Origin: Clostridia bacterium
Lineage (GTDB): Bacteria > Bacillota > Clostridia > Christensenellales > Borkfalkiaceae
Direction: 5' to 3'
Length of the DNA stretch: 64,000 nt
Assembly (NCBI GenBank): GCA_017522945.1
Contig: JAFWXT010000022.1
Location: forward strand, 1-64,000
Shown here in pieces: positions 1-64,000 of this stretch. Below the pieces are notes generated by a model. The model made no database searches, had not been told where the DNA came from, and was given only the letters and a program-made list of their open reading frames with translations. Each line of letters begins with the position of its first letter. The first letter of the stretch is position 1. The translations under genes and the position numbers were made by a program.

Positions 1-93
1 ACTGTAACCCAAATGGTGTTCTCGCATATCCATTATAACACTCATTTTAAATTCTGTCGAGTACCTGCGATTCGATCTTCCTGTTTTTCCCAT
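1..93 (-). CDS. IS3-family transposase OrfA, N-terminal fragment (runs off window)
   Basis: The 31 visible codons read MGKTGRSNRRYSTEFKMSVI followed by a short HTH-like stretch. This is the usual opening of the helix-turn-helix transposase subunit (OrfA) of IS3-family elements, in which a basic RRYSxEFK segment starts the DNA-binding domain. The gene continues beyond the window edge, so completeness cannot be judged. A GGAGGTG ribosome-binding site lies about 10 nt upstream, inside the element's terminal hairpin. The assignment rests on the opening motif together with the adjoining IS-type end. Confidence 0.75.
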   Translation of the reverse strand, partial: MGKTGRSNRRYSTEFKMSVIMDMREHHLGYS

Positions 94-94
94 A

Positions 95-139
95 AAAACA
101 TGCACCTCCAAAAGTGTCTAACTTTTGGGGTGCATATCA
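95..139 (-). mobile_element. Terminal inverted-repeat end of the IS3-family element
   Basis: Reading the minus strand, the end runs TGATATGCACCCCAAAAG and continues TTAGACAC. This is the kind of end found on IS3-family (IS150-like) elements. The same stretch folds on itself: TGCACCCCAAAAGT pairs with ACTTTTGGAGGTGCA around a TAGAC loop. The boundary with host DNA is about position 139. The other end lies outside the window, so no target-site duplication can be checked. Confidence 0.6.
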
Positions 140-174
140 AAAATCGCTTTTGCTTTTTATCGTTTAATGTTTTG

Positions 175-792
175 TTATAAAATTTCTTTTTGCCTTTTAC
201 TTTTAACCGAATTATTTAAATGCTTTAATCCGTAAAAAATGAATAAACCTATTTGAACAGGTATAGGTATAATAAAGCATAAATAATCTGCAGCTGTATT
301 TATAGGCAAATAAACGCAAAGCGCAATTGTCCATAAAAGCGCGGAAGTGCTGATAAAGTTACCCCAAAGTTTACCCCATACACTGTTAAAAACTAAAATA
401 ACTATAAAAGTAACTGGTAAGGCAACAATAAACGAATAAGTTGCATCTGCCCCAACACCGCACCAATATAAAATCGTAAATACTATTGTTGCAATAATCC
501 AAACTAATATTACCGATAAAACGCTTATTAAAAACTTTTGCCCACCAATTAGATTATTTTTTTGAATTTGCTTTATTATATTAATTTTTTCATTAACTAA
601 ACTATCCAAACTAACGTGATACAAATCGGCTATGCGTTTTAACGTTTCAAGGTCGGGTAAGGACTCACCCCTTTCCCATTTAGATACAGCCTTGTCCGAA
701 TAATTAAGTTTTTCTGCTAACTCAATTTGTGTAAAACCAGCGTTCTTTCTTAATTTCACTAAATTGGTTGCCACAATCTCTTTTAGTTCCAT
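175..792 (-). CDS. Membrane-anchored XRE-family transcriptional regulator
   Basis: From the ATG at 792 the protein is about 205 residues. Residues 6-60 form an XRE helix-turn-helix (GFTQIELAEKLNYSDKAVSK, then WERGES and a LETLKRIADLYHVSLDSLV helix). The rest is hydrophobic, with about four membrane segments (starting at FLISVLSVILVWIIATIVF). Firmicutes have many such HTH-plus-membrane proteins, thought to sense envelope or small-molecule signals; the ligand here is unknown. A TTG 36 nt upstream is in frame but would add residues not typical of the family. Neither start has a good Shine-Dalgarno site. The gene faces the degV-like gene across a region with a perfect palindrome at 851-869, a likely operator. 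Confidence 0.8.
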   Translation of the reverse strand: MELKEIVATNLVKLRKNAGFTQIELAEKLNYSDKAVSKWERGESLPDLETLKRIADLYHVSLDSLVNEKINIIKQIQKNNLIGGQKFLISVLSVILVWIIATIVFTILYWCGVGADATYSFIVALPVTFIVILVFNSVWGKLWGNFISTSALLWTIALCVYLPINTAADYLCFIIPIPVQIGLFIFYGLKHLNNSVKSKRQKEIL

Positions 793-850
793 ATTATAGA
801 TTTTAACACTTTTTACCCAAAAAATCAACTATTTTAAGGGTTTTTTTGTT

Positions 851-869
851 ATTCTACTGACAGTAGAAT
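851..869. promoter_or_regulatory. Perfect inverted repeat, candidate operator between divergent genes
   Basis: ATTCTACTGACAGTAGAAT has 9-bp arms around a single central base. It sits between the XRE regulator and the degV-like gene and overlaps the -35 box (CTGACA, 856-861) of the rightward promoter. It is a natural candidate binding site for the neighbouring XRE protein. Binding is inferred, not shown. Confidence 0.55.
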
Positions 870-884
870 GCTCTCTACTATAAT
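856..884 (+). promoter_or_regulatory. Sigma-A type promoter for the degV-like gene
   Basis: CTGACA (856-861), a 17-nt spacer and TATAAT (879-884). Transcription should start near 890, about 130 nt before the ATG. The -35 box lies inside the palindrome at 851-869, so a bound regulator would block it. Confidence 0.6.
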
Positions 885-1018
885 TTTTTTTATTTTAGAG
901 TATATATTTGCCTTTAACTATTGCAAAAAAAAATTGTTTATTATATAATATTAAAAAAATAAAATGGCGTAGTATATCAAAACTTACTGCCATAAATTGT
1001 TTAAAAATAGGAGTTATT

Positions 1019-1867
1019 ATGAAAATTGCATTATCAGCGGAAAGCACTATCGATTTACCTGCAAATTTACTTCAAGAATACGACATTCACACAACACCTT
1101 TCACTATTTTATTGGGTGACGAAGTTAAACTCGACGGTGAAGTTACGTGCCCACAAATAGTTGAATACGTTAATAAAACGGGGGTTTTACCAAAAACCAG
1201 CGCAGTAAACCAATTTCAATTTAAAGAACATTTCGATAATCTTTTAAAAGATTACGACGCAGTTATACACTTTTCACTTTCATCCGAAATTTCAGTAGCA
1301 TGCCACAATGCTAAAACCTGTGCTGAAGATTACGACAACGTTTACGTTGTTGATACTCGCACTCTTTCAACCGGTATCGCTCTTTTAGCTATTTACGCTT
1401 CAAAACTTATTAAAAAAGGATTAGATGCAAAAACCATAGTTGAAATGTGCACCGCGCGTATCCCACATTTACAAGTAAGTTTCGTTCTTGCTCGCCTTGA
1501 CTATTTACATAAAGGTGGAAGATGCTCTGCTCTTTCTTGCTTTGGAGCAAATCTTTTAAAACTACGCCTTCAAATTTTAGTTAAAGACGGTAAAATGGGC
1601 CCATCAAATAAATATCGCGGAAATATGGATAAATGCATCGTTTCTTACGTAAACGATACTTTACAAAAATTCGATAACCCCGATAAAAGCGAAATTTTCA
1701 TAACTTCAACAACGGCAAGCGAGGCTCAAATTCAAAGCGTTAAAGAAATTTTAGAAGCACACGGCTTTAAACATATTATGGTTACTAACGCAGGCGGAAC
1801 TATTACTAGCCACTGCGGTGAAGATTGCTTAGGTATTTTATACTTAAACGACGGCGACCACGAATAA
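1019..1867 (+). CDS. DegV family fatty-acid-binding protein
   Basis: About 282 residues from the ATG at 1019, which is preceded by AGGAG at a 5-nt spacing; an upstream in-frame start would add a low-quality leader. The N-terminus KIALSAESTIDLPANLL and the segment VIHFSLSSEISVACHNAKTC are characteristic of DegV (EDD) proteins. These bind fatty acids and in several Firmicutes act as the FakB subunit, presenting the fatty acid to kinase FakA. The motif RLDYLHKGGRCSAL follows the DegV pattern RLxYLxKGGRI. Length is normal for the family. No fakA-like kinase is in the window, so a FakB role is possible but unproven. A bidirectional terminator follows at 1911-1947. Confidence 0.88.
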   Translation: MKIALSAESTIDLPANLLQEYDIHTTPFTILLGDEVKLDGEVTCPQIVEYVNKTGVLPKTSAVNQFQFKEHFDNLLKDYDAVIHFSLSSEISVACHNAKTCAEDYDNVYVVDTRTLSTGIALLAIYASKLIKKGLDAKTIVEMCTARIPHLQVSFVLARLDYLHKGGRCSALSCFGANLLKLRLQILVKDGKMGPSNKYRGNMDKCIVSYVNDTLQKFDNPDKSEIFITSTTASEAQIQSVKEILEAHGFKHIMVTNAGGTITSHCGEDCLGILYLNDGDHE

Positions 1868-1882
1868 TTAATTAAAAATCAC

Positions 1883-1901
1883 GCTATAAGTTGATTATCG
1901 C
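1883..1901 (+). repeat. Dispersed intergenic motif, copy 1
   Basis: GCTATAAGTTGATTATCGC begins 16 nt after the degV-like stop codon. It can fold as GC-U-AUAA / UUAU-C-GC around a GUUGA loop. It is identical over 19 nt to the copy at 35300-35318. Confidence 0.7.
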
Positions 1902-1910
1902 ATAAAAAAC

Positions 1911-1947
1911 AGACCGCTTACTACACAAGTAAACGGTCTATTTTTAT
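1911..1947. terminator. Bidirectional rho-independent terminator
   Basis: AGACCG-C-TTACT and AGTAA-A-CGGTCT form a stem around ACACA. It is followed by T-rich sequence on the plus strand (ATTTTTATTTT) and by GTTTTTTAT on the minus strand. It can therefore end both the degV-like transcript and the converging DUF1540 transcript. Confidence 0.85.
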
Positions 1948-1979
1948 TTTGTTATAACTAAATTATAATTTGTTTTTTC

Positions 1980-2132
1980 TTATTCGCAATCGCAAGAATC
2001 TTTAAAACTTGCACAGCAAGTACCGCCCGAACATCTGCAAACGCTAATTTCTCGTTTGCTACATCTTAAGCCGTTTTCGTTATAACAACATCTTTCTACG
2101 TTACAATCAATTTTGTGTGTACATTCACTCAT
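1980..2132 (-). CDS. DUF1540-type cysteine-rich small protein
   Basis: The 50-residue product contains 11 cysteines (positions 4, 10, 15, 16, 24, 32, 34, 39, 40, 47, 49). The pattern CxVxxCxYNxxGxxC followed by an I-x-V segment and a terminal CxSFKDSC matches the DUF1540 family of small Firmicutes proteins, thought to bind a metal through their cysteines. The ATG at 2132 has AGGAG at a 6-nt spacing. A longer in-frame reading to 2231 is possible but adds an unrelated hydrophobic leader. It shares a terminator with the converging degV-like gene. The biological role of the family is not established. Confidence 0.8.
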   Translation of the reverse strand: MSECTHKIDCNVERCCYNENGLRCSKREISVCRCSGGTCCASFKDSCDCE

Positions 2133-2297
2133 AATTAACTCCTTTTTGCAAAAAAAATGCTTTGCGATTATATTATGAACTTTTATGAAGTAAATTATTC
2201 TTAAACAAAAAAAATTTTTTATGCCTATCAAAGTGTTATAACTGTGAAATATGTTAAGGATTTATGTAATATTTTTAACAAATTTTTACCGTTTTTT

Positions 2298-2316
2298 TAT
2301 TGACTTTAAGTCAATA
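2298..2316. promoter_or_regulatory. Perfect palindrome overlapping the rplI -35 box
   Basis: TATTGACTTTAAGTCAATA has 9-bp arms around one central T. The -35 hexamer TTGACT at 2300-2305 lies inside it, so a dimeric regulator bound here would compete with RNA polymerase. No regulator is identified. Confidence 0.45.
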
Positions 2317-2328
2317 ATATTATACAAT
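2300..2328 (+). promoter_or_regulatory. Sigma-A type promoter for rplI
   Basis: TTGACT (2300-2305), 17-nt spacer, TACAAT (2323-2328). The predicted start near 2335 gives a leader of about 80 nt before the L9 start codon. Confidence 0.6.
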
Positions 2329-2414
2329 ATATGTACGATTACTATACTTGGGATTTTGCCCAAAAAATCGGGGCATTCCATTTATTTTATTGAATAAATT
2401 TTAATGGTGATAAA

Positions 2415-2858
2415 ATGAAAGTTATTCTTTTAGCAGACGTAAAAGGAACAGGAAAAAAGGGTGAAATACACGAAGTAAGCGACGGATACGCTCGCAATAT
2501 GTTAATTAAAAAGGGCTTAGCAAAAGAAGCTACTGCCGTTGAAGTTAACAGTTTAAAAATTAAAAACGAAGCAATTGAATTTCACCGCAAAGAAGAAGAA
2601 AAAAGATTACGTGATATTGCAAGCAAACTTAATAAACAAGTTATAGTTTGCAAGGTTAAAGCCGGCGAAAAGGGAAGAATTTTTGGTAGCGTAACCTCTT
2701 TAGAAATTGCAAACACTTTGAACGAACAAGGCTACCCCGTTGAAAAAAGAATGATTATTCTAAGCGACCCTATTAAAAGCTTAGGTAATTATAACGTTGA
2801 AATTAAGCTTATGGCAGGCATCGTTGCTAAAATCGTTGTAAAGGTTGAAAGTTTATAA
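2415..2858 (+). CDS. rplI: Large-subunit ribosomal protein bL9
   Basis: At 147 residues it has the full bL9 length. The N-terminal RNA-binding domain begins [20 protein letters not shown] and continues with [17 protein letters not shown] charged helix (residues 50-75) connects it to the C-terminal domain, which includes [15 protein letters not shown]9 binds 23S rRNA near the L1 stalk and helps keep reading frame. The start has a modest GGTGA ribosome-binding site. The usual partner genes (dnaB, rpsF, rpsR) are not adjacent; the gene stands alone with its own promoter, and the next gene starts about 100 nt downstream. Confidence 0.97.
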
Positions 2859-2961
2859 TTTACTAACCACAACAAACGATTAAAAAATATCGTACGTTAG
2901 CCTATTAGTAGTTTTAAACCTTTAAAAAAATTTCAATAATAAAAAAAACAAGGAGGCAATT

Positions 2962-4953
2962 ATGGATGATTTAGAAGTTATCGTTAAAGATATGGTAAGC
3001 GATGCCATTGATGAAGAAAAGGCTAGTATGTCGCTTGATGCCGAAAAACCAATGACGATTTCCAAAGAAGCAAAAGAAAACGAAGAAAATCTTGAAAAAA
3101 TTGCCCCCGTTGATGAATCAAAGGCGCTAAAAACTCGTTCGGCAAACAAAAAATGGCTAAGTGCCTTATTGTTTATATCAATTAACGTTTTAGCAATAGT
3201 TTTCACCGTATTATTAGAGCTTTTGGGCGATGATCAACCAACCAACTTTAATGCCGCGTGGAGCATATTTAAAGAAAACTGGGGTTGGGGTGCACTTGCT
3301 ATCCTTATGGTTTTAATCGCTCTTTTTGTTGAAGCATTAAAGCGTTTTATCCTTTTAAACAAAGCTTTAAACAAAAAGCTACCTTTAATAAGCCTTAACG
3401 CAAGCATTGTATGTAAGTATTACAATAACATTACCCCACTTGCTGGCGGTGGGCAACCCTTTGAAATTTACTATTTAAGAAAAAAAGGCGTTCCCGTTGG
3501 TATCGCATCGGGCGTTCCGCTTGTAGCGTATGCGCTTAACAAAATTTCTTACGTTTTTGTTTCAATACTGTTCATTATTATATACGGATTTGGAACTGTA
3601 ACTACGGCAGTAAAAGTTCTTGCAATAATAGGTATTGTGGCCAACCTTTTAGTACCACTTGCAATTATATTCTTTACAATAATGCCAAAAATCTCTAACG
3701 CGGTTTCAAGATTTATTGCTAAAATAGCAACTAAACTGCACATAGTAAAAGATGAACAGGCTTTTGAAAAAAAATTAACTGAAAGTATCGTAGAATACGC
3801 CGACTGTATAATCTACTTTTTAAAAAAATCCAAAACAAGCATAATAATTAGCTTTTTATGCTCTGTGGCATATTACATTGCTTTATATTCACTACCATAT
3901 TTTATTATTAGGCTTTGTGGTTCAAACGCAAATATAAGCTGGGGGCAAACCTTTACTTACTGCGTAATTTGTTACGCAACGGTAACGTTATTACCTACAC
4001 CAGGCGGTTCTGGTGGTGCAGAAATCTCATTCCGTTCAATTTTTGCCGGCTATATAGCAACCGAAGGTATGGTACTATGGGGAATACTTTCTTGGCGAAT
4101 GCTAAGTTACTATGTCTTTGTTGCAATTGGTATAATTTTAATAATTATACAACAAACCTTGCAGTTTAGTAAAAAAGTTGTTACCGGTCAAATATTTGAA
4201 AGCAGTTCTAAGGAAGAACAAATCCTCAAAGACGACGAACTTGAACCTTACACGCCCGTTCCAACTACTCAACCCGATGGAGATGAAATCAATAGCGCTG
4301 AAGTTGTTATTTTAACTGAAACCACTATTGAAGAAGAACAACCACCTGTTATTGAAACCGAAACACCAAGTAAGGTTGAAGATGCTACCGAAACGGTTAT
4401 CGAGTTTACCGCGGTTATTGAATCTAAGAGCACTGTTAAAATTACAGACGAAAAGATTGAAGTTATTGAAAAAATTCCAGAGCAAATTCAAGTAGAAGAA
4501 CTTCAAACTTTAAAAGAAGAACAAACTATCGAACAAACTCCAAGCGAGATTAACGCTCAACCTTGCGAAACTAAACCTTCACTAATTGAATCAACCGAAC
4601 AAGATTTATCCGGCAAGGTTAACGTTGAAAAACAACCAACCGTTGAGGATTTAAAACAATCTACCGTTATTTTGGAAGAAAACACGCCGAACGTAACCGT
4701 TATTGACGTTTCTCTTGCTCAAACCGAAAACAAAGAACAAATTGCTAATTTAAATCAAGAAGTTACCCCAAATCAAGAAAACATTGTTTGTAGCGAAGAT
4801 ACTCAAGTTCAAACAAACGAAAACTTAATTGAAAGTAACTACGCAAACGGTGATAAGCAAAGCGAAAATAAACAAGAAGCTTGTGAAGGCGAACAAAATG
4901 AAAATGAACAATTTGATAGCAGTTCAAACGATAGTGATTCGCCAAAAGAATAA
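2962..4953 (+). CDS. Flippase-like (LPG synthase TM-region / UPF0104 type) membrane protein with long acidic tail
   Basis: 663 residues. After a charged 60-residue N-terminus there is a multi-pass membrane domain (about residues 65-400). Its two signature loops, AGGGQPFEIYYLRKKGVP and LLPTPGGSGGAE, are those of the lysylphosphatidylglycerol-synthase transmembrane family (COG0392-like), related to the MprF flippase half and AglD. Such proteins are associated with moving lipid-linked groups across the membrane. There is no MprF synthase domain. Residues about 410-663 are instead a Glu/Thr/Gln/Asn-rich, repeat-poor tail that looks disordered and is probably cytoplasmic. The AAGGAGG site makes the start certain. 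The tail has no recognised homology and is the odd part. Confidence 0.82.
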   Translation: MDDLEVIVKDMVSDAIDEEKASMSLDAEKPMTISKEAKENEENLEKIAPVDESKALKTRSANKKWLSALLFISINVLAIVFTVLLELLGDDQPTNFNAAWSIFKENWGWGALAILMVLIALFVEALKRFILLNKALNKKLPLISLNASIVCKYYNNITPLAGGGQPFEIYYLRKKGVPVGIASGVPLVAYALNKISYVFVSILFIIIYGFGTVTTAVKVLAIIGIVANLLVPLAIIFFTIMPKISNAVSRFIAKIATKLHIVKDEQAFEKKLTESIVEYADCIIYFLKKSKTSIIISFLCSVAYYIALYSLPYFIIRLCGSNANISWGQTFTYCVICYATVTLLPTPGGSGGAEISFRSIFAGYIATEGMVLWGILSWRMLSYYVFVAIGIILIIIQQTLQFSKKVVTGQIFESSSKEEQILKDDELEPYTPVPTTQPDGDEINSAEVVILTETTIEEEQPPVIETETPSKVEDATETVIEFTAVIESKSTVKITDEKIEVIEKIPEQIQVEELQTLKEEQTIEQTPSEINAQPCETKPSLIESTEQDLSGKVNVEKQPTVEDLKQSTVILEENTPNVTVIDVSLAQTENKEQIANLNQEVTPNQENIVCSEDTQVQTNENLIESNYANGDKQSENKQEACEGEQNENEQFDSSSNDSDSPKE

Positions 4954-4966
4954 AAATTTACAACAA

Positions 4967-5006
4967 AAAAACCGTTATGATTTTGTTCATAGCGGTTTTA
5001 TTTTTA
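4967..5006 (+). terminator. Rho-independent terminator
   Basis: AAAACCG-TTATGA pairs with TTCATAG-CGGTTTT around TTTTG, followed by TATTTTT. It ends the flippase-like gene and probably also works on the converging glycerophosphodiesterase gene. Confidence 0.8.
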
Positions 5007-5029
5007 ACTAAAAATATTTAAATATGGCT

Positions 5030-5046
5030 GTATAGGTTGATTATCG
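5030..5046 (+). repeat. Dispersed intergenic motif, copy 2
   Basis: GTATAGGTTGATTATCG lies 28 nt beyond the glycerophosphodiesterase stop codon (minus strand). The change ATAA to ATAG relative to copy 1 keeps pairing with UUAU through a G-U wobble. Confidence 0.65.
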
Positions 5047-5074
5047 ACCTTTTTAAACTGTTTTATACTTTATT

Positions 5075-5794
5075 TTATTCGGGTAAAATACGTTCAAAAA
5101 TATAGTTAACGCCATATTCTTTAGCTTTTTTCTCATCTTCTTTCGTACGTATAGTCCACACGATAACAGGAAGTTTAGTCTTTATAGGCATTGCTCCAAG
5201 CATATAGTTAACGAAATCAGGTTTTGAAAGAAAATTTAAAAGCAAGTGTTTTACCACTATATACTTAACGCAACTTAACTCACCCCTTTCGGTTAATCCA
5301 CCAAGTTGACCGCGAATTATATTAGGGTTTGCCTTTCTAACGTCGCGAACAATAAACGGATCAAAAGATTGAACAACAAACTCGCCTTCATAACCCTTTA
5401 ACTCGTCAACAACCTTTTCAGCTATATTTTCGCGTTTAACTTTTTGTTGCTTAATTTCAATAACGAGTGGCACTTTTCCGCCAACCAAATTTAAAAATTC
5501 TTTAAAAGTTGGAATACCTTCATCAGTTCCAGAAAGTTTTAACTGCTTAACTTCTTCGTAAGTTAAATCGTTAATAAACGCGTCTTTTCCCGTTACGCGC
5601 TTTAAATTATCGTCGTGAAAGCAACAAAGAACGCCGTCTTTAGTCATCTGCACGTCCATCTCGATAGGAAAATTATTATCTATCGCGTTTTGATACGCAC
5701 CTAAAGAATTTTCGGCAAATTTTTCGTTCCATAATCCGCGATGCGCAACAGGACGGCTAAATAGCCAACTATCTTTTTGTAATCTACTTTTCAT
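5075..5794 (-). CDS. Glycerophosphodiester phosphodiesterase
   Basis: 239 residues, the usual length of the cytoplasmic UgpQ-type enzyme, which splits glycerophosphodiesters into an alcohol and glycerol 3-phosphate. The conserved motifs are present: VAHRGLWNEKFAENSLGAY (catalytic His-Arg and metal-binding Glu), EMDVQMTKDGVLCCFHDD (metal-binding residues and second catalytic His), and LVIEIKQQ. There is no signal peptide, so it should act in the cytoplasm. AGGGAG lies 6 nt before the ATG. It converges on the flippase-like gene and is followed by a copy of the dispersed motif. Confidence 0.92.
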   Translation of the reverse strand: MKSRLQKDSWLFSRPVAHRGLWNEKFAENSLGAYQNAIDNNFPIEMDVQMTKDGVLCCFHDDNLKRVTGKDAFINDLTYEEVKQLKLSGTDEGIPTFKEFLNLVGGKVPLVIEIKQQKVKRENIAEKVVDELKGYEGEFVVQSFDPFIVRDVRKANPNIIRGQLGGLTERGELSCVKYIVVKHLLLNFLSKPDFVNYMLGAMPIKTKLPVIVWTIRTKEDEKKAKEYGVNYIFERILPE

Positions 5795-5905
5795 TAAATC
5801 TCCCTAAGGTTTGTTAAAATTAAAAATATTATGCTTAAAAAACCTTTTTTTTAAATATTTATAGATATTTATATTATACACTAAAAATAAGTTGCTTGCA
5901 AGCGC

Positions 5906-5934
5906 TTGATTATTTTTATAAAAAATTATATAAT
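5906..5934 (+). promoter_or_regulatory. Sigma-A type promoter for lepA
   Basis: TTGATT (5906-5911), 17-nt spacer, TATAAT (5929-5934). A short GCTTGCAAGC palindrome lies just upstream at 5894-5903. Confidence 0.6.
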
Positions 5935-5991
5935 ATATGTTGAAATAAAATGCAAAAAAACTCAAAGCAATATAATTAACGAGGAAAGCTT

Positions 5992-7806
5992 ATGTCGAAA
6001 ACACCAAAAAATAACGTGAGAAACTTTTGTATCGTAGCCCACATTGACCACGGCAAATCAACTCTTGCCGATCGCATTATCGAAATGACTGGGCAAGTAA
6101 GTCAACGCGATATGGAAAATCAAATACTCGACTCAATGGATTTAGAGCGTGAACGCGGTATAACCATTAAACTTACTCCCGTTACTATGTATTATAAGGC
6201 AAAAAACGGCGAAGAATATAAATTTAATCTTATCGATACCCCTGGCCACGTTGACTTTTCATACGAAGTTTCACGTTCGCTCGCTGCGTGCGAAGGCGCA
6301 ATACTTATAGTTGACTCAACTCAAGGCGTTGAAGCTCAAACTCTTGCCAACTGTTACCTTGCGCTCGATAACGATCTTGAAATAATGCCTGTTCTTAATA
6401 AAATCGACCTTGCAAGTTCGCGCTGTGATGAAGTTGCAAAGGAAATTGAAGATATTATCGGGCTTGACGCTTCAGACGCACCACGTATTTCTGCAAAAAA
6501 CGGCATAAATATTGAAGACGTTTTAGAAGCAATCGTAAATAAAATCCCTGCCCCCGTTGGTGATGACGACGCCCCTTTAAAAGCACTTATTTTCGACTCA
6601 TATTATGATAATTTTAAGGGTGTAATTTGTTTCGTTCGCATAAAAGACGGCAAAGTTAAGGTTGGCGACCGCATACGCACTTATATTTCAGACAAACAGT
6701 TCGACGTTACCGAAGTTGGCGTATTTAGCCCACATCTTCAACCACGCGAATGCTTATATTCGGGCGACGTTGGTTATATCGCCGCAAGCATTAAAAGCAT
6801 TGAAGATACCAACGTTGGCGATACTATAACCTTAGTTAATAACCCTGCTCCAGAGCCACTTCCGGGCTATAAAAAGGCGTTACCCGTTGTTTTCTCGGGC
6901 GTTTATCCATTAGATGGTTCTAAATTTAACGACCTAAAGGAAGCCCTTTTAAAATTAAAACTTAACGACGCGGCATTATCTTTCGAGCCCGATAATTCAA
7001 TGGCTTTAGGATTTGGTTTCCGTCGCGGCTTTTTAGGGCTTTTACACATGGAAATTATTCAGCAACGCCTTGAAAGAGAGTTTGACCTTGATATTATCAC
7101 TACAACCCCTGGCGTTTCATATCACGTTTACAAAACAGGTGGCGAAATGATACTTGTTAACAACCCTTCAAAATTGCCCGACCCTTCTGAAATCGAGCAT
7201 ATTGAAGAACCAGTTATTAAGGCAAGCATCTTTACCCCACCCGACTATATAGGACCTATTATGGAGCTTTGCAAAGAAAAGCGTGGCGAAATGATTACTA
7301 TGGACTATATCGACGCACGCCGTGTTTGCTTACAATATAAACTACCTTTAAATGAAATTATTTTCGACTTTTTCGATAGTTTAAAATCACGCACACGCGG
7401 TTACGCTTCGCTCGACTACGAGTTATCGGGCTATCAAACGAGCGAACTTGTAAAGCTTGATATGTATTTAAACGGCGATATTTGCGACGCGCTTTCGGTT
7501 ATCGTTCATAAAGAAAAGGCGTATGCTCGCGGTAGAGCTATTGCTGAAAAGCTTAAAGACGTTATTCCAAGACAAATGTTTGAAATACCAGTTCAAGCTG
7601 CAGTCGGCGGTAAAATTATTGCGCGTGAAACTGTAAAAGCACTTAGAAAAGACGTTTTGGCAAAATGCTACGGCGGTGACATTACAAGAAAGAAAAAACT
7701 TCTTGAAAAGCAAAAAGAAGGTAAAAAGAAGATGAGAAAGCTTGGCTCAGTTGAAATTCCTTCTGAAGCGTTTATGTCTATTTTAAAAATCGATTCTGAT
7801 AACTAA
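5992..7806 (+). CDS. lepA: Elongation factor 4 (LepA)
   Basis: 604 residues, the standard LepA length. The GTPase domain carries all five motifs, including [23 protein letters not shown] and NKIDL. Beta-barrel and EF-G-like domains follow, then the LepA-specific C-terminal domain ([20 protein letters not shown]). LepA is a ribosome-bound GTPase with a role in back-translocation and in initiation or ribosome biogenesis. GAGGAA lies 8 nt upstream of the ATG. The order lepA-hemW is conserved in many Firmicutes, although the heat-shock genes that often follow (hrcA-grpE-dnaK) are absent here. Confidence 0.97.
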
Positions 7807-7820
7807 TTGATTATTTTATA

Positions 7821-7838
7821 TCGTTAATCAACCTATAC
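7821..7838 (-). repeat. Dispersed intergenic motif, copy 3
   Basis: On the minus strand it reads GTATAGGTTGATTAACGA. It starts 15 nt after the lepA stop codon, between lepA and hemW. Confidence 0.65.
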
Positions 7839-7892
7839 AAAGGCTTTTAATAATTAAACAATCATTTTTATAAGGAACTTAGTTAAAAAACT

Positions 7893-9005
7893 ATGGCAGG
7901 AATATACGTACACGTACCCTTTTGTAAACAAAAATGTACCTATTGTGATTTTGCTTCTTACTCCCGCGAAATAGGAAAGGCAGAAGCATATTTTGCGTGC
8001 CTATTAAAAGAAATTGACTCAAGAGCTTTAGAACTTAAAGAAAAAACTTTTAATACGATTTACTTAGGTGGCGGAACACCATCGTTTGTAAAAGCCGAAT
8101 TTATTGGAGCAACAATCAACCGCATCAAAAAAGTTTTTTCGGTTACAAGTGACGCTGAAATAACTATTGAAATCAATCCGGGCACTTTAGATGAGCAAAA
8201 ACTTGCAATTTATAAAGCGGTTGGAATAAACAGATTTAGTATTGGTTTACAGTCGGCTTATGATGAAAGACTTTGCTCTTTAAATAGAATTCACACAGCC
8301 GAACAATTTTTATACGCTTGCTCACTTTTAAAGGGTGAAAATATAAGCGTTGACGTTATGATTGGGCTAAAAGACCAAAAAATTGAAGAAGTAAAAGCTA
8401 CTATCGACCTTGCAATCAAAGGTGGCGCTAACCATATTTCGGTTTATGCACTTACACCTGAAGAAGGAACGCCAATGTTTACAACATATTTAAACGGAGA
8501 ACTTCCAAGCGAAGACGAAACTACCGAGCTTTATGATTTTGCCCGCGATTATCTAAGCACTTTAGGCTTTGAAAGATACGAAGTTTCTAACTTTGCTAAA
8601 AAAGGCTTTTATTCAAAACATAATCTCAACTATTGGCGCAGAGGCGAATATATTGGATTAGGCGTTGCAGCATCATCATGTATTGACGATCGACGCTTTA
8701 CAAATACCGAAAAAATTGACGAATACGTTCATTGCCTATTAAATGATAAGTATGCCGAAATATTTAGCGAACTAATTGAAGGCGACGAAATTAAAAACGA
8801 ATACATTATGCTTGCAATGCGCACGAGTGAAGGTATAATTTTAAGCGACTACACAAAAAACTTTGGTAGCGACTTTTTAATCGATTATAAGCGCGAAATT
8901 AGCGACAATCAAAAATACCTTGACGTTTGCGATTACTCTGTAAAAATTAAAGATGATTATCTTTACGTTCAAAACCAAATTATAATCAATTTTATGAAGG
9001 ATTGA
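7893..9005 (+). CDS. hemW: Radical SAM heme chaperone HemW
   Basis: 370 residues. The radical-SAM 4Fe-4S motif is CKQKCTYCDF (Cys 11, 15, 18), with Phe rather than Cys at position 20. This marks the HemW branch, not the oxygen-independent coproporphyrinogen oxidase HemN. Other family signatures are YLGGGTPSF, EINPGTLDEQKL, INRFSIGLQS and the C-terminal HemN_C region. HemW proteins bind heme and deliver it to respiratory enzymes. It lies downstream of lepA, as is common. The ribosome-binding site (AAGGAAC) is rather far, about 14 nt, from the ATG. Confidence 0.93.
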   Translation: MAGIYVHVPFCKQKCTYCDFASYSREIGKAEAYFACLLKEIDSRALELKEKTFNTIYLGGGTPSFVKAEFIGATINRIKKVFSVTSDAEITIEINPGTLDEQKLAIYKAVGINRFSIGLQSAYDERLCSLNRIHTAEQFLYACSLLKGENISVDVMIGLKDQKIEEVKATIDLAIKGGANHISVYALTPEEGTPMFTTYLNGELPSEDETTELYDFARDYLSTLGFERYEVSNFAKKGFYSKHNLNYWRRGEYIGLGVAASSCIDDRRFTNTEKIDEYVHCLLNDKYAEIFSELIEGDEIKNEYIMLAMRTSEGIILSDYTKNFGSDFLIDYKREISDNQKYLDVCDYSVKIKDDYLYVQNQIIINFMKD

Positions 9006-9017
9006 TAAAAAAAGTAG

Positions 9018-9036
9018 CCTATAAGCTGATTAACGG
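9018..9036 (+). repeat. Dispersed intergenic motif, copy 4
   Basis: CCTATAAGCTGATTAACGG begins 13 nt after the hemW stop codon, and its end runs into the GGAGG ribosome-binding site of the next gene. It diverges from copy 1 at the loop (GCTGA) and in the right arm. Confidence 0.55.
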
Positions 9037-9048
9037 AGGTTAAAGTAT

Positions 9049-10224
9049 ATGACTGATAAAAAAAGAGAGACCTTTGGTAACTTTATATATATGCTTTTGA
9101 GCATGCTTGTTTTTGTGGTTATGATAATTGCTGGTTTTAAATACTCTCAATTTTTATATACCGAAAGTTCAAACTCTACTTTAAATCTAATCGTTTCATT
9201 CGCTATGATAATCGCTTGGCTAATCATTTACTGGCTTCAAATTATTATACACGAAAGCGGTCATTTAATATTTGGGCTTTTAAGCGGATATTCATTTTCT
9301 TCTTTTAGAATTGGCTCGCTATTTATTTCAAAAAGCAACGGCAAGATAAAGTTATCTAAATTAAAACTTGCAGGAACGGGCGGGCAATGTTTATTAGCCC
9401 CACCTACCGAAAGCGATAAACCAACAAACCCTATTTTGTACCTACTTGGCGGTGGCATATTAAATGCAATAACCGCTCTTATAACTCTACCTTTCATATT
9501 TATAGTAAATAACGTTCACGTTAAGTATTCGTTGTTTATGTTTTTCTTTTTCGGCATAATAACCGCTTTATTAAATCTAATTCCTGCAAATTTAAAATAT
9601 ATTTGCAACGACGGTTATAACGTTTTAATTCTATCTAAACGCAATGAAAAAAGCGTTGAAGCCTTAAATTTTCAACTTAACGTTTCAAACGCGCTTACAA
9701 AAGGGATTAGCATAAAAGATATGCCAGACGAGTGGTTTATCTTTCCCGAAAAACAAGATTTAACCGACTTTTTAATTACTACAAAAGCCTATGTTTGCAT
9801 AACGAGAGAGATTGAAAAAGGTAACTTTGAATGGGTTTACGGTGTTATAGACGGACTTTTATCTTTAAACGTCCCATTACTTGGCATATATCAAGTATTG
9901 CTTAAAGGCGAACTTTTATATCTTGGTATGATACTCAACAAACTTACGCTTGAGCAAGCAAATGACATAAACAATTCACTATCCAAAGACTATAAGGCTT
10001 TAAAAAACAATATTTCGATGCTTAGAGTTAATTATAGCGCCGAGCTTTTACTTAATAAAAATCAAACCGAAGCAAGCAAAATTTTGGCTGTATTTAACAA
10101 ATTAGCAAAAGTTCACCCTTACGTAAGTGAAAGCATAACGGAAAATAAACTTATAACTCTTGCTAACGATATTTATGCAGGTAGCGACATATTAAACGCC
10201 ACTTCCCGATTTGTAAATGAATAA
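9049..10224 (+). CDS. M50-like (site-2-protease-like) membrane metalloprotease
   Basis: 391 residues. Membrane segments lie at about 14-32, 44-62 and 125-175. The motif IIHESGHLIFGLLSG (His68, Glu69, His72) is an HExxH zinc site within a membrane segment, as in M50 peptidases. A second motif, LIPANLKYICNDGYNVL, resembles the M50 NPxPxxxLDG loop that supplies the third metal ligand (Asp). The C-terminal 200 residues are soluble and helical with no recognised domain. Family members cleave within membranes, for example to release regulators. Substrate and partner are unknown. GGAGG lies 9 nt upstream. It probably belongs to the same transcript as hemW. Confidence 0.72.
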   Translation: MTDKKRETFGNFIYMLLSMLVFVVMIIAGFKYSQFLYTESSNSTLNLIVSFAMIIAWLIIYWLQIIIHESGHLIFGLLSGYSFSSFRIGSLFISKSNGKIKLSKLKLAGTGGQCLLAPPTESDKPTNPILYLLGGGILNAITALITLPFIFIVNNVHVKYSLFMFFFFGIITALLNLIPANLKYICNDGYNVLILSKRNEKSVEALNFQLNVSNALTKGISIKDMPDEWFIFPEKQDLTDFLITTKAYVCITREIEKGNFEWVYGVIDGLLSLNVPLLGIYQVLLKGELLYLGMILNKLTLEQANDINNSLSKDYKALKNNISMLRVNYSAELLLNKNQTEASKILAVFNKLAKVHPYVSESITENKLITLANDIYAGSDILNATSRFVNE

Positions 10225-10241
10225 TCAATCAAACAATCACT

Positions 10242-10283
10242 AAATCCGTTTTTTATTAACTTTAAAAGACGGGTTTTTATTTT
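10242..10283 (+). terminator. Rho-independent terminator
   Basis: AAATCCGTTTTTTATT pairs, with wobble pairs and one bulge, with TTAAAAGACGGGTTT, followed by TTATTTTA. It ends the hemW-protease transcript. Confidence 0.65.
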
Positions 10284-10338
10284 ATAATAAAAAAACTTGC
10301 AAATGTATATTAAAACAGTAGATATTTAAAAACATTTT

Positions 10339-10347
10339 TGATATAAT
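10339..10347 (+). promoter_or_regulatory. Extended -10 promoter upstream of pfkA
   Basis: TGATATAAT contains the -10 box TATAAT (10342-10347) with the extended-minus-10 TG. No good -35 box is placed 17 nt upstream. It would drive the two phosphofructokinase genes. Confidence 0.45.
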
Positions 10348-10421
10348 ATATTCGGTGGAGTGTGGAATTAAATTTTTACCTACACACTATTTAACTATTT
10401 AGATAATTAAAGGATTTTAGT

Positions 10422-11384
10422 ATGGCAAAGGTTGCAATATTAACTAGCGGTGGCGATGCTCCCGGTATGAACGCATGTTTGCGTGCTTGCGTAAGATACG
10501 CAATATATAAAGATTTAGACGTTTATGGTGTTGAAAGAGGCTATAAAGGGCTTATAGACAACAAACTAATTCACATGAATAGCCGTTCGGTTTCTGGTAT
10601 CGTTCAACGTGGTGGTACTATTTTGCGTACTGCAAGATGTTTAGAGTTTAAAGACCCTGAATATCAACATCAAGCAGCAGATACACTACGCGCTTATGGT
10701 ATTGAAAACTTAATCGTAATAGGTGGCGACGGTTCATTCCAAGGCGCAAAGGCATTATCGGATAACTGCGGTATTAACGTTGTTGGTATTCCCGGAACTA
10801 TTGATAACGACCTTGCTTATACCGACTATACTTTAGGCTTTGATACAGCAGTAAATACTGTAATAGGCGCAATTAACGCACTTCGTGACACTATGGACTC
10901 TCACGATAGAGTAAGTTTACTTGAAGTTATGGGCAGAAACTGCGGTGATATTGCTCTTTACGCAGCTGTTGCAGGCGGTGTTGAATACGTTATTACTCCC
11001 GAAGTCCCTTATGATATTGATGATATTTGTTCTTCAATTAAGTTTAGCCAAAAGCGCGGAAAAACTTCTAATATGATAGTTTTAGCCGAAGGCGCTGGCA
11101 ATAAAGAGGAAATTTGTACAAAAATAAAAGAAAAAACAGGCATTTCGGTTAAAACAACTACTTTAGGTCATATTCAACGCGGTGGCTCACCTTCTATGGC
11201 GGATAGAGTTTTAGCGGCTAAATTTGCAGTTCGCGCAGTTGATTTACTTTTACAAAAGCAAACTAACCGCGTTGTTGGTATTAAGGATAATAAGATTATT
11301 GATCGCGACATTACTGAAGCTCTTAACGAAAAGAACTGTTTCGATAAAGAACTTTATAATATTGCTCACATATTAAGCTTGTAA
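10422..11384 (+). CDS. pfkA: ATP-dependent 6-phosphofructokinase
   Basis: 320 residues, the length of bacterial ATP-PFK. It phosphorylates fructose 6-phosphate, the committed step of glycolysis. The N-terminal TSGGDAPGMNACLRA loop binds ATP. VIGGDGSFQGA carries Gly where PPi-dependent enzymes have Asp, and IPGTIDND has Gly-Thr where PPi enzymes have Lys-Thr, so ATP should be the donor. The substrate-binding segments EVMGRNCGD and LGHIQRGGSPS are intact. AAAGGA precedes the ATG. A second, PPi-type paralogue follows after 60 nt. Confidence 0.95.
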   Translation: MAKVAILTSGGDAPGMNACLRACVRYAIYKDLDVYGVERGYKGLIDNKLIHMNSRSVSGIVQRGGTILRTARCLEFKDPEYQHQAADTLRAYGIENLIVIGGDGSFQGAKALSDNCGINVVGIPGTIDNDLAYTDYTLGFDTAVNTVIGAINALRDTMDSHDRVSLLEVMGRNCGDIALYAAVAGGVEYVITPEVPYDIDDICSSIKFSQKRGKTSNMIVLAEGAGNKEEICTKIKEKTGISVKTTTLGHIQRGGSPSMADRVLAAKFAVRAVDLLLQKQTNRVVGIKDNKIIDRDITEALNEKNCFDKELYNIAHILSL

Positions 11385-11444
11385 TTAAAAAAAATTAAAA
11401 TAAATAAATTTAACAATATATAAAATTTTGGAGGCAAAAAAATT

Positions 11445-12686
11445 ATGAAAAACCTTGTTGGTGCATGTATGTTTGCACAATCAGGCGGTCCTACTTCAGT
11501 TATCAACGCAAGTGCTGCAGGTGTATTTATCGAAGCTTTAGGTCAAGAAAACATCACTGCAGTTTACGGCGCAGCTCACGGCATTAAAGGTGTTTTAGAA
11601 GAACAATTTTACGATATTTCAAAAGAAGATATTGCCGAACTTGAACTTTTAAAATACACACCATCTTCTGCTCTTGGTTCAGTTCGTTACAAACTTAAAG
11701 ATTCAGCAGTTGATGATACAGATTATAAGAGAATTGTTGAAGTTTTCAAAAAATATAACGTTCGTTACTTCTTCTACAACGGCGGTAACGACAGTATGGA
11801 TACCTGCAACAAAATCTCTAAATATATGCAAAAATCGGGTTGGGATTGCAACGTTATAGGCGTTCCAAAAACTATCGACAACGATTTATTCGGCACAGAC
11901 CACTGCCCTGGTTATGCTTCTGCTGCAAAATATATTGCAACCACTGTTATGGAAGTTAACCTTGACGCTAAAGTTTACGATACCCCTATGATTTGCGTTA
12001 TCGAAGCAATGGGTAGAAACGCTGGTTGGCTTACGGCTGCCGCTGCTCTTGCAGGCCATAAAGGTCTTGGTGCAGATCTTATTTACTTACCAGAAAGCGC
12101 GTTTGATATCGATAAATTCGTTGAAGACGTTAAAAACGTTTGCGCTAAAAACAACGGTAAATGTATCGCAGTAGTTTCTGAAGGTATTAGAGATAAAGAC
12201 GGCAAGTTAATCGTTGAACTTGTTGGTAGCGTTGGTAGAGATAGTTTCGGTCACGCTCAACTTGGTGGTGTTGCTTCTACTTTAGCTTCATTATTAAAGG
12301 AAAAAACTGGTTACAAAACTCGTGGTATCGAACTTAGCTTAATGCAAAGATGTGGCGCTCACTTTGCTTCTAAGGTTGACGTTGAAGAAACTTTTGAAGC
12401 TGGTAAAAGAGCAGTTAGAGCTGCTGTTAGTGGCGAAACTGATAAGATGGTTTGCTACGCTCGCGCGGAAGGCGAAACTTATTCTTGCGAATATAAACTT
12501 CTTCCACTTGAACTTGCCGCTAATACTGAAAAAACCGTTCCACAAGAATGGATTACCAACAACGGCACTTACGTTTCAGATGAATTCGTTAAATACGCTT
12601 TACCACTAATTCAAGGCGATTGCAAAGCTCCACTTGAAGATGGTTTACCACGTTTTGCTAAACTTAAAAAAGTTTTAGTTAAATAA
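11445..12686 (+). CDS. Pyrophosphate-dependent 6-phosphofructokinase
   Basis: 413 residues, longer than the ATP enzyme. The diagnostic positions are YNGGNDSMDT (Asp where ATP-PFK has Gly) and VPKTIDND (Lys in place of Gly). These are the residues known to select pyrophosphate over ATP. The active-site pieces CVIEAMGRNAGWL and GIELSLMQRCGAHFAS are present. The PPi reaction is freely reversible, so this enzyme could serve both glycolysis and gluconeogenesis and spare ATP. TTGGAGG lies 8-9 nt upstream of the ATG. It is co-directional with pfkA, 60 nt away, and is followed by a strong terminator. Confidence 0.93.
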   Translation: MKNLVGACMFAQSGGPTSVINASAAGVFIEALGQENITAVYGAAHGIKGVLEEQFYDISKEDIAELELLKYTPSSALGSVRYKLKDSAVDDTDYKRIVEVFKKYNVRYFFYNGGNDSMDTCNKISKYMQKSGWDCNVIGVPKTIDNDLFGTDHCPGYASAAKYIATTVMEVNLDAKVYDTPMICVIEAMGRNAGWLTAAAALAGHKGLGADLIYLPESAFDIDKFVEDVKNVCAKNNGKCIAVVSEGIRDKDGKLIVELVGSVGRDSFGHAQLGGVASTLASLLKEKTGYKTRGIELSLMQRCGAHFASKVDVEETFEAGKRAVRAAVSGETDKMVCYARAEGETYSCEYKLLPLELAANTEKTVPQEWITNNGTYVSDEFVKYALPLIQGDCKAPLEDGLPRFAKLKKVLVK

Positions 12687-12715
12687 TTGTTTATATCGAG
12701 CTAAACTATAAAACT

Positions 12716-12747
12716 TAACCCCGTTGCTTTTTTGCAACGGGGTTTTT
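12716..12747 (+). terminator. Rho-independent terminator of the phosphofructokinase pair
   Basis: AACCCCGTTGC pairs perfectly with GCAACGGGGTT around TTTTTT, followed by TTTACTT. Confidence 0.9.
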
Positions 12748-12760
12748 ACTTAAGTTTATT

Positions 12761-12797
12761 AAAAAAGTGCGCCTATATATTCATAAACGCACTTTTT
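12761..12797 (-). terminator. Rho-independent terminator of the TIR-LRR gene
   Basis: AAAAAGTGCG and CGCACTTTTT form a stem around a 16-nt loop. Read on the minus strand it is followed by T-rich sequence. It lies 33 nt beyond the stop codon of the gene at 12830-14896. Confidence 0.75.
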
Positions 12798-12829
12798 ATC
12801 ATTTTATTATCATTGTGTTTTATAATAAA

Positions 12830-14896
12830 TTATTTCTTTTTACCGAACAAACCAAAAAATCCACAACCTTCTTTTTTACCCTTTTTATCGTGAACCTTTA
12901 AAGTTCCTGCCGACCATTCAGAACGCCATTTTTTACTGTTTTTACCGTTTGCAAGCGTAACTACTAACTTACTACAACCACTAAACAAACCGTTTCCTGC
13001 ATTTAAAATACTTGCTGGTAAGGTTACTTCAGTTAACTTTTTACATCCGCTAAAAGCGTAACCGCCTAAATCTGTTAACCCTTCATCGATAGTTAGTTTT
13101 TCAAGTGAAGTACAATTAGCAAACGCTCTTTCGCCTATTTCTAAAGTGCTTTCAGGAATATAGATTGCACATAAACTCTTACAATTAGAAAAGGCGTTTT
13201 TACCTATTTTTTGTAAAGAATTACCCAAAATAACGCTCATTAAATTCTCGCAAGAATCAAATGCATATTCTTCAATAACCTTTACGCCTAAAAGCTTAAC
13301 GTTTTTAAGTGATAAACAGTTTAAAAATGCGTTACTTTCAATAATTTCAACAGAAGATGGTATTTCAATGCTTTCAAGCGTACAATTAGAAAAAGCACCA
13401 CTTGATATCGCTGTAACGCTATCGGGCAAATAAACCGACTTCAATTTACTTGCTACCTTGCTAAAAGCAAATGCATTTTGCCCTATTACGCTCACTTCAT
13501 CAGGAACTTTAACGTCAGTTTTATCGCCAATATATTGAACTAAAACACTATTTTCAATTTTAAAATCCTTTAAAATTTCTTCTTTGTTTTTTTGTCTTGC
13601 GTTTTGCGAAATAATTTTAACGGTAGCGCCAAAAGCCTTTAATTTAGATGAAATTCGCACGCTTTCTTCACGGCTAACACCGCTTTTAATAATTCCTTTA
13701 TTTAAAACTACTGCGCGCGCCTCATCATAGTTAACACCAGAAACCGCGCTTATAATTTGAGTTGGTCCGTAAGCATCACGAGTGTAACTATCAAAATACA
13801 CGTCGAAAAATTCAATAGGAGCAACTTCGTGGGCTTGTTTTTGTTCGCCAGCTTTTAGGTCTTTCATACCAACTTCAAAAGCCATACCGCCACCAAGTAT
13901 ATACCTGTTAACGCGCGAAAGGATTGATTCTAAGCTATAACAGTAATCAAGCCCTGCAAAAACTTCAGCAACCGTTTGATTAGCAACGCCCGTTTTTTCA
14001 TCATCTAAACGCCATTGAATTCTTGGTTTTTTATACTTTACGTCTATTTTTTCATAAGCAACGTTAGGAAAATTAGTTGAAAGTTTTTCTAAATCACTGT
14101 TTTTTAAATAAGGAAGCTCGTACTTTATAGCATCACACTTTAAATTTCGTGAGTTTTTGGTTGAAACAAATAGAAAAACCTTACAGTTATCAATAGCAGT
14201 TTGAATAGACTGGCGATAATTATTCGCCGCTCCTGCACCGTGTTGTAAATTACGCATAGAAATAAAACACGAAAGTCCTTGGTTTTCAAGATAATCAACA
14301 ACTTCCTTTGCTTTATCTATATCTTCATTGGCGTAACAAACAAAAACGTCGCGAGTTATTGATAATTCATAAACGCCGTCTTCAACCTTTTCCGCCATCT
14401 TTGCAAATTTTGTTGTAAAATGCTCGAATTTTTGTAAATCTTTATCCTTAAATGCCCTTTCAATTAAATTATTAACTGCAAGCAAATATTCTGGCTTTAA
14501 CGACTTAATTAAAAACTCGATTACCATTTCAATAGAATCGCTATTTTCGCAAGCGTCGATACTATCGATAAAAGCAACGGCAGCTTCGCTATTATCGCTA
14601 CATATTACGTCGTAAAAGTTAGCAAGAAAATCCTCGGGATAAATATTTTTAATACTTAAACATATTGCAAGAATTTTTTCACTATTTACAAGCTCGGCAG
14701 TAGCCTCTTGCCATAAATGACGGCGAAGAGAATTTAACTGTTCTTGTTTTTGCAAATCCAAAAAAGAATCTAAAATCTGTTTTTGTCTTTTCGCGCTATC
14801 TTCGGCAAAAACCGAGCCACAGTTTTCACACTTACAATGCCCATCGTCGATAGGATTTAATATACCGCCACAGTTTTTACAAAATAATTCAGTCAT
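12830..14896 (-). CDS. Zinc-ribbon / TIR / L7-L12-like / leucine-rich-repeat protein
   Basis: 688 residues in five parts. Residues 6-26: zinc ribbon (CxxC at 6/9, CxC-xx-C at 21-26). 35-175: helical linker. 181-290: TIR domain (DVFVCYANEDIDKAKEVVDY, then LSCFISMRNLQ); Glu260 in DAIKYELPYL aligns with the catalytic Glu of NAD-cleaving TIRs. About 366-430: a module like the C-terminal domain of ribosomal protein L7/L12 (GPTQIISAVSGVNYDEARAV, then GVSREESVRISSKLKAFGA). 455-670: BspA-type LRR_5 repeats (AFSNC, AFLNC, AFDSC, AFANC, AFSGC). The tail 671-688 is basic (KKGKKEGCGFFGLFGKKK). No signal peptide, so cytoplasmic. It has its own promoter and terminator. Function unknown; a ligand-sensing NADase or signalling scaffold is inference. 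Confidence 0.85.
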   Translation of the reverse strand: MTELFCKNCGGILNPIDDGHCKCENCGSVFAEDSAKRQKQILDSFLDLQKQEQLNSLRRHLWQEATAELVNSEKILAICLSIKNIYPEDFLANFYDVICSDNSEAAVAFIDSIDACENSDSIEMVIEFLIKSLKPEYLLAVNNLIERAFKDKDLQKFEHFTTKFAKMAEKVEDGVYELSITRDVFVCYANEDIDKAKEVVDYLENQGLSCFISMRNLQHGAGAANNYRQSIQTAIDNCKVFLFVSTKNSRNLKCDAIKYELPYLKNSDLEKLSTNFPNVAYEKIDVKYKKPRIQWRLDDEKTGVANQTVAEVFAGLDYCYSLESILSRVNRYILGGGMAFEVGMKDLKAGEQKQAHEVAPIEFFDVYFDSYTRDAYGPTQIISAVSGVNYDEARAVVLNKGIIKSGVSREESVRISSKLKAFGATVKIISQNARQKNKEEILKDFKIENSVLVQYIGDKTDVKVPDEVSVIGQNAFAFSKVASKLKSVYLPDSVTAISSGAFSNCTLESIEIPSSVEIIESNAFLNCLSLKNVKLLGVKVIEEYAFDSCENLMSVILGNSLQKIGKNAFSNCKSLCAIYIPESTLEIGERAFANCTSLEKLTIDEGLTDLGGYAFSGCKKLTEVTLPASILNAGNGLFSGCSKLVVTLANGKNSKKWRSEWSAGTLKVHDKKGKKEGCGFFGLFGKKK

Positions 14897-14926
14897 ACAA
14901 ACAACTCACTTTTATAAGATAATATG

Positions 14927-14955
14927 ATTATAGCATTTTATTTATATTTTTTCAA
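14927..14955 (-). promoter_or_regulatory. Sigma-A type promoter for the zinc-ribbon/TIR/LRR gene
   Basis: On the minus strand: TTGAAA (14955-14950), 17-nt spacer, TATAAT (14932-14927). The start should lie about 25 nt before the ATG, so the gene is transcribed alone and appears constitutively readable. Confidence 0.65.
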
Positions 14956-15031
14956 GCACTTTATTAAATTTTTTATTTTTTAAATAAAAAGTTACTTTTT
15001 TAAATGTTAAATATTACAAAAAAGATAAAAA

Positions 15032-15060
15032 AATACGGTAACTAAAGTTAGCTACCGTAT
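15032..15060 (-). terminator. Rho-independent terminator of gapA
   Basis: ATACGGTAACTAA pairs with TTAGCTACCGTAT with one mismatch. On the minus strand it is followed by TTTTTTTATC. Confidence 0.85.
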
Positions 15061-15077
15061 AATTTTATAATCAATAA

Positions 15078-16127
15078 TTAGTTAAGTTCTGCAAAGTACT
15101 TAATAGTTCTTACCATTTGGCTAGTGTAAGAGTTTTCGTTATCGTACCAAGAAACAACTTGAACTTGAGTTTCATCAGATTCAGGCATATACTTAACCAT
15201 TGTTTGAGTTGCATCAAATAATGAACCGTAAGTAATACCGATAACGTCAGAAGAAACTAATTGTTCTTCAGTGTAACCGAATGATGGGCTAGCAGCGTTC
15301 TTCATAGCTTCGTTAACAGCTTCTTTAGTAACGTTACCCTTACATACAGCAACTAAGATAGTAGTTGAACCTGTGCATACTGGAACACGTTGAGCTGAAC
15401 CGATAAGTTTACCGTTAAGTTCAGGAATAACTAAACCGATAGCTTTAGCAGCACCAGTAGAGTTAGGAACGATATTAACAGCAGCAGCACGTGCTCTTCT
15501 TAAGTCGCCCTTTCTGTGAGGTCCGTCAAGAACCATTTGGTCGCCAGTGTAAGCGTGAACAGTAGTCATGATACCGCTCTTGATTTCAGCAAGCTTGTTT
15601 AAAGTGTTAGCCATAGGAGCTAAGCAGTTAGTAGTACAAGATGCTGCAGAAATAATTTTATCTTCAGCAGTAAGTGTGCCTTCGTTAACGCTGTAAACGA
15701 TAGTAGGAAGATCGTTACCTGCAGGAGCAGAAATAACAACTTTCTTTGCGCCAGCCTTTAAGTGAGCTTCAGCTTTAGCTTTAGAAGTGTAGAAACCAGT
15801 ACATTCTAAAACAACGTCAACTTTGTTCTTCTTCCAAGGAATGTTTGCTGCATCCTTTTCAGCGTAGATTTTAATCTTTTTACCTTTAACGATAACTGCA
15901 CCCTTTGGTTCTCTATCGCCAGCGCCTTCGTAAATTTCATAAGAAACTTCGTCTGCGTGAGCGTATCTACCTTGTGCTGAATCGTACTTTAATAAGTGTG
16001 CTAACATCTTAGCGTCTGTAAGGTCGTTGATAGCTACTACTTCGTAACCTTTAGCATCAAACATTTGTCTGAAAGCAAGACGACCGATACGGCCGAAACC
16101 ATTGATAGCAACTCTAACTTTTGCCAT
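15078..16127 (-). CDS. gapA: Glyceraldehyde-3-phosphate dehydrogenase
   Basis: 349 residues. The NAD-binding N-terminus is [18 protein letters not shown]. The catalytic Cys is in [12 protein letters not shown], the active-site His is in the [11 protein letters not shown] segment, and [13 protein letters not shown] completes the site. Together these give phosphorylating type-I GAPDH, converting glyceraldehyde 3-phosphate to 1,3-bisphosphoglycerate. It is about 10-15 residues longer than many homologues, owing to small insertions. GGAGG lies about 10 nt upstream. It is transcribed singly from a TTGACT/TATAAT promoter; the rest of the lower glycolytic cluster (pgk, tpiA, gpm) is not in the window. 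Confidence 0.97.
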
Positions 16128-16225
16128 TTTTTGTATCCTCCAAAAAATATAAATAATAATTTTTTCTTTTTATTTCGGTTATTTTTGCGTTAAATAATAT
16201 TGTCAACGCACTTTTACCACAAACA

Positions 16226-16254
16226 ATTATACACTTTTAGTTTTTGCAAGTCAA
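16226..16254 (-). promoter_or_regulatory. Sigma-A type promoter for gapA
   Basis: Minus strand: TTGACT (16254-16249), 17-nt spacer, TATAAT (16231-16226). This leaves a leader of about 90 nt before the gapA start. Confidence 0.7.
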
Positions 16255-16320
16255 ACTATTTTTAACAATTTTGTAAAAGTTTAATGCTTTTTATTCGTAT
16301 AATTGTACTTTTTAAATAGT

Positions 16321-16983
16321 TTAGCAACCTTTTGCTTGATTTATAGCTAAAACAAGCTCTTTTGCTTTTAAAGTAATACTTTCAAAGTCCCCAGACTTAA
16401 TTGCTTTTAAATTAACCAAATCGCTTCCTATTCCCGCGCCTATTGCGCCTGCGCGCACGTATTCGCCTATATTTGAAGCATTTATACCACCAAAGCACAC
16501 TATAGGTATGTGTATTAGCGGCGCTTTTACGCTTTTAATATACTTTGCGCCCAAACTGTCGGCAGGAAATAATTTAACTAAATGCGAGCCTAAATTATAA
16601 GCGTAATTGATTTCAGTTGGAGTATATGCTCCCGATATCATAATTTTATCGTTTTTATTACAGTAATCAATAACTTCTTTTTCAATGGTAGGCGTAACTA
16701 AAAACTCTGCCCCGGCTTTAAAAGCAAGCTCGGCTTTTTTTGTATCAAGTACCGTACCCGCACCTATATACATTTCATCGCCAAAACGTGCGCAAACTTC
16801 TTTTAACTGCTCAAAGGTTTGTTCATCATCGTAATAACCAAAGGTTATTTCAGCGCAAAGAACGCCACCCTCTTTTAAGGCAGTGAAAAGGGGAATTAAA
16901 TATTGATTTTCCACACCGCGAACTATAGCTATTATTCCGTTGTTTTTTATTGCGGATAAGGTTTGCTGTTTGGTATGAGCCAT
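16321..16983 (-). CDS. KDPG/KHG-type bifunctional aldolase
   Basis: 220 residues from the ATG at 16983, which has AGGAG at 7 nt. The Schiff-base lysine lies in HLVKLFPADSLGAKYIK; the catalytic Glu is in CAEITFGYYDD; VCFGGINASNIGEYVRAGA is the phosphate-binding end. Family members split 2-keto-3-deoxy-6-phosphogluconate or 4-hydroxy-2-oxoglutarate to pyruvate plus an aldehyde. After the catalytic Glu most Eda enzymes have EVTLR, with Arg contacting the substrate. Here the motif is EITFG, so specificity may differ. The start is 10 nt after the trxB-like stop codon and the genes are surely cotranscribed. No Entner-Doudoroff dehydratase (edd) or KDG kinase is nearby. Confidence 0.85.
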   Translation of the reverse strand: MAHTKQQTLSAIKNNGIIAIVRGVENQYLIPLFTALKEGGVLCAEITFGYYDDEQTFEQLKEVCARFGDEMYIGAGTVLDTKKAELAFKAGAEFLVTPTIEKEVIDYCNKNDKIMISGAYTPTEINYAYNLGSHLVKLFPADSLGAKYIKSVKAPLIHIPIVCFGGINASNIGEYVRAGAIGAGIGSDLVNLKAIKSGDFESITLKAKELVLAINQAKGC

Positions 16984-16993
16984 ATTATTCTCC

Positions 16994-17911
16994 TTAGTAT
17001 GTTTGTTTTTCAATGTATGCACAAGCGGAAATTGCTGCAATCGCACCGTCTGAAATAGCGGTGGTTAACTGCCTTACACCTTTTGCTCTACAATCGCCCG
17101 CAACGAAAAATCCAGGCGTTTTAGTTGACATATCTTCGCCTGCTATAAAATATCCGTTTGCATCAAGTTCGGCTAAATTTTCAAAAATCTTATTATTTGG
17201 AACTTGACCTATTGCAACGAATACTGCGGGAACTTCTAACTTTTTAGTTTCGCCAGTTTGCTTATCCAAATATTCAACGGCGGTAAGCGAATTTTCACCG
17301 CAAAAACCCACCGTTTGAGTGTGTGGCATAAACACTACGTTTTCTTTTGAGCGAAGTGTTTTTTCTAATTCTTTATCACCGAAAAATTTATCCGTCCAAG
17401 TTAGAAGATAAACTTTTAAGCAAATTGAAGAAAGTAGTATTGAATACTGCATAGCAGTATTGCCGTCGCCTATTAAAGCAACTTCACGTCCCTTATAAAA
17501 AGGCCCGTCACATAAAGCGCAATAATAAACGCCGTTACCTAAAAGTTCGGTTTCGCCACTAACACCTATATGCTTGTGAGCAACACCCACTGCAGCAACA
17601 ACACTTTTAGCTTGATAACTATCATATTCGGTGCTAACTGTGAATATATTGCCCTGTTTTTCAACGCTTATTACCCTATCGTATTCAAATTCTGCGCCAC
17701 GGTTTTGAACTTGCTCGTAAAACTTATCGGCAAGGTCGCTTCCACTTATTTCCATAAAAGTAGGAAAGTTTTCTACCTTAGGAGAGTTAGCTATTTGCCC
17801 GCCTACTGCGTCACCTTCAAAAATCAAAACGCTTTTTCCATTTCTTAGCGCGTAAAGGGCGCAATTAAGCCCCGAAACGCCACCACCTATAACTATAACG
17901 TCATATATCAT
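16994..17911 (-). CDS. Thioredoxin reductase-like FAD-dependent disulfide reductase
   Basis: 305 residues, the length of bacterial TrxB. The FAD-binding fold opens with DVIVIGGGVSGLNCALYALR. The redox pair is in YYCALCDGPFY (CxxC), followed by the NADPH-binding segment EVALIGDGNTAMQ. The C-terminal FAD motif is GFFVAGDCRAKGVRQLTTA. The central Cys pair is CALC, against CATC or CAVC in typical TrxB. No thioredoxin gene is nearby, so the electron acceptor is unknown. It lies between the fruK-like kinase and the aldolase in a minus-strand run. A hairpin at 17933-17956 separates it from the kinase. Confidence 0.88.
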   Translation of the reverse strand: MIYDVIVIGGGVSGLNCALYALRNGKSVLIFEGDAVGGQIANSPKVENFPTFMEISGSDLADKFYEQVQNRGAEFEYDRVISVEKQGNIFTVSTEYDSYQAKSVVAAVGVAHKHIGVSGETELLGNGVYYCALCDGPFYKGREVALIGDGNTAMQYSILLSSICLKVYLLTWTDKFFGDKELEKTLRSKENVVFMPHTQTVGFCGENSLTAVEYLDKQTGETKKLEVPAVFVAIGQVPNNKIFENLAELDANGYFIAGEDMSTKTPGFFVAGDCRAKGVRQLTTAISDGAIAAISACAYIEKQTY

Positions 17912-17932
17912 ATATGTTTCCTTACGTTATAC

Positions 17933-17956
17933 CATTAGCAAAAAATTAAGCTAATG
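17933..17956. other. Intergenic hairpin between trxB-like and fruK-like genes
   Basis: CATTAGC pairs with GCTAATG around about 10 A/T-rich bases. No T-run follows in the transcribed (minus) direction, so it is more likely an RNA processing or stability hairpin than a terminator. Confidence 0.4.
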
Positions 17957-17964
17957 AGCATAAA

Positions 17965-18891
17965 CTAAATCATTTTTTCAACGTAAATTTTATCGTAAAT
18001 TTCTTGATACTTATCCTTATAGAACAAATTAGTGCCCGGCGTAGTTATCGAAGCCGTACCAGCTGCAACTGCCGAACGTAAAATTTGTTCTAAACTTTCA
18101 CCGCGCTCAATCATAAGAGATGCCGCAGCAATCATACTATCACCAGCGCCAACGGTAGAATTTACCGCAACGGTAGCGCTTCTGCAATACAAATGCGTAC
18201 TTCCGTTAGTAAGAATAGCGCCACTTTGCCCTAAAGAGAGTAAAACGTGCTTTGCACCCATTGAAATAAGTTTTTTTGCGCCGTCAATCATTTGACTTTT
18301 ACTCGTATATTGCCTACCCGTAATGGCTTCAAACTCACTTAAATTAGGCTTTACAAGATAAACGCCCGCCGAAATAGCCTTTTTAAATTTTTCACCTTCG
18401 CAATCTAAAATAATCTTTACGTTTTTAGGTATAACGTTACATAATTTTAAATAAAAATCGTCGTCAACACCCTGAGGTAAAGAGCCACTCATAACAACAA
18501 TCGAAGCGTTTTTAGAAAGCTTTTCAACCTTATCGATTAACTCTTGTTGTTTATCTTGATATACGAATTCGCCCTTATCGTTAATTTCAGTCATCATAGA
18601 ACGATTGTCAATAATTTTGTAGTTCATTCTTACGCGACCTTCGGTTTTAACGAAATCACTTTGCACGCCCTCTTTTTCAAGAGTATGTAAAAAAGGTCCT
18701 TCGTCCTTTGAGTACATAAAACCCGTTGCAGTAGAACTTCCGCCCAAACGCGAAACACCTATTGCAACGTTTAAAGCTTTACCAGAATAAGTTAAAATTT
18801 TATTTTCAATTCTGTTCATTCTTCCAATATTTAAACTTGGTAGTTCTACCGTACAGTCAATACTTGGATTTGGACAAACAGTTAATATCAT
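17965..18891 (-). CDS. 1-phosphofructokinase / PfkB-family sugar kinase
   Basis: 308 residues. PfkB-family signatures: ILTVCPNPSIDCTVEL at the start; YSGKALNVAIGVSRLGG; and the ATP/anion-hole motif NSTVGAGDSMIAA with catalytic Asp. The opening TVCPNPSIDCT and overall length are those of the FruK/LacC branch, which phosphorylates fructose 1-phosphate or tagatose 6-phosphate. Neither a fructose PTS gene nor a DeoR regulator is adjacent, so the substrate is not settled. GGGGG lies about 8 nt before the ATG. It heads a kinase, flavoprotein, aldolase run. Confidence 0.85.
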   Translation of the reverse strand: MILTVCPNPSIDCTVELPSLNIGRMNRIENKILTYSGKALNVAIGVSRLGGSSTATGFMYSKDEGPFLHTLEKEGVQSDFVKTEGRVRMNYKIIDNRSMMTEINDKGEFVYQDKQQELIDKVEKLSKNASIVVMSGSLPQGVDDDFYLKLCNVIPKNVKIILDCEGEKFKKAISAGVYLVKPNLSEFEAITGRQYTSKSQMIDGAKKLISMGAKHVLLSLGQSGAILTNGSTHLYCRSATVAVNSTVGAGDSMIAAASLMIERGESLEQILRSAVAAGTASITTPGTNLFYKDKYQEIYDKIYVEKMI

Positions 18892-18976
18892 TTTTATAAT
18901 CCCCCAAATAAATACGCGTCTATAACGCGATTAACAGCATTTTGTTACCATTTATAACAAAACTTTTTTCATATAG

Positions 18977-19005
18977 AAGCGCCTACCCCAATGGGGTGGG
19001 CGCTT
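18977..19005. terminator. Strong hairpin between EF-G paralogue and fruK-like gene
   Basis: AAGCGCC-T-ACCCCA pairs with TGGGGT-G-GGCGCTT. The T-run (TTTTTT) follows on the plus strand. In the direction of the upstream minus-strand gene the tail is only weakly T-rich, so termination there may be partial. Confidence 0.6.
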
Positions 19006-19052
19006 TAAGTTTTTTAAGTAAAACAAATAAGTTAGAATAAAGCAAATATTCT

Positions 19053-21104
19053 TTATTGGTTACCTTTTGCTTCTTTAATAATTTTTTCTTGTGCTTGAGG
19101 TGGAACTTCTTCGTATCTTTCAAACTTAGTAGTAAAGCTACCGCGACCTTGAGTCATACTGCGAAGATCGGTTGCATATTTAGCAAGTTCGCCTTGAGGA
19201 GCTTCTGCACTAACAACGGCTTTACCATCAATAACGTTAGTACCCATAATTCTACCCCTTCTCTTGTTCATATCGCCCATAACGTCACCCATGTAGTTAT
19301 CTGGAACGATAACTTCAACCGACATAATAGGTTCTAAGATACAAGGTCTTGCGTTAGGCATTGCAGCTTGGTAAGCAAGCTTTGCAGCTGAAACGTAAGC
19401 AACTTCTTTACTATCAACAGGGTGTGAGCTTCCGTCAAATACAGTACATTTAACGTTAACCATAGGATATCCAGCTAAGATACCTTCTTTAACAGCTTCG
19501 CGTAAGCCTTTATCAACTGCAGGAATATAGTTGTTAGGAATTGCACCACCAACTACTGCGTCAACGAATTCATATAAACCGTCTTCTGCGCCTGGTTCAA
19601 ATCTAACTTTACAGTGACCGTATTGACCTGCGCCACCAGATTGTTTCTTATGTTTACCTTCGCCTTCAGCCATTTTACGTAGAGTTTCACGGTAAGCAAT
19701 CTTAGGTTCAGTTAAAACTGCTTCACAACCAAATTTATTTTTCAACTTACGACAAATTAAAGCAAGTTGAGTTTCGCCAACACCTGCAAGAAGCATTTCA
19801 CCAGTATCGTTATTCTTTTCGATAGCAAATGAAATATCTTCGTCCATAAGTTTATGAAGACCTGCAAAAATCTTATCTTCTTCGCCCTTCTTAGCTGCAG
19901 AAACTGCCATTGAGTAAACTGCTGGTGGAACTTCAACTGGCTTGAAGGTTAAATCGCCACCTTCACATAATACGTCGCCGGTAGAAACGTTTGAAAGTTT
20001 TGCTAACGCACCGATATCGCCTGCTTCGATGCAATCAACAGGTTCTTGCTTTTTACCTTTAACAAAATAGATTGAAGAAATCTTTTCTTGATGACCTTTA
20101 CCAACAACGGTTAAAGAAGTGCCTGATCTTAAAACACCGCGCATAACTTTAACAAGGTTTAGTTTACCTACGAATGGGTCAACGATAGTTTTAAATACCT
20201 TAACAACAGTGCCTTCTTCCGCAACAGGTTTAACAGTAACCTTTTCGCCTGCAGCGTTAGTTGCGTTTCTTCCGCCTCTTTCAAGTGGATTAGGAAGGGT
20301 TGAAACAATTTTGTCAAGCAAGTTAGCGATACCGTGGTTCTTAGCTGCGCTACCGCCTAAAACGCCGATAGTTGAACCGCTAATAGTACCAATTTTTACG
20401 CCCTTTTCAATTTCTTCACCGGTAAGTTCTTCACCGCTAAAGTATTTATCTAATAATTCTTCATCGTTTTCAGCTGCAGCTTCACATAATACTGTGTGAG
20501 CGGCTTCATAGTCTGCTTGAAGATGTGCAGGTACTGGTGATTCGTTCTTATCCCAATCTCTATAAACCCCGTAAGCAACCTTAACGAATCCTTTCATCTT
20601 TTCGTTTTCAATATCAGGAACGATCATTGGAGCAATCTTGCTGCCAAATTTTTCTTTGATTGCTTGAACTGTTTTGATAAAACTTGAGTTATCTTTATCC
20701 AAACCGTTGATGAATAAAATTGCAGGAATTTTGCGTTTTGCACAAGATTCGATTGCCTTTTCAGTACCAACCGTTAAAGAACCGCTACCGCCGGTAACGA
20801 TAACCGCGCAGTCTGCCGCATCAAGAGCTAAGTTCATTTCGCATTCAAAATCAAAGAAACCAGGAGTGTCAATAATATTGATTTTATAACCATTAAACAT
20901 ACCACCTGCTGTAGCAAGTGAAATAGATGACTTCTTTGCAATTTCTTCAGGATCAAAATCCATAACGGTATTTCCGTCTTCAACCTTGCCTTGTCTATCA
21001 ATTACTTTCATATTTAAAAGCATTGCTTCTGCTAAAGTTGTTTTACCTTCACCGGAGTGACCGATAAGGGCTATGTTTCTGATTTTGTCTACTGAATTTC
21101 CCAT
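19053..21104 (-). CDS. EF-G-like translational GTPase (divergent paralogue)
   Basis: 683 residues with the full EF-G domain order (G domain, barrel, domains III-V). The P-loop reads LIGHSGEGKTTLAEA, not the GHIDAGKTT of canonical EF-G. The G2 region is KKSSISLA, and G3 is DTPGFFDFE. The G4 motif NKxD is replaced by NGLD in FINGLDKDN. The C-terminal EF-G domains are recognisable (VGGAIPNNYIPAVDKGLRE; MGDVMGDMNKRRGRIMGT). It belongs to the second EF-G group of Clostridia and Actinobacteria, whose role is not well defined; it is unlikely to be the cell's sole translocase. AAGGACGG precedes the ATG. Confidence 0.85.
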   Translation of the reverse strand: MGNSVDKIRNIALIGHSGEGKTTLAEAMLLNMKVIDRQGKVEDGNTVMDFDPEEIAKKSSISLATAGGMFNGYKINIIDTPGFFDFECEMNLALDAADCAVIVTGGSGSLTVGTEKAIESCAKRKIPAILFINGLDKDNSSFIKTVQAIKEKFGSKIAPMIVPDIENEKMKGFVKVAYGVYRDWDKNESPVPAHLQADYEAAHTVLCEAAAENDEELLDKYFSGEELTGEEIEKGVKIGTISGSTIGVLGGSAAKNHGIANLLDKIVSTLPNPLERGGRNATNAAGEKVTVKPVAEEGTVVKVFKTIVDPFVGKLNLVKVMRGVLRSGTSLTVVGKGHQEKISSIYFVKGKKQEPVDCIEAGDIGALAKLSNVSTGDVLCEGGDLTFKPVEVPPAVYSMAVSAAKKGEEDKIFAGLHKLMDEDISFAIEKNNDTGEMLLAGVGETQLALICRKLKNKFGCEAVLTEPKIAYRETLRKMAEGEGKHKKQSGGAGQYGHCKVRFEPGAEDGLYEFVDAVVGGAIPNNYIPAVDKGLREAVKEGILAGYPMVNVKCTVFDGSSHPVDSKEVAYVSAAKLAYQAAMPNARPCILEPIMSVEVIVPDNYMGDVMGDMNKRRGRIMGTNVIDGKAVVSAEAPQGELAKYATDLRSMTQGRGSFTTKFERYEEVPPQAQEKIIKEAKGNQ

Positions 21105-21182
21105 AATAAAATTTCCGTCCTTAAATAATAATTTTTTGCTAAACTTTTAGTGGTTTTTTACCATTTTCCACATAACATTATA

Positions 21183-21211
21183 ATTATACTACAATTTAAT
21201 ATAAATTTCAA
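21183..21211 (-). promoter_or_regulatory. Sigma-A type promoter for the EF-G paralogue
   Basis: Minus strand: TTGAAA (21211-21206), 17-nt spacer, TATAAT (21188-21183), giving a leader of about 75 nt. The remainder of the 308-nt gap up to csoR is A/T-rich with no other visible gene. Confidence 0.65.
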
Positions 21212-21343
21212 GGGGGTTTTGAAAAAAAATTTAGATATTTTCAAGTTTTTTTTATTTTTTTTAAAAATTTAAAACGATTTTATTATTTTTAACTCGTGCT
21301 CAACTTTAAAATGAACAAAATTCGCCTACAAATAAAAAAATAT

Positions 21344-21373
21344 TTGACAAAATTTACCTCATTGTTATATAAT
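21344..21373 (+). promoter_or_regulatory. Promoter of the copper operon
   Basis: TTGACA (21344-21349), 18-nt spacer, TATAAT (21368-21373). The CsoR-type operator begins 5 nt beyond the -10 box and covers the start of transcription. Confidence 0.75.
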
Positions 21374-21377
21374 ACAT

Positions 21378-21394
21378 ATACCCCCTAAGGGTAT
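21378..21394. promoter_or_regulatory. CsoR-type copper operator
   Basis: ATACCCCCTAAGGGTAT is a near-perfect GC-centred inverted repeat. It matches the known CsoR operator form TACCCnnnnGGGTA and lies between the -10 box and the csoR start codon. Without copper the repressor should bind and silence the operon. Confidence 0.85.
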
Positions 21395-21412
21395 TTAAAA
21401 GGAGCAATCTAT

Positions 21413-21715
21413 ATGAGCGAACTAAAAACTTGCGCGTGCAAGCAAAAAGCAACACCGCGAAATGAAGAACAAATAAAGAAAATTGAGAACAGAATTAGCC
21501 GAATTTCGGGGCAATTACAAGGCGTAAAAAAAATGATAAACGAAAATGCCTACTGTAACGACATTTTAATGCAAATATGCGCTATTTCAAGCGCGCTTAA
21601 AGGGCTTTCGGGCGAAATATTAAAAGAGCATTTACACAGCTGTGTAACCGAAAGCGTTTTAAAAGGCGATGAAAAGGTTCTTGACGAAGTTGTTGAGTTA
21701 TTTAAAAAATACTAA
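21413..21715 (+). CDS. csoR: Copper-sensing repressor CsoR
   Basis: 100 residues, all-helical DUF156 family. The metal ligands Cys-His-Cys are in place: Cys in NENAYCNDIL, and His and Cys in LKEHLHSCV at the H-x3-C spacing seen in Mycobacterium CsoR. RISRISGQLQGVKKMI is the conserved first helix. CsoR binds DNA as the apo form and releases it when Cu(I) binds. A short Cys-bearing N-terminal arm (KTCACKQK) precedes the fold. AGGAG lies 7 nt upstream of the ATG, and a matching operator sits directly upstream. copA starts 12 nt downstream. Confidence 0.93.
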   Translation: MSELKTCACKQKATPRNEEQIKKIENRISRISGQLQGVKKMINENAYCNDILMQICAISSALKGLSGEILKEHLHSCVTESVLKGDEKVLDEVVELFKKY

Positions 21716-21727
21716 CGGTGAATTTTT

Positions 21728-24292
21728 ATGAAAAAAATATTTAACGTTTTAGGAATGACCTGTTCTGCTTGCTCAAGCCACGTTGAAAAAGCAATTAAAA
21801 AGTTACCAGGGGTTATAAAGGTTGAAGTTAATCTACTTAAAAATAACGCACTTGTTGAGTATGATGAAAACTTTTGCAACGAACAAAGCGTTATTGACGC
21901 GGTAAACAAAGCTGGATATACTGCAAGCATTTTCGATAAAAAACAAAAGGAAAGTATCAAAAATACGAATAGTAAAAGCAATTCTAATGGCGAAAATTCA
22001 CTATTAAAACTTATAATAAGTGGCGTTTTACTTTTAATACTTATGTATTTTTCAATGGGCAATATGATGTGGGATTTTCCTGCCCCCGCAGTTTTCGACC
22101 ATGCAAAAAACCCAATGGGTTTTGCACTGCTACAGTTTGTTTTAACCTTGCCTATTTTGTTCATTTATAAAAGATTTTTCATTTCGGGATATAAAAAGCT
22201 TTTTCAAAAAGCCCCCAATATGGATACTTTAATCGCAATAGGCGCTACCGCTTCGGTTTTGTACGGCTTGTTTGCATTATTTATGATAAGCTACGCGCAA
22301 TCTTCAATAATTATTACAATAGAAAATGGCAACTTACAGCAGGTAGAGCATTTTAAAAACATACTTCACACCTATCACGACAATTTATATTTTGAAAGCG
22401 CAGGTATGATTTTGACCATGGTTAGCCTTGGCAAATATCTTGAAGGATTATCTAAGAAAAAAACCACTAAAGCCATTGAAGAACTTATAAAACTAAGCCC
22501 CGACAAAGCCACTTTGCTTATAAACGGCGAAGAAAAGGTTGTTGATGCATCCTCAATTAAAATCGACGATTTATTAGTTGTTAAAAAGGGGGATTCAATC
22601 CCAGTTGATGGCGTTATCGTCAAAGGTAAAGTATCGCTAAGCGAAGCAAACATTACCGGCGAAAGTATGCCCGTTTTAAAGAGCGAAGGGAATGAAATTT
22701 ATTGTTCTACGGTAGTTAGTAGCGGTTACGCACACGTAAAGGCAACCAAAGTTGGCGAAGATACATCTATTGCAAATATAATAAGATTGGTTGACGAAGC
22801 TTCAAACTCAAAAGCGCCCATTTCAAAACTTGCCGATAAAATTTCGGGCATATTCGTGCCTATAATTTTAAGTTTAGCACTTATTACTTTTATAGTAAAC
22901 TTAATAGTTAGTTTAAACTTTGAGCTTAGCTTAAACTTTGCAATATCGGTAGTAGTTATCGCTTGCCCTTGCGCGCTTGGTCTTGCAACACCCGTTGCAA
23001 TTATGGTTGGGACGGGCAAAGGTGCGCAAAACGGACTACTTATAAAAAACGCCGAAATTCTTGAAAAAGCGCATCTTATAAGCACCGTAGTTTTAGATAA
23101 AACGGGAACTATTACCGAAGGTAATCCAACCGTTACCGATTTTAATTGTTTTGACAGTGAAGGTGATTTACTAAACGCAATATACTCTATTGAAAGCAAA
23201 TCCGAGCACCCCCTTGCTACTGCAATATGTAATTATGCCAAGCAAAAGGGAGCAACTAATCTAACAGTTGAAAATTTTGAAAGTATCGACGGTTTAGGTT
23301 TAAAAGGCGACGTTAACGGAAAAACTTATTTAATAGGTAACCCTAAAAACGCTACGCCAAACCTTAACGATCAAAATCTTTTACAAAGAATAAATGAACT
23401 ATCAAAACAAGGAAAAACGCCACTTGTAATAGTAGTTAACGGTGTTATACAAGCTCTTATTGCGTTAAAAGACGAGGTTAAAGAACAATCACAAAAAGCA
23501 GTTGAACTTTTGCAAAAGCGCAATATCGAAGTGGTTATGCTAACGGGGGATAACGAGCAAACTGCCCAAGTTATAGCAAACGAAGTTGGTATAAAGCGAA
23601 TATACGCAGGCGTTAAACCAAACCAAAAACAACTTATTATAAAAGAGTTGATGCAAGAAAAAGGCGCATTCGTTGCAATGGTTGGCGATGGAGTTAACGA
23701 CGCGCCCGCCCTTACTACCGCAAACTTAGGAATTGCAATAGGTGGCGGAAGCGACGTTGCAACAGAATCTGGCGATATTATACTTTTACGAAAACACTTA
23801 ACCGACGTTGTTAACGTAATCGACCTATCAAAACGAGTTTTAAATACTATTAAGTTGGGTTTATTTTGGGCGTTTTTCTATAACCTTATTTGCGTTGTTA
23901 TAGCAAGCGGAATTTTCTATTATATAAACGGATTAAAAATAAATCCTATGATAGGCTCTGTTGCTATGAGTTTATCGAGTATATCGGTTGTTTTAAACGC
24001 TCTTACAATTAACTTTATTAAACTTTATAAGCCCGAACAAAAATTAAATCAATTAAATAACGAAATGATAAAAGGAGAAATAAACATGAAAACTATTACC
24101 TTAAAAGTAGAAGGAATGATGTGCCCAAGATGCGTTAAGCACGTTGAAAACGCTTGTTTAAAGGCTGATGGCGTACTTTCGGCAATTGCTAGTTTAGAAA
24201 GTAACAGCGTTACTATAAACTACGAAACAGATGAAGCTTTAAAGCAAGCAAAAGAAAATATTATTGCTGAAGATTATACCGTAAGCGAATAA
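21728..24292 (+). CDS. copA: Cu(+)-exporting P1B-ATPase with C-terminal CopZ-like domain
   Basis: 854 residues. An N-terminal HMA domain (GMTCSACSSHVEKAI, Cys 12 and 15) leads into eight membrane helices. The transport site CPCALGLATP is in the sixth; YN and MSLSS motifs lie in the seventh and eighth. Catalytic motifs: TGES, DKTGTITEG (phosphorylated Asp), SEHPLA and MVGDGVNDAPAL. This is the Cu(I)-exporting CopA pattern. Unusually, the protein does not stop after the last helix: residues 787-854 are a complete second HMA domain (GMMCPRCVKHVENA), equal in size to free CopZ. A ribosome-binding site and ATG lie at that junction (separate entry). Operon: csoR-copA, ended by a strong terminator. 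Confidence 0.95.
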   Translation: MKKIFNVLGMTCSACSSHVEKAIKKLPGVIKVEVNLLKNNALVEYDENFCNEQSVIDAVNKAGYTASIFDKKQKESIKNTNSKSNSNGENSLLKLIISGVLLLILMYFSMGNMMWDFPAPAVFDHAKNPMGFALLQFVLTLPILFIYKRFFISGYKKLFQKAPNMDTLIAIGATASVLYGLFALFMISYAQSSIIITIENGNLQQVEHFKNILHTYHDNLYFESAGMILTMVSLGKYLEGLSKKKTTKAIEELIKLSPDKATLLINGEEKVVDASSIKIDDLLVVKKGDSIPVDGVIVKGKVSLSEANITGESMPVLKSEGNEIYCSTVVSSGYAHVKATKVGEDTSIANIIRLVDEASNSKAPISKLADKISGIFVPIILSLALITFIVNLIVSLNFELSLNFAISVVVIACPCALGLATPVAIMVGTGKGAQNGLLIKNAEILEKAHLISTVVLDKTGTITEGNPTVTDFNCFDSEGDLLNAIYSIESKSEHPLATAICNYAKQKGATNLTVENFESIDGLGLKGDVNGKTYLIGNPKNATPNLNDQNLLQRINELSKQGKTPLVIVVNGVIQALIALKDEVKEQSQKAVELLQKRNIEVVMLTGDNEQTAQVIANEVGIKRIYAGVKPNQKQLIIKELMQEKGAFVAMVGDGVNDAPALTTANLGIAIGGGSDVATESGDIILLRKHLTDVVNVIDLSKRVLNTIKLGLFWAFFYNLICVVIASGIFYYINGLKINPMIGSVAMSLSSISVVLNALTINFIKLYKPEQKLNQLNNEMIKGEINMKTITLKVEGMMCPRCVKHVENACLKADGVLSAIASLESNSVTINYETDEALKQAKENIIAEDYTVSE
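24071..24292 (+). CDS. copZ: Internal CopZ-like copper chaperone reading frame, in frame within copA
   Basis: Within the copA frame, AAAGGAG (24071-24077) is followed 8 nt later by ATG at 24086. From there 68 residues (MKTITLKVEGMMCPRCVKHV onward) form a full HMA chaperone fold with the Cu(I)-binding MxCxxC. The length equals stand-alone CopZ, which carries Cu(I) to CopA. Either the domain exists only as the tail of CopA, or the internal start also yields free CopZ. The good ribosome-binding site favours the second. Internal initiation is inference. E. coli copA also makes a CopZ-like product from the same gene, but there by frameshifting at the N-terminal end. Confidence 0.6.
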   Translation, partial: KGEINMKTITLKVEGMMCPRCVKHVENACLKADGVLSAIASLESNSVTINYETDEALKQAKENIIAEDYTVSE

Positions 24293-24313
24293 TCACCAAT
24301 TATCCACTAACAC

Positions 24314-24347
24314 AAAAAGCACCAAGGAAATTAGCCTTGGTGCTTTT
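24314..24347. terminator. Bidirectional terminator after the copper operon
   Basis: AAAGCACCAAGG pairs perfectly with CCTTGGTGCTTT around AAATTAG, with T-rich tails on both strands. It serves copA and the converging gene at 24359-24937. Confidence 0.9.
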
Positions 24348-24358
24348 ATTTATTCATA

Positions 24359-24937
24359 CTATAAGCCTAAAAATTCGTTTAAATGAATGATATCGTTTTG
24401 CAAAAGCGCTTGACTTTCAGATGAAAGAGCACTTGTATCTATTTGCGTAATAGCAAGTCGAACTTTGTACGCAAACGTTATATCATTTTCATCAACCGAA
24501 TAGGCTGCAAGCCTACGAATAGGGTCGGTTGTTTGATAGGCAACAGAATAGTGAGCGGCAATATCTATAGCATCATCCATTCTTTCTTCATCATAAAGAG
24601 CTACACAATAATTAAAAATAACAAAATCGCAGTAATTTTCTTCTAAATCCTTTTCAACTTCATAATTCGTTATTAGTTTATCGGCATAATAAATTATTTT
24701 ATCTTCATCTTCATCGGCAATAGCAAGATTTATAACACCGAGCAAACTTTCAAGCGATTTTTCTTTTTGATATACGCGTTCTTGAAATTTAAGCGCGGTT
24801 TCATTTTCGCCAATATCTTTGTAAAAACTTACTAACTTTTGTGGAGCAAACAAAGCAAATCCACCGTAAATTATGCCAGTTATAACAAGCAAAACCACTA
24901 AAGTTTTGATTGCTGTTTTTATAATATTTTTATTCAT
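24359..24937 (-). CDS. Unknown membrane-anchored helical protein
   Basis: 192 residues, not recognised. Residues 8-30 are a single membrane helix (TAIKTLVVLLVITGIIYGGF). The rest is mainly amphipathic helix, with pairs resembling TPR units (ENETALKFQERVYQKEKSLE; KIIYYADKLITNYEVEKDL; RMDDAIDIAAHYSVAYQTT), so a TPR-like extracytoplasmic scaffold is possible. AAAGGAA lies 6 nt before the ATG. It has its own promoter and shares a terminator with the copper operon. Confidence 0.7.
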   Translation of the reverse strand: MNKNIIKTAIKTLVVLLVITGIIYGGFALFAPQKLVSFYKDIGENETALKFQERVYQKEKSLESLLGVINLAIADEDEDKIIYYADKLITNYEVEKDLEENYCDFVIFNYCVALYDEERMDDAIDIAAHYSVAYQTTDPIRRLAAYSVDENDITFAYKVRLAITQIDTSALSSESQALLQNDIIHLNEFLGL

Positions 24938-24968
24938 AAAATTCCTTTAAAAGTTGTTTTCTTTTTGA

Positions 24969-24997
24969 ATTATACCACAAAAAACCCAAAAAGTAAA
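24969..24997 (-). promoter_or_regulatory. Sigma-A type promoter for gene 24359-24937
   Basis: Minus strand: TTTACT (24997-24992), 17-nt spacer, TATAAT (24974-24969). Confidence 0.6.
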
Positions 24998-25091
24998 CAA
25001 ATAGATTAAATTTTTTAATAAAATTTTAATTACGCAATCTTTTAAACATATTTTTTAAAAATACGGAATATTTATAAGCAGGATTAAAAAA

Positions 25092-25763
25092 ATGAAAAAA
25101 TTATTTTACCGCTTAACCGTTATAGCAATTTGTTTATTGATACCTTTAATGATGTATTCTTGCAAAAAAAACGTTGATTATCTTTCATACGTTAGCGAAC
25201 TTAGAAAAGAAGTGTTTGTTGGCGAAAAGGATAACTTTATCGTTGTTGTTTATTCTGGATTTAAAGAAGAGCCAACTTTACTTGATGGAAAAAAAGAACA
25301 AACAGCACTCACTTTAACCTTTAAAGTTAATCAAAAGGAAGAGTGCGAAAATCCGTTAACTATTAAATTTAGTTTAGGTGATAAAAGTTATCAAAAAGAA
25401 CTTGCCTTTAATCCAGTAAAAAGCACTCTTTGCGCTGAAGTTGAAGTAAATTTATTACCCGAAAAAAGCATTGAAGTGCAAATTTTTGAAGGAGAAAACT
25501 GCACCACAGTAAACGCTATTTCTAAACTAAATGAAAACTCAATAAGCTACTCGAAAGCACTTGAAAAGGCTACACAAAAAGCAAAGGATTTTTTAACAAA
25601 TCACACCGAGAAAAATACTTTTAAAGGCGAAATTATTATACGCCTGCTTTGTGAAAACGAACGAAATTATTATTATATTTGTTTTGTTTGCGAAAGCGGT
25701 GAAAAGTTAGCTTATTTATTAAATGCAAATAGTGGCGAAATTATTGCCCAAAAAGTTAATTAA
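25092..25763 (+). CDS. Putative lipoprotein with PepSY-like C-terminus
   Basis: 223 residues. The N-terminus has a hydrophobic signal ending MMYSCKKN. Cys24 could be lipidated by the Lgt and LspA enzymes encoded elsewhere in the window, although Tyr in the lipobox is unusual. The middle is beta-rich with no recognised fold. The final 60 residues (RLLCENERNYYYICFVCESG, then LAYLLNANSGEIIAQK) resemble a PepSY strand-helix unit with the typical D/NxxSGEI ending. It is transcribed alone and ended by a strong terminator. Function unknown. Confidence 0.7.
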   Translation: MKKLFYRLTVIAICLLIPLMMYSCKKNVDYLSYVSELRKEVFVGEKDNFIVVVYSGFKEEPTLLDGKKEQTALTLTFKVNQKEECENPLTIKFSLGDKSYQKELAFNPVKSTLCAEVEVNLLPEKSIEVQIFEGENCTTVNAISKLNENSISYSKALEKATQKAKDFLTNHTEKNTFKGEIIIRLLCENERNYYYICFVCESGEKLAYLLNANSGEIIAQKVN

Positions 25764-25772
25764 AAAACATAG

Positions 25773-25803
25773 GGGACTGCCAAAACTGCAGTCCCATTTT
25801 AAT
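25773..25803 (+). terminator. Rho-independent terminator
   Basis: GGGACTGC pairs with GCAGTCCC around CAAAACT, then ATTTTAAT. It ends the lipoprotein gene. Confidence 0.85.
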
Positions 25804-25812
25804 ATAAAAACA

Positions 25813-25833
25813 GCTATATAAGTTGATTATTGC
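25813..25833 (+). repeat. Dispersed intergenic motif, copy 5
   Basis: GCTATATAAGTTGATTATTGC lies 8 nt beyond the stop codon of the minus-strand nucleoside phosphorylase gene and just past the lipoprotein terminator. Confidence 0.65.
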
Positions 25834-25841
25834 ATATTTTA

Positions 25842-26615
25842 CTATGCGATTTTACATATAATTCTTTTAGCAATTTCTAAAGCAACAAAAAAGTTTTTTA
25901 TTCTATCGTCAATTGAAATTAAACCTAAAATTCCACGATCCCATTTTTCACTATCCAAATTGTCGGCGCGATATAAAAAGTTGTAAAATTCAATATCCCT
26001 AAAACTTGCAACCGCTTGGCAAGCGCTAACTTCCATTTCAACCGCGATACAGCCTTCGCTTTTTCTTGCGTTCATATTTTTTTGAGTTTCGCGATAAAAA
26101 GCATCGGTCGTCCAAGTTTTTCCATAAACGAAATCAATATTTAACTCGCTTAAAATTTTACCAACTTTAGTAGCATTTTTAATCTCGATATAATCGCTTG
26201 CTGGCATATAATGATAACTCGTTCCTTCATCGCGGTAAGCGTGGGTTGGAACAATTAGTTTATTGGGCGAAATACTTTTATCTAACCCACCACACGAACC
26301 AAACATTACTATTTTATTACAATTATAAACGTGTGAAATTTCTTCAATCATACCCGAAGTTATGGGTGCGCCCACCGTACTTTTAAAAACACCAATATTA
26401 GTATCTTTAAAAACGTACATAGGATAATCAAGCGCAACAGATTTTATAATAGTTTCGCCAAGCTTTGTAATAAGCCCCTTTTCCAAAAGCACTTCTATAG
26501 TTTTTTGCGAAAAAGTAAGCACGCAAGCATCAAGCGTAAATTCGCTTTTTTCATAACAGTTTTCGGGGCTAATAAGAGCCTTTCTATCATCATCGTAAGA
26601 ACATATTATACTCAT
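25842..26615 (-). CDS. Nucleoside phosphorylase family protein
   Basis: 257 residues of the PNP/UDP phosphorylase fold. Key segments: VGAPITSGMIEEISHVYN (substrate loop), IVMFGSCGGLDKSI (phosphate-binding glycine loop), WTTDAFYRE, and VEMEVSACQAVASF with the ribose-binding MExE pattern. The enzyme should split a nucleoside with phosphate to give base plus sugar 1-phosphate; base preference cannot be read from sequence. Its start overlaps the stop codon of the upstream kinase by 4 nt (ATGA), so the two are translationally coupled. No signal peptide. Confidence 0.85.
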   Translation of the reverse strand: MSIICSYDDDRKALISPENCYEKSEFTLDACVLTFSQKTIEVLLEKGLITKLGETIIKSVALDYPMYVFKDTNIGVFKSTVGAPITSGMIEEISHVYNCNKIVMFGSCGGLDKSISPNKLIVPTHAYRDEGTSYHYMPASDYIEIKNATKVGKILSELNIDFVYGKTWTTDAFYRETQKNMNARKSEGCIAVEMEVSACQAVASFRDIEFYNFLYRADNLDSEKWDRGILGLISIDDRIKNFFVALEIAKRIICKIA

Positions 26616-27520
26616 TTTATCTCCTTAAAAGGGTTTTCGCCCTTATACCAAGTAGGAATTGTTAAATTAAAATTATCATACCATAAAAGCACACTATTTA
26701 TTACTTTATTAGCGGTTTTAACTTCTTCGTCGCCAAACCTTAAAGCCCAAGGCAAATGCGAAAGTAAAGAGTCGCCCGCATACAGCGCAAGGATAGCAAA
26801 AAAATCTTTGGGAATATCCCCGTTAAAATATCCGTTTATAAGTCCAGTTTGAAAATACTCGCTTGCAAAAACGTTCCAACAAAAGGGTTTAAAATCGTCG
26901 TAGGTATCGGCAACGGTGTTTTTATCAAAATCGATTACGCCTATTTTTCCATTATTTACTATCATATTTCCAACGTGATAGTCAGCGTGAGAAAAAGCTT
27001 GCTCGCGATTTTTTACAAGGCTCATATTATCCAAAACGTATTCAATAACTATATCTTGTTTTTCAAAGCCAAGCCCTGAATTTTTTAAGTTTTCAATCTT
27101 TTTAGGTATCTTTGCACTATACTTTTGCCACCAAGTAGTATCGGGCAACTTAACGGGAATTTTATGTAATTCTTTTAGTGCTTTACCGCCTTCCACGCCT
27201 ATATTATAGGCTTGCAAATCGCTCATTTTGCTAACGCTTTCTTCTGCAGAAATACCTTCTAACCAACTTAAAAGCGTATATACCCTACCATCACTCAAAC
27301 GCCCAAATTCAATAGGCTTCGAGCAGTTTATTTCAAGAGCCTTTAACCTTTGCAAAAGCTCGAACTGCTCTTTTTTCTTTTCAAAAAGTTCGCCGTTTGA
27401 TATTCTAAGCAAATATTTATTTTCCTTTTTATCGGTAAGAATTAACTTTGTATCGCGCGACCAACCTTTATTTAGTTTTTCATATTTTACTACACCGTAT
27501 TTTTTTATAATTTTATCCAT
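26612..27520 (-). CDS. Aminoglycoside phosphotransferase/choline-kinase family protein
   Basis: About 302 residues from the ATG at 27520 (a TTG three codons earlier is also possible; neither has a clear ribosome-binding site). Kinase signatures: AFSHADYHVGNMIV (catalytic HxDxxxxN loop) and IGVIDFDKNTVADTYDDF (metal-binding Asp). The N-terminal lobe has the Lys-bearing strand YLLRIS. The family includes aminoglycoside, homoserine, methylthioribose and choline kinases. Tight coupling to a nucleoside phosphorylase suggests a sugar or nucleoside substrate, which is inference. A resistance function is not supported by context. Confidence 0.82.
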   Translation of the reverse strand: MDKIIKKYGVVKYEKLNKGWSRDTKLILTDKKENKYLLRISNGELFEKKKEQFELLQRLKALEINCSKPIEFGRLSDGRVYTLLSWLEGISAEESVSKMSDLQAYNIGVEGGKALKELHKIPVKLPDTTWWQKYSAKIPKKIENLKNSGLGFEKQDIVIEYVLDNMSLVKNREQAFSHADYHVGNMIVNNGKIGVIDFDKNTVADTYDDFKPFCWNVFASEYFQTGLINGYFNGDIPKDFFAILALYAGDSLLSHLPWALRFGDEEVKTANKVINSVLLWYDNFNLTIPTWYKGENPFKEIK

Positions 27521-27580
27521 AATAAACAAATATTTTTTATAATTAAAAACATTAAATAAAATTTATCCAACTTATAAACA

Positions 27581-27616
27581 AAAAACCACTCTACTATAAA
27601 AAGTAACGTGGTTTTT
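27581..27616 (-). terminator. Terminator of the CvpA-like gene
   Basis: AAAACCAC and GTGGTTTT form the base of a stem with a second TACT/AGTA helix above an internal loop. Minus-strand tail TTTTTTGTTT. Confidence 0.7.
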
Positions 27617-27630
27617 AAAATAGCCTATTA

Positions 27631-28344
27631 TTAGAAATTACCCTTTAAAATATCGGCTATTCCATACACCCAATCGGTTGCAAGTAAATCGTTAAGTGGA
27701 TTGTACTTACAAACAAGACCTGTGATATAACCAGACTTAATCGCTTCGTAAGTGTTAGCAAATAAGCCTACTTCGCTAAGCGCTCCGAAGAGCCAGTATA
27801 AGCCAAGAACTACTGCTGCTGCAAAACCGATATGAATAACACCACCGATTACGCTACCTAATACTCTAAAGAATAGCGATTTTTCACGAACGAAACGAAC
27901 GAAACGTTCAAATTGACGATTAAGCCAAAGGAAGAATATATAAAAAGGAATAAATAATGCTAAACCACCTATTAGTATTGCTAAAAAGTCGGCAAGAACT
28001 TTTGTTGCTCCCATTTCAACTATATTGATGCCTAACAACTCTTCAATACCTAACGATAAGAAGGTTTCTTGCAAATCAAGTTCAAGAAGCTTAAATATAC
28101 CCATAAAATCTTGAGCAAAGCCTCGCAATCCATCACCAAACGAACTTATCCAACCAAATTTTAAAAAGGCGTACTCAACGAATGGTAAACCGAACGCAAA
28201 CGCTAATGCAAAAACTATACATAAAATTGCAGTTACAAGGGTAAACGTTGTATTTAAAAAACCTTTAGCAATACCATTGTAAGCAAAAACGCCAACAAAG
28301 ATAACTAATAAAATATCTGCAACTAATCCTTCAATAGAGAACAT
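27631..28344 (-). CDS. CvpA-like membrane protein
   Basis: 237 residues with four to five membrane helices (about 10-27, 33-55, 122-145, 165-190). The N-terminal pattern, a membrane helix then YNGIAKGFLNTTFTLVTAIL, and the overall topology fit the CvpA family, linked to envelope homeostasis and to colicin V export in E. coli. The family is loosely conserved, so this is moderately certain. AGGAGAGG precedes the ATG. A consensus promoter lies at 28390-28418. Confidence 0.6.
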   Translation of the reverse strand: MFSIEGLVADILLVIFVGVFAYNGIAKGFLNTTFTLVTAILCIVFALAFAFGLPFVEYAFLKFGWISSFGDGLRGFAQDFMGIFKLLELDLQETFLSLGIEELLGINIVEMGATKVLADFLAILIGGLALFIPFYIFFLWLNRQFERFVRFVREKSLFFRVLGSVIGGVIHIGFAAAVVLGLYWLFGALSEVGLFANTYEAIKSGYITGLVCKYNPLNDLLATDWVYGIADILKGNF

Positions 28345-28389
28345 TTTTCCTCTCCTTACATGGTGTAAAATTTAGTACACTCTTAATAT

Positions 28390-28418
28390 ATTATAAATTA
28401 AAATATGCTATTTGTCAA
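28390..28418 (-). promoter_or_regulatory. Consensus sigma-A promoter for the CvpA-like gene
   Basis: Minus strand: TTGACA (28418-28413), 17-nt spacer, TATAAT (28395-28390), a perfect match to the housekeeping consensus. Confidence 0.85.
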
Positions 28419-28449
28419 TAATATTTGTTAAAATGAATAAATATTATTT

Positions 28450-30078
28450 TTATTTTGCAGGCTTATAGGTATCTTTTAAGGAAGTTATTTCGTGAAGAAC
28501 GGTTTTTCCATCTGCGCTTCCCTTCTTATAATAACCTATTCTTAAAAGTTGAAAACTTTCGCCGTCGCTCACTTCACCTAAATATTTTTCAGCCTTACCG
28601 CTAAATTCTTTAACGCTATCGTAGTTAAATCTTTCGTTAAAATCTTGCCCTGCATATTCGGCATCGTTTAACAAATAATCGTACTTTTTAATGCTAACGT
28701 CGATAGAATCATTTGCGTTTACCCATTGAATAGTGCCTTTAACCTTAATTCCACTTGTATCACTACCACTCTTAGATTCGGGAATATACGAGCAAATAAG
28801 TTTATCTATAGCACCATTATCAGCATATTCAACCCTTTCACACTTAATGATATAAGCGTTCTTTAAACGTACCATACCATCGGGTTTTAACCTAAAATAT
28901 TTTGGTGGTGGGTTATCTGAAAAGTCTTCGGCAGAAATATAAATTTCTTTCGAGAAAGTAATGCTTCTCTTTGGTCCGTTTTCATCTTGCGGTTTCATAT
29001 CAAACTCAAGATTTTCTTCGCCTTCATAATTTTCGATAACAACCTTTATAGGATTGACTACCGCCATTGCCCTTTCAGCGTGAGTGTTTAAATGTTCGCG
29101 AACGAAATGTTCTAAATAACCGCTTTCGATTTCTGAATTTGCCTTTGCAACACCAACCGCTTCACAGAAATTCTTTAACGCTTGCGCTGGAATTCCCCTT
29201 GCGCGAAGACCTGTAAGTGTTGGCATTCTTGGATCGTCCCAACCGCTTACGATATTTTCATCAACAAGTTTTTTAAGATAACGCTTGCTCATTACAGTAT
29301 TAGTAATGTTAAGACGTGCAAACTCAATTTGTCTTGGTTTGTGGCTAACGCCAGTGTTTTCAACAACCCAGTTGTAAAGTGGGCGGTGGTCTTCAAACTC
29401 AAGCGTGCAAAGAGAGTGAGTTACTCCTTGCATAGAGTCGCATATAGGGTGTGCGTAGTCGTACATAGGATATATACACCACTTATCGCCCGTGCGGTGA
29501 TGAGTTGCATGTAATACTCTATAAATAACTGGGTCGCGCATGTTGATGTTAGGCGATGCCATATCTATTTTTGCTCTTAACACCTTTTCTCCGTCTGCAA
29601 ACTTGCCATTTTTCATATCTTCAAAAAGGGCTAAGTTTTCTTCAACGCTTCTATTTCTATATGGACTTTCTTTACCTGGTTCAGTTAAAGTACCGCGAGT
29701 TTCACGAATTTGCTCGGCAGAAAGGTCGCAAACGTAGGCCTTACCTTCCTTGATAAGCTTTACGGCAAGCGCAAAAATATCATCAAAAAAGTCTGAAGCG
29801 TAATGAATTTCATGCCACTTAAAACCAAGCCATTCGATATCCGCTTTAATCGCTTCCACAAATTCGGTTTTTTCTTTAGATGGGTTAGTATCGTCAAAGA
29901 AAAGATTACACTTACCATTGTATTTTTTAGCTGTACCAAAGTTTAAGCATAACGATTTAGCATGACCGATATGCAAATAACCGTTTGGTTCGGGTGGGAA
30001 ACGCGTATGTACTTCGCTTACTACGCCTGAAGAAAGTTCTTCATTAATAATGTCTTCAATAAAGTTTTTTGCTTCCAT
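28450..30078 (-). CDS. glnS: Glutaminyl-tRNA synthetase
   Basis: 542 residues. Class-I signatures: FPPEPNGYLHIGHAKSLC (HIGH) and VMSKRYLKKLV (KMSKS equivalent). The acceptor-binding FDDTNPSKEKTEFVEAI and the C-terminal beta-barrel anticodon domains, with MVRLKNAYIIKCERVEY, identify GlnRS rather than GltX. It charges tRNA-Gln directly. Many Firmicutes lack glnS and make Gln-tRNA through GatCAB amidation, so its presence is a lineage marker. Starts at ATG 30078 with a weak GGAGT site. Upstream lies a long imperfect hairpin holding a copy of the dispersed motif. Confidence 0.95.
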   Translation of the reverse strand: MEAKNFIEDIINEELSSGVVSEVHTRFPPEPNGYLHIGHAKSLCLNFGTAKKYNGKCNLFFDDTNPSKEKTEFVEAIKADIEWLGFKWHEIHYASDFFDDIFALAVKLIKEGKAYVCDLSAEQIRETRGTLTEPGKESPYRNRSVEENLALFEDMKNGKFADGEKVLRAKIDMASPNINMRDPVIYRVLHATHHRTGDKWCIYPMYDYAHPICDSMQGVTHSLCTLEFEDHRPLYNWVVENTGVSHKPRQIEFARLNITNTVMSKRYLKKLVDENIVSGWDDPRMPTLTGLRARGIPAQALKNFCEAVGVAKANSEIESGYLEHFVREHLNTHAERAMAVVNPIKVVIENYEGEENLEFDMKPQDENGPKRSITFSKEIYISAEDFSDNPPPKYFRLKPDGMVRLKNAYIIKCERVEYADNGAIDKLICSYIPESKSGSDTSGIKVKGTIQWVNANDSIDVSIKKYDYLLNDAEYAGQDFNERFNYDSVKEFSGKAEKYLGEVSDGESFQLLRIGYYKKGSADGKTVLHEITSLKDTYKPAK

Positions 30079-30095
30079 ATTAACTCCTATTTACA

Positions 30096-30148
30096 CGCAT
30101 ATAAGTATAATTATTGACGTTAAAACTCTAAATAATCAACTTATACGC
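30096..30148 (-). repeat. Dispersed intergenic motif, copy 6, in a long imperfect hairpin
   Basis: On the minus strand 30148-30131 reads GCGTATAAGTTGATTATT. A degenerate inverted partner, GCATATAAGTATAATTATT, lies at 30097-30115 on the plus strand. Together they can form a hairpin of about 17 bp in the rluD-glnS gap. Confidence 0.55.
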
Positions 30149-30191
30149 ATACTTTTCATAATAATTAAATTTAAGCTTAAAGTGTTTGCTA

Positions 30192-31097
30192 TTAATAATT
30201 TATTTCACGCAATTTTTTCAAAAGGCTTGAAAAATAATCGGGAAGTTCACATTCAAAACTAACTTCTTCATTACTCTTTGGGTGAACAAAAGAAAGCTTA
30301 TATGCGTGAAGTAGTTGTCCGTTTAAATTAAATGGTGACTTTTTAGGCCCGTAAACTTTATCACCAACAACTGGGCAACCCAAATATTTACTATGAACGC
30401 GAATTTGATGCGTTCTACCAGTACGGAGAGAAAATTCACATAAAGTATAACCTTCGTATCTTTTTAAAACCTTATAATCTGTAACGGCGCGCCTACCCTT
30501 ATTTTGAGTAACCGTGTATGCCGTTCTATCGCGCTCGCTTCTATCAATAAAGGTATCTATAACACCGCTATCTTGCTTAACCTTGCCGTGAAGAAGAGCT
30601 ATATATATTCGTTTACAGGTTTTACTTTCAATTTGCGAAGCAAGACTAACGTGCGCCATATCGTTTTTAGCTACTACCAAAAGCCCCGAAGTATCTTTAT
30701 CAATTCTATGAACGATGCCAGGGCGAATAACCCCGTTGATACCGCTCAAACTATCAAGCGAATATAGAAGAGCGTTAACTAAAGTGTTTTCATCCGTTCC
30801 GTTTCCTGCGTGAACGGTAAGCCCTTGGGGTTTGTTAATTACAGCCAAATACTCGTCTTGATAAACTATATCAAGCGGAATATTAACTGGTTTAACTTGC
30901 AAGGGCTGGGGCTTTAAATCTTGATATTCGATTATATCCCCTGCCTTTACTAAATATTTACCCTTCTGTTGACTATTATTAACGGTAACAAGACCGTCAT
31001 CAATCATTTTTTTAATATGTGAACGGCTAAACTCGCACTTTTCAGCCAAAAAAGCATCCAAACGCAAGCCAGCTTGTTCAACGATTATTTGCGCCAT
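30192..31097 (-). CDS. rluD: 23S rRNA pseudouridine synthase, RluD family
   Basis: 301 residues. The N-terminal S4 RNA-binding domain is RLDAFLAEKCEFSRSHIKKM. The catalytic domain has RPGIVHRIDKDTSGLLVVAK with the nucleophilic Asp, then SLRTGRTHQIRVHSKYLGCP. RluD makes pseudouridines in helix 69 of 23S rRNA. RluC/RluD/YlyB members cannot be separated with certainty by eye. The location next to lspA is a very common Firmicutes arrangement (lspA-ylyB). The lspA stop is 7 nt upstream of the start. Confidence 0.92.
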   Translation of the reverse strand: MAQIIVEQAGLRLDAFLAEKCEFSRSHIKKMIDDGLVTVNNSQQKGKYLVKAGDIIEYQDLKPQPLQVKPVNIPLDIVYQDEYLAVINKPQGLTVHAGNGTDENTLVNALLYSLDSLSGINGVIRPGIVHRIDKDTSGLLVVAKNDMAHVSLASQIESKTCKRIYIALLHGKVKQDSGVIDTFIDRSERDRTAYTVTQNKGRRAVTDYKVLKRYEGYTLCEFSLRTGRTHQIRVHSKYLGCPVVGDKVYGPKKSPFNLNGQLLHAYKLSFVHPKSNEEVSFECELPDYFSSLLKKLREINY

Positions 31098-31104
31098 ATT
31101 ACAC

Positions 31105-31596
31105 CTATTTTTCGCACTTTTCTTCTACGCCACGCTTATTCTTATTTATAGGAAATATTGCGTCAACGTCTAAAAATAAAACGTAAAATATAAGCATAAA
31201 TGCGCCTACACATAAACAACTATCGGCAATATTAAAGTTTGCAAAGAAAGGAACGTCGATAAAGTCACGAACGTGCCCGAATGCAAGCCTATCAATAAAA
31301 TTTCCAACAGTACCCGAAAGCATAAGCGAGATAGAACTGTTAAGCCATTTTCCCTTAGGCTTTTTTATAATAATAAACAACACACCTGCAATAAGCACCA
31401 TAATGGTTAAACCGATAAAAAAGGTTTGCGCCCATTCTTTATCCGATAAAAATGAAAAAGATGCGCCTTCATTGTAAGCAATACTTATATTTAATATTCC
31501 ATCAATAAGCGTAATATCAGTTTTATTCGCATCGATTATTATTTTACTAACTTGGTCAAGAGCCAAGGTTAAAATAAACAAAATTATATACAACAT
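31105..31596 (-). CDS. lspA: Lipoprotein signal peptidase (signal peptidase II)
   Basis: 163 residues with four membrane helices. The two catalytic aspartates are in GTVGNFIDRLAFGHVRDFID and NFNIADSCLCVG. LspA removes the signal peptide from diacylglyceryl-modified prolipoproteins, acting after Lgt, which is encoded 3 kb upstream in the same direction. The start overlaps the stop of the coiled-coil gene (TAATG) and rluD follows after 7 nt. Confidence 0.96.
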   Translation of the reverse strand: MLYIILFILTLALDQVSKIIIDANKTDITLIDGILNISIAYNEGASFSFLSDKEWAQTFFIGLTIMVLIAGVLFIIIKKPKGKWLNSSISLMLSGTVGNFIDRLAFGHVRDFIDVPFFANFNIADSCLCVGAFMLIFYVLFLDVDAIFPINKNKRGVEEKCEK

Positions 31597-32126
31597 TAAT
31601 CCATTACTCCAAGTTCTTTACATAAACTTTCAAGATCTAATTCATTTCCTGGATTTAACACTTCGTCAAGATTAAATCCGCTTTCGCTTTGAGTGTTTCC
31701 GCCCATAACGCCGTTTAATTTATCAAGTAAGGCAATACCTTCTTCAATAGTGCTAACACAAGGCTTATCCTTTAAAATTTCGGCAAGTGCCATACAAAGA
31801 GCCATACGTTTTTTACCATCAATTCCCTTATCTGGCTCAGGCAAAGCGTTTTGATAACGCTCAATAAAATTTTTTAATCGCCAAAGCTCGCAATTGTAGC
31901 GTTCAACCAACTTTTTATCCATTTTTAAAGGTAACTGCTCACTTTGATTTTCAAACACACTCAATCTTTGTAAAAGCTCTTCTATTTGATTTTTTAAAGT
32001 GTTATTTTGACTTTTTTGAGCGGTAAGTTGATTTTCTAATTTACTAATTTGCTCTTGCAAACGCGCATTTTCTTGGATTAAGCGTTGATTTTCAAGGCTT
32101 AAACTCTTACTTTTACCAAAAATCAA
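31596..32126 (-). CDS. Coiled-coil protein of unknown function
   Basis: 176 residues, starting at TTG 32126 with AGGGG at 9 nt. Residues 8-65 form a strong coiled coil (SLENQRLIQENARLQEQISK, then LENQLTAQKSQNNTLKNQIE). A predicted helical segment and an acidic tail (NPGNELDLESLCKELGVMD) follow. The coiled coil and the location upstream of lspA are reminiscent of DivIVA-like cell-division genes in Firmicutes, but the DivIVA membrane-binding motif is not visible. Start and stop are tightly packed between pncB and lspA, so it belongs to that operon. Confidence 0.65.
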   Translation of the reverse strand: MIFGKSKSLSLENQRLIQENARLQEQISKLENQLTAQKSQNNTLKNQIEELLQRLSVFENQSEQLPLKMDKKLVERYNCELWRLKNFIERYQNALPEPDKGIDGKKRMALCMALAEILKDKPCVSTIEEGIALLDKLNGVMGGNTQSESGFNLDEVLNPGNELDLESLCKELGVMD

Positions 32127-32128
32127 AA

Positions 32129-33562
32129 TCAGTCACCCCTGATTTCTTTAATCATATTATTCTTTAATTCATAAAGCTCATCCGAAAGGTCAACCTTGAA
32201 AATATGTGGGTTATCGTTTCTAATATATTCTTCCCAAAACGTTTCAATTTCGCCCTTAGCGTAAGAGGCAATATCCTTAAGCTTAGGAAAATCGTAACAA
32301 ACCTTACCATCCTTAACAACGGTAACGGTAAGTTCGCGAAGCTCGTAATTTTCAAAGGTAATACTCTTCCATCTTTCAAGTGGGTGGTATAGCGTAAGTG
32401 GCTTTGAAGTATCAATCTTTTCACCTCGTAAAGCGATAAGGTCCGCTTCGGCTTTACCGTTAACATAAACACGGTAAAGCGTTTTAAAGCCAGGATTCGT
32501 TATCTTTGCGCTGTTATCCGAAAGTTTAATTTTAGGTGTTAAAGAACCGTCATCTTCAACCATTGCAGAAAGCTTATAAACACCACCGAGGGCAGGCATA
32601 TCTTCACTTGTGATTAGCTTAGTACCAACACCCCATAAAGAGATTTGCGCACCTTGTGCCTTAAGTGAAGCAATAGAATGTTCGTCTAAATCGCCCGAAG
32701 CGCAAATAATCGTATCGGGATAGCCCGCATCGTCAAGCATCTTACGCGCTTGTTTAGATAGGTATGCAAGGTCGCCTGAATCAAGACGGATACCTAAAGG
32801 CTTGTGCCCTTGCGCCTTAAGTTCGTCAAATACCCTAATTGCGTTTGGAACACCGCTTTTTAAAGTGTTGTAAGTATCAACGAGTAGAAGCGCAGAGTTT
32901 GGATAAATTTGAGCGTAAGCTTTAAAAGCTTCGTATTCAGAAGGAAAATTCATTACCCAACTGTGTGAGTGAGTTCCCGAAATCTTAACGTCGAAAAGTT
33001 GACCTGCTAAAACGTTAGAAGTTGAATTACAACCACCGATAATAGCAGCGCGCGCACCGTAAATACCAGCGTCAGGTCCTTGTGCGCGACGAAGACCAAA
33101 CTCAAGCACGTTATCGCCCTTTGCCGCGTTACAAACCTTTGAAGCTTTTGTAGCAATTAAGGTTTGATGGTTAAACATATTAAGTATTGCAGTTTCAATA
33201 AGTTGCGCTTGAACGATAGGCGCGCGAATAGTTAAAATAGGCTCGCCAGGGAACACAACAGTTCCTTCGGGAACAGCGTAAATATCACCTGTAAACTTTA
33301 AATTTGCAAGATAATTTAAAAAATCTTCACCAAAAAGGTTAAGTGAGCGAAGATATTCTATTTCATCTTCGCCAAAATGCAAATTCATAACGTAATCAAC
33401 AACTTGTTCAAGCCCACCTGCAAGTGAATAAGTAATAAGCTTGTTTTGACGGAAAAATAAATCAAAAATAGCTATTTGTTCGTGTCTGCCCTTTAGGAAA
33501 TATCCGTTCATCATGGTAATTTGATAAAGGTCGGTAAGTAAAGTTAAGTTTCTTTTTTCCAT
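32129..33562 (-). CDS. pncB: Nicotinate phosphoribosyltransferase
   Basis: 477 residues. The family opening LTDLYQITMMNGYFLKGRH and the active-site segments EFGLRRAQGPDAGIYGARAA, ISGTHSHSWVMNF and GIRLDSGDLAYLSKQARKML are present. The enzyme converts nicotinate and PRPP to nicotinate mononucleotide in the Preiss-Handler NAD salvage route. AGGAAGTG lies upstream of the ATG. It belongs to a run of five closely spaced minus-strand genes (33581 gene, pncB, coiled-coil gene, lspA, rluD). Confidence 0.96.
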   Translation of the reverse strand: MEKRNLTLLTDLYQITMMNGYFLKGRHEQIAIFDLFFRQNKLITYSLAGGLEQVVDYVMNLHFGEDEIEYLRSLNLFGEDFLNYLANLKFTGDIYAVPEGTVVFPGEPILTIRAPIVQAQLIETAILNMFNHQTLIATKASKVCNAAKGDNVLEFGLRRAQGPDAGIYGARAAIIGGCNSTSNVLAGQLFDVKISGTHSHSWVMNFPSEYEAFKAYAQIYPNSALLLVDTYNTLKSGVPNAIRVFDELKAQGHKPLGIRLDSGDLAYLSKQARKMLDDAGYPDTIICASGDLDEHSIASLKAQGAQISLWGVGTKLITSEDMPALGGVYKLSAMVEDDGSLTPKIKLSDNSAKITNPGFKTLYRVYVNGKAEADLIALRGEKIDTSKPLTLYHPLERWKSITFENYELRELTVTVVKDGKVCYDFPKLKDIASYAKGEIETFWEEYIRNDNPHIFKVDLSDELYELKNNMIKEIRGD

Positions 33563-33580
33563 AATATCACTTCCTAAATT

Positions 33581-34078
33581 TTATTCTTTGAATGATTTAA
33601 CCTCGGGTAATTGTTCTTCATCTTTTTCTTGAGAATCTTCTTCTGCCTTGCGAGTTTTGTAATCCTTATAATCAGGCATTTCGTTATCTGCAATTAAAAT
33701 CAATTTGCTTCTATATGCTAAGAAAGATGATAAGAAAGCTATTAACGATAATCCCGCCATAAGTATAACTATTACCCAAGCTTCCATGTTACATAGAATA
33801 AATAAAACTAATAGGCCGGCTAAAAATATTGGAGGAGCTATTACGTAGCCGAGCTTATATTTAAATACGATAGCTATAACTACTAAAGATATTGCAACTA
33901 AAATGCAGTGAGTTGTAAATCCTACGCCAATTGAAAATAAAATCTTAAGCGCGCTATTTTCAATAGTGCAAAGCGAATATGCAATAAAAACAGCCACGAT
34001 AGCTAATGCAAATGCAACCATAACCGATACAATAATCGCCGTAAATTTATTAGTTTTTTGATTTTTAACCTGTGACAT
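33581..34078 (-). CDS. Unknown membrane protein
   Basis: 165 residues with four hydrophobic segments (about 14-35, 43-70, 76-95, 100-120) and a charged C-terminal tail (DEMPDYKDY-like, then KAEEDSQEKDEEQLPEVK). No family recognised. AAGGAG at 7 nt supports the start. It lies 18 nt upstream of pncB and about 90 nt downstream of lgt and is likely cotranscribed with both. Confidence 0.65.
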   Translation of the reverse strand: MSQVKNQKTNKFTAIIVSVMVAFALAIVAVFIAYSLCTIENSALKILFSIGVGFTTHCILVAISLVVIAIVFKYKLGYVIAPPIFLAGLLVLFILCNMEAWVIVILMAGLSLIAFLSSFLAYRSKLILIADNEMPDYKDYKTRKAEEDSQEKDEEQLPEVKSFKE

Positions 34079-34166
34079 AACAATCTCCTTAAATCCAAAT
34101 TAATGATTTGATAAAAAATTTATTTAACTATTTAGCATCCGTAGTGCTTTCATTTTCAGCATAAGC

Positions 34167-35033
34167 TTATTCTTGATTTTCATTAGTTACAACACCGTCG
34201 TTAGTTTGAGCAACGGCTACCGTGTTTGCAAGATATTCTTCATGTTTTTTAACAAAGTAGCGCATTACGAAAAACGCAGGAATTGCAAGTACAATCAATA
34301 ATAACGATTGTGTTTGTGATGGGCTAAGCGCTCCTACGAAAGAACCGCGGTAATCCGCCCTAAAAAATTCGATGATAAAACGCCAAATACCGTAAGAACC
34401 AACGTAAACGGCAAGTGAATATTTAAAGTTCTTTGCTAAAACCAAATAGCTTAAAACACCAAAAAGTGTAAACAAGAATAAAGATTCGTAAAGTTGAGTT
34501 GGAACGTAATATCCCCAACCGTTAGTGCCTTGCATCCAAATTCCGCCAAATACGTATTCCGAATGAACACTACTTAAAAGTTCACCGTGACAACAACCGG
34601 AAAATAAGCAACCAAGTCGCCCAAATGCATGAGCAATTATCATACAACAAGGCGCAACGGTAACCGTTTTCGTTAGCGAAAAAGGAAACTTCTTTTTAAA
34701 AGCTAAACAACCTATAACGTAAACGAGAGCCCCCGTTCCTAGTCCACCTATTGCAGTTATACCCCCTTGCAAACTAAACTTTGGATTTGAAACTCCGTTT
34801 TTAACGTCATCAATATAGTTAAACAAACCCTGCCATGCAGCAGAACCTATAAAACCGATTATAATTGCAACAAGCCCAGTATAAAATGCAAAATCAACGT
34901 ATTCGTTTGAAATACCTAATCTTTTAGAGTATTCAAATAAAACAAAAAAACAACAAAGAATACCGATTGCAATCATCAATCCGTACATATAAACTTTTAT
35001 ATCGCCAAGTACTAATATTGGATAAGGTAGCAT
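34167..35033 (-). CDS. lgt: Prolipoprotein diacylglyceryl transferase
   Basis: 288 residues from ATG 35033 (AGGAG at 8 nt); a longer in-frame reading adds an unlikely leader. Multi-pass membrane protein with the Lgt features YMYGLMIAIGIL, GGLGTGALVY and HAFGRLGCLFSGCCHG. The last replaces the classical GRxxNFxN signature, as in a Clostridia sub-branch. YGIWRFIIEFFRADYRG carries the conserved Arg region. Lgt attaches diacylglycerol to the lipobox Cys of lipoproteins such as those at 25092 and 36048. The C-terminus ends in a short acidic tail. Confidence 0.9.
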   Translation of the reverse strand: MLPYPILVLGDIKVYMYGLMIAIGILCCFFVLFEYSKRLGISNEYVDFAFYTGLVAIIIGFIGSAAWQGLFNYIDDVKNGVSNPKFSLQGGITAIGGLGTGALVYVIGCLAFKKKFPFSLTKTVTVAPCCMIIAHAFGRLGCLFSGCCHGELLSSVHSEYVFGGIWMQGTNGWGYYVPTQLYESLFLFTLFGVLSYLVLAKNFKYSLAVYVGSYGIWRFIIEFFRADYRGSFVGALSPSQTQSLLLIVLAIPAFFVMRYFVKKHEEYLANTVAVAQTNDGVVTNENQE

Positions 35034-35250
35034 ATATTCTCCTTTCACACGCGCTTGCGCGCTTATGCGCATTTAATAGTATTAAAATATACTATATTAT
35101 AACACACTATTTTTGTTTTTTCAATTATTTTTAAGTCAAATTTGCTTATTGTATATTATTTTATAAATTTATTCATAGCCTTATAGTTTTGCTTTTTTGT
35201 GACATTTACGCTTTTTTTAATCAAAATTAAATGTTAATAATATACAAAAA

Positions 35251-35278
35251 AACCGAACTTTTTATTGAAAAGCTCGGC
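35251..35278 (-). terminator. Terminator of udk
   Basis: CCGA-A-CTTTT pairs with AAAAG-C-TCGG. The minus-strand tail is GGTTTTTTTG. A copy of the dispersed motif sits between it and the udk stop codon. Confidence 0.75.
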
Positions 35279-35299
35279 TAAAATTTATTAAAATATATG

Positions 35300-35318
35300 G
35301 CTATAAGTTGATTATCGC
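35300..35318 (+). repeat. Dispersed intergenic motif, copy 7
   Basis: GCTATAAGTTGATTATCGC, identical to copy 1 over all 19 nt, ends 4 nt before the udk stop codon (minus strand). Confidence 0.7.
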
Positions 35319-35322
35319 TATT

Positions 35323-35937
35323 TTAGCTTTTAATTTTATCAACTATTGTGCTAACTATCATATCAAAAGCATTTTTGTTATAACCACCTTCGGGAACGAT
35401 TACGTCGCTATATCTTTTAAATGGCTCGATATAACTTTCGTGCATAGGTTTAACCGTACTAACGTATTGCTCAACAACCGAATCAAGGCTACGCCCCCTT
35501 TCTTTTACGTCGCGAAGTATTCTTCTTAAAATTCTTACGTCGGCGTCGGTATCAACAAAAATTTTAATATCTAAAAGATTAACTATTTCGGGAATAGCAA
35601 AAAGCATAATACCTTCAACAATAATTACTTTTTTAGGTTCGGCGTGTATCCACTCATCCTTCCTTAAATGAGTGGTAAAATCATAGGTTGGATAATCAAT
35701 TGCTTTATCACATTTTAAGTCTAACAAATGAGAAACTAAAAGGTCACTATCAAAGGCATTTGGATGATCGTAATTTGTTTTTATTCTTTCTTCAAATGGC
35801 ATATGTGAGTTGTTTTTATAATAGCAATCCATACTAATAAGCAACGCATCGTCCTTTAAAGCGTTGTAAATTTTCTCGGCTAAAGTTGTTTTTCCACTAC
35901 CCGTTCCACCGCAAATGCCAATAATTAAATGCTCCAT
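35323..35937 (-). CDS. udk: Uridine kinase
   Basis: 204 residues from ATG 35937 (GGAG at 9 nt; the TTG further upstream would place the ribosome-binding site inside the gene). Walker A is ICGGTGSGKTTLAEKI. The nucleoside-binding segments ISMDCYYKNN, NYDHPNAFD and PTYDFTTHLR are intact, as are the LID Arg residues in RILRRILRDVKERGRS. It phosphorylates uridine and cytidine for pyrimidine salvage. Normal length. Confidence 0.95.
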   Translation of the reverse strand: MEHLIIGICGGTGSGKTTLAEKIYNALKDDALLISMDCYYKNNSHMPFEERIKTNYDHPNAFDSDLLVSHLLDLKCDKAIDYPTYDFTTHLRKDEWIHAEPKKVIIVEGIMLFAIPEIVNLLDIKIFVDTDADVRILRRILRDVKERGRSLDSVVEQYVSTVKPMHESYIEPFKRYSDVIVPEGGYNKNAFDMIVSTIVDKIKS

Positions 35938-36001
35938 TTTTATTATCTCCAAAGTTTAAAAGTTAGTCTATAAGCGCGCCAATAAACATTTTATAGTATA
36001 A

Positions 36002-36029
36002 AAGCCGATTGCATAAACGCCATCGGCTT
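36002..36029 (-). terminator. Terminator of the LRR lipoprotein gene
   Basis: AAGCCGAT pairs perfectly with ATCGGCTT around a 12-nt loop. The minus-strand tail TTTTAT lies 19 nt past the stop codon of 36048-36719. Confidence 0.8.
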
Positions 36030-36047
36030 ATATAAATTATAACACAA

Positions 36048-36719
36048 TTATTGTTTTACTGGTTTCCCGTTTTCATCTAAACGATAGTATGCGTTAGACG
36101 CCGAAATTTCAAACTCGGCACTTTCACTTATGCCGTTAAATGCGTTTTCACCTATTTCTCTAACATTGTGACCGATATAAACGCTGTTTAGCTTTGTGCA
36201 ATATTCAAACGCTGAAACACCGATAGTTTGAACTTTTTCGGGAAGATCTAATCTTCTAATAGCAAGACTTACGAAAGCGCGTTCACCGATAGTTACTAAT
36301 GAAGAGGGAAGATTCAATTCTTCTAAAGCGGTGCATCCGTAAAAAGCACCAACGCCAATTTCAACAAGCCCCTTATTAAAATATATTCTTGAAAGATTTT
36401 TGCAATCGTTAAAAGCGTTCGCACCCACAACCTTTACGTTTGAAGGTAAACAAAGCTCGATAATCGTTGCCGACATAAAACCTTTTGCATCGATTTGAGA
36501 AATACTATTACCGTTATACTCTTCTGGAATGTATAATTTTTCAGGAAGATTAGTAACATCTTTAGCCTTAACGCTATAACTGCCGTCGGCAAGTTCAGTA
36601 AAGGTAAAGTATTCGTTTGGCGTAGCTTCGTAAGTTTTAGGCTCAATACAGCCCACAACACCTAAAGCTGTTAACGAAAGAATAAAAAGTGAAAGAATTA
36701 ACGCTTTCAATGACTTCAT
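36048..36719 (-). CDS. BspA-like leucine-rich-repeat lipoprotein
   Basis: 223 residues. The signal sequence ends ALGVVGC with a fair lipobox, so Cys24 is probably lipidated and the protein held outside the membrane. After a 35-residue link come LRR_5 repeats (NSISQIDAKGF, then AFNDC, AFYGC, AFVS, AFEYC, AFNGI units spaced by about 23 residues). BspA-type repeats are often surface-exposed and adhesion-related. It shares the repeat type with the two cytoplasmic TIR proteins in this window but has no TIR domain. Ended by a clear terminator. Confidence 0.85.
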   Translation of the reverse strand: MKSLKALILSLFILSLTALGVVGCIEPKTYEATPNEYFTFTELADGSYSVKAKDVTNLPEKLYIPEEYNGNSISQIDAKGFMSATIIELCLPSNVKVVGANAFNDCKNLSRIYFNKGLVEIGVGAFYGCTALEELNLPSSLVTIGERAFVSLAIRRLDLPEKVQTIGVSAFEYCTKLNSVYIGHNVREIGENAFNGISESAEFEISASNAYYRLDENGKPVKQ

Positions 36720-36841
36720 AATAAACTCCTTATTATAAATGATTATAAACTTATTTTACACGTCAACAAATATAATACTTAATTATTATACAAGTTAAAC
36801 GCTATTTTGTCAATATTTTATTAAAAAAATAATTTATAAAT

Positions 36842-37888
36842 TTACTTTAAACCCACGCGAGCGCTCGCATTTAAGTCAAGCGAAGCAAAATTACCCTTTA
36901 AATATTGAATATAACCTTCGCTTGCAATCATAGCCGCATTGTCGGTACATAAATTTTTTGGTGGTAAAACAACTTTAAGCCCGTTTTTTGCACATTCGTT
37001 ATTCAGCCTTTCGCGCAAGTAGCCGTTTGCTACAACACCGCCACCTGCCGTAACGGTATCAACACCGCACTCTTTAGCTGCAAGTATAGCCTTTTCAACC
37101 AAAACGTCAACGGCAGAGCATTGAAAAGAACAAGCAACGTCGGCTTTGTTTATATCTTCACCCAACTGATTTGCCCTATGAACGTAATTTATAACCGCAG
37201 TTTTTAAACCGCTATATGAAAAATCGTAACCACCCTTACCTTTTAACATTAAGGGCAATTTAATATTAGGTTTACCTTCTTTTGCTAAACGCTCGATATT
37301 AGGTCCACCTGGATAATTTAACCCAAGCACTCTTGCAATCTTGTCAAAGGCTTCACCTACCGCATCGTCTAAAGTTCCGCCTAAAATATTAAAATTTTCG
37401 TAACTTTGAACTTCTATTATAGCGGTATGTCCACCACTTGCCAATAATGATATAAACGGTGGCTTTAACTTTTTATCAGCCAAGTAAATAGCAGCTAAAT
37501 GCCCCCTTATGTGGCTTACGGGAATAAGCGGTACTTGAAGGGAGTAAGCAAGAGCCTTTGCATACGAAAGCCCTACGAGTAGCGCGCCTAAAAGACCTGC
37601 ACCATAAGTTACGGCAACCGCGTCGATATCCTTTAGCGTAATACCTGCATTTTTTATAGCCCTATCAACTACAATCGAAAGTGCGGTAGTGTGTGCGCGC
37701 GAAGCAACTTCTGGAACTACACCGCCAAACTTAATATGTTCGGTCATTGAACTTTCTATTTCAGAAGAAAGTAATTCGTTTCTACCGCGTAAAACAGCAC
37801 AAGCAGTTTCATCGCAGGAAGATTCAATGGCTAAAATAATAGCATTTTCTTTTATAACGTGATTTGAAATAATATCCTGATAAGTCAT
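36842..37888 (-). CDS. tsaD: tRNA N6-threonylcarbamoyladenosine synthase subunit TsaD
   Basis: 348 residues. ASKHA-fold signatures: ILAIESSCDETACAVL, VVPEVASRAHT, VSHIRGHLAAIY (metal-binding His pair), ASGGHTAIIEV and YSGLKTAVINYV. TsaD, with TsaB and TsaE, transfers threonylcarbamoyl to A37 of ANN-reading tRNAs. tsaB and tsaE are not in the window. The gene starts 6 nt after the prfB stop codon and is likely cotranscribed with it. Confidence 0.96.
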   Translation of the reverse strand: MTYQDIISNHVIKENAIILAIESSCDETACAVLRGRNELLSSEIESSMTEHIKFGGVVPEVASRAHTTALSIVVDRAIKNAGITLKDIDAVAVTYGAGLLGALLVGLSYAKALAYSLQVPLIPVSHIRGHLAAIYLADKKLKPPFISLLASGGHTAIIEVQSYENFNILGGTLDDAVGEAFDKIARVLGLNYPGGPNIERLAKEGKPNIKLPLMLKGKGGYDFSYSGLKTAVINYVHRANQLGEDINKADVACSFQCSAVDVLVEKAILAAKECGVDTVTAGGGVVANGYLRERLNNECAKNGLKVVLPPKNLCTDNAAMIASEGYIQYLKGNFASLDLNASARVGLK

Positions 37889-37894
37889 TTTAGT

Positions 37895-38993
37895 TTATGA
37901 TTTTTTCAAATAATCAATAATAAACGCGTCGATATCCCCATCCATAACCGATTGAACGTTACCCGTTTCACAACCTGTACGGTGATCTTTAACCATAGTA
38001 TAAGGACAAAATACGTAAGAACGAATCTGACTACCCCATTCGATTTTTTTCATTTCGCCCTTAATCGACGCAGCTTCTTCCATTCTTTCGCTTTCGCGCT
38101 TTTCGATAAGCTTACTCATAAGCATTTTCATTGCTTGTTCACGGTTTTGCACTTGGCTTCGTTCGTTTTGACAAGCAACTATAATACCCGTCGGTAAATG
38201 CGTAATTCTTATAGCGGATTCGGTTTTGTTTACGTGTTGCCCACCAGCACCACTTGAACGGAAGGTATCAACCTTTAACTCTTCGGGACGAATAACGATT
38301 TCGCCCATATCTTCAATTTCGGGCATAACTTCAACTGACGAGAAAGAAGTATGCCTTCTTGCATTTGAATCAAAAGGAGAAATACGAACCAACCTATGAA
38401 CACCCTTTTCTGCCTTTAAATATCCGTATGCATTATCGCCTGCAATTTTAAAGGTAACGCTTTTAATGCCCGCTTCATCGCCAGCAAGTCTATCGTATTC
38501 AGTAAGCGTAAAGCCGTGCTTTTCAGCGTAGCAAATATACATACGATATAACATTTCCGTCCAGTCGCATGCCTCAGTTCCGCCTGCTCCCGCGTGTAAG
38601 GTCATAATAGCATCCAAGCCGTCATACTTACCGCGAAGTAAGGTTTGAAGCCTTAATTCTTCAATATCCTTTTCTGCGATTTCTAAATCTCGCTCAATAT
38701 CGGGCGCATACGATTCATCGTTTTCTTCTTCAACGAGCGTTAAAAAATCTTCAACGTCGTCAACAGCTTTAACGGTTTTATCAAATACCGAAAGTTTATT
38801 TTTTATTTGTTGTAATTTTTTAGATACTTGAGTTGATTTTTCTAAATCACCCCAAACCTCAGGTAGTTCTAACTGAGCTTCAAGTTCTTTTTGTTCTTCT
38901 CTTAACTTATCAACGTCAAAGAGAGTACCCTGCCTCTTTCAGGGTGTCTCGAAGTTGGCGTATCTTTTGAGTATAAATATCTGTTCTAAGCAT
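37895..38993 (-). CDS. prfB: Peptide chain release factor 2, with programmed +1 frameshift
   Basis: Two reading frames join to 365 residues, the normal RF2 length. Frame one starts at ATG 38993 (AGGAGG upstream) and reads 25 codons to CTT TGA at 38921-38916. A +1 slip on CTT continues as GAC in the second frame to 37895. This is the classic RF2 autoregulatory site (CTTTGAC), with a Shine-Dalgarno-like AGGG just upstream: low RF2 slows termination at UGA and raises frameshifting. The product has GAGGQHVNKTES (GGQ, peptidyl-tRNA hydrolysis) and SPFDSNARRH (SPF, UGA recognition). It is not a pseudogene. It lies between secA and tsaD. Confidence 0.96.
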
Positions 38994-39101
38994 ACCAAAC
39001 CTCCTAACAGTTATCAAAAAAGCACGGCAATAGCACCGTAAACTGCATATATTACGAATGCTATAGCCTATGATTGTAAGTTGCGCTTACATCAATATAT
39101 T

Positions 39102-39121
39102 ACAAATATGCTTATATTTGT
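39102..39121. other. Hairpin downstream of secA
   Basis: ACAAATAT pairs perfectly with ATATTTGT around GCTT, 9 nt past the secA stop codon. A second hairpin, TGTAAG-TTGCG-CTTACA, lies at 39074-39090. Neither has a T-run, so termination is uncertain; they could protect the 3' end. Confidence 0.4.
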
Positions 39122-39129
39122 GTTACCAA

Positions 39130-41871
39130 TTATCTGCCGCAACAGTTTTTATACTTTTTACCCGAACCGCAAGGACATGGGTCGTTACGACCAACCACAG
39201 CGCCCTTATTAACTACGGTTTTAGGTTCGTTTTGAAGTGCACCGCCACTTTGAACTAAATTTTTCTTTTCGTTTTGAGTTGGTACTTTTTCAACTTCAAT
39301 CTTTAATAGATATTTTACGGTATCTTCTTGAATACTTGCCGTCATTTCTTCATACATTTCAAGACCTTCTCTCTTGTAAGAAATTAACGGATCTTCGTTT
39401 GCATAACTACGTAGTGAAATACCCCTCTTTAATCTGTCCATCATATCGATGTGGTCAATCCACTTAGTATCAACCGTTTTTAAAAGGATAATGCGTTCAA
39501 CTTCGTGGTAGTCGATACCTCTTTCTTTATAATCTTCAATTTTATCTTCATAACATTCTATAACTTTTTTAACTGTGTTTTCAATAATAAACTTTGCATC
39601 CCAGTTAATAAGTTTTTCACGAGTAATAAAGTCAGTTCCTGCAGGTAAAGCTCTTTCGTTTAATAATTTATTTAAAGCATCAATATCCCAAGAAGAAGGG
39701 TCTTGAGATACATTAACTACTTGATGGAAAAGATCCTCTACGTAATCGGGAATAAGATTTAAAACGTCGTCATGAACGTTTTCACCGCGTAAAACCTTCA
39801 TTCTTTCTTCATACATAGCCTTTCTTTGACGGTCCATAACGTCGTCGTAGCCAAGTATATGCTTTCTTATACCAAAGTTTTTACCTTCGATAGTATGTTG
39901 AGCACTTTGAATACGCTTAGTAAGCATTTTTGCTTCAATAGGCATATCTTCATCAACCTTAAGTGCCGTATAAATTTTTTGTATTCTTTCGCCACCAAAA
40001 CGGCTTGCAAGTTCGTCTTCAAGTGAAATAAAGAACTTTGAAAAACCTGGGTCTCCTTGACGGCCAGCACGACCTCTAAGCTGGTTGTCAATACGACGTG
40101 ATTCGTGACGTTCAGTACCTAAAATGTATAACCCGCCAAGTTCGGCAACTTGTTTCTTTTCAGCTTCGGTAACTTTTGAGTGCTCTTCTAATAAAGCGCG
40201 ATATTTAGCGCGAACTTCTTCAACTTCTTCAGAAACGTTTTGAATGTAAGATACAGCCATTTCGATAATTTCTTCCGAAACGCCGTGATTTCTTAAATCC
40301 TGTTTAGCAAGATATTCAGGGTTACCGCCAAGCAAAATATCCGTACCACGACCAGCCATGTTGGTTGCGATAGTTACAGCGCCAAGTTTACCTGCTTGAG
40401 CAATAATTTCCGCTTCGCGACGGTGGTTTTTAGCGTTTAAGATTTGGTGACGAACTCTACGTTTTAAAAGCTCGCGTGAAATTTCTTCCGATTTTTCAAC
40501 GGTAACCGTACCAACTAACACCGGTTGTCCTTTTTCGTTAAGCTCAACGATTTTGTCGATAATAGCCTTTAATTTACCCCTGTGTGTTGGATAAATTACG
40601 TCTTGCTCGTCAATTCTTTGAAGTGGCTTATTTGTAGGAATTTCTAAAACGTCTAAGCCGTAAATGGTTTTAAATTCTTCCTCTTCGGTTTTAGCAGTAC
40701 CCGTCATACCCGAAAGTTTGCTATAAAGACGGAAATAGTTTTGGAAGGTAATCGTAGCTTGAGTTTGGTTTTCGTTACGGATAGTAACTCTTTCCTTTGC
40801 TTCGATTGCTTGGTGTAAACCTTCAGAATATCTACGACCTATCATTAAACGACCTGTAAATTCGTCAACAATAATAATTTCGTTATCTTGAACGATATAG
40901 TCGTTGTCTCGCTTAAAAATATGATGAGCCTTTAACGCTTGTTGGATATGATGGTTTAAATCTGCGTGTTCAATATCGGCAAGATTGTCAATACCGAAAA
41001 ATCTTTCAGCCTTTTTAGAACCACTTTCGGTAATTTGAACTGATTTTTCTTTTAAGTTAATAATAAAGTCAATAACTGCACCATCGTCAGTTTGCTCTTC
41101 ATTATCCTTTTCATCTAAAGTTTTTCTTCCTTTTAAAGTGCGAACAAATTTATCAGCTTGAGCGTAAATTTCGCTTGACTTTCTACCCCTGCCCGAAATA
41201 ATAAGCGGAGTTCTCGCTTCGTCGATTAAAATCGAGTCAACTTCGTCCACAATAGCAAAGTTTAGCCCACGTTGAACCATTTGGTTAAGGTGAACTTTTA
41301 AATTATCACGAAGGTAGTCGAAACCAAATTCGTTATTCGTTCCGTAAGTGATATCGCAAGCGTATGCTTTACGCTTTTCGTCATCGTTAAGTTCATGAAC
41401 GTTAACGCCTACCGTTAAACCTAAAAAGCGGTGAACCTTACCCATCCAGTCAGCGTCACGCTTTGCTAAGTAATCGTTAACAGTAACAACGTGCACGCCC
41501 TTACCGGTAAGCGCGTTAAGGTATGAAGGTAAAGTAGCCATAAGGGTTTTACCTTCACCAGTTTTAAGTTCCGCAACACGACCTTGGTGTACGCATATAC
41601 CACCCATAAGTTGAACTTTATAGTGGCGCATATTTAAAACTCTGTAAGATGCTTCGCGAACAACAGCAAAAGCTTCGGGTAAAATACTATCTAAGGTCTC
41701 ACCCTTTTTTAGCCTTTCTTTAAAAATTTGTGTTTGACCGCGTAGTTCTTCATCGCTCATTTTTTCATAGGTTGGTGACATTGCCATAATTTCGTCGGCC
41801 ATTGCACCTATTTTACGTAAGCTACGGCGGGAATCGGAATTTAAAATATATTTAATTAGTCCCATTTGCAT
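39130..41871 (-). CDS. secA: Preprotein translocase ATPase SecA
   Basis: 913 residues, long for Firmicutes but normal overall. DEAD-type motor motifs: AELKTGEGKTLMATLP (Walker A), VDEVDSILIDEARTPL, and GRAGRQGDPGFSKFF in the second half. The preprotein-cross-linking and helical scaffold domains follow. The C-terminus is a linker plus the zinc motif RNDPCPCGSGKKYKNCCGR, which binds SecB and phospholipid in E. coli. Two starts (41871 and 41865) are both near GGAG. A SecB-like gene lies directly upstream, making the zinc tail meaningful. Own promoter at 41902-41930. Confidence 0.97.
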   Translation of the reverse strand: MQMGLIKYILNSDSRRSLRKIGAMADEIMAMSPTYEKMSDEELRGQTQIFKERLKKGETLDSILPEAFAVVREASYRVLNMRHYKVQLMGGICVHQGRVAELKTGEGKTLMATLPSYLNALTGKGVHVVTVNDYLAKRDADWMGKVHRFLGLTVGVNVHELNDDEKRKAYACDITYGTNNEFGFDYLRDNLKVHLNQMVQRGLNFAIVDEVDSILIDEARTPLIISGRGRKSSEIYAQADKFVRTLKGRKTLDEKDNEEQTDDGAVIDFIINLKEKSVQITESGSKKAERFFGIDNLADIEHADLNHHIQQALKAHHIFKRDNDYIVQDNEIIIVDEFTGRLMIGRRYSEGLHQAIEAKERVTIRNENQTQATITFQNYFRLYSKLSGMTGTAKTEEEEFKTIYGLDVLEIPTNKPLQRIDEQDVIYPTHRGKLKAIIDKIVELNEKGQPVLVGTVTVEKSEEISRELLKRRVRHQILNAKNHRREAEIIAQAGKLGAVTIATNMAGRGTDILLGGNPEYLAKQDLRNHGVSEEIIEMAVSYIQNVSEEVEEVRAKYRALLEEHSKVTEAEKKQVAELGGLYILGTERHESRRIDNQLRGRAGRQGDPGFSKFFISLEDELASRFGGERIQKIYTALKVDEDMPIEAKMLTKRIQSAQHTIEGKNFGIRKHILGYDDVMDRQRKAMYEERMKVLRGENVHDDVLNLIPDYVEDLFHQVVNVSQDPSSWDIDALNKLLNERALPAGTDFITREKLINWDAKFIIENTVKKVIECYEDKIEDYKERGIDYHEVERIILLKTVDTKWIDHIDMMDRLKRGISLRSYANEDPLISYKREGLEMYEEMTASIQEDTVKYLLKIEVEKVPTQNEKKNLVQSGGALQNEPKTVVNKGAVVGRNDPCPCGSGKKYKNCCGR

Positions 41872-41901
41872 ATAACTCCATTATGATTTCTATTAAATAT
41901 T

Positions 41902-41930
41902 ATTATACTTTATTTTTTTATATAAGTAAA
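41902..41930 (-). promoter_or_regulatory. Sigma-A type promoter for secA
   Basis: Minus strand: TTTACT (41930-41925), 17-nt spacer, TATAAT (41907-41902), giving a short leader of about 25 nt. Confidence 0.55.
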
Positions 41931-42040
41931 CTGTTTTTTTGGCGTTTTTATATACATAAAAAAATTTTTTGCTAAATTTGTCTAATTTTATTCAGTTTTT
42001 AAGCAAAATTTAGTTTAAAATAAATTTTAACCCAAAATAA

Positions 42041-42070
42041 AAGTACGGCTACAATTTGCAGTCGTACTTT
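42041..42070 (-). terminator. Terminator of the SecB-like gene
   Basis: AAGTACG-G-CT pairs with AG-T-CGTACTT around ACAATTTGC. The minus-strand tail is TTTTATTTT. It separates the SecB-like transcript from secA. Confidence 0.8.
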
Positions 42071-42099
42071 ATTTAAAGCTTACTTTAATACTTATTGAT

Positions 42100-42537
42100 T
42101 TAGTTTAAGCCTTGTGGCTTTTTAATAATAAATTTATCAACCTGCTCGCTTTCGGTTAGTTGTTCTGGAATAACCGTTGGTAAAATATATGCAGGTATAT
42201 TGCATTGAAGTGTAAAACTTGAAACGATTGAGCGAAGATAAGGATATAAAACGTTAAACGCTTCACTCACTTGAGCCTTTTGAGTAACTTCGTCAACCGC
42301 GCTTGCATCTTTAAGTTTAAAAGTTCCTGCTAAGGCAACCTTTAGATTAAAAGGAACTGGCGCTGATATATCTTCGTTAATTTTTAAAGTTAAATTAACA
42401 AACAAGTTATCTTCTTTTTTAGCTGCTTTACATTCAATCTTTGGTTTAATTTGGAAAGATACGTTTCCAGTAATTGCTTCGTTAAATTTAAAATCTAATT
42501 CGTTTACTCTATAGTAAGCTAATGAAATATTAGGCAT
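42100..42537 (-). CDS. SecB-like export chaperone
   Basis: 145 residues from ATG 42537 (GAGGGG upstream). The C-terminal half is clearly SecB-like: VSEAFNVLYPYLRSIVSSFT and LQCNIPAYILPTVIPEQL match the SecB helix PYxRExISxxxxxxxxPxxxL region. The N-terminal half has the beta-sheet pattern of the fold. SecB keeps preproteins unfolded and hands them to SecA. Classical SecB is a proteobacterial protein; Firmicutes carry scattered SecB-like proteins, some as chaperones of toxin-antitoxin systems. No toxin-antitoxin genes are here; the neighbour is secA, which favours an export role (inference). Confidence 0.8.
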   Translation of the reverse strand: MPNISLAYYRVNELDFKFNEAITGNVSFQIKPKIECKAAKKEDNLFVNLTLKINEDISAPVPFNLKVALAGTFKLKDASAVDEVTQKAQVSEAFNVLYPYLRSIVSSFTLQCNIPAYILPTVIPEQLTESEQVDKFIIKKPQGLN

Positions 42538-42570
42538 AAATAAACCCCTCTGTTTAATAATTACCATAGC

Positions 42571-42599
42571 ATTTTAGCATATTAGCCCAGTATTGTCAA
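42571..42599 (-). promoter_or_regulatory. Sigma-A type promoter for the SecB-like gene
   Basis: Minus strand: TTGACA (42599-42594), 17-nt spacer, TAAAAT (42576-42571). Confidence 0.7.
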
Positions 42600-42695
42600 G
42601 AAACTACTAAGCCATTTTTTTAATTTTTATTACTAAGGTTGCAAACAACGGTGATTTTTATAAAGTTTCATTCTTCGTTTTTAATAATCCAACAC

Positions 42696-44435
42696 TTACA
42701 ACAATAGTGTTCCGTCGGTACTCTCTATTACTTTAAAAATTTGAAGTTCGTGACCGGTTAGGGCATCAACGTAAATATAAAACTCTCCTTCTTCCCCCTT
42801 TCCAGAAAATTCATAAGCAAGCCTTTCTTTTCCTGAAGGCATAGGAATATAAGCAAGCCTTGCGCTTTCAATCACAATATCTTGTGAAATTCTTTTTTCT
42901 GCTTCTTCAACGGTTATTTGCGGAGTTGGAATTTCGCGCTCTTTATGATTTAGTAAATACAATCTTGCATCAACGTCACACACAAGACCGCTACCCATAC
43001 ATACGCTAACCTTTATTAAATCACCGTATAAAATTATCTCGCCACCTTCGGTAACCGAAGCAAAATTTATAAAGGTAGTATTATCTTGTTCGGTAGTCCA
43101 CACCGCTTTAATCGACTTATAACCGCACTTATTTAAAAATGCACGTGCGATTACAATACACTCGTCCCTGTCATATTTTTGCTCGGTTGAAGGGTGGAAA
43201 AAGTTACTCATAACAAGTTTACCGCTTTCGGAAATTTGAACGAAAAAGTCTTTATCAAGTGCCTTTGCCTTAATGTTATAAGCCTTAAAACCTTTACCTT
43301 CAGCCATGCCTGCAAGTTCAACTTCTTTTAGATTATAATCGGCGTAATATTGCTCAAATAATTTTAGCGCTTGTTCTTTATCAATTTTATCGGCTTGACC
43401 TTCTGCCGTTTTTGCTCCGTCCTTACTGCTTTGCTCAGGCTCATCGGCAAACGGACCGTCGTAAATCATTTTAGGATATTCAAGCGAATGATATTCAAGC
43501 TCGTTAAAAGCTATTAAAACAGGATTATTTTCTTCACCAGAAAGCAATGTTACAAAGTTAAAATCTTCCCCCATTTCATCGGCAAGTTCATGCAGACCTT
43601 TTTGCAAATCCGAGTTTATTTTTCTAAGTTCTTTTAGGGTTGAAATATCGCTTTCACTAAAAGAAAGTCCGTCTATAAGCTTGTTATTAAGGTATTTACT
43701 AAAATCCGCAACTTGGTTCATATACTTCATAGTGTTGTGCTTCGCGCTATCGTCAAGCGGTAAAGAAGCAAGGTCGTTTTCAGCAATCGAAGCTTCAACG
43801 ATAACGTCTGAAAGTATTCTTTGTTTATTATTGTTATCGCCCGACACTGTTAGTTTGCTTAAATTTACTTCAATATTATCAACACAGTCAATCAAGTCGT
43901 AAAAACTGCGTGCGTAAGAATTTGAAAGCATTCCTTCTCCACCACCACGCATATAGGTATTATAAATTAAGATTGTACTTAAAATTACGCATACTGTAGC
44001 CAACGAAATTACCGCAGCAAGCCAACCACCTATACCACGAGAACTGTTAAGTTGTCTTTTCTCCCTACGCTCGGCAACTATTCTTGCGTTTTGATCGTTT
44101 ACAAGTTTGTTACGCTCTTTTTGCTCTTCTCTTTTAAGATGGTCACGCCTTGCAAGTCTTTCTTCTCTCTTTTGAATTTTAAGTTCTTTAATGCGTTGTT
44201 TTTGTTCAGCTTTCATTTTTCTTCTTTGTTCATTTAATTCTTCGCGTTTTTGCTTATTTATTAAAGATTCTCTTTTGCCGTCGTCCATGCGTTCGTTTAT
44301 TTCATTCTCGTCAAAAGTGGTGTTAACCGACATATCGGGGTATATTGTTCCTTCTTCAGTATGATAAACCCCAGTTTTTTCATTAACCAAATTTTCGCTT
44401 TTTTCTATTGCGTTATTAAATTTCTTTTTATCCAT
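42696..44435 (-). CDS. ypeB: Germination protein YpeB with extended charged N-terminus
   Basis: 579 residues. A membrane helix lies at about 135-160 (IGGWLAAVISLATVCVILST). C-terminal to it is the YpeB helical region, then PepSY-type repeats near the end (AEKRISQDIVIESARLAYIP and EFYIYVDALTGHELQIFKVI). YpeB holds the spore cortex-lytic enzyme SleB inactive and stable in the dormant spore, and sleB lies just upstream in the same operon (9 nt apart). Bacillus YpeB begins almost at its membrane helix. Here a Lys/Arg/Glu-rich coiled coil of about 85 residues (about 45-130) comes first, plausibly reaching into the spore core. That extension is unusual. Confidence 0.9.
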   Translation of the reverse strand: MDKKKFNNAIEKSENLVNEKTGVYHTEEGTIYPDMSVNTTFDENEINERMDDGKRESLINKQKREELNEQRRKMKAEQKQRIKELKIQKREERLARRDHLKREEQKERNKLVNDQNARIVAERREKRQLNSSRGIGGWLAAVISLATVCVILSTILIYNTYMRGGGEGMLSNSYARSFYDLIDCVDNIEVNLSKLTVSGDNNNKQRILSDVIVEASIAENDLASLPLDDSAKHNTMKYMNQVADFSKYLNNKLIDGLSFSESDISTLKELRKINSDLQKGLHELADEMGEDFNFVTLLSGEENNPVLIAFNELEYHSLEYPKMIYDGPFADEPEQSSKDGAKTAEGQADKIDKEQALKLFEQYYADYNLKEVELAGMAEGKGFKAYNIKAKALDKDFFVQISESGKLVMSNFFHPSTEQKYDRDECIVIARAFLNKCGYKSIKAVWTTEQDNTTFINFASVTEGGEIILYGDLIKVSVCMGSGLVCDVDARLYLLNHKEREIPTPQITVEEAEKRISQDIVIESARLAYIPMPSGKERLAYEFSGKGEEGEFYIYVDALTGHELQIFKVIESTDGTLLL

Positions 44436-44444
44436 ATTACCCCC

Positions 44445-45164
44445 TTAAACCGCAAACACGTGTCTGCCTATAACTACGGTAGTTTTTCTTGAGAATATCC
44501 AACTGCTCGTTGCCGTTACAGGATTGTAATAATAAAGCGCGCCGTATGTTGGATCGTAGCCGTTCATTGCTTCTTTTGCCGCACGGTAACATTGATCGTT
44601 AGGGGTTAAATTTATTTGCCCATCATCAACTGCGGTAAAAGCGTATGGTTGATAAATTACACCCGATATAGTGTTCGGAAAAGAGCTACTTCTAAGCCTA
44701 TTCATAACAACCGCGCCAACCGCTATTTGTCCCGTATAACTTTCTCCACGAGCTTCGCCGTAAATAAGCCTTGCAAGAAGTTGAAGGTCGGCGTTTGAAA
44801 AACCAGTATTGTTAGAAGTGCTACCACCAGAAGAACTTGTACTATAAATACCTAAAGCCTTAAGTGTTTTATCCCCCACTATACCGTCAGCGGTAAGCCC
44901 ATTTTTGCGTTGAAAGTATTTTACCGCTTCTTTAGTTTTCGCACCGAATATGCCGTCAACCGAGCCAGTATAATACCCCCATCTTTTTAGTTTTTGTTGA
45001 ATTAAGCGTACTGTGTCGCCCCTGTTACCCTGTTTATATATTGCAGTAGCAACTATATTTTCAGCGGTCGCACCTTTTACTGCAGAACCAACCGTAAAGC
45101 CTAAACTTAAAAATATAGTGAAAATGCTAAGCGCAATCACAAGGATTTTTATACTTTTTTTCAT
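44445..45164 (-). CDS. sleB: Spore cortex-lytic enzyme SleB
   Basis: 239 residues from ATG 45164, with AAAGGAGG at 7 nt. An N-terminal signal (residues 3-30) leads into a peptidoglycan-binding domain (about 43-105: TVRLIQQKLKRWGYYTGSVDG). A Ser/Gly/Thr linker follows, then the Hydrolase_2 catalytic domain (about 125-238: LLARLIYGEARGESYTGQIA, catalytic Glu137; AVGAVVMNRLRSSSFP). SleB is a lytic transglycosylase that breaks down cortex peptidoglycan during germination. It is paired with ypeB, as in Bacillus. Confidence 0.96.
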   Translation of the reverse strand: MKKSIKILVIALSIFTIFLSLGFTVGSAVKGATAENIVATAIYKQGNRGDTVRLIQQKLKRWGYYTGSVDGIFGAKTKEAVKYFQRKNGLTADGIVGDKTLKALGIYSTSSSGGSTSNNTGFSNADLQLLARLIYGEARGESYTGQIAVGAVVMNRLRSSSFPNTISGVIYQPYAFTAVDDGQINLTPNDQCYRAAKEAMNGYDPTYGALYYYNPVTATSSWIFSRKTTVVIGRHVFAV

Positions 45165-45256
45165 ACTTCCTCCTTTACATATATATAACTGCAAACGAAG
45201 AAGTTTTTGGTTAACCTTGCTTTACGTTTAAACTTAAAAGTATTTTGGCCAACTTT

Positions 45257-45784
45257 TTAACCTTCGTTTACATTATTACCAAGTGAATTTATAAAATCGA
45301 TTATCTTCGACCTGTATTCAATATCTTCGCTACCGATAAAGCAAAGCGGTGGATATACCACGCACCACCAGTTATCGCCCACCCCATCGCCAAGTTCGAT
45401 AATTAAAGCGTCGTAATAGCCTGCTTCAAGCGTAATATCTTCATAAACACGCGTTGGAAAATTTTCTTCACGTATTGATATTTTACACCCATAATTAAAG
45501 CCGTTTTTATTTAAAAACCCATCTATAAGCGCTTTAACGGCACTTTTGTTTTGATTTAAAACACTTATCGCTTCGCTTTTTGAATTGCAATTTTTAACCA
45601 TTGGGGTTAACTTTTCAACCACAATATCGCGAATTTGATACTTAATATTTTGGTCGATTATATCGTTAGAATTTGCGCGGATATGAATACGTAGATACTC
45701 ATTTTTAGGCAGGTTACATCCTAAAAACAATCCGGCACAAACTATTATGCAACAACAAAAAAAAGTTATTCTTAATTTTTTCAT
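45257..45784 (-). CDS. spoIIR: Stage II sporulation protein R
   Basis: 175 residues. The N-terminal signal ends LFLGC, so it may be a lipoprotein. Family signatures are LRIHIRANSNDIIDQNIKYQ, an FPTRVYEDITLEAGYYDALI segment, and GDGVGDNWWCVVYPPLCFI. SpoIIR is made in the forespore under sigma-F and secreted to trigger SpoIIGA to process pro-sigma-E in the mother cell. It is direct evidence of endospore formation. sleB starts 93 nt downstream of the stop in the same direction. AGGGAGG lies before the ATG; no sigma-F promoter was confidently placed. Confidence 0.95.
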   Translation of the reverse strand: MKKLRITFFCCCIIVCAGLFLGCNLPKNEYLRIHIRANSNDIIDQNIKYQIRDIVVEKLTPMVKNCNSKSEAISVLNQNKSAVKALIDGFLNKNGFNYGCKISIREENFPTRVYEDITLEAGYYDALIIELGDGVGDNWWCVVYPPLCFIGSEDIEYRSKIIDFINSLGNNVNEG

Positions 45785-45878
45785 AAAAAAATCCTCCCTA
45801 TTATGACAATATAATTATTATCACAACAAGAAGGTTTTAAACTTATTATTTTATCATTTTTAAATTTGTTTTTTTGCG

Positions 45879-46727
45879 TTAGAATAAATTTAAAATGTAT
45901 TCCGCGATACATTTGGCAACGTTAACACCGGTTATTTTTGAAAGCGCGGTAAAATGAGCGTTTGAATTAACTTCGCAAACAAGCGGACCGTTATCTCCTA
46001 TTAGCAAATCGACTCCCGCAAAATCTGCGCCCAAAACATTACAAGCATTAACGGCAAGCTCTTGATAACTCGTAGGTAAGTTAACCATTTGCATTTTTCC
46101 ACCGCTTGCAACGTTAGACCTAAAATCGCTTTCGTTATACCTAAGCGCGCAGGCAACTACCCTACCGCCGACAACGTAAACCCTATAATCTTTTCCGCAA
46201 GAGTTTTTAATATACTGTTGAAATAAAACTTCGGTATGCCCTATTTTTTTTAAAGTTTCAATCGCTTGCTTGTTATCGTTTACTAAATAAACTTGCTCAC
46301 CAAACGAACCCTTGTTTTGCTTAATTACAAAAGGATAGCAAAGTTCCCTTTCAATATCCCTTAAAAAATTAAAATTTGTAAAGCCAACGGTATTATAGCT
46401 AAATGGCGCTAAAAGAGTTTTAGGCATTTCAATCTTACCAGATAAAGCAAGGTAAGTTTTTGCCTTATCATCACAAGTTTCAATTACTTTTGCGCTATTA
46501 ACGCACCTATAGCCACACTTTTCAAGTTGTTTTGCCAAAAACAAATCCTTATCAAAAAACAAAATTGGCGTTCCGTTACCATTTTCTTTAAGCAATTTTT
46601 TTGCCGTTACGTTTGTTAAAAGCTCAACTTCACCACCCAAACTTAAAAAGGCGTTTTTAAGCTCGGAATATATTTGATTGAATGAATTTGTATTCAAAAA
46701 CTCGTTAACTATTATATAATTTTTCAT
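45879..46727 (-). CDS. RimK-like ATP-grasp ligase
   Basis: 282 residues from ATG 46727 with AGGG at 8 nt, the ribosome-binding site lying within the end of the upstream gene. ATP-grasp features: YPFVIKQNKGSFGEQVYLVN (glycine loop), VLFQQYIK and KDYRVYVVGGRVVACALRY, and the metal-binding end ADFAGVDLLIGDNGPLVCEVN. RimK/LysX/MptN enzymes add amino acids to a carboxyl acceptor; the substrate here is unknown. The preceding phosphodiesterase gene ends 10 nt before this start. Confidence 0.85.
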   Translation of the reverse strand: MKNYIIVNEFLNTNSFNQIYSELKNAFLSLGGEVELLTNVTAKKLLKENGNGTPILFFDKDLFLAKQLEKCGYRCVNSAKVIETCDDKAKTYLALSGKIEMPKTLLAPFSYNTVGFTNFNFLRDIERELCYPFVIKQNKGSFGEQVYLVNDNKQAIETLKKIGHTEVLFQQYIKNSCGKDYRVYVVGGRVVACALRYNESDFRSNVASGGKMQMVNLPTSYQELAVNACNVLGADFAGVDLLIGDNGPLVCEVNSNAHFTALSKITGVNVAKCIAEYILNLF

Positions 46728-46737
46728 AATTAGCACC

Positions 46738-47199
46738 CTATTTTAACAAATTGATATATGCACTCGCCTTGCCGTTTGAAATACAAAGGCAAGCATAGGT
46801 TTTTTGCATTCCGTAATAAGAGCAAGTGCCAGGGTTAATCATTAAAAGCCCATCTTCTTCGCCAACAAATGGAATATGCGTATGCCCAAAAATTACAACG
46901 CTAACCCCCTTTTGCTTAGCATATAACTGCAATCTTAAATAGCCCGACTTTACGCCCTGATTATGCCCGTGAACAAGAAGTATTTTTACCCCATCGATTT
47001 CAACTACTTTTTCATCTATTCCAGTTTGGTCGCAATTTCCTTTAACGTAGAAATAATTTTCATTCTTTTGTATGCTACTAAAAAAGTTATTACCGTCGCC
47101 TGCAAAAAACAATCCGTCGTTTTTGCTTGCGAAGTTTAAAAGCTTTTCAAATGAAGAAAAGTCTCCGTGAACGTCTGAAAACACTATAAAATTTTTCAT
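46738..47199 (-). CDS. YfcE-type metallophosphoesterase
   Basis: 153 residues. The metallophosphoesterase motifs are in order: FSDVHGDFSSFEKLL, FFAGDGNN, VKGNCDQTG, LLVHGHNQG and IFGHTHIPFV. This is the YfcE/MJ0936 phosphodiesterase group; the physiological substrate is unclear. In many Firmicutes such a gene sits beside rdgB. Here rdgB is 2.4 kb upstream with the TIR-LRR gene between them, as if the latter had been inserted into an rdgB-yfcE pair. Confidence 0.9.
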   Translation of the reverse strand: MKNFIVFSDVHGDFSSFEKLLNFASKNDGLFFAGDGNNFFSSIQKNENYFYVKGNCDQTGIDEKVVEIDGVKILLVHGHNQGVKSGYLRLQLYAKQKGVSVVIFGHTHIPFVGEEDGLLMINPGTCSYYGMQKTYACLCISNGKASAYINLLK

Positions 47200-47260
47200 T
47201 TTTTAGTTTTCACCACCTTTTTTAATAGCAATTTATGTAAAAGTTAGTTAAATAAGCCCC

Positions 47261-47280
47261 TAAATAGGTTGATTAACGGC
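47261..47280 (+). repeat. Dispersed intergenic motif, copy 8
   Basis: TAAATAGGTTGATTAACGGC ends 4 nt before the stop codon of the TIR-LRR gene (minus strand), in the gap before the phosphodiesterase gene. Confidence 0.6.
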
Positions 47281-47284
47281 TATT

Positions 47285-49549
47285 TCACACTTTTCCATCA
47301 ACGCAAATAACCGTTACGACTTTTTCGATTAAAGCGTTTTCATCTTCGCATATTTCGGGTAAAAATTTACCCGTTTGTTTAATTTGTTTCCACTCCTGTT
47401 TAGTTCCGCCAAAGTAGATTATGGGCAACTCAAACTCATCTTCATCAAAATAGTTTTCGCCAACTTCGTCAAAGTCTTCGCCTGATTCGTATCCCGCAAC
47501 GCGACTGCTATACAAATCGTTTATAACGTTTTTATTTATAACCTTAAGCGAGTTATTAGCTAAAATTATTTTTTCAACGTAAGGACAATCGTTAGCAATA
47601 CTGTTAAGTTCAATAATTTCCCTATCTATAGCAATAGTAGTTAAATCATGGCACTCACTTATAATCGAGCTTTCAACCCTTTCAATAGGAGTATCACCAG
47701 CTTCAATATAAAGTTGTTCAACAGAACTACTTGTTATCATATTGTTAGAAAAACTACTCAAACTGCCCGGCAAATAAAATGAAGTTATGCTTGTATTATC
47801 AAACGCAGTATAGCCTATACTTTTAATTTTTGGATTTTCACCAAAATCTACTTTACTAATGCTATCACATAACATAAATGCAGAACTTTCAATCTCTTCA
47901 AGAGTTTTAGGAAAGCTTAATCTTTCAATAGCACTGCACCCCATAAACGCACCAAATCCTATTTTTTGCAATCTTTTACCAAAGCTTATTTCTTGCAAAT
48001 TTTCACAACTGCCAAAAGCATCTAATTCAATAATTTCAAGATTATCTGGCAGTTCAACCTTAACTAAAGAGATGCATCTTGAAAATGCGGATTTTGCAAT
48101 ACTCTTTAACTTGCACCCCTTTTCAAACACAATTTCCCGTAAAGAAGAACAGTTTTCAAATGCTCGTTCACAAATTTTAGTAACGTTAGCCGAAAAAACA
48201 ACCCTTTTCAAGTTTTTGCAACCCTGAAAAGCATTTTCGCCTATTATGATTTCTTGCTCGTTATTGTCACAACTTTCAAAAACAACACTTTCAAGGTTAT
48301 CACAATTAGCAAATGCAAATTTATCAATTCTCGTTATATTTTTGGTTATAAGCGCGCTAACACAGTCATTTTGACAAGCAAACGCCTTTTCTAAAATAGC
48401 CGTTGCTCCATCGCAAGTTTTAATGTTTGCGTTTTGGTCGCAAAAACCGTAAACTATCTCTTTTTGGATTGTTGAATATAAACAATTACTATCAAAGGCA
48501 TATCTCTTTGTAAACTTATAATCAATGGCTTTACCTTCCATAACCATTCTTTCATAGTCGTTAATGCTATGTCTAAAATGCTTAAAGGTAATATTTCTTA
48601 CCCCGCTACCGCTAAACGCGCCCTTATCAATCCTTGTGGTGGAAAGTTTTAGTTCAACACTTTTAAGCTTTTTGCAGTTATAAAAGGCGTACTTACCTAT
48701 TTCTTCAGGTAGTGTACCAACTTCATTTAAACTATCACATTCGGCAAAAGCATAACCGCCAACCAAAAACGTTTCAGATAAATCTACACTTTGTAAACTT
48801 TCGCAACCAAAAAACGCGCGGTCACCAAGCGAAACGTTGCCAAAATTAGCCCTTTCAAGTTGCTTGCAGTTTGCAAAAGCACAGTCGCCAATATGTGAAA
48901 TTCGCTCATTCGTACCGTCAGCGTATTCAGGAATAGTAACGTTAACCAAATCAATATTTCTAACCGCAACCACAGTATCATTTTCAAACTTCAAGCTGTT
49001 TTCACGTTTTAAAAGTCTAATTTTATCCGCTTTAAATTCAGCAGGTGCGCCGTAATCAATAAATAAAACTTTATCGTTAAAGGTAGAGTTTATTATCTCG
49101 ATTTGTTCATTTTCAATCGCACAAGTTTTATTGATTTGTACAATCATTTCGCTTGCAGGAATACTCTTACCGTTTAGCGGAAGATTTATAGATAAATAGT
49201 CCTTACCCTTGTTTTTAACAAAGTTTATTTCTTTAATAACCGAGTGAGATTGCAAAGAATTTTCGCTCAAATAAAATATAACGCCAACACATGAATACTT
49301 GATAATCGCCTCATAGGCAGACTTTTCCCAATCTTTACCCGCAGGAAGCCCACGATCGTACCAAATGTTTACACCCTGTTCTTGAAGGCGCAAAATATCG
49401 GCATAAACCTCTTTATAATCGGCGTGCGAATAGCTAACAAAGTAGTATTCGTCACTTTGAGTATAAGGCATAACGTCAACGGGAAGTTCCCCAAGTGATG
49501 CCGATTTGTTTATAATATCAAGTTTTTGCTGTGTAGTATAATTAGCCAT
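47285..49549 (-). CDS. TIR-domain protein with long BspA-like leucine-rich-repeat region
   Basis: 754 residues, no signal peptide. Residues 35-125 form a TIR domain: YYFVSYSHADYKEVYADILR, then VNIWYDRGLPAGKDW, YLSENSLQSHSVIKEINFV. Glu107 in SVIKEINF aligns with the catalytic Glu of NAD-cleaving TIRs. About residues 195-690 are LRR_5 repeats (AFANC, AFFGC, AFAEC, AFYNC, AFQGC, AFENC, AFSRC, AFGSC, AFMGC units), longer than in the 12830 protein. The TIR is the first domain, the reverse of animal Toll-like receptors. AGGAA precedes the ATG. It lies between rdgB and a phosphodiesterase; no Thoeris or CBASS partner is nearby. Function unknown. Confidence 0.88.
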   Translation of the reverse strand: MANYTTQQKLDIINKSASLGELPVDVMPYTQSDEYYFVSYSHADYKEVYADILRLQEQGVNIWYDRGLPAGKDWEKSAYEAIIKYSCVGVIFYLSENSLQSHSVIKEINFVKNKGKDYLSINLPLNGKSIPASEMIVQINKTCAIENEQIEIINSTFNDKVLFIDYGAPAEFKADKIRLLKRENSLKFENDTVVAVRNIDLVNVTIPEYADGTNERISHIGDCAFANCKQLERANFGNVSLGDRAFFGCESLQSVDLSETFLVGGYAFAECDSLNEVGTLPEEIGKYAFYNCKKLKSVELKLSTTRIDKGAFSGSGVRNITFKHFRHSINDYERMVMEGKAIDYKFTKRYAFDSNCLYSTIQKEIVYGFCDQNANIKTCDGATAILEKAFACQNDCVSALITKNITRIDKFAFANCDNLESVVFESCDNNEQEIIIGENAFQGCKNLKRVVFSANVTKICERAFENCSSLREIVFEKGCKLKSIAKSAFSRCISLVKVELPDNLEIIELDAFGSCENLQEISFGKRLQKIGFGAFMGCSAIERLSFPKTLEEIESSAFMLCDSISKVDFGENPKIKSIGYTAFDNTSITSFYLPGSLSSFSNNMITSSSVEQLYIEAGDTPIERVESSIISECHDLTTIAIDREIIELNSIANDCPYVEKIILANNSLKVINKNVINDLYSSRVAGYESGEDFDEVGENYFDEDEFELPIIYFGGTKQEWKQIKQTGKFLPEICEDENALIEKVVTVICVDGKV

Positions 49550-49633
49550 ACTTTTTTCCTATTTAGTATTTTTATCTATCGTAGCAAGATTTGATTTAAA
49601 AAATTAAATACTCGTTTTAAAATTATTTATTGT

Positions 49634-50212
49634 TTATAAAATTTTTTTTAAAAGATCTTGAATGGCGCGCGCCCTATGACTAACCGAATTCTTTTCATCT
49701 TCAGTTGCTATGCCAAAACTTTTACCTAACTCATCTGCGTAAAATATTGGATCGTACCCAAAACCGCCGTTGCCATCTTCAGCAAATAAAATAGAGCCTT
49801 TTACTTCGCCCGTACCCGTAGCAACAACCCCGTTTTTGCCGTAAAGCACAAGCGAACAAACGAACTTCGCACTTCTATCGGTTTTATCGGCTAAAGCTTC
49901 AATTAACATTTTGTTTTTATCCTTTTGCGAAGCATTTTTGCCACCGTATCGCGCGCTATAAATACCGGGCGCACCGTTTAGCGCGTTAACGCACAAACCG
50001 CTATCATCGGCAATAGTTAGTTCACCAGTGTTTTCGTAAACGTATTTTGCTTTTAAAAGCGCGTTCTCATAAAATGTTGTGCCAGTTTCTTCAACTTCAC
50101 CATCAAAGCCGTTATATGGCAATGCATACACTTCAAAACGCCCCTTAAATATTTGTTCAAACTCTTTCAGTTTGCCCCTGTTGTGAGTTGCAATAATAAT
50201 TTTTTTCATCAT
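49634..50212 (-). CDS. rdgB: dITP/XTP pyrophosphatase
   Basis: About 192 residues from ATG 50212 (a second ATG is 3 nt later; the ribosome-binding site is weak). Ham1/RdgB signatures: IIIATHNRGKLKEFEQIF, TGTTFYENALLKAKYV, LTIADDSGLCVNAL, NGAPGIYSARYGG and GFGYDPIFY. It hydrolyses non-canonical purine triphosphates (dITP, XTP), keeping them out of DNA and RNA. Normal length. Confidence 0.95.
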   Translation of the reverse strand: MMKKIIIATHNRGKLKEFEQIFKGRFEVYALPYNGFDGEVEETGTTFYENALLKAKYVYENTGELTIADDSGLCVNALNGAPGIYSARYGGKNASQKDKNKMLIEALADKTDRSAKFVCSLVLYGKNGVVATGTGEVKGSILFAEDGNGGFGYDPIFYADELGKSFGIATEDEKNSVSHRARAIQDLLKKIL

Positions 50213-50378
50213 TCTTTTAAAAATTCCACGCAAGGCAATTATAAAACTTACCTCTTATAATCTTACTTAATAATGTTACAATACAACGTTAAAAATGTCA
50301 AGTAAAAGGAGCAAATAAGCATATTTTCAGCATTTTTTAAATAAAAAACTATTGCTTTTTTGTTACCTTTTTATTATC

Positions 50379-50407
50379 TTGACAAATAAATTTTATTGTA
50401 ATATACT
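50379..50407 (+). promoter_or_regulatory. Sigma-A type promoter for the alpha/beta hydrolase gene
   Basis: TTGACA (50379-50384), 17-nt spacer, TATACT (50402-50407). Otherwise the 237-nt gap between rdgB and this gene holds nothing recognised. Confidence 0.7.
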
Positions 50408-50449
50408 TTTAAGGTAAATAAAATTATGCTTAATATATAGGTTAACGTT

Positions 50450-51412
50450 ATGAATTTACTACTTACTAACTTTTTACAAATTTTACCAAATATACTTATT
50501 ATAATTGCATCAACTATAGTGGCGCTTTTTCTTATAACTTTTATAATAACCTTAATAATTTTTAAAAATGCATTTGGACGCGGAAAAGGCTCGATGGCTG
50601 AAGATAACGAACTTTATAAAGATTATATAGCCGAAATGAAAGAAGGTGGGGAATATTTTTTATCACTTAACCCCGAGCATATTTATATAAACTCCTTTGA
50701 TAATCTTAAACTTCACGCACTTTTTTATGAGCATCCAAATTCAAAAGGCACTATAATTTTGATGCACGGATACCACGGTGAAGGTATTTGTGACTTTGGT
50801 CCTGTTTTTAAACCGTTTATTGAAAAAGGCTATTCAATATTACTTCCCGACCAACGCGCGCATGGTAAAAGCGAAGGAAAATATTTAACCTTTGGCATTT
50901 TTGAAAGCGAAGACTGTTTAGCTTGGGCAAGATTGATTGCTCAAAAGTTTCCAAACCGCCCTATCTCTCTCCACGGTGTTTCAATGGGTGGAGCAACCGT
51001 TTGTATGACTTCTAATTTACAATTACCAAGTGAAGTTAAGCTTATAGTTGACGACTGCGGATACACTTCTCCCTACGCAATCATTTCAAGCGTTAGGAAA
51101 AGTATGAAATTACCACGTTTTCCATTTCAGCTATACGTTGGAATTTTAACAAAAGTTTTTGCTAAATTTTCATTAAAGCAAAAGGATAGTACAGTTTGCG
51201 TAAGCGAATGTAAGTTGCCACAACTATTTATTCACGGTGGTAGCGACAGACTTATTCCAGTTGAAATGGGCAAGCAAATTTACAATAGTTCGTCGGCAAT
51301 TGATAAACGAATTGCTATTGAAGAAAGCGCCGACCACGCTTTAGCATATATGAAAAACAAAGAAAAAATTTCGGTTGATATTGATTATTTTTACGATAAA
51401 TATATGGTTTAA
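50450..51412 (+). CDS. Membrane-anchored alpha/beta hydrolase
   Basis: 320 residues. A membrane helix at about 10-38 is followed by a cap-less hydrolase fold: TIILMHGYHGEGICDFG (oxyanion loop), LLPDQRAHGKSEGKYL, nucleophile motif LHGVSMGGATVCM (GxSxG), acid in LFIHGGSDRLIP and His in SADHALAYM. This is the family of B. subtilis YqkD-like serine hydrolases; the natural substrate is unknown. The ribosome-binding site is weak. Stand-alone gene with promoter and a strong terminator. Confidence 0.88.
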   Translation: MNLLLTNFLQILPNILIIIASTIVALFLITFIITLIIFKNAFGRGKGSMAEDNELYKDYIAEMKEGGEYFLSLNPEHIYINSFDNLKLHALFYEHPNSKGTIILMHGYHGEGICDFGPVFKPFIEKGYSILLPDQRAHGKSEGKYLTFGIFESEDCLAWARLIAQKFPNRPISLHGVSMGGATVCMTSNLQLPSEVKLIVDDCGYTSPYAIISSVRKSMKLPRFPFQLYVGILTKVFAKFSLKQKDSTVCVSECKLPQLFIHGGSDRLIPVEMGKQIYNSSSAIDKRIAIEESADHALAYMKNKEKISVDIDYFYDKYMV

Positions 51413-51439
51413 AAGCAATTAACTATAATTTTCACAACT

Positions 51440-51478
51440 AAAAAAGCGTAGTAGCAAATTCGTTACTACGCTTTTTTA
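51440..51478. terminator. Bidirectional rho-independent terminator
   Basis: AAAAAGCGTAGTA pairs with TACTACGCTTTTT around GCAAATTCGT, with T-runs on both strands. It serves the hydrolase and the converging gene 51547-52596. Confidence 0.9.
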
Positions 51479-51546
51479 TTCTCAATTAAACTAGATTATT
51501 TAAGTAGCTAAATAGTTTTTACTATAAACGCTTTTATCTAAAAATT

Positions 51547-52596
51547 TTATTTTTTAAGCAAAACAAATTGTACTATAAAGCATATTAAATTAATAATAAA
51601 TGCGCTCACACTTCCTTCCTCAGCTTTTATTTTGACTATACCTGTAATTACACTAACTATCAAACATACAGCCGTAAAGAATATAGAACTTGTGCCTAAA
51701 AACAATGAAACAATGGCAATTGCCAAATTGGCTAAAATGCCTATTCCCGAAACAATCTTTACACTTTTTGCTTCTTTTGCCTTTTCAAAGGCAACTCTTT
51801 TTTCATAAGCATCAACCTTATTTTTATCTAATGGAATTTTAATTTCGCCCACTTTTTCAATGTAAAAATACATCTTCGTATCAGATACTTCGCCAAAATC
51901 GTCCTTTTCTATACTTATATAAATTTTTAATAAAAATTCACCAATATTTTTTGCTCCAACCGTAAGAATTGTCAAAGGCAACCACGAGCCACTAGGTGAA
52001 CACTTAGAAAACGCCTTCAAATAAGTATTATATACCGTCATATTAGTTTCAGCATTATATTCGGCTAAGAAATTTTTACATATTTTTTTTATTCCGCTAG
52101 TGGTTTCATTTGCCCCCCTTTCCCATGCACCTTTAAGCGAGCCAGGCTTGGATTGTACATTTAACGCTTTATATTCATCCATCGTTAAAACATCACTAAA
52201 CTTATCACCGAAAATGTTAATCAAGTCATTATCGAATACCATCATTTCTGTGTTACCACAATTCCAATAACTAGCTGTTGAAGCAGTATAATCAATAGAA
52301 TAACCAACCGATGCAGTAAATTTATAGGCTTTCATTTCTTTATTTTTTCGATCCTTAATATCAAAGTTTAATAAATCATTAAAAAAAGAATTTTCAGCAC
52401 ATTCAATTTCTTTTTTGCTAAATAAAGTTTTAAATTGATTAGTAAAAACTTGTTTGTTTTCATTTACAATTTTCTTTAAGGTAGAATCCATATCCTCAGA
52501 ATTAAGGAAAAAATCTACATAGGGAAGAAACTCATGATTTTTAATGCTTATTTGCGTCCAACTCATCTTTTGTGTTTGAATAGTATTACTATTCAT
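51547..52596 (-). CDS. Unknown protein with C-terminal membrane helices, controlled by adjacent XRE repressor
   Basis: 349 residues, not recognised. Residues 1-250 are soluble. Residues 282-348 hold about three membrane helices (ILANLAIAIVSLFLGTSSIF, FTAVCLIVSVITGIVKI, FIINLICFIVQFVLL). Segments YKFTASVGYSIDYTAS and SKCSPSGSWLPLTILTV suggest a beta-rich domain. AAAAGGAG directly abuts the ATG at 52596 with no spacer, so either translation is inefficient or the start differs. It has a perfect-consensus promoter (52660-52688) whose 17-bp spacer is a palindrome, facing an XRE regulator gene. It may be a horizontally acquired repressor-effector pair. Confidence 0.7.
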   Translation of the reverse strand: MNSNTIQTQKMSWTQISIKNHEFLPYVDFFLNSEDMDSTLKKIVNENKQVFTNQFKTLFSKKEIECAENSFFNDLLNFDIKDRKNKEMKAYKFTASVGYSIDYTASTASYWNCGNTEMMVFDNDLINIFGDKFSDVLTMDEYKALNVQSKPGSLKGAWERGANETTSGIKKICKNFLAEYNAETNMTVYNTYLKAFSKCSPSGSWLPLTILTVGAKNIGEFLLKIYISIEKDDFGEVSDTKMYFYIEKVGEIKIPLDKNKVDAYEKRVAFEKAKEAKSVKIVSGIGILANLAIAIVSLFLGTSSIFFTAVCLIVSVITGIVKIKAEEGSVSAFIINLICFIVQFVLLKK

Positions 52597-52659
52597 CTCC
52601 TTTTAATTATTTTACACATAGTGTACAGTAAAAAATATGTAAACCATGTATATATATTT

Positions 52660-52688
52660 ATTATACTAGATAAAATATCTAGTGTCAA
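52660..52688 (-). promoter_or_regulatory. Consensus promoter with palindromic operator as spacer
   Basis: Minus strand: TTGACA (52688-52683), spacer CTAGATATTTTATCTAG (52682-52666), TATAAT (52665-52660). Both hexamers are perfect and the 17-bp spacer is a perfect palindrome with 7-bp arms around TTT. A repressor bound to it would fully block RNA polymerase. Confidence 0.88.
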
Positions 52689-52690
52689 GA

Positions 52691-52715
52691 CATTTTATCT
52701 AGTTTTGTGTATAAT
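52691..52715 (+). promoter_or_regulatory. XRE promoter with operator half-site and leaderless start
   Basis: ATTTTATCTAG (52692-52702) repeats one arm of the neighbouring operator and is inverted relative to CTAGATAAAAT at 52666-52676. TATAAT at 52710-52715 lies only 7 nt before the regulator's ATG, so transcription would start at or next to the A of ATG. The -35 region (AAGACA, 52687-52692) is weak. Confidence 0.6.
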
Positions 52716-52722
52716 TTTTAAT

Positions 52723-52923
52723 ATGGATAAGATTTTTTGTAAAAATTTAAAAGATACGCGCAAAGCTTGCTCAATGACGCAAAAACAAGTTGCAGTTAAA
52801 TTGGGCGTAGTTGAAAGTCGCTATGCTAACTGGGAGCAAGGAAGAACAGAACCAAGTATTGAAAGTTTAAGGGCTCTTTGTAAAATATTTAATGTTACTG
52901 CAGATGACTTAATAAACAATTAA
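52723..52923 (+). CDS. Small XRE-family repressor
   Basis: 66 residues, a single helix-turn-helix of the Cro/CI type: NLKDTRKACSMTQKQVAVKL, then GVVESRYANWEQGRTEPSIE and SLRALCKIFNVTADDLINN. The gene begins at ATG 52723, at the predicted transcription start, so the mRNA is likely leaderless. It faces the 51547-52596 gene across the operator pair CTAGATA...TATCTAG. By analogy with phage and mobile-element repressors it should repress that gene and itself; this is inference. Confidence 0.85.
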   Translation: MDKIFCKNLKDTRKACSMTQKQVAVKLGVVESRYANWEQGRTEPSIESLRALCKIFNVTADDLINN

Positions 52924-53012
52924 TTTATCTTTTTATACATATAGATAATACTCACCGATTGTAAAAAAATTTGAAAACTATTTAAAGAAAATAAATTAAA
53001 TAAACTCAAAAA

Positions 53013-53046
53013 AAAGTGGCGGTAATCAACCTATACCGCCACTTTT
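53013..53046. terminator. Bidirectional terminator with dispersed motif in its loop (copy 9)
   Basis: AAAGTGGCGGTA pairs perfectly with TACCGCCACTTT. The loop and inner stem (53021-53037), read on the minus strand, are GGTATAGGTTGATTACC: the dispersed intergenic motif placed at the tip of a terminator. It serves the XRE repressor and the converging gene 53073-53486. Confidence 0.85.
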
Positions 53047-53072
53047 ATTGTTTTAATTTAATATTTATTTTT

Positions 53073-53486
53073 TTACAATAATGGAATTGCCGTTAACAAT
53101 CCGTTTATAGCTACCGCAAAACAAAAGCCAACACAAGCCATTTCAACTAAAAACGCAATTCCATCGTTTTTCATATCTTCCAAATAGCATTTAACTGCAA
53201 ACTTAAACGAGATGGGTAGATTATCTTTAAAATCAATCATTCTTTTTTTAACAACTAAAACAGAATTTTTAAAAACGCCAACAACGAAACAAGTAATATG
53301 AAAAAGCGAGCCTATACCAAAACCAAGAAACCTTGCGCTTGCATCATTTAATTCCTTTGAAAAATTTTGATATTTCATAATAACCGCTCTAATAATGACG
53401 TAACATATTAAAGGAAATAATAGTAGCATAATCGCTTCAACAAGCAAAGCGCCCCTTTTCCGCTTTGGAATTTCATTATCAATCAT
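53073..53486 (-). CDS. Unknown small membrane protein
   Basis: 137 residues from ATG 53486, with GAGGAAC upstream, overlapping the rsmI stop codon by 8 nt. A longer in-frame reading into rsmI is less likely. It has three membrane helices (about 15-40, 50-75, 105-135), with a charged N-terminus (DNEIPKRKRG). The tight overlap places it at the end of the yaaO-rsmI operon. Not recognised. Confidence 0.65.
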   Translation of the reverse strand: MIDNEIPKRKRGALLVEAIMLLLFPLICYVIIRAVIMKYQNFSKELNDASARFLGFGIGSLFHITCFVVGVFKNSVLVVKKRMIDFKDNLPISFKFAVKCYLEDMKNDGIAFLVEMACVGFCFAVAINGLLTAIPLL

Positions 53487-54291
53487 TTTGTTCCTCGCTA
53501 ACCGTGTATTTATATATATCGTTTTTACAAACTCCGCGTTCTTTTGCAACGGCTTTTATAGCTTCTTTTTTACTCATTCCTTGGTTAATAAACATGTCTA
53601 TATGTTCGTTAACAGACATTTCAAACTCTTTTTTAGTTTCACTAGCACCTTCAACTATTAAAACGAATTCACCGCGTTTTTCGCCCGTGTAACCATCTTC
53701 AAGCATAAATTCTTCACGTTGTTCAAATGCCTTTGTAATTTCTCTTACAGCGCACGCCTTGCGATTGCCAAAATGTTTATAAATACTTTTAACGGTATTT
53801 TCAACGTCGTGTGGGGCGCAATAGAAAACGAGTGGCGCGTCAAAATTTTTATATGATTCTAAAAGTTTTTTTCTTTCGGCATTTTTTTCGGGCAAAAACC
53901 CAACGAAAATAAATCTATAATCTAAAAGCCCCGACATTATAAGCCCACAAACGAACGCCGAAGGTCCTGGAACAACTGTAAAAGGTTGATTACTCTCAAC
54001 AAGCTGTTTTACAAGCAAATTACCGGGGTCAGAAATTAACGGCATACCCGCATCTGTAACAAGAGCAACGCTTTTACCTTCTTTCAACTTTTCAATCAAG
54101 CGCTCGCCCGCACTTTTCTCATTAAACTTATGATAAGAAAAAAGTGGCTTTTTAATATCGTAAGCGTTTAAAAGCTTTAATGTATGGCGAGTATCTTCGC
54201 AAGCAATTTCGTCAACGGATTTTAAGGTTTCGATAGCGCGATAGGTTATGTCTTTTAAGTTGCCGATAGGTGTTCCAACTATGTATAACAT
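53479..54291 (-). CDS. rsmI: 16S rRNA 2'-O-ribose (C1402) methyltransferase RsmI
   Basis: 270 residues. SAM-dependent tetrapyrrole-methylase-fold signatures are LYIVGTPIGNLKDITYRAIE, ACEDTRHTLKLL and VALVTDAGMPLISDPGNLL. RsmI methylates the 2'-OH of C1402 in the ribosomal P site. The start directly follows the stop codon of the tRNA methyltransferase gene, as in the Bacillus order yabB-yazA-yabC (yazA absent here). Confidence 0.96.
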   Translation of the reverse strand: MLYIVGTPIGNLKDITYRAIETLKSVDEIACEDTRHTLKLLNAYDIKKPLFSYHKFNEKSAGERLIEKLKEGKSVALVTDAGMPLISDPGNLLVKQLVESNQPFTVVPGPSAFVCGLIMSGLLDYRFIFVGFLPEKNAERKKLLESYKNFDAPLVFYCAPHDVENTVKSIYKHFGNRKACAVREITKAFEQREEFMLEDGYTGEKRGEFVLIVEGASETKKEFEMSVNEHIDMFINQGMSKKEAIKAVAKERGVCKNDIYKYTVSEEQND

Positions 54292-54978
54292 TTAATTTTC
54301 TCCGTTAATAATTTCGCTAAAAACTTTAAGTTGTGGCGTTCTATCCTTAGTTGCTTCAACGATAACCAAATAAGGATCGCCCGATTTAGTTTTTACAAAA
54401 ACCATTCTATTAGGCTCTAACGCATTAGCCCTTAAATCGCATAAAAGGTCGGTTAATCGCTCTATACGCTGACATATACAAAATCTTCCGCCAGGCATAA
54501 GCAAACGTTTTGCAGTTTTTATAATCTCACTTAAAGTAATTTCGCATTCGTGGCGACATATTGCAATATGGTTAGATAAATTTTGTTCACCACTATTTTT
54601 CTTTTTATAAGGCGGATTACAAAGTATCAAAGAAAAAGTACTGTTATAAGCCTTGTCGGCATCTTGAAGTTTACCCCTTTGAACACTAAAATTATCTTGA
54701 AGCCCATTCAATTCAATACTTTTTTGGGCTAAATTAGCAAGTTCATCTTGCAACTCAAACAAAGTTACGCTTTTAACCTTATTTTTATTAAGCCCATAAT
54801 AATGTAGCCCAACTATACCGCTTCCTGCACAAAAATCAGCAACCCTTTCGCCCTTTTTTACGCTTGCAAAACGCGACAGCAAAATACTGTCGGACGTAAA
54901 GCGATAATATCTTTTATCCTGCACGATTTTTAGCCCGTCAAGCATCAAATCTTCTTCAACTTCAAATATTTCTTCCAT
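54292..54978 (-). CDS. tRNA1(Val) (adenine-N6)-methyltransferase-like protein
   Basis: 228 residues of the TrmN6/YabB class: SAM-binding RVADFCAGSGIVGLHYYGLN and the catalytic NPPY motif in SLILCNPPYKKKNSG. N6-adenine methylation of tRNA-Val (A37) is the known E. coli activity; Firmicutes YabB specificity is assumed similar. Located between yaaT and rsmI, as in B. subtilis. Confidence 0.9.
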   Translation of the reverse strand: MEEIFEVEEDLMLDGLKIVQDKRYYRFTSDSILLSRFASVKKGERVADFCAGSGIVGLHYYGLNKNKVKSVTLFELQDELANLAQKSIELNGLQDNFSVQRGKLQDADKAYNSTFSLILCNPPYKKKNSGEQNLSNHIAICRHECEITLSEIIKTAKRLLMPGGRFCICQRIERLTDLLCDLRANALEPNRMVFVKTKSGDPYLVIVEATKDRTPQLKVFSEIINGEN

Positions 54979-55000
54979 ATACTTATTTGGTAATAAAAAA

Positions 55001-55879
55001 TTAATCTTCTTGTAAAGCTTTAGCAGCTTCTAATTCTTCTTTAGTTAATTTTTCATCTTCAGTATTAGCCTTAATACCCTTTAACTCGTCAAGTTTAAAA
55101 TCTTTATACATTAACGAACCGTCTTTAGCCTCAATCTTAACCTTAACTATATAGGTTAACATATTTGCGGAAATAACCGTACCTTTACCGTCGGCAGTAG
55201 TTACTTCACTACCTATTTTTGGCATCTTTTTATAAACGTCTTTATAGTAATCGTTTTCGTAAGACAAACAACACATAAGTCTTCCGCAAAGCCCGCTTAT
55301 TTTTGTTGGGTTTAAAGATAATCCTTGTGTTTTAGCCATTTTAATTGAAACCTTTTTAAAATCAGGCATACAACTTGAACAACAACAAGGTCTTCCGCAA
55401 GGAGCAAGCCCACCTAAAAGCCTTGTTTCATCACGAATACCAATTTGTCTTAGTTCAATTCTAATTCTAAAAACAGAAGCCAAATCTTTAACCAAATCTC
55501 TAAAGTCAATTCTTCCAGGTGCGGTGAAATAAAAAATCACCTTACTGCCGTCAAATGTGTATTCAGCGTTGATAAGCTTCATATTTAAACCATGAGCAAC
55601 TACCTTTTCGTTACACAAACGAAGCGCTTCGGGTGCTTTTTCTTCATTACGCGCAAGTCTTTCATAATCTGCCTTTGTAGCTTTACGAATAATAGGCTTT
55701 AAAGGTTGAACTATTTCTTTATCGTCAACTTCTTTTACTTCAATAGTAACCGTGCCAAATTCAACACCGCGCGCGGTTTCAACTATAACGCCGTCACCCT
55801 TATTAAATTTTTCCTTACCCGGCGCAAAATAATATACTTTTGCAGTATTTTTAAATCTAATTCCTACAATTTTTGCCAT
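55001..55879 (-). CDS. ricT: PSP1-domain protein YaaT (RicT)
   Basis: 292 residues. PSP1 domain with GGLAPCGRPCCCSSCMPDF and GLCGRLMCCLSYE, a cluster of cysteines that ligates Fe-S clusters in the RicTAF complex. In Bacillus this complex promotes RNase Y maturation of transcripts and sporulation; partners RicA (YmcA) and RicF (YlbF) are not in the window. The start overlaps the holB stop by 16 nt. The conserved neighbours holB and yabB support the call. Confidence 0.93.
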   Translation of the reverse strand: MAKIVGIRFKNTAKVYYFAPGKEKFNKGDGVIVETARGVEFGTVTIEVKEVDDKEIVQPLKPIIRKATKADYERLARNEEKAPEALRLCNEKVVAHGLNMKLINAEYTFDGSKVIFYFTAPGRIDFRDLVKDLASVFRIRIELRQIGIRDETRLLGGLAPCGRPCCCSSCMPDFKKVSIKMAKTQGLSLNPTKISGLCGRLMCCLSYENDYYKDVYKKMPKIGSEVTTADGKGTVISANMLTYIVKVKIEAKDGSLMYKDFKLDELKGIKANTEDEKLTKEELEAAKALQED

Positions 55880-56817
55880 CTATATTTCTCCTCTAATATA
55901 CAAAGAAGCAAATTATCCGTAATCATGTTTACGTTACCATTAAAAAATAGCGCGCGCTCTAAAAGATTGATTTTTTCAATAATTGCAATCGCGGATGCGC
56001 ATTTATATATTTTCGATAGCTGTTCAACTTTCGCATTTTTAAAACCAAGCGTTTCACCGCGAACGATTTCGCTAAAAACACGCTTTAAACAAATCAAAAC
56101 TTCTTTTATATTATCTTTATCAATTTTACAAGCAAAACTCGAAACTTCACGGCTTGATTTCATTTGCTCAAGCAAGTTATACACTAAATTTTCGGTTTGC
56201 CAGGTTTTATCGTCGCCATAGTATTCTAATACTTTACCAATTTTACCGTCGGCAAGAGTAATGGCGCTTTCAAGCTTGCTTTTATCGGGACAATTATCTT
56301 TTAAACCCACTTTTAACTGCTCAGCAGAAAATGGTGGGATTTCTAATTTCTTAACCCTTGATTTTACCGTTGAAAGCAAGATATTTTCATTTTCAACACC
56401 CAATACTAAAAACACACCTTTAGGCGGTTCTTCTAAGGTTTTTAAAAGTTTATTTTGTGCAGCAGTATTCATAGTTGAAGTGTTTACAAAAGCAAAAACG
56501 CGTTTATCACTTTCTATAGGTTTTATATGCGTTTGCGATAAAACTTCACTTATATCTTCAGTTAAAATTTTGCCACCCACGTTTTTGGGGTAAAAACTTA
56601 CGTCACTATGACTTCTTTTATCTATAAGTCTGCAATGTCTGCACACATCACAACAACTTTGGTCTTCGCACAGTATAATTTTAGCAACGATAGGAACAAA
56701 ATAGCGAAGAGCCACTTCATCGTCGCATACAAGAGCATAGGCGTGCGAAAGCTCGCCACGGTTTTTATCCCCCGTTAAAATTTTATATGCAACCGTTTGT
56801 TTAAAGAGTTCTAACAC
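55864..56817 (-). CDS. holB: DNA polymerase III delta' subunit
   Basis: 317 residues starting at GTG 56817, with AGGAGG 7 nt upstream inside the yaaO end. A zinc module is present: Cys residues in LCEDQSCCDVCRHCRLIDKR. The sensor region KTLEEPPKGVFLVLGVEN follows. No Walker A is needed in delta'. It is part of the clamp loader with DnaX and HolA. Overlaps yaaO and yaaT on either side, so translation is coupled along the operon. Confidence 0.9.
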   Translation of the reverse strand: MLELFKQTVAYKILTGDKNRGELSHAYALVCDDEVALRYFVPIVAKIILCEDQSCCDVCRHCRLIDKRSHSDVSFYPKNVGGKILTEDISEVLSQTHIKPIESDKRVFAFVNTSTMNTAAQNKLLKTLEEPPKGVFLVLGVENENILLSTVKSRVKKLEIPPFSAEQLKVGLKDNCPDKSKLESAITLADGKIGKVLEYYGDDKTWQTENLVYNLLEQMKSSREVSSFACKIDKDNIKEVLICLKRVFSEIVRGETLGFKNAKVEQLSKIYKCASAIAIIEKINLLERALFFNGNVNMITDNLLLCILEEKYRWQKL

Positions 56818-58154
56818 TCCTTTTCCTCCTTCACAACTTTAACTTTACTGCCGTAACAACCAAAGGTATTTTCAACCAAAAGACGGCTTATAACGCTGTT
56901 ATCAAACACTTCGCCAGGTAGTATTAGTGGATAACAAGGTGGAAAAATCCCCACGCTTTCAGCACATATTCTACCATTTGCGTTTACAATTTCAACCAAC
57001 TCACTTTTAGAAGAAATTGCTTTTGTATAGCTTAATTTTCTTTGCGGAAAGTGATTTTTTAAAAAAGCACGCTCACGCTTAGCAGTGTTAACTTTTAAAA
57101 TTACGTCCGCCACCCGATTCGCGCTTTTTTGATTAAATTTATAAGAAAGCATAAGCAATAAATAATCGTCGTTATAAAGTTCGACGTAAATATTATTACT
57201 TTCTAAAAGTTTAACGATTTCTTCGCCCTTTATAAGCCCGCTTAAATCAATAGTCATCTTAAGCACATCATCGCTTTCTATAACGCAAAAACCTTTTGCC
57301 TTTAGCGCATTTTCAACAATTTGTTTAGCACGCTTAAACTCACTTAAATTTTTTTCTTTTATATTGCAAAAAGTTTTAACTCCACTTTCTACGCTTGCCA
57401 TTATAGGATAATTAGGGCTTGAAGTAGAAAAAATAGAAAGAGCATTTTTTATCTCGTTTTCAAGGCTTAATTCATTTAAATGCAAAATTGCGCCTTGAGT
57501 AAGAGTATATAAAGTTTTGTGCGCGCCATCAACCCATAAATCGGCAAAATTAGCAGGATAAAGAGTTGGATTATCAAAAACAAAATGCGAACCGTGTGCA
57601 CCGTCAACTAATAATAGTTTGCCCTGTGAATGCAAAATATTTGCAATATTTTTTAAATTAAATGCTCTACCATAATAGTTTGGGGAAGTTATTAAAGCCC
57701 CTATAACGTCATTATCAAGATTTTCAAGTTCGCTTTTGTTTTCAAAAACTGGTTGCGGTAACCCGTTTATAATTTGTTCATTTAAAAATATAGGTTCGAT
57801 ACCTAAAAGAGTAAGTGCGTTCAAAACGCTTTTATGCGAACTTCTTGCAACGAGCATTTTTTTACCACGATTTTTAACAGCGTAAACCATTGACAGTACG
57901 CCAAGCGATGATCCGCCCGTTAAAATAAAAGATTTTTTAGCACCGCAAATTTGTGCAATATCCTTTTGCGCACGCGCGATAACTCCATTCGCATCGGCTA
58001 AATTATCCGAAAAAGAAAGTTCGGTTATATCGTATGGAAAAAACTCACCTAAAGGACAAGTAGCGTCACCCTTGTGTCCGGGCATATGAAGGCGAATTGC
58101 ATCACTCTTTGCATAATTTGCTAAACAGTTAGCAATATGAAATTCTTTATTCAT
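56811..58154 (-). CDS. Orn/Lys/Arg decarboxylase-family PLP enzyme (YaaO-like)
   Basis: 447 residues. Fold-I PLP motifs: IRLHMPGHKGDATCPLGEFF, the pocket FILTGGSSLGVLSMVYA, LVDGAHGSHFVF, and the Schiff-base lysine in WVDGAHKTLYTLTQ. B. subtilis YaaO/SpeA relatives are arginine or lysine decarboxylases; without the large wing domain specificity is uncertain. Operon head: yaaO-holB-yaaT-yabB-rsmI. In B. subtilis tmk lies between yaaO and holB; here tmk is missing from the gap. Confidence 0.88.
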   Translation of the reverse strand: MNKEFHIANCLANYAKSDAIRLHMPGHKGDATCPLGEFFPYDITELSFSDNLADANGVIARAQKDIAQICGAKKSFILTGGSSLGVLSMVYAVKNRGKKMLVARSSHKSVLNALTLLGIEPIFLNEQIINGLPQPVFENKSELENLDNDVIGALITSPNYYGRAFNLKNIANILHSQGKLLLVDGAHGSHFVFDNPTLYPANFADLWVDGAHKTLYTLTQGAILHLNELSLENEIKNALSIFSTSSPNYPIMASVESGVKTFCNIKEKNLSEFKRAKQIVENALKAKGFCVIESDDVLKMTIDLSGLIKGEEIVKLLESNNIYVELYNDDYLLLMLSYKFNQKSANRVADVILKVNTAKRERAFLKNHFPQRKLSYTKAISSKSELVEIVNANGRICAESVGIFPPCYPLILPGEVFDNSVISRLLVENTFGCYGSKVKVVKEEKEC

Positions 58155-58211
58155 AACAAGTCCCCCATAGTTGAATAAGCAACGCCATTAAAAAGTTCTT
58201 TTTTTATAAAC

Positions 58212-59210
58212 CTAAGCAATTACCCCTAAAGCGTTATCATTTAAAAAATTGCTATATTTTTTAATCATAAAGTTAACAAACCCCAAACTTTCAAATTGTA
58301 AATCCGGTTGATGCGGTAAATAATTAAACACGCACATTACGATTGGATTTGAGTAAATGTGAGTTCCGTTTTCATCAAAAATAGGCTTTGAATATTCGGT
58401 ATTAACGTCAACTTGTCCACCCGATAAAGCGCTAAGATTTAATCCGTACGTTAATTCTTGCGTATTATGATATACTTCATCTTTATAGTTATCGGGGTCT
58501 TTTTGTATCAACTGAGCAAATCTTTTATAGTTATAGCGAAGCTCAGAATGATTATTTAAACAATCTTCAAGCATAATAGCGTTATTCCAAACGCTTTTTA
58601 TTCTTGCAATTTCATTTAATTCACCCTGTTTATACTTTTCACCATCTTTGTTTTTAAAACGTGGGTCTTTTTGCATTCTTTTAGCAAAATGACTTTTTAT
58701 CGCGCGTTCGTTAAGCGCATAGCTTCCATCGTTTTGCAAAAGAACGAAACTATTAAGTAAACAATAGTTTTTTGCGTCTTTAATTAAACTATCGTAATCA
58801 TATATTTCGTAGCCATATCCGTCGACAAAATTACGGAATTCAGAGCTATTGCTTTGAATTTTATCCATAGAGTCAACCGTAATCATAATATCCCCTTCGT
58901 GTGTTGACGAAACGGCGGACATTATGGTGGCGTAATAATCTAAGTAAAGCTCTCTTGCATCGAGTGATAAAACGTCGTAAGAATATGCGCCTGAATTTTT
59001 AGCTTCGTAATTGATTACGCTAGGCGATTTTTGGTATGAAAACTCCCCGTAATAAAATACGTTAAAAACCTGCCCGGTGCTTGCTCTTGGCGCACCAATT
59101 GTAAATGCAAGAGACCAAACTAAAATGACTGCAACGATTATTATGATAATTTTTATCCAATCGTAAGCAAGCAAATTAGTTAGTCGTCTTTTTGTAATTT
59201 TATTATCCAT
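58212..59210 (-). CDS. Unknown membrane-anchored protein
   Basis: 332 residues, not recognised. A charged N-terminus and one membrane helix (about 19-42, WIKIIIIIVAVILVWSLAF) are followed by a large soluble, probably extracellular domain. It is rich in Tyr/Asp/Asn segments such as LDARELYLDYYATIMSAV and YGYEIYDYDSLIKDAKNY. It begins 5 nt after greA and ends 57 nt before yaaO, so it is in the same run. Homology search would be needed to place it. Confidence 0.65.
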   Translation of the reverse strand: MDNKITKRRLTNLLAYDWIKIIIIIVAVILVWSLAFTIGAPRASTGQVFNVFYYGEFSYQKSPSVINYEAKNSGAYSYDVLSLDARELYLDYYATIMSAVSSTHEGDIMITVDSMDKIQSNSSEFRNFVDGYGYEIYDYDSLIKDAKNYCLLNSFVLLQNDGSYALNERAIKSHFAKRMQKDPRFKNKDGEKYKQGELNEIARIKSVWNNAIMLEDCLNNHSELRYNYKRFAQLIQKDPDNYKDEVYHNTQELTYGLNLSALSGGQVDVNTEYSKPIFDENGTHIYSNPIVMCVFNYLPHQPDLQFESLGFVNFMIKKYSNFLNDNALGVIA

Positions 59211-59215
59211 TAATT

Positions 59216-59686
59216 TTAGTACTCAACTTTTTCAAGTTTAACGCTATAACCACCGTTTGGAGCAGCAACAACAGTTTCTTCGCCAACACGTTTACCTATA
59301 AGAGCTTTTCCGATAGGTGATTCGTTAGAAATCTTGCCTGCCTTAAAATCAGATTCGGTAGTACCTACGATAGAGAAAGTATAGCTTTTACCATCGGTTA
59401 AATCGGTAAAAGTAACGGTTGAACCAACGCCTGCAACGTCCTTTTTAGCGTTAACTGTAATAACTTCGGCATACTTTAATTGATTTTCAATTTCAGCAAT
59501 TTCACCTTCGATAAGAGCTTGCTCATTTTTTGCAGCATCGTATTCAGCGTTTTCCGAAAGGTCACCAAATTCACGAGCGGCTTTAATGCGTTCAGTAATT
59601 TCTGGGCGTTTAACAAGTTTTAAATACTCCAACTTTTTCTCTAACTCAACTTTACCTTCTTCGGTAAGAATAACTTTTTCAATCAT
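59216..59686 (-). CDS. greA: Transcript cleavage factor GreA
   Basis: 156 residues, the normal size. The N-terminal coiled coil contains EFGDLSENAEYDAAKNEQA, whose acidic tip (DLSENAEYD) reaches the RNA polymerase active site to stimulate transcript cleavage. The C-terminal FKBP-like domain ends with SPIGKALIGKRVGEETVVAA. A tandem repeat array lies just upstream (59755-60120) on the path from alaS. Confidence 0.96.
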   Translation of the reverse strand: MIEKVILTEEGKVELEKKLEYLKLVKRPEITERIKAAREFGDLSENAEYDAAKNEQALIEGEIAEIENQLKYAEVITVNAKKDVAGVGSTVTFTDLTDGKSYTFSIVGTTESDFKAGKISNESPIGKALIGKRVGEETVVAAPNGGYSVKLEKVEY

Positions 59687-59754
59687 TTTTTATAACTCCT
59701 TAAATTTAAAATGAATTTTATTTTTTTGGCTCTTTAGCCGTTTTTTTAATTTTA

Positions 59755-59899
59755 TTTTGCTTTTTGATAGCAGGGAGCGACCTTGTCGGTCGCAGGAATG
59801 TTAGCAAAAGCAAAAGAACAAAGTATTGCAATGTTAATAAGCGTTTTTGTTCCTATTTTTAAGTTCAAAATAAGCTTTAGATGCGAGCAAGACGAGGCG
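59755..59899. repeat. Tandem repeat unit 1 (145 bp)
   Basis: First full unit. It starts TTTTGCTTTTTGATAGCAGG, contains the hairpin GCGACC-TTGTC-GGTCGC, and ends GATGCGAGCAAGACGAGGCG. The three copies differ at few positions, so duplication is recent. Neither strand's open reading frame looks like a real gene. Confidence 0.85.
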
Positions 59900-60043
59900 T
59901 TTTGCTTTTTGATAGCAGGGAGCGACCTTGTCGGTCGCAGGAATGTTAGCAAAAGCAAAAGAACAAAGTATTGCGATGTTATAAGCGTTTTTGTTTCTAT
60001 TTTTAAGTTCAAAATAAGCTTTAGATGCGAGCAAGACGAGGCG
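59900..60043. repeat. Tandem repeat unit 2 (144 bp)
   Basis: Second full unit in direct orientation, nearly identical to unit 1 with a one-base deletion near the middle (GTTATAAGCG against GTTAATAAGCG) and a few substitutions. It keeps the GCGACC/GGTCGC hairpin. Confidence 0.85.
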
Positions 60044-60120
60044 TTTTGCTTTCTGACAGCAGGGAGCGACCTTGTCGGTCGCAGGAATGTTGGCAAAAGC
60101 AAAAGAACAAAGTATTGCGA
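60044..60120. repeat. Tandem repeat unit 3 (partial, about 77 bp)
   Basis: Third copy, cut off after the GAACAAAGTATTGCGA segment, 12 nt before the alaS stop codon. It also has the GCGACC/GGTCGC hairpin. The array fills the alaS-greA gap (59687-60132). Confidence 0.8.
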
Positions 60121-60132
60121 CGCAGATAAGGC

Positions 60133-61920
60133 TTATTTTTCGAGTATAGCTTTAATTCTTCTCACTCCACTTGAAGAAGATTGTTCTTTAACGATTTTAA
60201 ACTTACCTAAGTCACCGGTTTGTTTAGCATGTGGGCCACCGCAAATTTCTTTACTAAATTCGCCCATAGTATAAACCTTAACCTTGTCACCGTATTTGCT
60301 TTCAAATAAACCGATTGCACCTTGAGCTTTTGCTTCTTCAACAGTCATTTCTTCCATAACTACTGGAACGTTAGCTTGAATTGCTTGGTTTACAAGTTCT
60401 TCAACTTGCTTAATTTCGTCTGCAGTCATTGGGCGGTCGAAGTTAAAGTCAAAACGTAAACGTTCAACAGTAATATTCGAGCCCCTTTGACCTACTGAAG
60501 GATTTAAAACCTTGCGAAGCGCAGCTTGCATTAAGTGAGTTGCTGTATGAAGATGAGCAGTTGCTTCGCTACTATCGGCAAGACCGCCTTTGAATTTTTG
60601 TTCTGCGCCTTGTGAAGATTTCTTTTGGTGTTCGCTAAATGCTTTGTTATAACCTTCTACGTCAACTTCATATCCCCTTTCTTTTGCAAGTTCTTGAGTC
60701 ATTTCAAGTGGGAAGCCGTAAGTATCGTATAAACGGAAGGCAGTTTTACCTGGGAATACGCTTCCTTGAACGTAGTTAATAACCTTGTTAAATTCCTTTA
60801 AGCCTTCTTCTAAAGCCTTGCCAAACTTTTCTTCTTCTTTAACTAATTCGCTATAAATTTTAGCTTCATTAGTTTTTAGTTCGGGATATACGTCTTTATA
60901 TTTTTCAACGTAGCACACTGCAATCTTATGAAGATTTCCGCCAGGCAAACCGATTTGACGAGCAAAACGAACTGCTCTACGAATTAAACGGCGTAAAATA
61001 TAACCTTGATCAACGTTAGATGGCGTTACACCACGATAATCTCCAAGCATAAAGGTTGCAGTTCTCATATGGTCTAAAATAATTCTAAACGCTCTTGTTT
61101 CTTCAGCATTTTCGCCGTAAGTTTTACCAGAAAGTTTTTCAATTTCAGCCTTTGCACCCTCAAAAAGGTCGGTATCGTAAACGCTTGGCGTACCGTTTAT
61201 AGTACAAAGCGTTCTTTCAAGTCCCATACCGGTATCAACGTTGCGTTGAGAAAGTTTTGAATAACTTCCATCTTCGTTGCGATAGTATTGCATAAATACG
61301 TTATTCCAAATTTCAAGATATCTTCCGCAATCACAAGCAGGGTCGCAATTTTCCGAGCAAGGTTCTTGATCTCTTATAATAAACATTTCAGTATCCGGAC
61401 CGCAAGGACCTGTTTTACCAGCAATCCACCAGTTGTTTTTCTTTGGTAAATAGAAAATATGGTCTTTAGCAATACCACATTCTTCCCACACCTTTGCACT
61501 GTCTTCATCACGAGGTGCATCTTCATCGCCTGCAAAAACGGTAACTGCTAAACGGTCGGGTGAAATACCAAGATATTCTTCACTCGTTAAAAATTCATAC
61601 GACCACTTAATTGCTTCGTGATTAAAATAATCGCCTAAAGACCAGTTACCAAGCATTTCAAAAAAAGTACAGTGAGAAAGATCGCCAACCTCATCGATAT
61701 CGCCTGTTCTAACGCACTTTTGAACGTCGGTTAAACGTTTACCTGCAGGGTGCTTTTCACCTAAAAGATATGGAACTAATGGATGCATACCTGCTGTTGT
61801 GAATAAAACCGATGGGTCGTTTTCTGGCACTAAACTTGCAGATGGAATAATTGCATGCCCCTTTGACTTAAAGAACTTTAAATATTTTTCTCTTAATTGT
61901 TCGCTAGTTAATTTTTTCAT
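60133..61920 (-). CDS. alaS: Alanyl-tRNA synthetase, short form without C-terminal (C-Ala) domain
   Basis: 595 residues, against about 880 in most bacteria. The class-II catalytic core is complete (FFKSKGHAIIPSASLVPEND; TFFEMLGNWSLGDYF; DTGMGLERTLC). The editing domain has both zinc-site pieces: HTATHLMQAALRKVL and EICGGPHAKQTGDLG. The protein ends soon after, at GVRRIKAILEK, so the C-Ala/DHHA1 module that grips tRNA and forms dimers is absent. A Cys-rich insert (ENCDPACDCGRYLEIWN) precedes the core helix. The missing part is not found downstream, where the repeat array begins within 12 nt of the stop. Short AlaRS proteins are known in some lineages, so it is probably functional. Confidence 0.9.
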   Translation of the reverse strand: MKKLTSEQLREKYLKFFKSKGHAIIPSASLVPENDPSVLFTTAGMHPLVPYLLGEKHPAGKRLTDVQKCVRTGDIDEVGDLSHCTFFEMLGNWSLGDYFNHEAIKWSYEFLTSEEYLGISPDRLAVTVFAGDEDAPRDEDSAKVWEECGIAKDHIFYLPKKNNWWIAGKTGPCGPDTEMFIIRDQEPCSENCDPACDCGRYLEIWNNVFMQYYRNEDGSYSKLSQRNVDTGMGLERTLCTINGTPSVYDTDLFEGAKAEIEKLSGKTYGENAEETRAFRIILDHMRTATFMLGDYRGVTPSNVDQGYILRRLIRRAVRFARQIGLPGGNLHKIAVCYVEKYKDVYPELKTNEAKIYSELVKEEEKFGKALEEGLKEFNKVINYVQGSVFPGKTAFRLYDTYGFPLEMTQELAKERGYEVDVEGYNKAFSEHQKKSSQGAEQKFKGGLADSSEATAHLHTATHLMQAALRKVLNPSVGQRGSNITVERLRFDFNFDRPMTADEIKQVEELVNQAIQANVPVVMEEMTVEEAKAQGAIGLFESKYGDKVKVYTMGEFSKEICGGPHAKQTGDLGKFKIVKEQSSSSGVRRIKAILEK

Positions 61921-61942
61921 AATATGTTAAACCTTCTTCTCG

Positions 61943-63331
61943 TTAGTTTTTATTTTTTAATTGATAGCCTTCGCGAGTGTTTAAAACCGTAAAGCCAAGT
62001 TTATCTATTTCTGCGCGGAGTGCGTCTGCTGTTTGATAATCTTTTACTAAGCGCGCTTGTTGCATCTTTTCAGCCAAAGCAATAACTTCTTCAGGCGCAC
62101 TTACTTTTGGTAAATTATCTTCAGCTTTATCAAGCGATAAAGCAAATACCTTATCAAACTCAATTGCAGTTTGATAAATCTTACTGCAAGGTGGATTTTT
62201 AAGCATAGTCCATAAAATACCTAACGCTTGCGGAACGTTTAAATCGTCGCTTATCGCTTCGGTAAACTGCTTTTTGTAATCTTCAATCACTTCGTCGGGC
62301 GTAATAGCCGAGCCGTTTTTATGACTAACCATTGATTTGCATAATCTTTCGTATGCAGTTTTAGCCCCATCCATACCTTCAAAGGTGAAATTGAGTTTTT
62401 TGCGATAATGGGCGTTTAAGCACATATATCTAAACACCATAGGAGAATAACCCATATTTTGAAGCTGGTCGATAGTATAAGTATTGCCAAGCGATTTACT
62501 CATTTTTCCGCCGTTTACTTGCATAAACTCGCCGTGCATCCAGTAATTTGCAGGAATTTTACCCGTTCTTGCTTCACTTTGTGCTATTTCATTTTCGTGG
62601 TGAATAGGAATAGCATCTACACCGCCGGTGTGAATATCAAACTGGTCGCCAAGATATTTTCTACTCATTGCCGAGCATTCAATATGCCAACCGGGATATC
62701 CCATACCCCAAGGGCTTTCCCATTGCATAATATGTTCCTTAGGCGCTTTCTTCCAAATAGCAAAATCGGCAGGATGGCGTTTTTCACTATTAACTTCAAC
62801 GCGAGCACCCGCTTGTTGATCTTCTAAAACCGAGCCTGAAAGCTTACCGTATTCGTTTGCTTTTGAAATATCAAAATAAATACCGTCGCTCGTTTCGTAA
62901 GCAAATCCATCGTCAAGTAATTTTTGAACGAAATCAATCATAATATCAACGTGGTCGGTAGCCTTAGGACAAACCTCAGGTTTTTCAATGTTTAATTTCT
63001 TTAAGTCTTCAAAAAATGCAGAAGCATAAAAATCGGCTATTTCGTAAGGGCTCTTTTGTTGCTCTTTTGCCGCCTTTTGCATTTTATCTTCGCCTTCGTC
63101 ACCATCGGATAGTAAATGCCCAACGTCGGTAATATTCATAACGCCTTTAACCTTATATCCAACGTATTTTAACGAACGGCGCAAAAGGTCCATAAAAACG
63201 TAAGTACGCATATTGCCGATATGTGCGAAGCTGTAAACGGTAGGTCCGCAAGAATAAAGGCGAACTTTATTCGAACCGTCTGCTGTTACGAAATCCTCTT
63301 TTTTTCGTGTTAGCGTGTTATATACTTTCAT
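61943..63331 (-). CDS. cysS: Cysteinyl-tRNA synthetase
   Basis: 462 residues, full length. The zinc-site first Cys is in YSCGPTVYSFAHIGN (HIGH-like), the second in MGYPGWHIECSAMSRKYLG, followed by HTGGVDAIPIHHENEIAQSE. KMSKSLGN completes the class-I active site. It has a promoter with TTGCAA/TACAAT and a small hairpin just before its ribosome-binding site (GGAG). alaS starts 22 nt downstream, so the two are cotranscribed. Confidence 0.97.
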   Translation of the reverse strand: MKVYNTLTRKKEDFVTADGSNKVRLYSCGPTVYSFAHIGNMRTYVFMDLLRRSLKYVGYKVKGVMNITDVGHLLSDGDEGEDKMQKAAKEQQKSPYEIADFYASAFFEDLKKLNIEKPEVCPKATDHVDIMIDFVQKLLDDGFAYETSDGIYFDISKANEYGKLSGSVLEDQQAGARVEVNSEKRHPADFAIWKKAPKEHIMQWESPWGMGYPGWHIECSAMSRKYLGDQFDIHTGGVDAIPIHHENEIAQSEARTGKIPANYWMHGEFMQVNGGKMSKSLGNTYTIDQLQNMGYSPMVFRYMCLNAHYRKKLNFTFEGMDGAKTAYERLCKSMVSHKNGSAITPDEVIEDYKKQFTEAISDDLNVPQALGILWTMLKNPPCSKIYQTAIEFDKVFALSLDKAEDNLPKVSAPEEVIALAEKMQQARLVKDYQTADALRAEIDKLGFTVLNTREGYQLKNKN

Positions 63332-63342
63332 AATATCTCCAT

Positions 63343-63362
63343 AAAAGGCGAAATCGCCTTTT
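63343..63362 (-). promoter_or_regulatory. Leader hairpin of cysS
   Basis: AAAAGGCGA and TCGCCTTTT are perfect 9-bp arms around AA. In the cysS mRNA (minus strand) the hairpin ends a few nt before GGAG and the ATG, so it could modulate initiation. The T-run needed for termination is only TTTTA. On the plus strand it is followed by TTTTT. Confidence 0.5.
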
Positions 63363-63394
63363 TACCCATTATAATTATATTATTACAATTATAC

Positions 63395-63423
63395 ATTGTA
63401 ACATATTCTACCAAGTTTTGCAA
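63395..63423 (-). promoter_or_regulatory. Sigma-A type promoter for cysS-alaS
   Basis: Minus strand: TTGCAA (63423-63418), 17-nt spacer, TACAAT (63400-63395). Several other TATAAT-like sequences are nearby, so the exact start is uncertain. Confidence 0.5.
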
Positions 63424-63463
63424 TTATTTTTCAATAAGTTTAGCGAATGTTACCCTTTTTTTA

Positions 63464-63492
63464 TTGCATATTTTTTAAAAATAAGCTATACT
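63464..63492 (+). promoter_or_regulatory. Sigma-A type promoter for serS
   Basis: TTGCAT (63464-63469), 17-nt spacer, TATACT (63487-63492). An imperfect hairpin (AAAGTCTTACC with GGTAGGCTTTT, 63527-63560) lies in the leader before the start codon. Confidence 0.6.
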
Positions 63493-63583
63493 ATACTCGA
63501 AAAAATAATATTTCTTGCAGTTTTTGTAAAGTCTTACCTTTTTATTTATGGTAGGCTTTTCAAAAAACGCGATAAAGGTATTT

Positions 63584-64000
63584 ATGTTAGATATTAAAAA
63601 GATTATTGAAAATCCCGAACTTATTAAACAAAAACTTGCAAAAAAGGGCTATCAAGTTGACTTTGCAAATCTTATCGAGCTTGACAATCAAAGAAAGAAT
63701 ATTATTCTTTCGGTTGAAGCTATGAAGGCTGAAAGAAACAAAGTTTCTTCTGAAATTCCACGCCTTAAAAAGGAAGGCAAGGACGTTGCGCCTATATTTG
63801 CAAGCATGAAGGCTTTAGGTGAAAAAATTGCCACTCAAGATGCTGAGTTAAATAACATAACCGAACAAATCTTTGATTTTGTTTCAAGGCTTCCTAACCT
63901 ACCTGATGACGACCTTTTACCAGGCGAAAAGGAAAATAACGAAGTTGTAAAGGTTTACGGTGAAAAACCTAATTTTGATTTTGAGCCTAAAAACCACGTT
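63584..64000 (+). CDS. serS: Seryl-tRNA synthetase, N-terminal part (runs off window)
   Basis: 139 codons are visible from ATG 63584, with AAAGG about 7 nt upstream. MLDIKKIIENPELIKQKLAK and the long helical pair that follows (VEAMKAERNKVSSEIPRLKK; AELNNITEQIFDFVSRLPNL) are the tRNA-binding coiled-coil arm of bacterial SerRS. LPNLPDDDLLPGEKENNEV marks the link toward the catalytic domain, which lies outside the window. It is divergent from cysS. Confidence 0.93.
   Translation, partial: MLDIKKIIENPELIKQKLAKKGYQVDFANLIELDNQRKNIILSVEAMKAERNKVSSEIPRLKKEGKDVAPIFASMKALGEKIATQDAELNNITEQIFDFVSRLPNLPDDDLLPGEKENNEVVKVYGEKPNFDFEPKNHV

Follow-up and report, generated by a model that had tools for sequence, protein, structure and literature searches.

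A predicted zinc-ribbon/TIR protein with an embedded L7/L12-like module and LRR_5 repeats belongs to a putative multicopy family with varying C-terminal modules

Bacterial NAD-cleaving TIR domains include ThsB of the Thoeris system, where ThsA is found beside it. A conserved glutamate is critical to the NADase activity of other TIRs, while many TIRs serve as assembly units and not as enzymes (PMC7075850). TIR domains also occur together with leucine-rich repeats and an additional domain in plant TIR-NB-LRR receptors and in NLRs with integrated domains, and leucine-rich repeats of the LRR_5 type characterise the BspA-type proteins. The ribosomal stalk protein bL12 (PF00542) is a short protein with an N-terminal dimer domain, a hinge and a C-terminal domain (CTD), and the alpha4/alpha5 face of the CTD binds EF-Tu and EF-G. 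When its K65 is exchanged for anything but R or H, ribosome activity is severely impaired (PMC6110070). Here we analysed a 64,000-nucleotide stretch from a Clostridia bacterium (the window), which encodes a predicted protein uniting an NADase-type TIR core with a ribosomal-stalk-related domain, in a genome with five copies of the TIR core that differ in their C-termini.

The protein is encoded by a single ORF with an ATG start and, in the translation as read, no internal stop (Table 1). An earlier note on this DNA had listed a zinc ribbon, a TIR domain, an L7/L12-like module and LRR_5 repeats, and this list is borne out by Pfam, by conserved cysteines and by the fold tests described below. The TFIIB-type zinc ribbon is weak by profile HMM (Pfam E-value of 0.061), and its cysteines C6, C9, C23 and C26 are conserved in 26-27 of 29 family sequences, whereas the LRR_5 repeats lie above the curated Pfam threshold. 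Beyond the earlier list, the stretch between the zinc ribbon and the TIR domain is conserved as well and has no Pfam name. The zinc ribbon begins directly at the N-terminus, where no signal peptide was seen by eye, and the protein is probably cytoplasmic; the suggested character of a cytoplasmic sensor or effector is upheld as probable.

Table 1. Positions in the window of the TIR/L12/LRR_5 gene, its predicted domains and the flanking transcription signals.
Feature	Positions	Strand	Basis
Zinc ribbon/helical/TIR/L12-CTD-like/LRR_5 protein, 688 aa	12830..14896	-	ORF and Pfam
C4 zinc ribbon, residues 6-27, C-x2-C-x13-C-x2-C	14816..14881	-	Pfam Zn_Ribbon_TF (weak); conserved cysteines
Region without Pfam name, residues ~35-175, borders approximate	14372..14794	-	Conservation across the family; helical nature predicted from sequence
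TIR domain, residues ~180-290	14027..14359	-	Pfam TIR_2 (residues 184-251, E 1.6e-9); hhalign 99.3% against generic TIRs
Codon of Glu260, position of the catalytic glutamate in NAD-cleaving TIRs	14117..14119	-	E in 29/29; aligned to generic TIR glutamate
L7/L12 CTD-like module, residues ~362-430	13607..13813	-	Pfam, profile, shuffles, model, Foldseek
LRR_5 (BspA-type) repeats, residues ~450-650	12947..13549	-	Pfam 2.6e-55; solved LRR proteins up to 3.2e-48
Basic C-terminal tail, ending KKEGCGFFGLFGKKK	12833..12946	-	Translation read
Promoter-like TTGAAA-17-TATAAT, TG before second hexamer, 11/12, ~30 nt before ATG	14927..14955	-	Signal scan
Terminator-like stem-loop after the upstream GAPDH gene	15033..15060	-	Signal scan
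Terminator-like stem-loop between the TIR gene and the convergent phosphofructokinase gene	12717..12744	.	Signal scan

The TIR domain is a constant element of the family, as TIR_2 was matched in all 27 relatives scanned. Glu260 is a glutamate in 29 of 29 family sequences and, in a profile-profile alignment (hhalign, 99.3% probability), falls on the conserved glutamate of generic TIRs from the same taxonomic family. The glutamate of the NAD-cleaving type is thus kept, as previously claimed. A single-sequence structure model of the TIR region reached a pLDDT of 36, and PADLOC returned only weak ThsB-like TIR matches for the protein.

To the C-terminal side of the TIR domain, residues 381-428 match the Pfam family Ribosomal_L12 with an E-value of 0.0032 and 18.2 bits, which is below the cut-off of 25.9 and covers only positions 18-66 of PF00542. 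Against a profile of the ribosomal L12 CTD from 11 relatives, the module scores 37.4 bits, while the best of 20,000 shuffles of the module reached 16.1, so we rejected a chance likeness to L12. Across 248 genomes of the order, the above-threshold hits of the module, itself apart, are all found in frames of 123-169 aa; this is the size of ribosomal L12, and those matched frames that were read in sequence were ribosomal L12. A single-sequence AlphaFold model of the module (mean pLDDT of 66.5) has the order strand-helix-helix-strand-helix-strand. Searched against the PDB with Foldseek, this model placed L7/L12 chains first to eighth (best E-value of 4.6e-4; in the ribosome structures 3j9y and 6gb2, chain length was the basis for this assignment). 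Next came ClpS, whose fold is akin to that of the L12 CTD. The comparison of the middle module with the L7/L12 fold that the earlier note had set as a test returned L7/L12 first, and the profile score, shuffles and model topology agree in assigning residues ~362-430 to an L7/L12-CTD-like domain. The module is homologous to the L7/L12 CTD, with a resemblance beyond chance. Its best match in both structure and sequence is bL12, with which it shares the order of the fold; unlike bL12, it lacks the dimer domain and hinge and is embedded in 688 aa. We rejected a recent duplication of the genome's own ribosomal L12 gene (G000:C48), as identity is 25%, and also a fusion by assembly error, given the single open frame and the absence of a near-identical ribosomal L12 available for joining.

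The gene is flanked by a GAPDH gene on one side and by convergent phosphofructokinase genes on the other. Neighbours named by NCBIfam are LepA, HemW, two phosphofructokinases, GAPDH, KDPG aldolase, thioredoxin reductase, 1-phosphofructokinase and EF-G, while the ORF at 9049-10224 has no NCBIfam name; none of the neighbours is a defence-island gene. Promoter-like sequences in total are at chance level, of which the one before the ATG is the best and is well placed. Since terminator-like sites are also present on both sides, the gene is probably transcribed alone amid housekeeping genes. An operon with the adjoining glycolysis genes was rejected because of the intervening terminator-like sites.

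The N-terminal module of zinc ribbon, helical region and TIR domain occurs five times in the genome, the other four copies being 50-63% identical to that of the window over ~340 aa. The C-termini differ: L12-like module and LRR_5 in the window, LRR_5 in C70 and C94, DUF6273 repeats in C87 and TM2 in C81. Where the window protein has its L12-like module, the paralogues have a coiled-coil-like linker. In other genomes, the same N-terminal module is followed by LRR_5, Sel1 and LRR_5, a UvrD helicase, a second TIR or MORN repeats. One further zinc-ribbon/TIR copy, accompanied by a Vps4-like AAA ATPase, is part of a TerD operon (G035, L103:3341-9617), where the frame with the TIR domain ends and a TerD-like domain follows downstream in another frame. 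The N-terminal 440 residues were matched at an E-value of 1e-20 or better in 16 of 301 genomes of the taxonomic family, in some of them as multiple copies, and a profile of the N-terminal module gave no match at that threshold in 244 other genomes across the class. Searches of viral contigs, made with both the family alignment and the L12 module, and of phage records, made with residues 1-440, found no relatives. The best 15 of 18 matches in plasmid records all begin no earlier than query residue 393, and those that are annotated are leucine-rich repeat proteins; the sole match of a scan of the genome contigs was to LRR_5. Our literature search returned no paper on a protein combining a zinc ribbon, TIR and LRR_5. 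Judging by these sequence comparisons, this is a lineage-restricted, multicopy TIR family in which one shared N-terminal module is joined to varying C-terminal modules.

LRR_5 repeats are also found in other proteins of the window and its genome. A second TIR and LRR_5 protein of 754 aa (47285-49549, minus strand; TIR_2 E-value of 6.5e-9, LRR_5 of 2e-79) lacks the zinc ribbon and L12-like module, and a 223-aa LRR_5-type ORF (36048-36719, minus strand) has a lipoprotein-like N-terminus. In a two-copy LRR_5 group elsewhere in the genome (L006 and L009), both members share a long N-terminal region, and a hydrophobic segment is present.

What the L12-like module may do depends on the face through which ribosomal L12 contacts GTPases. 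Over positions 65-80 (E. coli numbering), corresponding to alpha4/alpha5 of the CTD, the ribosomal L12s of 11 relatives all have K65, K70, R73 and L80, and I or V at position 69. At positions 65, 69, 70, 73 and 80, the module has A, T, Q, S and Y. The alignment behind this comparison is one in which the module is 22-34% identical to the ribosomal L12s of relatives; there are no gaps over the helix and G77...E82-A83-[KR]84, so the pre-helix loop does not affect where K70, R73 and L80 fall. On this alignment the module, in contrast to bL12, has lost its GTPase-binding face while the fold is kept. The earlier note had suggested contact with translation factors, in which the module would recruit EF-Tu, EF-G or another translational GTPase and couple translation status to TIR activity. 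The genuine L7/L12-CTD fold and the retention of E82, A83 and a basic residue at position 84 speak for such a sensor. However, the replacement of residues that relatives keep, together with the severe effect of K65 substitutions on the ribosome (PMC6110070), makes the recruitment of translation factors unlikely; another partner is possible. The module is absent from the other four copies in the genome and from every other relative examined, and it is therefore no part of the family's core mechanism. Indeed, among 398 genomes of the taxonomic family, an L12-like module embedded in such a protein was found only in that of the window, and a conserved core role was rejected on this account. We thus regard a translation sensor as very unlikely: from the earlier interpretation, the domains, the L7/L12 fold, the TIR glutamate and the probable sensor or effector character stand, and the translation-factor contact does not.

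Since the fold is kept and the GTPase-binding face is lost, the module is most likely a repurposed protein-interaction or spacer domain and not a dock for translation factors. With moderate confidence, we suggest that the protein belongs to a lineage-restricted family of probably cytoplasmic TIR effectors or sensors with swappable C-terminal modules, of which the L12-like module is one that has been repurposed. The LRR_5 repeats would bind a protein ligand, binding would promote self-association of the TIR domain, and the TIR domain would cleave NAD+ or make an NAD-derived signal; in the window copy, the domain derived from the L7/L12 CTD would stand in for the coiled-coil-like linker of the paralogues. 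Against this reading, the gene has no defence-island neighbours, and the ThsB-like matches from PADLOC are weak. The coiled-coil-like linker, found in the paralogues at the same place, is also consistent with a scaffold in which the TIR is a non-catalytic self-associating adaptor and the module an inert replacement for the coiled coil, and many TIRs do act in assembly (PMC7075850). Yet Glu260 is invariant in 29 otherwise divergent sequences, which would be unexpected for a dead enzyme, so that a pure scaffold seems improbable. Still less probable is that the module mimics the stalk as an integrated decoy, trapping a stalk-binding protein of a phage or competitor and firing the TIR domain, as in some plant NLR immune receptors. 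A decoy would fit the five paralogues with variable C-terminal modules on one TIR core, the derivation of the module from a ribosomal target with loss of its native GTPase face, and its presence in one of 398 genomes. It would, however, be expected to conserve some of the stalk surface, whereas little of it is conserved in the module, and no attacker of L12 is known for this host. Extended to the whole family, the zinc-ribbon/TIR paralogues would be intracellular immune receptors with swappable, partly target-derived sensors, and the L12 decoy would sense attackers of translation and cause NAD depletion; we give this little credence.

Returning to the favoured reading of swappable modules, the L12 CTD itself appears in a range of contexts. 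Proteins from other families of the class combine an L12-CTD-like domain with LRR_5 and MORN repeats, with DUF6273 and SHOCT, with a zinc ribbon, with DUF6709 and with EF-Tu domain 2. The L12 CTD is thus, as far as domain content can tell, a mobile domain in these bacteria, to which the window adds the combination with TIR. In three proteins from other genomes of the class (L069, L070 and L071), EF-Tu domain 2 is joined to an L12 CTD in which most residues of the GTPase face are retained; the N-terminus is lipoprotein-like in L069 and L070, and L071 has a hydrophobic N-terminal segment. An 847-aa protein (L072, G604:C23) has an N-terminal L12 CTD, MORN repeats and C-terminal LRR_5 but no TIR, and in the DUF6709 proteins L067 and L068 the L12 CTD is at the end. 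The non-ribosomal proteins L067-L075 share with the window protein an L12-CTD-like domain in a multidomain setting, whereas those examined lack a TIR and several keep GTPase-face residues that the window module has lost. No paper on an L12 CTD outside the ribosome was found in the literature search. Together with these proteins, the window protein presents the L12 CTD as a mobile domain outside the ribosome. The main interest of the family, however, lies in its swappable C-terminal modules and less in translation sensing: should these modules prove to be sensors, natural receptor swaps would be at hand in the family for studying the activation of bacterial TIRs.

Among described systems, the window protein resembles bacterial NAD-cleaving TIRs such as ThsB in its TIR_2 domain, in the glutamate at the catalytic position and in the weak ThsB profile matches. 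It differs in carrying zinc ribbon, helical, L12 and LRR modules besides the TIR, and in having no ThsA-like partner among the named neighbours. With the BspA-type LRR_5 proteins, which are abundant in the same genome, it shares the repeat type, but it carries an N-terminal zinc ribbon and TIR and is probably cytoplasmic. No NB-ARC or NACHT domain was matched by Pfam up to an E-value of 10, and the place between TIR and LRR is taken by the L12-like module. The combination of TIR, LRR and an additional domain is nevertheless that of plant TIR-NB-LRR receptors and NLRs with integrated domains; as the LRR_5 repeats of the window protein are of the BspA type, this relation is one of analogy.
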